A DNA stretch of 22,098 nt from a virus. The stretch is from positions 1 through 22,098 of the IMG/VR virus record IMGVR_UViG_3300037070_000088. The stretch is one strand, 5' to 3'. Shown piece by piece: positions 1-22,098 of the stretch (within the stretch, counting starts at the first letter, position 1; each line of letters opens with the position of its first letter). Below the pieces are notes generated by a model. That model was not told where the DNA came from and made no database searches. It saw only the letters and a list, made by a program, of their open reading frames with translations. The translations under genes and the position numbers were made by a program.

Positions 1-123
1 TTTGACGACTGGGGAAAAGGCATGGAGATCAAGGCAATCGCTCTTGGTTATTGCCTATCCATCAACACCGTCAACAAGATACTGAGGCGCAATCCTAGTT
101 ATAAGCCTTATGGGAGAGAGTGA
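1..123 (+). CDS. C-terminal end of a small helix-turn-helix protein (5' truncated)
   Basis: Reading frame 1 is open from the first base and stops at TGA 121-123, giving the last 40 residues of a protein whose start lies outside the window. The segment IKAIALGYCLSINTVNKILR has the spacing of a helix-turn-helix: a helix, a Gly-Tyr turn, then a recognition-like helix with Ser-Ile-Asn-Thr-Val. This suggests a small DNA-binding protein, but no specific family is recognisable from so short a piece. The last codons (PYGRE) also form the GGGAGAGAG ribosome-binding site of the next gene, whose ATG overlaps this stop (TGATG). The C-terminus closely resembles that of the 57-residue membrane protein at 340-513. 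The residues are read directly; the HTH role is inference. Confidence 0.6.
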   Translation, partial: FDDWGKGMEIKAIALGYCLSINTVNKILRRNPSYKPYGRE

Positions 124-347
124 TGAAAGAGATGCTGGAGAGAATAATCGCTAATCGGAAAAGCATAGCGGCTTACGATGAATTTCAAATGGCTCTTCAT
201 TATCCTGAGTTCGGTCTATCAAAGCTAATTGACTGGGATAACGAGGCAAGAACGGCGATTGAAGGCGTCAATTCAGCGCATGTTGGTGGGATTGATCGTA
301 GTCGTAACCCTATGTGGCGCACTATGGTAGGGGTTAACAATGGGTAG
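123..347 (+). CDS. Small hypothetical protein, 74 aa
   Basis: The ATG at 123-125 overlaps the upstream stop (TGATG) and lies just after a GGGAGAGAG ribosome-binding site, so it is preferred to the in-frame GTG at 120. The product is a soluble, mixed-charge 74-residue protein with no signal peptide, membrane segment or motif that I recognise. Its middle has several aromatic and acidic residues (YPEF, DWDNEA), and it ends in a glycine- and asparagine-rich tail (VGVNNG). It is the second member of a chain of tiny overlapping genes leading into the terminase. Such genes are typical of the accessory stretch between regulatory and packaging regions of phages. No function can be assigned. Confidence 0.6.
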   Translation: MKEMLERIIANRKSIAAYDEFQMALHYPEFGLSKLIDWDNEARTAIEGVNSAHVGGIDRSRNPMWRTMVGVNNG

Positions 348-513
348 CATCATAACCGTTCTATTCGCTGGCATATCCGCGATGTTCATTGCGCCAAGTG
401 CTATTTCATTTGGCGGCGCACTGGCTCAAAGAAAAGCAGCAGAACAACAGGCTAAGTATGAGGCGTTTTTGAAGCGCAATCCGGCGAATGTGCCGTATGG
501 GAGAGAGAAGTGA
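340..513 (+). CDS. Small single-span membrane protein, 57 aa
   Basis: ATG 340-342 opens a 57-codon frame that overlaps the end of the preceding gene by 8 bases and stops at TGA 511-513. Residues 4 to about 28 are strongly hydrophobic (IITVLFAGISAMFIAPSAISFGGAL), which looks like one membrane span or an uncleaved signal anchor. The rest is charged and helical (QRKAAEQQAKYEAFLKR). The C-terminus, RNP-N4-PYGRE type, nearly repeats that of the truncated HTH protein at 1-123. The same codons supply the GGGAGAGAG ribosome-binding site of the next gene. Size and topology would fit a small inner-membrane phage protein such as a holin- or superinfection-related factor, but nothing proves a role. Confidence 0.55.
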   Translation: MGSIITVLFAGISAMFIAPSAISFGGALAQRKAAEQQAKYEAFLKRNPANVPYGREK

Positions 514-707
514 TGCCTCTGAGTAAGTTTGAAGAAGATTTTCTCTTGAGGCTTGTCCGTGGAGAAAAGCTAAGGCTGGCAGATAGAGAAGAGGATAAAG
601 CAAGACAGAAAGTAAGAAAGCTTGGTCTTGCTGAAGTGGTAATGAAACCTCGAAGATGGTCAGTTACTGCTAAGGGTTGGGCTTACTATAATAGGTATTA
701 TCAATGA
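513..707 (+). CDS. Small winged-helix-like protein, 64 aa
   Basis: The ATG at 513 overlaps the upstream stop (TGATG) and follows GGGAGAGAG, so it is preferred to the in-frame GTG at 510. The 64-residue product is basic. A helical N-terminus (residues 4-35, rich in Glu, Arg and Lys) is followed by a segment of the type R-K-L-G-L-A-x(6)-R-R-W-x-V-T-x-x-G. This resembles the recognition helix, wing and final helix of small MarR/PadR-like winged-helix folds. The stop overlaps the start of the terminase small subunit gene (ATGA, 704-707), implying coupled translation. A role in local regulation or DNA binding during packaging is possible. The fold guess rests on pattern only. Confidence 0.6.
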   Translation: MPLSKFEEDFLLRLVRGEKLRLADREEDKARQKVRKLGLAEVVMKPRRWSVTAKGWAYYNRYYQ

Positions 708-1174
708 CCGAAGAAAAACGCGGCCCCGGCGCACCCACCAAATACACCCCAGAGCTAGCCCAGAAAATCTGCGACTTGATTGCGGGTGGGATGGCGTTCA
801 AGCATGCCTGCGCAGAGTGCGGTGTGACTGGGAGGAGCGGGCGTAATTGGCTTAGAATATACCCAGATTTTGAGGCTCAATATAGGGATGCCTGTGAAGA
901 CAGAGCTGACGATGTAGTGGATGGGATAATTGAGCTGGTGGATGGGTACGATCCTCACGGGCCAAACGCTAACACAGAGTTTCTAAAGGTTCGCCTTCAA
1001 GCCGACACGCGCAAATGGATCGCTGGTAAAATGCGTCCTAGGAAGTACAATGACCGCCTCATAGTTGACCATGCAGGCTCGATCAAACACAATGTCACGA
1101 TCTCTGAAATGACGGATGAAGAACTTGAATCTATCGCAGCAGGACGCAGCGCGGGAACTACTGGCGAGGCGTAA
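704..1174 (+). CDS. terS: Terminase small subunit
   Basis: This 156-residue protein should recognise the phage DNA packaging site and pass DNA to the large subunit. Residues 10-55 have the layout of the helix-turn-helix found in many small terminases: an N-terminal GPGAPTKYTPELAQKICDLI segment, then an AFKHACAECGVTGRSGRNWL helix pair. An acidic helical stretch (residues 58-82) may mediate oligomerisation. A basic segment with KWIAGKMRPRKYNDR follows, as in small terminases that precede P22- or Sf6-type large subunits. The gene starts inside an ATGA overlap with the previous gene. Its last 59 bases overlap the large-subunit frame, an unusually long overlap. Identification relies on the HTH pattern, the size and the adjacent large subunit. 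Confidence 0.85.
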   Translation: MTEEKRGPGAPTKYTPELAQKICDLIAGGMAFKHACAECGVTGRSGRNWLRIYPDFEAQYRDACEDRADDVVDGIIELVDGYDPHGPNANTEFLKVRLQADTRKWIAGKMRPRKYNDRLIVDHAGSIKHNVTISEMTDEELESIAAGRSAGTTGEA

Positions 1175-2660
1175 GGCTAGGGCAAGTCTGGTCGATTACG
1201 CTCGTTACATCGAAGTGCCGGGCGCGCCTCTTGTTGAGGGTGACGATACCGAGTCGTTCAAGCCTGTTGAGACACAGCTAGCAGAACACCACGTTCTCAC
1301 ATTACAAGCCATCCAACGCTGCATCGAAAAGCCATCTGGTCGGCTAATGCTGTTCATGCCTCCAGGTTCTGCCAAGTCTACATATGGCTCAGTCGTTACG
1401 CCTTCGTGGGCAATGGGACGCAAGCCCGGGTTCAAGGTTATCGGCGTGTCATACGGCTCTGACATGGCTAAGAAGTTCGGACGACGTACGCGATCCATCA
1501 TCAAACAGCGCAAATACTCCACGCTCTTCAATACAGCTTTGTCAGGCGATCAGGCAGCAGCTGACGAATGGGCGCTGTCCAATACGAGCGAATACATGTC
1601 GGGAGGCATTCTGTCGGGTATCACCGGTAACCGTGCTGATCTAGTCGTGGTGGATGACCCGATCAAAGGCCGTCAAGATGCTGACTCTGAGGTTATCCGT
1701 CAGCGCACGAAGGATGAGTATGAGGAGTCCGTTAAGACACGTCTCAAGCCGGGTGGGTCGATTATCATAATCCAGACGCGCTGGCATGAAGATGATTTGT
1801 CAGGCTCGATCCTTCCTGAGAATTATGCGGGTGAGTCTGGGCTGATTATGGGCCGCGATGGGTTCGAATGGGAAGTCATTTGCCTTGCCGCCAAGTGCGA
1901 ACGTGCAGACGATCCGCTAGGCCGTCAGATTGGAGATTACATCTGGCCTGAATGGTTCGATGCGACACACTGGAGCAACTTTGAGCGTATGCCCCGCACA
2001 TGGAACGCCCTATTCCAGCAGCGTCCAGCACCAGACACAGGCGACTATTTCAAGAAGGAATGGATACGCACGGTCGATGTCATGCCAGCGCGTGAGACAA
2101 TGTCTATCTATGGCGCGTCCGACTATGCCGTGACTAGCAACGGCGGCGACTATACCGTGCATGTGATCGTTGGCGTTGACCATGAGGGCAGGCTATGGCT
2201 GTTGGATCTATGGCGCAGTCAGTCATCATCTGATGTATGGGTTGATGCGTTCTGTGACCTTGTGCGCAAATGGAAGCCTATAGGATGGGCAGAGGAAACA
2301 GGGCAGATCAAGTCAGGTGTCGGGCCGTTCCTGGTGAAGCGTATGCTTGAGACACAGGCTTACGTGGCTAGAGAGCAGTTTGCCACACGCGGCGATAAAT
2401 CAGTCCGTGCGCAGTCTATCCGTGGGCGCATGGCATTGTCTGGACTTTACGTGCATAGTGGAGCAGAGTTTTTGCCAAGCCTGATATCTGAAATGATGTC
2501 ATTCCCGGTTGGTGTGCACGATGACCAAGTAGACGCCTTAGGTTTGGCTGGTCAGCTGATGGATCGGATGAGCGAAGGCGCTGCACCATTGCGGCCAGAG
2601 CAGCAGCTGGAGATCGGGGCGATTTATGCGCCTGCTTTGCCGGTTGGTAGACGCCGATAA
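1116..2660 (+). CDS. terL: Terminase large subunit (packaging ATPase and nuclease)
   Basis: This 514-residue motor protein hydrolyses ATP to pump DNA through the portal and cuts the concatemer. A Walker A motif is at residues 81-89 (MPPGSAKST). A Walker B strand ending in consecutive Asp residues is at 174-182 (ADLVVVDDP). The coupling motif IIIIQTRWHEDDL is at 216-228. The C-terminal half has the RNase H-like nuclease acidic residues: Asp336 (GASDYAVT), Glu393/394 (WAEETG) and Asp469/470 plus Asp473 (VHDDQVDAL). Length and motif order match full-length large terminases of the family with an N-terminal ATPase and a C-terminal nuclease. The start at 1116 lies within the small-subunit gene, in another frame. 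No strong ribosome-binding site is visible, so translational coupling is likely. Confidence 0.95.
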   Translation: MKNLNLSQQDAARELLARRKARASLVDYARYIEVPGAPLVEGDDTESFKPVETQLAEHHVLTLQAIQRCIEKPSGRLMLFMPPGSAKSTYGSVVTPSWAMGRKPGFKVIGVSYGSDMAKKFGRRTRSIIKQRKYSTLFNTALSGDQAAADEWALSNTSEYMSGGILSGITGNRADLVVVDDPIKGRQDADSEVIRQRTKDEYEESVKTRLKPGGSIIIIQTRWHEDDLSGSILPENYAGESGLIMGRDGFEWEVICLAAKCERADDPLGRQIGDYIWPEWFDATHWSNFERMPRTWNALFQQRPAPDTGDYFKKEWIRTVDVMPARETMSIYGASDYAVTSNGGDYTVHVIVGVDHEGRLWLLDLWRSQSSSDVWVDAFCDLVRKWKPIGWAEETGQIKSGVGPFLVKRMLETQAYVAREQFATRGDKSVRAQSIRGRMALSGLYVHSGAEFLPSLISEMMSFPVGVHDDQVDALGLAGQLMDRMSEGAAPLRPEQQLEIGAIYAPALPVGRRR

Positions 2661-2710
2661 TGGAACGCTCAGCCACCAGCCGCGTTTACCCAAAACCCTA
2701 GGAGGATGCC

Positions 2711-3025
2711 ATGACCACGAAAAAAGACGACTTCTGCGTTATCGATCTAACCAAAGATGTGTCCTGCGAACGCGGCACGAAAGGCTGCGATGTAGACCAC
2801 ACCAAGCCAGTGTCTGAAAAGTATGCCGCTAAGCTTGAGGGCCGCGAAATCCCGAAAGATGAGCATGAGATTGTCCACCGTCAGAAGCAGGCGGATAAGG
2901 TCGAGGCCGAACACAGCCAGCAGCAGGCGGTTAACTCTCGCACAGCTGACGGACCGGCAAAAAGTAGTGCGCCAAAGGTCTATACGCCTACGATGAATAA
3001 GGGTGACAAGGGCGGCAAGAAGTGA
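2711..3025 (+). CDS. Hypothetical protein, 104 aa, downstream of terminase
   Basis: A perfect AGGAGG at 2700-2705, five bases before the ATG, is the strongest ribosome-binding site seen in the window. The product is small, hydrophilic and charged. Three cysteines (9, 19, 26) and a His30 cluster in the N-terminal third, within CVIDLTKDVSCERGTKGCDVDH, and could bind a metal or form disulfides. The middle is helical and rich in Lys, Glu and Gln. The tail is a low-complexity Ser/Pro/Lys/Gly segment ending GDKGGKK. No family is recognised. Its place between the terminase and portal suggests a virion-assembly or packaging-related accessory protein. It is the last gene before the terminator at 3176-3212. 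Confidence 0.7.
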   Translation: MTTKKDDFCVIDLTKDVSCERGTKGCDVDHTKPVSEKYAAKLEGREIPKDEHEIVHRQKQADKVEAEHSQQQAVNSRTADGPAKSSAPKVYTPTMNKGDKGGKK

Positions 3026-3096
3026 TAAAAATAACGCAAGGCAATAGCGATCCTTATGGCCCCGCAAAGATAAGCCCATTCGGTAGCTTTTGTAAC

Positions 3097-3174
3097 GGTA
3101 TGATGTAGCCAACGGGTAACGGCGCAAGGCTTAAAAATCTTTGATCGTGTGAGTTCGAGTCTCACCTCATGCCA
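3097..3174 (+). tRNA. Degenerate tRNA-like sequence
   Basis: The T arm is textbook: GTGAG, loop TTCGAGT, CTCAC (3149-3165). GGTATGA at 3097-3103 pairs over seven positions (one G-T) with TCATGCC at 3167-3173, forming an acceptor stem with discriminator A3174. A D-arm-like segment (GCC, AACGGGTAAC, GGC) spans 3108-3123. An anticodon-type stem CAAGG/CTTTG (3125-3129 and 3139-3143) encloses a nine-base loop CTTAAAAAT instead of seven. One extra base lies between the T stem and the acceptor, the D loop is irregular, and no CCA is encoded in register. The anticodon cannot be assigned safely. It could be a decayed phage tRNA gene or a tRNA-derived relic. The stems are visible; the function is doubtful. 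Confidence 0.45.
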
Positions 3175-3175
3175 T

Positions 3176-3212
3176 GCCTCTCCATCCTAACCGATGTGAG
3201 GGGCTTTTCTTT
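3176..3212 (+). terminator. Rho-independent terminator before the portal gene
   Basis: GCCTCTC (3176-3182) pairs with GAGGGGC (3197-3203), and the inner CATC (3183-3186) pairs with GATG (3193-3196 region) around a short loop, with one bulged base. The run CTTTTCTTT (3204-3212) follows. This is a convincing intrinsic terminator. It would end transcription of the terminase and small-protein operon and of the tRNA-like sequence, and so separate it from the portal operon. Confidence 0.75.
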
Positions 3213-3259
3213 GCCCATATGTTACGGTATAACCTATCCATCAACGATAGGGTGCACCA

Positions 3260-5656
3260 TTGGACGATCTGGACAATCAAACTTCTGTATCCGATACAAT
3301 GGAAGTGAAGGATGAGCCAAAAAGCTCATCTGTCGTGCTTTCCGCTATCCAGGACGCAAAGAAGACGTTCGAAACCTACAACAATTTCTGCAAGAAGATC
3401 GATGATGTTCTAAGCGCACGAACGCAGCTGGTTGGTGCAGTTGTCGCGGGTGGGTTCTCAGATCAGCAGTATGACTTGTTCTGGGCTTCTATGGAGATTC
3501 TGAAGCCTGCTATTTATGCCAAGCCTCCCCGCATCGTAGTTTCCCCCAAATTCAATGATGGCGACCGTACAGACAAGACTGTTGCCGAACTAATGGAGCG
3601 CGTCCTTAATTCAGAGTTCGAGCGCTCAGACATCGACCAAGTCATGCTTGATATGCGCGATGACTTGGCTATTACGAACCGTGGTGTTGACTGGATTACA
3701 TACGAAAACGAAGACGGCGAGAAGCGTGTTTGCATTGAGCATCTTGACCGCTTCGACTTCCTCCACGAACCGGCCCGTAAATGGACTGAGGTTAGCTGGG
3801 TTGCCCGTTGCGCTTACATGACACGCAAGCAAATGGCAGACCGTTTCCGCAAATATAGCGGCCTCAAGTATCAGGATGCTGCACTTAGCTGCAACCGTTA
3901 CGACAAGGATAATGGCGCGTCCGATAACTCCATGAAGGCGGAAGTATGGGAGGTCTGGAGCCGTTCTGATAACCGCGTATATTGGGTTTCAGAAGGCGTT
4001 GACGTTTTCCTTGATGAAGATAAACCGCACCTAGACCTTAAAAAAGGCTTCCCTTGCCCACGTCCTGCATATGGAACGAAGCAGCGACGGTCACTTATCC
4101 CTGTGCCGGATTACACGCGCTATGAAAGCATCCTTGAGCAGATCAACGAAGCTACATTGAAGATTTACGCTCTCCTTGAGCAGATCCGCATGTTCGGCCT
4201 CATCCCTGGTGGCGGTGATGTTGGCAACGCTATTCAGGCCGCGCTTAATTCATCCCAGACTTCAGCCTTCCAGCTGATCCCGGTTCCTAGCGCACAGTTC
4301 GCGGGCGCTGGTGCTGGTGGTCTTGCTGTATGGTGGCCGATTGAAGTTATTGCGCAAACCATCACTGGACTTATCCAAGCACGTCAGCAGTTGTTTGACG
4401 ACTTCTACCAGCTGTCTGGCATCTCGGACATTATGCGTGGCGCGACTGAGGCGGATGAGACACTAGGCGCTCAAAGACTTAAGGGCCAATACGGCTCTGT
4501 TCGTATCAAGGACAAAACAGACGAACTGGTTCGTGTTGCGCGTGATACGGCTTGCATTGCAGCTGAAATCATTTGCGATAACTTCGACCAAGACACACTG
4601 CTTGAAATCTCGCAGATGACGATCCCGACAAAGTCTGAGGTTGAGAAGAAGCTTAAAGACCTTGAGGCATCTGGTAAAGAAGAGCTAGCCAATCTCATGG
4701 ACCAAGCCGAACAAGCCCGCCAGCAGATCCCGCCGGATGCAGACCCTCAGATGCTGCAACAGGCTGAGAAAGAATTTAAGGAAGCGCAACAGGCTATCCT
4801 TGCCAAATACTCGCCTCAGATTAAAAAGCTGAGTGAGGCCGTGGTTATCGAAGACGTTATGGAGATCATCAAAGATCGTCGCACACGCGGACTGATTATT
4901 GATGTCGAGACTGATTCGACCGTTATGATCGATGAGATGGCAGAAAAGCAGTCTCGATCTGAGTTCCTGAATGCGTTCTCATCTGCTGCTGCATCCGTTC
5001 AAGCACTCATGATGGGCGGTGAAGCTGGTGCGAAACTAGGTGGCGGTATTCTCAAGTTCTCGCTCCAGCCATACCGTGCGAACCGTGAGCTAGATTCATT
5101 GATTGATGACTTTGTCGAACAAGCCCCTCAGATGGCAGGCAGCGCAGAAGGCGATGCAGGCACAGCCGAACTTGCAGCTGCACAGAAGGCGTTGGCAGAA
5201 GCAGAAGGCGTCAAGGCACAGGCCGCGATGGCTAGCGTACAGGCTCGTGCTGCACAGGCGCAGGCTGACAATGAGCGCAAGATGGCAGAGATGCAGATGA
5301 AAGCGCAAGAGTCCGCCGCTAGGCTACAGCAGGAGAATGACAAGCTCCAGCTACAGCTTGCAGATCTACAGAGCAAGGACAGCAAGACCCAAGCAGAGAT
5401 TGACAAACTCCGCGCCGACACTGCCAAGATCCTTGCATCCATAGGCCTTGACGTTCGCAAACAGGAACTTTCTGAATATACGGCGGCGAAGAATGCACAG
5501 CAGAGCGAAGTGGATACGGCGCTTAAGGTACAATCAGAAGGCCGCGCTGAGCGTGGCGAGGAACGCGCTGATCGTCAGCAACAAGTTAGCGAACAAACAA
5601 CCGATAGGCAGATGACGTTCCAGGAACGCCAAGCCGAAACACAAGGAACGGAATAA
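3260..5656 (+). CDS. Portal protein (P22-type)
   Basis: This 798-residue protein should form the ring at one head vertex through which DNA enters and leaves. The segment LKPAIYAKPPRIVVSPKF (residues 81-98), followed by a helical TVAELMERVLN region, is typical of P22-like portal proteins. So is the conserved DMRDDLAITNRGVDWITYE block (131-149). From about residue 630 to the end the protein is almost entirely Ala-, Gln-, Glu- and Lys-rich helix and coiled coil, like the long C-terminal barrel of the P22 portal, which has a comparable total length. The start is TTG at 3260 with a modest AGGG upstream at 3249-3252. An ATG at 3299 is in frame but has no ribosome-binding site. The stop overlaps the next ATG (TAATG). 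Confidence 0.9.
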   Translation: MDDLDNQTSVSDTMEVKDEPKSSSVVLSAIQDAKKTFETYNNFCKKIDDVLSARTQLVGAVVAGGFSDQQYDLFWASMEILKPAIYAKPPRIVVSPKFNDGDRTDKTVAELMERVLNSEFERSDIDQVMLDMRDDLAITNRGVDWITYENEDGEKRVCIEHLDRFDFLHEPARKWTEVSWVARCAYMTRKQMADRFRKYSGLKYQDAALSCNRYDKDNGASDNSMKAEVWEVWSRSDNRVYWVSEGVDVFLDEDKPHLDLKKGFPCPRPAYGTKQRRSLIPVPDYTRYESILEQINEATLKIYALLEQIRMFGLIPGGGDVGNAIQAALNSSQTSAFQLIPVPSAQFAGAGAGGLAVWWPIEVIAQTITGLIQARQQLFDDFYQLSGISDIMRGATEADETLGAQRLKGQYGSVRIKDKTDELVRVARDTACIAAEIICDNFDQDTLLEISQMTIPTKSEVEKKLKDLEASGKEELANLMDQAEQARQQIPPDADPQMLQQAEKEFKEAQQAILAKYSPQIKKLSEAVVIEDVMEIIKDRRTRGLIIDVETDSTVMIDEMAEKQSRSEFLNAFSSAAASVQALMMGGEAGAKLGGGILKFSLQPYRANRELDSLIDDFVEQAPQMAGSAEGDAGTAELAAAQKALAEAEGVKAQAAMASVQARAAQAQADNERKMAEMQMKAQESAARLQQENDKLQLQLADLQSKDSKTQAEIDKLRADTAKILASIGLDVRKQELSEYTAAKNAQQSEVDTALKVQSEGRAERGEERADRQQQVSEQTTDRQMTFQERQAETQGTE

Positions 5657-6033
5657 TGCCAGTAGGTGGTGCACCAGTTACGCCAGTAGACAAAAGTGGC
5701 AACGTTATCGGAACGCAGGGGGCAACCGTTGCCTCTCCAGAATTTAACCGGAATATTGGCGCTCCAACGGTTGCCACTAATCAAACAGCATCTTCTCTAT
5801 CGCCAGCCGCAGCAGCTCAGATCGTTGCGGCTCGATCCGGGCGGCAGTCAGTGATGATAACCAACATAACCGGTACGCAGCCTGTATATCTTGGAGCGTC
5901 TGGCGTGACGGTATCGACGGGACTGTTCCTAGCCGGTTCCGTTGGCGCATCTGTCACCATCGCTACATCAGCGGCTATCTTTGCGACTTCTCCAACAGCA
6001 GCGCAGACTCTTAGCTATCTGGAGAATTACTGA
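5656..6033 (+). CDS. Small beta-rich structural protein, 125 aa
   Basis: The ATG overlaps the portal stop (TAATG), and AAGGAA lies just upstream. The first 55 residues are low-complexity (Gly, Ala, Thr, Asn, Val). The second part has the alternating hydrophobic pattern R-x-S-V-M-I-T-N-I-T-G-T-Q-P-V-Y-L-G-A-S-G-V-T followed by GLFLAGSVGASVTIATSAAIFA. This is the look of a compact beta-sandwich often seen in small phage head or tail accessory proteins. No catalytic residues are apparent. Its position directly after the portal, at the head of an accessory module, suggests a virion decoration or fibre component. Family assignment is not possible from sequence reading alone. Confidence 0.65.
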   Translation: MPVGGAPVTPVDKSGNVIGTQGATVASPEFNRNIGAPTVATNQTASSLSPAAAAQIVAARSGRQSVMITNITGTQPVYLGASGVTVSTGLFLAGSVGASVTIATSAAIFATSPTAAQTLSYLENY

Positions 6034-6446
6034 TGGTTGATGGCATATCGTATCCGGCTCCGCAGCCATCGAATACAACGCCTCCTAGTGTCTCCGATAG
6101 CGGCGCGCTTGGTAGTGACATGCGGTATGCGCTTGCCAATCATACACACGCCAGCAAGGTTCGAAAAATACGGGTTCAATGTGCAGCTGACGGAACTTTG
6201 ACGTGGACGTACAGCACACCTTTTACAAATGGGGTGACGCCTATTGTTCTGGCCGTCGCAGAGGTAGCTAGCGGTGTTACTGATATTATCAACGTCCAAG
6301 TAGTCGATACCCCCACTTCGACATCGTGCAAATTGCTGGTAAACCGCGCCAATCGATCAGTCGCGGCATTGCTTGGTTTGACCGTTCTTTCTCTCCCAGC
6401 GCAACCCGGCGTAACGTGGGTACACGCTGTAGCATTGGAACCATAA
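6033..6446 (+). CDS. Small fibre-like virion protein, 137 aa
   Basis: The start overlaps the previous stop (TGATGG, ATG at 6033). Residues 15-42 contain a linker of the type TPPSVSDSGALGSDMRYALANHTH. That RYALANHTH signature is common in phage fibre and appendage proteins, just before a beta domain. The C-terminal 95 residues alternate hydrophobic and polar residues (VTPIVLAVAEV, IINVQVVD, VTWVHAVALEP), fitting a beta-rich knob. Together with the preceding gene and the following hydrolase it forms a tightly packed set of probable surface proteins between the portal and scaffold genes. Exact role unknown; a head or neck fibre tip is my best guess. Confidence 0.65.
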   Translation: MVDGISYPAPQPSNTTPPSVSDSGALGSDMRYALANHTHASKVRKIRVQCAADGTLTWTYSTPFTNGVTPIVLAVAEVASGVTDIINVQVVDTPTSTSCKLLVNRANRSVAALLGLTVLSLPAQPGVTWVHAVALEP

Positions 6447-6447
6447 A

Positions 6448-7803
6448 ATGGCTGACGCAAAAAGACTAATCGCGCTCGGAATGGTCCCACCTCTCGCGAA
6501 AGAGGTTGCCGCTCAAATTACTGCTGGTGTTGGCAATGCTCGGCGCTTGGTAGAGTTGAGCACGGTGCCTATTTTGGCACGTGAACTGGCTAACCAGATC
6601 AACTCTGGCACCGGGAATGCGCGTAGACTTGCTGAGCTTGGCATGGTTCCTGTTATGGCTAAAGAGGTTGCGGCACAGGTTTCTAGTACACCAATCCGTC
6701 AAATCTCAACACGTACATTTGTCCCTGACCAGATTGACACGACAAACCTTGAGACAATGACGGAAAGCTACCACGTCGCCCGCGCTGACTCGCCAACGGT
6801 AGGCATCGTTATTGGTGGCTGGTATATTGGAGCCGGGAATGCTGAAATACCGCTTGGCGCTGATCTCCGGTTTACTTGGTCTGTTTCTAAGACGCACACG
6901 GGTGGGAGCTTTGTCCAAGGCAAGACAGATGGAGCGGTTGAGGGGATTGCAGCGCCGGGGCAGAATAAGCAATCAGACCTAATCCCATTCCCTGTAACAG
7001 CAGGCGATATTCTTTGCATCCGTGTTTGGCGTCATGGGGACGCTGGCGTTGGATACCAAGCCGACACAGTGCGAAGCACCAATGACTATATGGTACGCGC
7101 TCCGACGACAGCTGACCTTACTATGTCTGCCTCAACTATAACGGCCTTCGTCAGTGGGCGGATGTTTGCCCCACTAGCCGTTGTCGGCCAGCATGGTGGC
7201 AAAGCAGTAGGTATCATTGGGGATAGCAGATCTTACGGGGTTCAAGACACTTACGACAGCGATTTCGCCTTAGGTGAGGTGGCGCGTTCTATCACAAATT
7301 CTCTTCCATACTTGAACCTTTCTCGCCGCTCAATAAGCGCTTCTCAGTTCACCGCGTCCTCAGTCAATCGTCGCGACCTGTTGAAGTATTGCTCCGATGT
7401 CATCTGCAACATGGGTGTCAACGATTTCTTCAACGATAACGACACACTTGCCACGGCGCAGGCTGATCTTAACGCTTTGTGGAATCTTTTGCCATCAACC
7501 ATCCGGTTGTGGGCAACAACGATCACCCCTTACACGACAAGCACTGATAGCTGGGCCACGGAAGCAAACCAGACGATACCGGCGAAGGGCGTGAATATTG
7601 CACCTCTGAACACGTGGATTCTGACTAAGCCTAATCCCAAAATCTACGGCGTTTTTGACATTGCGCCATCTGTAACTGAGGCAAGCGGTAAATGGAAATC
7701 ACCGGGTTATACGGCTGATGGTTTGCACGCTCTTAATCTCGGGATGCTTGCTATCCGTGACGGTGGTGGAATCAACCCAGCCACTATCTTGGCGGCTCCA
7801 TGA
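6448..7803 (+). CDS. SGNH/GDSL-type hydrolase with triple N-terminal repeat
   Basis: This 451-residue protein is a probable esterase or deacetylase. The block I motif GIIGDSRSYG puts the catalytic Ser at residue 260. Block III is GVNDF (323-327). Block V is DGLH, with Asp424 and His427 completing the triad. Residues 90-245 form a beta-rich region before the catalytic domain. Residues 5-78 contain three copies of a 20-residue motif of the form RRL-ELGMVPPLAKEVAAQI, at an exact 27-residue period with short Gly/Asn-rich linkers. A fourth copy is the N-terminus of the neighbouring 69-residue protein. SGNH enzymes on virions typically remove acetyl groups from surface polysaccharides. That role, and a docking role for the repeats, are inferred. 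Confidence 0.8.
   Translation: MADAKRLIALGMVPPLAKEVAAQITAGVGNARRLVELSTVPILARELANQINSGTGNARRLAELGMVPVMAKEVAAQVSSTPIRQISTRTFVPDQIDTTNLETMTESYHVARADSPTVGIVIGGWYIGAGNAEIPLGADLRFTWSVSKTHTGGSFVQGKTDGAVEGIAAPGQNKQSDLIPFPVTAGDILCIRVWRHGDAGVGYQADTVRSTNDYMVRAPTTADLTMSASTITAFVSGRMFAPLAVVGQHGGKAVGIIGDSRSYGVQDTYDSDFALGEVARSITNSLPYLNLSRRSISASQFTASSVNRRDLLKYCSDVICNMGVNDFFNDNDTLATAQADLNALWNLLPSTIRLWATTITPYTTSTDSWATEANQTIPAKGVNIAPLNTWILTKPNPKIYGVFDIAPSVTEASGKWKSPGYTADGLHALNLGMLAIRDGGGINPATILAAP
6460..6681 (+). repeat. Three tandem copies of a 20-residue motif, 81-bp period
   Basis: The copies are at 6460-6519, 6541-6600 and 6622-6681 within the SGNH hydrolase gene. They encode KRLIALGMVPPLAKEVAAQI, RRLVELSTVPILARELANQI and RRLAELGMVPVMAKEVAAQV. 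The linkers are TAGVGNA and NSGTGNA, both seven residues. A fourth copy is at 7876-7935 in the next gene. The DNA of the copies differs at many codon positions while the protein is conserved, which suggests selection on the peptide and not a recent duplication. The pattern reads as two short helices joined by a Pro turn. Confidence 0.85.
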
Positions 7804-7809
7804 CACACA

Positions 7810-7838
7810 TTTACAACCACTCTCAGAAACGTTATAAC
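7810..7838 (+). promoter_or_regulatory. Candidate sigma70-type promoter upstream of the 69-aa gene
   Basis: TTTACA (7810-7815) and TATAAC (7833-7838) are separated by exactly 17 bases, a close match to the bacterial housekeeping consensus. They lie in the 57-base gap after the SGNH hydrolase gene. Transcription would start near 7845, just before the AGGAG ribosome-binding site of the 69-residue gene. It would add transcript for that gene, the 123-residue protein, scaffold and coat, which are the most heavily needed products. Confidence 0.45.
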
Positions 7839-7860
7839 CTAACGAACAGGAGCATTTAAA

Positions 7861-8070
7861 ATGGCAACAAGCACACGTCGTCTAGTGGAACTCGGAATGG
7901 TGCCGCCTCTTGCAAAGGAGATAGCGGCCAATATTCCAAGCTCTGACCCTGATATCTTGGCAATTACTGCTATCTCAACAGCTGACGCAACAGACCTTGC
8001 AACGGCCATCACATTGGCTAATGCGACGAAGGCAAAGGTCAATGCACTTTTGGTGGCCCTCAAAGCATGA
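7861..8070 (+). CDS. 69-aa protein with one copy of the hydrolase docking-type motif
   Basis: The ATG at 7861 follows AGGAG at 7849-7853. Residues 6-25 (RRLVELGMVPPLAKEIAANI) are a near-perfect match to the three repeats at the N-terminus of the SGNH hydrolase upstream. The rest is a single amphipathic Ala/Thr/Leu-rich helical tail (residues 35-69), with heptad-like spacing ending KVNALLVALKA. The protein could be a head fibre, decoration or assembly factor in which the motif binds the capsid or a tail part and the helix oligomerises. Short proteins of this pattern occur in other phages in my memory, but I cannot name a characterised function. A probable promoter sits directly upstream. The last bases overlap the next start (ATGA). 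Confidence 0.75.
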   Translation: MATSTRRLVELGMVPPLAKEIAANIPSSDPDILAITAISTADATDLATAITLANATKAKVNALLVALKA

Positions 8071-8438
8071 TCGAAAAACGCTGGTACACGCTGGAAAATG
8101 GGCGGCAAGTTTATCGCGCCGTCCCTCAACCTATTTTGGCGCGGTCAGATTTCCCAACGCCGTATATGCGCCTAGATACCATCGAACCTGTCGTTTCTCA
8201 GGCAGATGGCAAGACATACGACAGCATCTCTGCCCTTCGCCGGACTTATCGAGAAGACGGCAATCCTCAGGGCATTAAGTACCAAGAGATTGGTAACGAG
8301 GATATGACAAAATTCACACCTCCAAAGCGTGACGACAGCAAGGCTATTGAGGCTATTGAAAGAGCGGAGGCTGACATCATTGCCGGTCGCGCTCCTGAGA
8401 TTGGCACGATAGATCCTGGCGATTTGAATATCTGCTAA
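8067..8438 (+). CDS. Conserved-looking phage protein of unknown function, 123 aa
   Basis: The start is in an ATGA overlap with the 69-residue gene. The N-terminus is compact, with aromatic and basic residues (KRWYTLENGRQVYRAV) and then ARSDFPTPYMRLDTIEPV. A central segment, ADGKTYDSISALRRTYRED, resembles the small conserved motif of phage proteins that sit just before scaffold genes. The last 40 residues are helical and acidic. The density of Arg, Tyr and Pro in the first 70 residues suggests a nucleic-acid or capsid contact. The gene's place immediately before the scaffold suggests a head-assembly function. No named family is recognised with certainty. Confidence 0.65.
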   Translation: MIEKRWYTLENGRQVYRAVPQPILARSDFPTPYMRLDTIEPVVSQADGKTYDSISALRRTYREDGNPQGIKYQEIGNEDMTKFTPPKRDDSKAIEAIERAEADIIAGRAPEIGTIDPGDLNIC

Positions 8439-8466
8439 GCAACCTAACCTCTCAGACAGGTGACCC

Positions 8467-9690
8467 ATGGAATCGAACGTTATAACAGAACCATCCGCCC
8501 CAGATGTATCAACGGTTGTTGAGCCTCGTGGGCATAATGACGCCCCTAGTGCGAATGCGCATAAGGAAGTTGAGCCAGATCCTAAAGAGGGTGATGGCGG
8601 GGCTAAAAAACCTGAATCCCGCATGGACGCTATCAAGCGCGCTCATGCTGATATCGAGGCCAAGAACGGCAAGACTGAAGAGGTCAAGCCGGATGCTGAA
8701 GCCAAGACGGAACTAAAGCCAGAAGCTAAAGCCGAGGTTAAGGAATCTGCTCCAAAGGCGGATGCTAGCGAACCGGAGGCTAAGCCGTCTCCAAAGCCGT
8801 CTGAGGGCCGAAAGATTATCGAAGCCCCGGTTCGCTTTCTACCTAAGGCGCGTGAAGTCTGGAACAACGTGCCGCATCCAGTCCGCGAAGAGTTTGACCG
8901 TGTTATGCGGGAGAATGAGACCGAGATTGCGCAGTACCGAGAAGCAAAGACATTCCGTGATGAGCTGGCCGATTTCGAGAACGAAGCTAAATCAGGCGGC
9001 ACAACGGTCAAGGAAGCGTTGACGAATTACGTTGCGATGGAAAAGGCTTTGCGGTCTGACCCTGCGCAGGGCTTCCGTCAGTTGTTGACGAATATGCAGC
9101 TTCAGCCGCAACAGGCAATTTCTCATATCCTCAGCGCCTTCAACGTTACACCTCAGGCTCTTGCACAGCATATCAGCCAGAACCCGAACGAATACACGGC
9201 GCTTGCGTCTCCACGCCAGCAGCAATTTCAGCAGCCGCAACAGCCACAGCAGCAGGAAGTTTCGCCTGAGGTTAAGCAGCTGCAAGAGCAGTTGAACGCC
9301 ATGCGCGCTGAGCAGGTCGCAACGTCTGTGATCGCGCCGTTTCGTCAGGAATACCCTGAATACGATCAGTACGAAGACCAGATTGCAAAAGTTCTGCAAC
9401 GTGGTATTATTGAAGAATTACACGGCCATGGTTTAAGTCCGAGAGATAAGCTAGAGGTCGCGTTGTTTATGGTTGCCCCTCACATTCGAGGCGGCAATTC
9501 CAGACAGCCCGATGTCAGCGACTCTGTTCCAACCCAGCCGTCAGTGAATACGCCAGCTCTTGATGTTCGTGGCAACAAATCCATAAAGGGCGCTCCATCT
9601 CCAGGGACAGACAGTTCCAGTCGGAAGAGGGGTAGTATGTCACGAACAGAGGCACTAGACGCGGCTTGGTCCGAACTAGGTCTTAGATAA
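8467..9690 (+). CDS. Scaffolding protein
   Basis: This 407-residue, highly charged protein is directly upstream of the coat gene, where phage scaffolds usually lie. Residues 1-115 are a disordered, repetitive Lys/Glu/Pro/Ala region. Residues 117-165 form a helical domain (APVRFLPKAREVWNNVPHPV and following). A glutamine-rich stretch (about 253-268) leads into a coiled coil (VKQLQEQLNAMRAEQ). The C-terminus, after RKRGSMSRTEALDAAWSEL, is a basic short helix pair. This resembles the coat-binding helix-loop-helix at the end of the P22 scaffold. It should guide coat assembly and then leave the procapsid. AGGTG before the ATG, and the TCTCAGACAGG element at 8450-8460, precede it. No protease motif is evident. 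Confidence 0.82.
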   Translation: MESNVITEPSAPDVSTVVEPRGHNDAPSANAHKEVEPDPKEGDGGAKKPESRMDAIKRAHADIEAKNGKTEEVKPDAEAKTELKPEAKAEVKESAPKADASEPEAKPSPKPSEGRKIIEAPVRFLPKAREVWNNVPHPVREEFDRVMRENETEIAQYREAKTFRDELADFENEAKSGGTTVKEALTNYVAMEKALRSDPAQGFRQLLTNMQLQPQQAISHILSAFNVTPQALAQHISQNPNEYTALASPRQQQFQQPQQPQQQEVSPEVKQLQEQLNAMRAEQVATSVIAPFRQEYPEYDQYEDQIAKVLQRGIIEELHGHGLSPRDKLEVALFMVAPHIRGGNSRQPDVSDSVPTQPSVNTPALDVRGNKSIKGAPSPGTDSSSRKRGSMSRTEALDAAWSELGLR

Positions 9691-9702
9691 GAGGAACCGG
9701 CG

Positions 9703-10713
9703 ATGCCAGTCACTACCGATAGAAATTACCGTCAGCTACTATCCACATCTCTTGCATACCGCACTCGTGAAATTCAGGATCTGGTGTTCAACTCGACACC
9801 TGTTTCTGCGCTGTTGCGCGAACGTGGTCTTTACCGAGAATATACCGGCCCTGAAATCCGCGTATCGCTCGAAATCGACAAGATGGATGCACAGTGGTTT
9901 ACGGGCTACGACAAGCTCAACAACGAACCAAAAGAAATCATCAATGATGCCGTGTTCACCCCAAAGAATATCGCAGTTGGTTTCTCTCTGACCGGCACAG
10001 AACTCCTTGCGAATGAAGGTCGGACACGAGTTTACAACCTCCTTGATCGCTATATGCGCAATGCTGAAAACAGCATGAAGGACGCATGGGAAGTCTCGCT
10101 CCACAGCAACGGTACATCTGATGGTGGACGTGAACTGATTGGCTTCGGTGGCGCTCTTCCTATCATCCCGAACGCTGGTGTTTACGGCGGCATTGACCGT
10201 GCAACGAATGCTATCTGGCAGACAAGCACGTTTAACGTTGCATCCAGCTTCCCAACAATCGGCACAACTTGGGACTCCACGACTGCCCGTCCTATGCTTG
10301 AGCAGATTGTGGCGCTTCGTTCCAAGGGTTCCCGTCATGCCACTATCGCAGTCGCTGACCTTCTTTCTTATCAGCCTCTGTCTGCTTCCATGGTCGCCCA
10401 CCAGCGCATTACTCGTGATGATGGCGCACCTCGTACTCTCGGCTTCCGTGGCCTTGAAGTCGCAACACCAGTTGGCAACATCGAAGTGTTCTGCGCAACC
10501 GGCGTCGGCAACGTAATGCCAGCCAACACCATTTACGGCTTGGACCTCGAAGGCTTGGCGGTTTACTACCACCCAGACCGCAACATGGTTCCGTTGTTCC
10601 CTGGTGACGGCGCGATGCCAATCAACCAAGATGCAATTGCACAGTATCTCGTGTGGAACGGTGAACTTGTTCTTGAAAACCCACGTTATAGCTGGCGCTT
10701 GATCACGGCTTAA
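9703..10713 (+). CDS. Major capsid (coat) protein
   Basis: This 336-residue protein starts 13 bases after the scaffold gene with a GAGGAA ribosome-binding site. An N-terminal helix (RNYRQLLSTSLAYRTREIQDLV) is followed by an extended beta segment with EYTGPEIRVSLEI, then a helix with TGTELLANEGRTRVYNLLDRY. The C-terminal half has mixed alpha/beta features such as ATIAVADLLSYQPL. It ends with a strand pair (NGELVLENPRYSWRLITA). Length and composition fit an HK97-fold coat protein of the type found in short-tailed phages that use a separate scaffold. It should form the icosahedral shell. Neighbouring scaffold and small head genes support the call. No delta domain or pro-head protease signal is visible. 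Confidence 0.87.
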   Translation: MPVTTDRNYRQLLSTSLAYRTREIQDLVFNSTPVSALLRERGLYREYTGPEIRVSLEIDKMDAQWFTGYDKLNNEPKEIINDAVFTPKNIAVGFSLTGTELLANEGRTRVYNLLDRYMRNAENSMKDAWEVSLHSNGTSDGGRELIGFGGALPIIPNAGVYGGIDRATNAIWQTSTFNVASSFPTIGTTWDSTTARPMLEQIVALRSKGSRHATIAVADLLSYQPLSASMVAHQRITRDDGAPRTLGFRGLEVATPVGNIEVFCATGVGNVMPANTIYGLDLEGLAVYYHPDRNMVPLFPGDGAMPINQDAIAQYLVWNGELVLENPRYSWRLITA

Positions 10714-10725
10714 GGAGCAAATAAC

Positions 10726-11076
10726 ATGCCTGCAACAACTCCATATCGCACTACTCCGCAGCTTGGACCGCAGCTGGATGAGAAATTCACCGGCCTGCCA
10801 TACTGGGATTCTCAGCTTGGCGTATCCAGTGGCACATCTGGCATTTCGCCTTCTTACCGCCTTGGAAACAAAGAAGTCGGCAATGATGGTCATGATTACG
10901 TCTGGGTACAGGCATCGGCTGCAATCGCAGCTGCTGCATCTCCCGGCACTCAGATCACGATCACTGAGCCTGCTTTCACGGCGGCAACTGGCGCTGGTGG
11001 CTACTATGCACCGATTACCGGCGTACTGATTAACCAGTACTTCCACGCTCGTAAGGGCGCACTCGGTTCTCCATAA
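10726..11076 (+). CDS. Small head protein, possible decoration protein, 116 aa
   Basis: It begins 13 bases after the coat gene with a good AAGGAG site. The protein is rich in Gly, Ala, Thr and Tyr, with a short N-terminal arm (TTPYRTTPQLGPQL). A beta-type core follows: GHDYVWVQASAAI, then TQITITEPAFTAATG and YYAPITGVLINQYFHAR. Its acidic-poor, beta-rich profile and its place directly behind the coat suggest a decoration or minor head protein made in high copy number. The region ends in two stops and a perfect hairpin. No homologous family can be named with confidence from reading alone. Confidence 0.7.
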   Translation: MPATTPYRTTPQLGPQLDEKFTGLPYWDSQLGVSSGTSGISPSYRLGNKEVGNDGHDYVWVQASAAIAAAASPGTQITITEPAFTAATGAGGYYAPITGVLINQYFHARKGALGSP

Positions 11077-11079
11077 TAA

Positions 11080-11100
11080 AGAGGGGCTTTATGCCCCTCT
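11080..11100 (+). terminator. Perfect hairpin after the capsid genes (attenuator or weak terminator)
   Basis: AGAGGGGC at 11080-11087 pairs perfectly over eight bases with GCCCCTCT at 11093-11100 around the loop TTTAT. No proper T-run follows on this strand (CCCACCCCTTTCTC). It may therefore be a partial terminator or an RNA 3'-end stabiliser rather than a full stop. On the opposite strand the hairpin is followed by TTTATTATGG, a weak T-rich tail. Its position just after the coat and head genes is where many phages reduce downstream transcript. Confidence 0.5.
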
Positions 11101-11130
11101 CCCACCCCTTTCTCAGACAAAGGAAATTCA

Positions 11131-11865
11131 ATGTCTACGCAGTTTCAGTTCCAGCAGCTCAATCAAGACCAGATCCGACTACCTGGCGAAAGCCTATTCC
11201 ATACAATTACGCCGTACTTCCAGCACATCAATTTGCTTGATCAGGTGCAGAGCGAAATCCAGCAGAAGCCCGTTTATCATATTCATGAGGCAGTGCAGCT
11301 TCGTTTTGCCGGTGACCGTTACTATTCTCCAGTTGTTCCAGTCGATAGCATGTACCGCAAGGAAGGGCTTAACGTCATTACCTATGCGGAACGTTGGGCG
11401 ACTCAATACCGCCAATTCCTCAACAACGAAGCGCAGGTCGCAGAGGGTACGCCTCTCGACAATCTCACAGGCTACGGCATCACACCCGCGCAGCTGTCAT
11501 TGTGCCGCGCTCTCAAGATCTACAGCATCGAAGCCCTTTACCATCTTGAAGGCGCTAACCTTAAATCGCTTGGCCCACATGCGAATGATCTTAAGCCGAT
11601 GGCCAAACGCTATATGGCAGACCGCGCAAGTGGTTCGGCCATGGAGAAAGAACTTGCTGCACTCCGCGCTGAAGTCGCCACACTGAAGGCGGCTGTACCT
11701 GAGAAAGAAGCAACTCAGGAAGAAATCGAAGCAGCGCTGACAACAGCTAATTTCGATGCCATGACAGAAGAAGAGCTTCGCGTCTACATCATGGACAAGG
11801 CAGGTAGCAGGCCAGACGGTCGGCTTGGTAAGCCCGCACTGGTTAATATGGCAAAGGGTATGTAA
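11131..11865 (+). CDS. Structural protein with coiled coil and HeH/LEM-like C-terminus, 244 aa
   Basis: The ATG follows AAAGGAAA. Residues 1-110 are unassigned, with many Gln, Tyr and Phe. Residues 112-166 look like a small helical bundle (GITPAQLSLCRALKIYSIEAL, then LKSLGPHANDLKPMAKRYM). Residues 168-190 form a coiled coil (MEKELAALRAEVATLKA). The last 34 residues, with TEEELRVYI and GRLGKPALVNMAKGM, resemble the two-helix HeH/LEM-type domain of phage proteins that contact nucleic acid or other virion parts. The gene lies between the head genes and the adaptor. A connector-assembly or head-completion role is plausible but not shown. The stop is followed directly by the next TTG start. Confidence 0.7.
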   Translation: MSTQFQFQQLNQDQIRLPGESLFHTITPYFQHINLLDQVQSEIQQKPVYHIHEAVQLRFAGDRYYSPVVPVDSMYRKEGLNVITYAERWATQYRQFLNNEAQVAEGTPLDNLTGYGITPAQLSLCRALKIYSIEALYHLEGANLKSLGPHANDLKPMAKRYMADRASGSAMEKELAALRAEVATLKAAVPEKEATQEEIEAALTTANFDAMTEEELRVYIMDKAGSRPDGRLGKPALVNMAKGM

Positions 11866-12561
11866 TTGACCATTCTAAGCGCCATGCAAGCGGCATCTCT
11901 AAGGCTGGTGGGTTATCGCCCATCGGTCTTTTTCTCGTCTCAGGAGAAGCTTGAGCAGGAGCTTACGGGCCTTGCAAATGAGGTCGCTCAAGATTGCTTG
12001 GCGTCAGAAGAATGGCAGGCACTTACCAAAATCTACAACATCACAGCTGACGGCGTGACGGAGGATTTTGATTTCCCGGCTGACTATGACCGTCAACTTT
12101 TGTATGCCGATATCCAGGATCTAACGAACTGGTCATGGGGGTACGAGCATATTACCGATATCAATGATTACGCATACCGCAAGGCCAGAGGGTTTGAGCC
12201 ATTCCCCGGCGCATGGATTATATACGGCGGGCAGTTCCATTTCACACCGGCCCCAGCAGCTGGAAACAGCGCGTCATTCCCGTACCTATCGAAGAACTAT
12301 GCGGTTGACAGAAACGGCGTGTCAAAGGCGGAATTTACAGCTGACGACGATACGTTTATATTGCCAGAGCGGTTGTTAACTCTCGGCCTGATTTGGCGCT
12401 GGAGAGAAAACAAGAAGATGGATTCGACAGGCGATCAAGAGCAGTTCGCAAAGTGCATTGATGAGCTGATGTCTCGCGATAAAGGCTCAAGGATTATTCG
12501 CGGCGGTGGTCGGTGGGGCGGTGCTAATACGTCAATCGCCTATCCCTGGAGTTTAGGATGA
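11866..12561 (+). CDS. Head-to-tail adaptor protein (P22 gp4-like)
   Basis: This 231-residue protein should bind below the portal ring after packaging and provide the platform for the tail hub. Its order is typical: an N-terminal helix TILSAMQAASLRLVGYRPS, then SSQEKLEQELTGLANEVAQD (a helical core), an aromatic EEWQALTKIYNITADG stretch, DFDFPADYDR, and late helices with LPERLLTLGLIWRWRENK. The start is TTG at 11866, directly abutting the previous stop. It is preferred because it keeps the usual MTIL-type N-terminus; an ATG at 11884 is the alternative. The next gene encodes a gp10-like hub, the usual partner. The N-terminal pattern and gene order give good support. Little in the sequence itself reveals its exact contacts. 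Confidence 0.82.
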   Translation: MTILSAMQAASLRLVGYRPSVFFSSQEKLEQELTGLANEVAQDCLASEEWQALTKIYNITADGVTEDFDFPADYDRQLLYADIQDLTNWSWGYEHITDINDYAYRKARGFEPFPGAWIIYGGQFHFTPAPAAGNSASFPYLSKNYAVDRNGVSKAEFTADDDTFILPERLLTLGLIWRWRENKKMDSTGDQEQFAKCIDELMSRDKGSRIIRGGGRWGGANTSIAYPWSLG

Positions 12562-12564
12562 AGA

Positions 12565-14460
12565 ATGTACTATCGCCCAACCACACAGCAGCCAAAGCCA
12601 GCACGACGCACGGCAACTAATCAGAAATTCTCTGCGCCTTCTGCTGGCTGGATTGCTAACCAGAACCTAGACAGCCCAGAGACAGGCACTGGCGCGTTCT
12701 TGCTTGATAACTGGTTCCCTACTGCTACAGGCTGCAACGTGCGCCGTGGAACCCAGATTTATGCGACACTTGGCGGTGGTGATCAGCCAGTTACGGCTAT
12801 TTTCGATTACAACAACGGGAACAACAAGCGGCTTTTCGCATCCACTGCCACAACCATCTATGACATCACCAACATAACATCCCCGATCAATTACCAGCTA
12901 TCAACCGGAGATGACCAGATCATCACTGATGAAGGTGATTATCTAGGCCAGCTATCGACAGGCGGGATGGAAGTCGCAATAGGCCAGACAGGCGGCAACT
13001 GGATCACGACACAGTTTGCGACCAGCGGTGGGACGTATCTTATCGCGGTGAACGGTCAAGACTCTATGCAGTTGTTCGATGGCGAAGAATGGTTTGCCAT
13101 TGATGACGGCGACATCTTCATGCTGTTGTACGACGCTGAGACTGCTACGTTTGTTGAGAACGAAACACTGACTGGCGGAACGTCTGGCGCAACTGCTTCG
13201 ATTGTTCACGTCGAAGATTCAGGAACAACCGGCGTTCTTTATATCACTGATGTTGTCGGCACATTCCAAAACAACGAAATCATCTCATCTGTATCGGGAT
13301 CTGCCACTGCTGATGGCACACCTCAGCCTTATTATGTCGGCATCACTGGTGTTGATACCAGTCTGTTGTCCTACGTTTGGATCTACAAAAACCGCCTCTA
13401 TTTCATCCAGAAGGACAGCTTTAGCGTATGGTATCTTGACGTTGATAGCATAAGCGGGCCTGCAACTGAGTTTCGTATGGGCGGTGAGTTTTCGGAGGGT
13501 GGCAAGCTTCTCATGGGTGCTGGCTGGTCTCTTGACACGTCCGGCGATGGTGGTTTGTCTGAGCAATGCGTGTTTATCAGCGATGAAGGACAGGTCGTCA
13601 CCTATCAAGGTCTATCGCCAGAGCCGGATCAAGGATGGTCGCGTGTCGGTGGCTATAAGATTGGCAAGCCTCTTGGACCACTCGCATGGATGCGCGCTGG
13701 TGGCGATCTTGTTATTGCAACAGACATTGGCTATGTGCCGTTGTCTCAAGCGATCAACAGAGACATTGCCGCGTTGTCACCAGTTGCCGTGTCTTATGCT
13801 ATCGAGACGGCTTGGAACGATCTAGTAGACGCCAGACGATCAGAACCTTGGCATTGCGCTATCTGGCCTGAACAGCAGATGGTCATCGTAGCCGTGCCAA
13901 CTGTCATCAATGAGACGCCTGTTGCTGTTATCGCCAATGCTCGTACAGGTGCATGGTCACGATTTACGGGCTGGGATATGCGATGCCTTTGCGTTTACGA
14001 TGGTCGCCTATTCTTTGGCTCTGAGAATGGCCGCGTGGTTGAGGCATATGTGACTGGTATGGATGAGGGTGTGCCATTTACAGCTTCTGTTGTGCCTCAA
14101 TTCATCGACATGGGTTCTCCTGCATCGTTGAAGGTTTCGACTATTGGCCGCGCTGTATTGCGTGGGTCTACAGCCGTTAACGCACAAGTGTCGGGGCATA
14201 AAGACTATGTCGTTACATTGCCCCCGCCACCAGATGCGAACCCACTCCCTACAGATTCCGTATGGGGTGGCGCAACATGGGGAACAAGCCAATGGGGTGG
14301 GCGCGCTGAGAAGAAGGTTCAGACTGAATGGCGTTCAATTAGTGCGGCTGGGTACGCTTTGGCTCCAGGATTACAGATCACATCTGGCAGCATTGTTCCG
14401 CTTGATGTCGAGCTAATCCGCCTTGAAGTCCTATACAACACAGCTGAGTTGGTATCTTGA
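12565..14460 (+). CDS. Tail hub / packaged DNA stabilisation protein (P22 gp10-like)
   Basis: This 631-residue protein should form the beta-propeller-like hub that plugs the portal-adaptor channel and carries the tail fibres. Repeated beta signatures run through it: AIFDYNNGNNKRLFAST, VWIYKNRLYFIQKDS, SEQCVFISDEGQVVTYQG and YDGRLFFGSENGRVVEAY. AGGAT precedes the ATG, four bases after the adaptor stop. Residues about 183-257 appear to be an inserted Gly/Thr-rich beta domain (TGGTSGATASIVHVEDSGTTG and following). The propeller pattern resumes immediately after it with ITGVDTSLLSYVWIYKNR. Its length is greater than that of P22 gp10, consistent with the insert. The stop overlaps the next TTG start (TTGA). 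Confidence 0.85.
   Translation: MYYRPTTQQPKPARRTATNQKFSAPSAGWIANQNLDSPETGTGAFLLDNWFPTATGCNVRRGTQIYATLGGGDQPVTAIFDYNNGNNKRLFASTATTIYDITNITSPINYQLSTGDDQIITDEGDYLGQLSTGGMEVAIGQTGGNWITTQFATSGGTYLIAVNGQDSMQLFDGEEWFAIDDGDIFMLLYDAETATFVENETLTGGTSGATASIVHVEDSGTTGVLYITDVVGTFQNNEIISSVSGSATADGTPQPYYVGITGVDTSLLSYVWIYKNRLYFIQKDSFSVWYLDVDSISGPATEFRMGGEFSEGGKLLMGAGWSLDTSGDGGLSEQCVFISDEGQVVTYQGLSPEPDQGWSRVGGYKIGKPLGPLAWMRAGGDLVIATDIGYVPLSQAINRDIAALSPVAVSYAIETAWNDLVDARRSEPWHCAIWPEQQMVIVAVPTVINETPVAVIANARTGAWSRFTGWDMRCLCVYDGRLFFGSENGRVVEAYVTGMDEGVPFTASVVPQFIDMGSPASLKVSTIGRAVLRGSTAVNAQVSGHKDYVVTLPPPPDANPLPTDSVWGGATWGTSQWGGRAEKKVQTEWRSISAAGYALAPGLQITSGSIVPLDVELIRLEVLYNTAELVS
13111..13335 (+). other. Predicted inserted beta domain inside the tail hub gene
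   Basis: Residues about 183-257 of the hub interrupt an otherwise continuous propeller-type pattern. The segment has two successive units with a G-T-x-G-x-L-type turn: GGTSGATASIVHVED with TTGVLYITDVVG, and then ISSVSGSATADG. Similar short beta inserts occur in phage tail proteins as surface loops. The borders are estimated from the change in pattern and were not aligned to any structure. Confidence 0.4.
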
Positions 14461-14915
14461 TAATAACCGAATATTATGGACCTCAGACAAACCCGGTCAA
14501 TAATGAGATCATTGGTGATTTTGTTTCAACGGTCATCTGGGGCGATAAAGGGAAAATCGATAACTATTGTTCAATGGCTGTTATTGAAGATGGACGGCTT
14601 ATTGCAGGTACGTTATATCATAACTGGTACGAGGGTGAAGGCGTCATTGAACTGTCTTCAGCATCTGTCAGTAAACGGTGGCTGACAAGGCCAGTTATCC
14701 GTGCTATGTTTCATTTGCCATTCGAGCGTCTGGGCTGTCAATTGGTTGTTTTGAGAGTTTCGGAGCGCAATAAAACGATGTGTGGTATCGCCAGAACATT
14801 CGGTTTTACAGAAGTTTTCATCCCGCGTCTACGTGGCCGCGATGAGGGCGAGTTTGTGTTTTCGTACACAGATGAGCAATGGCGAGATTCAAAATATTAT
14901 AAGGACGCGGTGTAA
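14457..14915 (+). CDS. GNAT-fold protein in the internal-protein cluster, 152 aa
   Basis: The TTG start lies in a TTGA overlap with the hub gene; no other good start exists. The strand and helix order fits a GNAT acyltransferase fold: a first long strand (CSMAVIEDGRLIAGTLY), a following strand (GVIELSSASVSKRWLTRPV), a helix with IRAMFHLPFERLG, the strand CQLVVLRVSERNKT, and a helix MCGIARTFGFTEVF with the Gly-Phe common in these folds. The usual acyl-CoA loop (Q/R-x-x-G-x-G/A) is not visible, so enzymatic activity is doubtful. Related GNAT-like proteins accompany internal virion proteins in podoviruses, as with the T7 gp13 region. A structural or ejection role is as likely as catalysis. Confidence 0.7.
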   Translation: MIITEYYGPQTNPVNNEIIGDFVSTVIWGDKGKIDNYCSMAVIEDGRLIAGTLYHNWYEGEGVIELSSASVSKRWLTRPVIRAMFHLPFERLGCQLVVLRVSERNKTMCGIARTFGFTEVFIPRLRGRDEGEFVFSYTDEQWRDSKYYKDAV

Positions 14916-15880
14916 TGGGCAAAAAAACACCTAAAGCTCCAGACCCAGCAGCTACAGCCGCAGCGCAAGGCCAGTGGAATTCATTCACGGCACAGCAGCA
15001 GCAGGCGATGAATATGACTAACCAGAACTCCCCATGGGGTTCTTTGACGTATGACCAGACCGGTTCTCAGACTATTATCGATCCGAACGGCAAGCCTGTC
15101 GATGTTCCGAGGTACACAGCAAACACAACGCTTACACCTCAGCAGCAGTCTATCTATGACCAGTCTCAGGGCGCGGAACTAAACCTTGCCACAACTGCCA
15201 ACGAGCAGTCAGCGCGTGTTGGGCAAATCCTTAACGATCCGTTCAAATTCGAGAACAATGATGCGTCTCAATGGGCGTACGATCTGGCATCCCCGCGCAT
15301 TCTACAGCAGCAGGGCAAGAACGAAAATGCCTTGCGCTCCCAGTTAATTCAGTCTGGCATTCGTCCTGGTACTGCTAACTGGGACAGCGAAATGTCGCGC
15401 CTTACGAATGCCAACAGTGACCAGCTTAACCAGCTGGCTCTTACAGGTCGCGGACAGGCATTTAGTGAAGCTCTTGCACAGCGCAACCAGCCGCTCAATG
15501 AAATCATTGGGCTTATGTCTGGTACGCAAATCCAGAACCCCAACTCTACATTCGCACAAACGCCGCAATCTCAGGTGGCTGGCGTTGATTACAGCGGTTT
15601 GGTGCAGAACAAGTATAACGCAGAGATGCAGGCCGCGAACGCAAAAACAGGTGCTTTGGGCGGTCTATTTGGTGCGGGCTTGTCTTTGTTCTCGGATGCG
15701 CGGCTGAAGACAAATGTAGTTCGCGTTGGCGCAACAGACGGTGGACAGCCAATCTACTCGTATCAGTACATTTGGGGAGGGCCTGTGCAGTTCGGCGTCA
15801 TGTCCCATGAGTCTCCTCGTGAAGCTGTATCTGTGCATGAAAGCGGATTTGATATGGTCGATTATGGCAAGGTGAAATAA
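14915..15880 (+). CDS. Internal virion / DNA-ejection protein with short S74-like C-terminus
   Basis: The 321-residue protein starts in a TAATG overlap. Residues 1-60 are low-complexity, rich in Ala, Gln, Pro and Asn. Residues 70-245 are Gln/Asn-rich helix, typical of podoviral internal proteins. GALGGLFGAGLSLF (246-259) is a glycine-rich hydrophobic stretch. Immediately after it comes SDARLKTNVVRVG (260-272), with the S-D-x-R-x-K motif of the peptidase S74 intramolecular chaperones. The end (YSYQYIW, GVMSHE and DMVDYGKV) shares the family's closing pattern. The domain is only about 62 residues, shorter than full S74 chaperones. It may be a reduced, non-cleaving version. The order with the next two genes suggests a set of three ejected proteins. 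Confidence 0.8.
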   Translation: MGKKTPKAPDPAATAAAQGQWNSFTAQQQQAMNMTNQNSPWGSLTYDQTGSQTIIDPNGKPVDVPRYTANTTLTPQQQSIYDQSQGAELNLATTANEQSARVGQILNDPFKFENNDASQWAYDLASPRILQQQGKNENALRSQLIQSGIRPGTANWDSEMSRLTNANSDQLNQLALTGRGQAFSEALAQRNQPLNEIIGLMSGTQIQNPNSTFAQTPQSQVAGVDYSGLVQNKYNAEMQAANAKTGALGGLFGAGLSLFSDARLKTNVVRVGATDGGQPIYSYQYIWGGPVQFGVMSHESPREAVSVHESGFDMVDYGKVK

Positions 15881-17811
15881 TGGCAAATCTCGCTAATATC
15901 ATCCCTGCCTTCATGATCGGCCCAAATGGTCAACGTTTGACGCCTGAGCAAATCCGAGAACGTCAGCAGATCGCGCAGTCTCTTATGGCGCAAGCATCCG
16001 ATACATCTCCTAATGCGGGCGGTGTTGCGTCTATCCTTGCTAAAGGTGTGCAGGGTTTCGCAGCTGGTCGTGCGCGCAATCAAGCAGACTCAGCGTCTGG
16101 CGCTAACTCAGCAGCTAGCCAGTCTAACTTGCAGAAAATGTTCGCATCGTTGACGGGTGGCGGATCCGTTTCGCCAGTTAGTCAGGGTGCTGCTGCTAGT
16201 CCTATGGTGGCTCCGGTGCAGGGTGTTGCGTCCGCAACCAACTGGGATGCAAGCGCGATAGACCCTACTCTAAAAACTGGCATTCAAGAAACAGCTTCTG
16301 CTTTGGGTATTGATCCTGTCGATTTGGCTACTGCTATTTCATATGAGACAGGCGGGACATTTGATCCAACGAAAGCAGGACCAACAACTCAGTGGGGGCA
16401 GCACAAGGGTCTTATCCAGTTCGGTGAACCTCAGGCACAAAAGTACGGCGTTAATTGGGAAGATCCTATTGGTTCTCAGTTGGGGCCGAATGGTGCCGTC
16501 GCGAACTATTTGAGAGATACAGGTGTACAGCCTGGAATGGGGTTGATGGACATTTACTCGGCTATCAATGCCGGTGGTGTTGGCCGCAATAACCGTACTG
16601 ATGCAAATAATGGTGGAGCGCCAGGAACTGTTGCCGATAAGGTCAACCAGCAAATGGGGGGCCATAGAGCCAAAGCTTTGGCTTTATTTGGTGGCGGTCA
16701 GGCTGCACCGGCAGGTTCGGCACCTATACAGCAAGCACCTATGCAGACCGCTCAAGCTGCACCAGCTATCAACCCAGCCGTTATCGAAGCCCTATCCAGC
16801 CCGTACGCATCTGAGCAAGAGCGTTCGGTGGCTGGTCTATTGCTTAACCAGAGCATGAGCCAACAACAGGCCGCACAGGCTAAGGCACTCAAGCAGCAAG
16901 AACGCCAGCAGGAGTTGGCGCGTCGTCAGCAGATTGCACAGCAGGCCGGGATTAACCCTCAGTATGCTATGGATGATGAGTTGTGGAAGGGCGCGACTGG
17001 CAACGTATTCGCTGCGCCTAGCACGTCTACGGTTAACGGAGCTGTTATTGACAACCGCACAGGTCAGCCAATCTATCAGGCTCCAGCTCAGAATTACCGG
17101 CAGATCACCGGACCCGATGCAGCGGCGCTAGGGCTTGACCCTGCAAAGGCTTATAACGTTGGCCCTGATGGCAAGGTCGCGCCTATTGGCGATGCTGGCG
17201 TTACGATTACCAACAACATGGGCGGCGATAAGTTTGGTGAGGAATTTGCCAAGCTTGACGCAAAGGCACTTGATACCGTTGCAACATCTGGTCAGGCAGC
17301 GCAACGCAACCTAGGCCGCATCAATCAGCTAGGCGAGTTGCTCAAGTCAAGCCCAACTGGTTTTGAAGGTGCTGTTGCTCAACGTGCTGGTGAGTGGGGT
17401 ATTCCGACTAAAGGACTGGACACATTGCAGGCGGCACAGGCTGCTATCAACTCGCTTGTCCCTGAGCAGAGACAGCCGGGTTCCGGCCCTATGTCTGATG
17501 CTGACTTGGCTCTGTTCAAGCAGTCATTGCCGCGCATTATCAACCAGCCGGGGGGTAACGATCTTATCATCAATACGATGAAATCAATCGCTCAGTACGA
17601 TGCTGAGGGCGCTAACATTGTGCAGCAGTTGCGCAGTGGAAAGCTTGATCGTGCAAAAGCATTTGAAGCATTGCAGAATCGTGTTAACCCGCTAGACAGT
17701 TTCAAGGTTCCCGGCGCTCCAGCAGAAAATCCGATGCCATCACAGCAGACGGCAACAGGCTGGAAAGACCTTGGCAATGGCGTTAAGATCCGCCCGAAAG
17801 GGAGTAACTGA
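15880..17811 (+). CDS. Internal virion protein with lytic-transglycosylase-like domain
   Basis: The 643-residue protein starts in a TAATGG overlap. Residues 130-265 look like a lysozyme-fold lytic transglycosylase: LGIDPVDLATAISYETGG puts the catalytic-type Glu at residue 156, followed by the GLIQFG motif (177-182) and a later SAINAGG segment (228-233). This would open peptidoglycan locally for DNA entry. Residues 270-345 are Ala/Gln/Pro-rich and end in a strongly Gln- and Arg-rich helical stretch, with repeats of QQ and LKQQERQQELARRQQIAQQ (about 335-355). The C-terminal part (MSDADLALFKQSLPRI and following) is a conserved-looking helical domain. The next gene overlaps by ATGA. The enzyme role is based on motifs; ejection is from gene order. 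Confidence 0.82.
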   Translation: MANLANIIPAFMIGPNGQRLTPEQIRERQQIAQSLMAQASDTSPNAGGVASILAKGVQGFAAGRARNQADSASGANSAASQSNLQKMFASLTGGGSVSPVSQGAAASPMVAPVQGVASATNWDASAIDPTLKTGIQETASALGIDPVDLATAISYETGGTFDPTKAGPTTQWGQHKGLIQFGEPQAQKYGVNWEDPIGSQLGPNGAVANYLRDTGVQPGMGLMDIYSAINAGGVGRNNRTDANNGGAPGTVADKVNQQMGGHRAKALALFGGGQAAPAGSAPIQQAPMQTAQAAPAINPAVIEALSSPYASEQERSVAGLLLNQSMSQQQAAQAKALKQQERQQELARRQQIAQQAGINPQYAMDDELWKGATGNVFAAPSTSTVNGAVIDNRTGQPIYQAPAQNYRQITGPDAAALGLDPAKAYNVGPDGKVAPIGDAGVTITNNMGGDKFGEEFAKLDAKALDTVATSGQAAQRNLGRINQLGELLKSSPTGFEGAVAQRAGEWGIPTKGLDTLQAAQAAINSLVPEQRQPGSGPMSDADLALFKQSLPRIINQPGGNDLIINTMKSIAQYDAEGANIVQQLRSGKLDRAKAFEALQNRVNPLDSFKVPGAPAENPMPSQQTATGWKDLGNGVKIRPKGSN

Positions 17812-19319
17812 TGCCTATCTTTGAAATTCAGGGGCCAGACGGACAGACTTATGAGGTTGACGCACCGGATGAAAATTCGGCTGTGTCTGCGTTTCAGTCT
17901 CAGATGGCACCAACTGAAGAGGCCGTGTCACCATGGGCAGAAAACGTTGACGCACTCGGTCGCGGGATTGCTAACGGCGCATCGTTCGGATTCGCTGATA
18001 ATCTAGGCGCGGCTGCACGTTGGGCAGGCGGCAAGGTTCTTCCATGGCAGGAAAACGTTACCTACGATCAAGCTTTGCAAGAGGTGCAAGGTTCGGATCA
18101 GGCATTGGCACAGGCTAACCCTGTTGCTGATGCGCTTGGCAATGTGACGGGTGCAGTTGGAACTGGCGTCGGCCTAGCACGTAATGGCGCAACTTTGGCC
18201 GGTCGTTTTGGCTCTGACGCTGCTACGGGTGTTGCTGGCCTTCTAGCGCGTGGTGGTCTGGCCGGTGCTGAAGGTGCTGGGTATGGCGCTCTGACAGCGC
18301 TGGGCAACGATCAAGACGTAGGCACTGGCGCTCTTATCGGCGGTGGGCTGGGCGTGGCTGGTAGTCTTGCGGGTGATGCCATTCAAGGTGTTGTCAATTC
18401 ACGCGCTCAAAGCGCAATGGTTCCTACTATCGATGATCTAAAATCGCAGGCTGGTGACTTGTACAAAGCTGCTGAGGCTCGTGGTGTTGTGGCTGATGCC
18501 AATAGCACGAAAACACTTGCAGACTCCATCAAGAAAATTGCCCGCGATAACGAGCTAGTCACACCCAAGGGCCGCATATCTGAAGCTTACCCACGAGCTA
18601 AGGAGGCGATGGCGTTGCTGGATGACTATTCCGGCGAGGTCATGAATCCTACGCAGATGCAGGTCATCCGCGATACATTGGCAGACGCTCGTAATGCGAC
18701 ACAGGGTAAAGAGCGCCGTATTGCGTCCAAGATGCTTGAAGAGTTCGATAACTTCACATCGCCTCTAGCCCCTGAGTTGGATGAGGCGCGGAAGATATCG
18801 CAGCGTTATCTAAAAGCAGGCAAGCTTGAGAACATGCGTGAACTTGGCGATATCCGCGCCGGTCAATTCACCAATTCAGGCCCTGAGAACGCTATGCGGA
18901 CGGAATACCGTCAGCTAGACCGCGCCATTGCTAAAGGCCAAGAACCTGGTTGGAGCGCGGCTGAACGCGAAGCAATCGCCAATGTCTCCAGAGGCACCAC
19001 AGGACAGACTATGGCGCGTAACGTGGGAAAGCTGGCACCTACAGGGCCGGTTAGCTTCATGGCTGGTGCTGGCGTTCCCTTTATGGTTGGGAATGCCATT
19101 GGCGGACCTGCTACGGGTGCCGCGTCGGCTGGTGTAGCTTCTGCACTTGGCTATGGCGGCAAGGCTGTAGCGAACGCCATGCAGGGGCGCAACATTCAAA
19201 TTGCGGAACTGTTAGCGCGCTCTGGTGGGCAGTTACCAACAGTAAATAATACTGGTATAAGAGACGCAATCTTGCGCTCACTAATCTCTGGTGGCACAAA
19301 CCAACTAGCAGGACAATAA
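17811..19319 (+). CDS. Glycine-rich DNA-ejection / internal virion protein, 502 aa
   Basis: The start is in an ATGA overlap with the transglycosylase gene. Residues 1-29 form a small separate N-terminal module (IFEIQGPDGQTYEVDAPDEN). Two long glycine-zipper-like stretches follow: residues 137-195 (GVAGLLARGGLAG then ALIGGGLGVAGSLAG) and 412-457 (GPVSFMAGAGVPFMVGNAIG then AGVASALGYGG). Such Gly/Ala patterns suit insertion into a membrane, as expected for proteins that build a conduit during DNA injection. Between them, residues 205-400 are charged helix with coiled-coil character. The protein likely works with the two preceding gene products. The specific P22 counterpart (gp16 or gp20) cannot be assigned safely. 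Confidence 0.8.
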   Translation: MPIFEIQGPDGQTYEVDAPDENSAVSAFQSQMAPTEEAVSPWAENVDALGRGIANGASFGFADNLGAAARWAGGKVLPWQENVTYDQALQEVQGSDQALAQANPVADALGNVTGAVGTGVGLARNGATLAGRFGSDAATGVAGLLARGGLAGAEGAGYGALTALGNDQDVGTGALIGGGLGVAGSLAGDAIQGVVNSRAQSAMVPTIDDLKSQAGDLYKAAEARGVVADANSTKTLADSIKKIARDNELVTPKGRISEAYPRAKEAMALLDDYSGEVMNPTQMQVIRDTLADARNATQGKERRIASKMLEEFDNFTSPLAPELDEARKISQRYLKAGKLENMRELGDIRAGQFTNSGPENAMRTEYRQLDRAIAKGQEPGWSAAEREAIANVSRGTTGQTMARNVGKLAPTGPVSFMAGAGVPFMVGNAIGGPATGAASAGVASALGYGGKAVANAMQGRNIQIAELLARSGGQLPTVNNTGIRDAILRSLISGGTNQLAGQ

Positions 19320-19320
19320 G

Positions 19321-20103
19321 ATGCCTTTTGACGGAAACGGGAACGCCACAGTAACACGAAACATTGCGGTCACCGGTCAAACCGTTTTGGCTGAGCAGGT
19401 AAACACGCCTTTTGCTGACATTCAGAATATGCTAAGTCAGGTTTTGCTTCGATCTGGTGTAGCGCCGATGACGGGGCCGCTCAATATGAACGGCTTCAAA
19501 ATTAATAATCTGGGCGATGCGACAAGCCCAGAAGACCCGGTGACATTGCAGCAATTGCAAAAAGCAACACCAATCGGTGCAGTTGTTGACTTCGCAGGGA
19601 CTACCCCGCCAGAAACGTGGGTTATTTGCGCTGGACAAGAACTATCAAGAACAGAATACGCAGGGCTTTTTGCGGTCTTAGGCACGACGTTCGGTGTTGG
19701 TAATGGGTCAACAACTTTCAATGTTCCCGATTGCCGAGGGCGCATTATTGCGGGCAAGGATGACATGGGCGGCACTGACGCCGGTCGCCTTTCTGGGTTT
19801 TGGGGTGCATTAGCGCGCACGATTGCCGGGGTAATGGGGACATCTGCGCACACTCTTACGGTCGGTCAGATGCCATCTCACTCTCATGCAATCATTGACC
19901 CTGGTCATACTCACGTTACCGATGCTTTCAGGACATTTTCGGGAGCGGTCTCATTCGGAGGGGGCGGGGGAATCATGGGGGCGGGATCTGGCACGGCATC
20001 ATCTACGACAGGAATTTCTATTGTAGCAAATGGATCAAGCCAAGACCACACGAATACGCAGCCTACCATCATTATGAATAAAATAATCAAAGCTTCGTTT
20101 TAA
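19321..20103 (+). CDS. Tail collar / fibre protein with collar domain
   Basis: The 260-residue protein starts right after the previous stop. Residues 1-82 contain the fibre linker pattern PMTGPLNMNGFKINNLGDA. Residues 83-146 match the phage tail collar domain: PIGAVVDFAGTTPPETW, then CAGQELSRTEYAGLFAVLGTTFG and FNVPDCRGRIIAG. The tail has two His-x-His pairs (H187-S-H189 and H196-T-H198) in a beta, Gly-rich stretch, and it ends NTQPTIIMNKIIKASF, as receptor-binding tips of this class do. Paired His residues commonly bind metal in fibre trimers. It is probably an adhesin or the link between hub and spike. The next gene starts 15 bases later. Confidence 0.85.
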   Translation: MPFDGNGNATVTRNIAVTGQTVLAEQVNTPFADIQNMLSQVLLRSGVAPMTGPLNMNGFKINNLGDATSPEDPVTLQQLQKATPIGAVVDFAGTTPPETWVICAGQELSRTEYAGLFAVLGTTFGVGNGSTTFNVPDCRGRIIAGKDDMGGTDAGRLSGFWGALARTIAGVMGTSAHTLTVGQMPSHSHAIIDPGHTHVTDAFRTFSGAVSFGGGGGIMGAGSGTASSTTGISIVANGSSQDHTNTQPTIIMNKIIKASF

Positions 20104-20118
20104 GGGCAAGGTAGAAAA

Positions 20119-22098
20119 ATGGCCGATATCAGAATTAAAGACCTCCCACTGGCAACCGGTGGTACTGCACCAGTTGGTTCTGATGCTGTTGCCATAGATG
20201 GTCTTACAACACGGAAAACAACAATTACTACGCTTGGTGATGCGGCTGTTCCTGTTGCGTCACAAGCTGAAGCGGAGGCTGGTGTTAATGCGGTGAAGCG
20301 CATGACGCCTGTAACTACGAAGCAGTCAATAGCCTCAGAGGTCGGCGTAACACTCGCTAGTAAGGCGCAGGGTGATCTTGCCAACACAGCCTTACAAAGC
20401 GATGACATCGGCGTTACCATCCAAGCGTTCAGCGCAAACCTTGACACGTTGGCCGCTGTCGTTCCGGGTGCATCAGGGTTGTCTATCCTATCCATGGGTG
20501 CTGTAACTGATGTCCGCAATTATCTGGATGCAACGCCTTATGTCGCGACACGTACAGCGTTGAAGGCCATTGATACGACAAAAGAGATATGCGCTATTCT
20601 GACCGAGTCTGGCCGCGAAGGTATATTCGTTTGGACAACAGGTGACTATTCAGGGCAAGTCACGGCAGACACTCTCGAAGGTGTTTTTGTTAAGGCTAAT
20701 GCGATTGCGGCAAGTTCTGGGGCTTGGGTGCGCGTGTCTGCTAGCAAATATAATATCACATGGTTTGGTGCAGTAGGCGACGGGACAACAAACAACACAG
20801 CCGCTATCCAAGCTGCTATGAATTTGGCGCTGAGCTACGGTACAGGCATCTTTGTTCCAAAGGGTAAATTCAGGGTCAACAGCCAAATCACAGGCACATT
20901 CCCTGTTGCCTCTAGCGGTCCTAGCAACAACAAAAACAACTATGGTCGGTTTGAGATCATTGGCGACGCCATGGATCTTTCCATCCTGTATTTCCCGACG
21001 AACGCCGGTATTGAGGTTGTCGCTCAGTCATTCCAGCAAACAGTTTGCGCGAACAAGGTTTCATTCACGGCTGGTCAGGCTGGCGGCGGAAATGATGCGC
21101 TTTACGTGCGTTGCCGTTATGCCTTCTTCGGCAGCTATACGGCGCAGAGTGATATTGTCGAATGCTGCTTCCGTGGGGATGATGGTTACGGCGAAGTCTT
21201 TTACTGGAAGACATGCGTCAAGCTCTACAATATGACATCGGTCAACTTTGATCGAAACACCATGTACGGCCCTGTGCTGGCGGCGACAGCAGCGAGCTAT
21301 GGTGATGGTGTCTACGTTTCTTCTACTACAACCCCAGGAATTGCCACATCTACGACTCCGGGTCAGGGAACGACCTATAATTTCACGAACAATAACTTCG
21401 TGTTCTTGGGTCGCTCTATCGTCGTAGGTGATCTATGTCAGGTGTTTAGTGTCGGCGCTGGTAACCATATTCTTAACGGGTTCCACGGCGTTTTTGTCGA
21501 GGCAGGGATTACTGAGGCCCGCCAGCTAATGGTGACAGGTACGGAAATCAGCGTTAACGGCGATGGCATCCGCATGAATACAGCATGCTCCGGGTCCAAC
21601 ATCAACAGCAACTATATCGCTGTCGCGCCGGGAAGGTCTGGCGTTGTCCTGAATACCAACGCAGGGGCAATGAATAGTGGCGGTACAACAATTCAAGGCA
21701 ATACATTCGTCCCCCTAGACGTAGGCGCGGCGAATGGTATCTATGTCAACACGGATTATGCCCCAGTCACTATTGATGGCAACACATTCCTCGGCCTTGC
21801 TACCGGCATTGCTCTCGATGCAGGATCGAAGCAAGTTGATGTTGGCAAAAACAGGTTTATGAACTGCACCAACAACGTCATTGATAGCGGCATAGGAAAC
21901 GGCCAATTTCCTCAAAATGATAGAGGCTTGGTGACGCAGCTAACCTCGAAATCAACATCTGTCACATTGAACAAAATGGCTGGCACCATCACCACAAATA
22001 ACCAAGCTCTTGCGTCTGGCGGGATTGTGACTTTCACAGTTGCAAACTCAAAATTCAAGGGTGAGGATTTGGTGGTTCTGAATGTACTGAATGGTATC
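20119..22098 (+). CDS. Tailspike with pectate-lyase-type beta-helix (3' truncated)
   Basis: ATG 20119, preceded by AAGG, opens a frame that runs past the window end (660 codons seen, no stop). Residues 1-210 are a head-binding and linker region that begins MADIRIKDLPLATGG. Residue 212 starts NITWFGAVGDGTTNNTAAIQAA, the signature at the beginning of pectate-lyase-3-type beta-helix tailspikes. Repeated coils such as NFTNNNFVFLG, NHILNGFHGVFVE and TIQGNTFVPL continue to about residue 600. From about residue 611 a new module begins (VTLNKMAGTITTNNQAL, then GGIVTFTVANSKF), a known type of C-terminal fibre domain. The spike should bind and perhaps cleave surface polysaccharide. Catalytic residues cannot be picked out by eye. 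Confidence 0.9.
   Translation, partial: MADIRIKDLPLATGGTAPVGSDAVAIDGLTTRKTTITTLGDAAVPVASQAEAEAGVNAVKRMTPVTTKQSIASEVGVTLASKAQGDLANTALQSDDIGVTIQAFSANLDTLAAVVPGASGLSILSMGAVTDVRNYLDATPYVATRTALKAIDTTKEICAILTESGREGIFVWTTGDYSGQVTADTLEGVFVKANAIAASSGAWVRVSASKYNITWFGAVGDGTTNNTAAIQAAMNLALSYGTGIFVPKGKFRVNSQITGTFPVASSGPSNNKNNYGRFEIIGDAMDLSILYFPTNAGIEVVAQSFQQTVCANKVSFTAGQAGGGNDALYVRCRYAFFGSYTAQSDIVECCFRGDDGYGEVFYWKTCVKLYNMTSVNFDRNTMYGPVLAATAASYGDGVYVSSTTTPGIATSTTPGQGTTYNFTNNNFVFLGRSIVVGDLCQVFSVGAGNHILNGFHGVFVEAGITEARQLMVTGTEISVNGDGIRMNTACSGSNINSNYIAVAPGRSGVVLNTNAGAMNSGGTTIQGNTFVPLDVGAANGIYVNTDYAPVTIDGNTFLGLATGIALDAGSKQVDVGKNRFMNCTNNVIDSGIGNGQFPQNDRGLVTQLTSKSTSVTLNKMAGTITTNNQALASGGIVTFTVANSKFKGEDLVVLNVLNGI

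Follow-up and report, generated by a model that had tools for sequence, protein, structure and literature searches.

A 20-residue motif is carried three times by a predicted hydrolase and once by its 69-amino-acid neighbor in the window, a 22,098 bp stretch of viral DNA (IMG/VR record IMGVR_UViG_3300037070_000088, positions 1 to 22,098). On balance, the motif is probably a head-docking hairpin that works as a set of three, with the three copies supplied either by a trimer or by a single chain. It would form a helix-turn-helix hairpin anchoring proteins to the phage head. The 69-amino-acid protein has one hairpin and a C-terminal head-fiber module, and three such chains would associate through the module, giving the trimer three hairpins with which to bind a threefold or quasi-threefold site of the capsid. 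The three hairpins of the hydrolase would fold within one polypeptide as an equivalent six-helix anchor, mounting a single SGNH esterase, with no need to trimerize, on the same kind of site. From the head the esterase could then deacylate host surface polysaccharide. Three hairpins are taken to make one anchor because of the count of one or three copies, the exclusive distribution of the fiber module, the shared genomic slot and the compact predicted fold of the triple, for which the trimer-or-one-chain account is the simplest. We infer that the docking site is the head and that the fiber-trimer and single-chain anchors are equivalent.

Genomic Setting

The late gene block of the window is podovirus-like. 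The gene order is terminase, portal, two small genes, hydrolase, 69-amino-acid protein, a conserved gene, a probable scaffold gene, the major capsid protein (MCP) gene, genes for neck and tail, and a tail-spike gene that continues past the end of the window. Coordinates are given in Table 1. The nearest named phage by capsid protein was Microcystis phage Mwe-JY13 (76% identity), which has a fiber of the one-copy kind; a Chelativorans prophage is another relative.

Table 1. Features of the window that bear on the anchor and its genomic slot.
Feature	Position	Strand	Evidence and remarks
Portal	3260..5656	+	phrog_12082, E 2e-188; borders the cassette on its upstream side
Two small conserved genes of the cassette (125 and 137 aa)	5656..6446	+	Same position in L041, L085 and L174
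Three-copy anchor + SGNH hydrolase, 451 aa	6448..7803	+	ORF; phrog_8480 esterase, E 2e-43; Pfam Lipase_GDSL_2, E 4e-4, under the Pfam cut-off
Motif copy 1, KRLIALGMVPPLAKEVAAQI	6460..6519	+	Hydrolase residues 5-24; 51.7 bits with independent fiber profile; predicted helices 4-9, 14-26
Motif copy 2, RRLVELSTVPILARELANQI	6541..6600	+	Hydrolase residues 32-51; 34.2 bits; predicted helices 31-36, 41-53
Motif copy 3, RRLAELGMVPVMAKEVAAQV	6622..6681	+	Hydrolase residues 59-78; 37.1 bits; predicted helices 58-63, 68-80
SGNH catalytic domain (GDS 258-260, GVND 323-326, DGLH 424-427)	7216..7728	+	Pfam match to residues 257-427; blocks found by pattern
One-copy head-fiber-like protein, 69 aa	7861..8070	+	phrog_6994 head fiber protein over the C-terminal part, E 4.7e-7
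Fiber motif copy, RRLVELGMVPPLAKEIAANI	7876..7935	+	Residues 6-25 of the 69-aa protein; 58.1 bits with independent profile
Fiber C-terminal helix (residues 46-68), probable trimerization module	7996..8064	+	AF2 helix, pLDDT about 90; fiber-tail module, leave-one-out E 4e-13
Conserved gene directly 3' of the fiber slot	8067..8438	+	phrog_21669; landmark in the slot comparison
Probable scaffold gene	8467..9690	+	Named from position only
MCP	9703..10713	+	phrog_9953 major head protein, E 7e-88

Relatives were drawn from IMG/VR and comprised more than 100 phage contigs. Putative small head-fiber-like proteins of one family have the motif as their N-terminus, and in most close relatives this small protein is encoded between the portal and capsid genes. 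The slot between the portal gene and the conserved downstream gene holds the one-copy fiber in other phages, and a free three-copy gene lies there in L169-L175, L142, L156, L165, L167 and L148. The window and L041 contain both forms, the three-copy gene being first, so simple mutual replacement does not apply. Phage L089 had neither form in the portal-capsid slot; the gene for its three-copy esterase is located in the late region, next to tail genes.

Motif Copies and Their Conservation

The three hydrolase copies have an exact period of 27 residues with seven-residue linkers and the fourth copy lies near the start of the 69-amino-acid protein, as described in the initial annotation. A motif profile built solely from one-copy proteins of other phages was searched against the six frames of the window. 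All four copies were recovered (hydrolase, E 4e-36, three domains of 34-52 bits; fiber, E 1e-17) and no further match with E < 1 was found in the six frames. Shuffling the N-terminal 90 amino acids of the hydrolase 2,000 times never gave a score above 6.9 bits.

Between copies 11-15 of the 20 residues are identical, with just 0-7 of the 20 codons identical. The pN values were 0.20-0.37 compared to pS values of 0.69-1.12. With pN low and synonymous sites near or beyond saturation, these values indicate that the peptide is under purifying selection, which agrees with the earlier claim that it is kept while the codons differ. Copies in like positions were more similar to each other than under permuted copy order. 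The observed value was reached in 15 of 2,000 permutations with all nine included, in 1 of 2,000 for the six close ones, in 81 of 2,000 with one per clade and in 412 of 2,000 for the four closest. This position-specific likeness makes it probable that the three-copy array arose once and long ago. Recent tandem duplication of the copies was rejected because synonymous sites are saturated and the conservation is position-specific.

When 297 genomes of Hyphomicrobiales and 385 of Alphaproteobacteria were searched, each set contained the motif in one genome. Both were the same genome (L042), in which the motif adjoins matching portal and capsid genes. The motif is essentially confined to this phage group. 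A tblastn search of 50,697 phage records with the hydrolase N-terminus, the one-copy fiber and a free three-copy protein as queries was of little use, yielding just a weak match to the motif in Mwe-JY13, and no close relative was found in viral_contigs with the hydrolase as query. A match to L043, a Pseudomonas plasmid protein with a motif-like C-terminal end (E 0.008), was judged to be a chance match.

Copy Number and Attached Domains

A single unit profile was used to count copies in all fetched sequences. It gave 34 distinct proteins with one copy and 20 with three, two of the latter coming from opposite ends of one contig. No other copy number was found among these 54, which are not 54 independent events since the three-copy proteins are probably of one ancestor. 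The copies are spaced 26-30 residues apart, mostly exactly 27. The three-copy proteins form several divergent groups and the count stays at three even in the very divergent L142, L148, L135 and L146. Contig IMGVR_UViG_3300023106_000013 (L131, L138; 56.6 kb) has a near-identical portal region at both ends and is possibly a duplicated or joined assembly.

The C-terminal fiber module was found in 30 of the 34 one-copy proteins, each tested by leave-one-out, and the remaining four have a different C-terminus. It was found in 0 of the 20 three-copy proteins, the window hydrolase among them. By sequence, the hydrolase is outside the trimeric head fiber class and has just the anchor in common with it.

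The domains fused to the motif included SGNH, SASA with Fn3, Ig-like-looking domains and the fiber module. The free-standing three-copy proteins are 80-84 amino acids long with nothing attached. In the L089 protein a SASA esterase and an Fn3 domain are attached (Pfam E 4e-25 and 5e-11, respectively), in the L085 protein a beta-rich domain that could be assigned to no known family, and in the L135 group a domain that is probably Ig-like and weakly matches head-decoration profiles. The genes encoding the anchor triple with an Ig-like-looking domain in L135 (9332-9844), L138 and L124 are located directly upstream of the portal gene rather than downstream. The three-copy gene of L041 has an ATGA overlap with the following gene, whose 681-amino-acid product is beta-helix-like by eye only. 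A polysaccharide-deacetylase-like gene (L088:34-843, Pfam E 2e-6) is located immediately 5' of a free three-copy gene.

Predicted Structure of the Proposed Anchor

AlphaFold2 (AF2) modeled the three-copy region, with 14 homologues, as a single compact domain of six helices (pLDDT 92.8, pTM 0.82). No PDB match was found for this model (Foldseek best E 4.5; VIA-align best Z 2.5), which does not prove that the fold is new. The viral model A0A516LIL0 (84 amino acids, 52% identical) has the same fold. The single fiber chain gave a pTM of 0.50, although its long C-terminal helix was predicted with confidence. Such a low value is expected if a subunit is modeled without its partners. Foldseek returned no match to the fiber model. 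Copies 1, 2 and 3 and the one-copy units have a common hydrophobic pattern (r 0.93-0.96) and lack the polar caps that an open solenoid has at its ends, which gives weak support for a closed arrangement of the triple.

The One-Copy Protein and Known Head Fibers

The head fiber protein family phrog_6994 was matched by 10 of 19 one-copy proteins with a best E of 4e-14. A direct match to the crAss001 head fiber gp21 (residues 50-92, E 2.7e-7) came from the one-copy protein in the same slot of L013 and not from the fiber of the window. The one-copy family has a C-terminal module homologous to gp21 residues 42-97. None of the 19 members of the one-copy family matched Pfam PF11133 (Phage_fiber_2) at E 0.1. 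One member had a weak UBA/TS-N match (E 0.025).

The gp21 protein of crAss001 is trimeric, with residues 1-38 in a hexon pocket at a threefold site, and shows homology over residues 42-97 to phi29 gp8.5 (PMC10172136), a homotrimer at quasi-threefold sites (PMC6542822). Shigella phage B2 gp45 is a capsid-bound homotrimer (PMC11654681), and its sequence matches phrog_6994 and phi29 gp8.5. By analogy with these C-terminal relatives the window fiber would also be a trimer.

Both gp21 of phiCrAss001 (PDB 7qof) and gp8.5 of phi29 (PDB 3qc7, 6qvk) have, as proposed for the window fiber, a short N-terminal capsid anchor and a C-terminal fiber module. The layout of a lineage-specific N-terminal anchor with a common C-terminal trimeric module is therefore known, but this anchor is not. 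Its predicted form is a helical hairpin, which differs from gp21 residues 1-38 and from the gp8.5 beta-barrels. To our knowledge there is no single-chain three-copy form of gp21 or gp8.5. B2 gp45 (PF11133, PDB 9d82) resembles the window fiber as a small head-fiber protein matching phrog_6994, the homotrimer being that of gp45 (PMC11654681). The N-terminal half of gp45 is unrelated to this family, which has no PF11133 match.

The SGNH Hydrolase Domain

The hydrolase contains GDS (block I) at residue 258, GxND (block III) at residue 323 and DxxH (block V) at residue 424, the motifs of SGNH/GDSL enzymes. The Lipase_GDSL_2 match scored 21.3 bits, below the gathering score of 32.9. Based on the motifs and the PHROG match the protein is classed as a divergent SGNH-like enzyme with a predicted activity only. 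Similarity to the esterase of Mesorhizobium phage Lo5R7ANS begins at window residue 85, past the tripled anchor, which gives the enzyme the look of a portable module. Its substrate may be an acylated host surface polysaccharide. A sequence hit to designed SAKe kelch proteins was judged to be an artefact.

Phage esterases are usually found on tail spikes (PMC11654681). Esterase tail spikes of the G7C gp63.1 type, Moo19 and B2 are virion-borne esterases acting on host surface polysaccharide (PMC11654681), as is proposed here. They are trimeric and tail-borne, whereas the window hydrolase is one chain with a tripled anchor of the head-fiber type. Among the papers searched, none on head-mounted SGNH enzymes or single-chain trimer anchors was found.

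Proposed Docking in Sets of Three

The initial annotation read the motif as a possible virion docking code, filled by a fiber with one copy or by a multivalent enzyme with three. A shared docking element is supported by the group-confined motif, the portal-capsid gene block, the head-fiber-type C-terminus and the varied fusions; the contrast of one against a multivalent three was not supported. It is quite unlikely that the copies act as independent docking peptides, with the fiber binding through one and the enzyme through three and hence more tightly. Conserved and evenly spaced copies would suit such an arrangement, but it predicts forms with two, four or five copies, which the census lacks, and the triple is predicted as one compact domain and not as beads on a string. 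The C-terminal module of the fiber also belongs to a family of trimers. If the fiber is a trimer like these relatives it too presents three hairpins, and an avidity contrast of one versus three is not upheld. The strict count of one or three and the absence of the fiber module from the three-copy proteins appear to fit stoichiometric replacement better. Docking, as the best reading of the sequences, is thus partly supported, with extra avidity unnecessary.

The location of the dock and the role of the triple may also be read differently. A dock on the tail, neck or portal vertex rather than the capsid shell is unlikely, although the three-copy esterase gene of L089 adjoins tail genes and tail spikes are the usual place of phage esterases (PMC11654681). 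There is a precedent in the SU10 nozzle, where three Trp of one chain form a quasi-threefold dock for a trimeric fiber (PMC9509320). As in the anchor proposed here, three repeated elements of one chain make a quasi-threefold fit to a trimeric partner, but the tripled side in SU10 is a receptor loop on the tail whereas here it is the anchor of the displayed protein, and there is no homology. Both forms lie between the portal and capsid genes at most loci and the fiber C-terminus matches capsid-borne head fibers, which argues for the shell. It is also quite unlikely that the three-copy region stands by itself as a helical domain with a role of its own (an assembly factor, a chaperone or a nucleic-acid binding domain), related to the one-copy protein by ancestry alone. 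The free proteins without attachments and the weak UBA/TS-N match would agree with such a domain; its fusion to three kinds of extracellular-type domains and its place in a slot common to the fiber, within the virion gene block, would not.

Because capsids provide threefold sites, most of the proteins that decorate them are trimers. This raises the question of how a phage can display a protein that does not trimerize. An anchor with three copies in a single chain, if true, would be a direct natural answer, freeing the cargo from trimerizing. With slightly more doubt than confidence, we propose a previously undescribed phage-head anchor with no PDB match and a rule of three, whose single-chain form would be an adaptor that places single, non-trimeric enzymes as well as Ig-like domains at the threefold sites of the capsid. 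Head-mounted esterases would then join the known tail-mounted ones. The account would also provide a rule for spotting hidden head-displayed enzymes in phage genomes, and a small anchor of about 80 amino acids for one cargo per threefold site.

Additional Observations

A tail-spike-like open frame (20119-22098, plus strand) runs past the end of the window and has a pectate-lyase-like start by eye. A second, tail-borne enzyme is therefore probable in this phage in addition to the proposed head enzyme. Short genes of the repeated peptide type GFPVVIxxNGxGxPVxxVxxGAP were seen in the portal-fiber interval of L007 (5812-5976), L021 (1755-1919), L094, L020 and others, where they occupy the place of the 125- and 137-amino-acid genes of the window. 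A long frame antisense to the MCP gene was present in three phages (window 9739-11046, L041:11080-12192 and L087:10053-11840, all on the minus strand) and is most likely an effect of composition.
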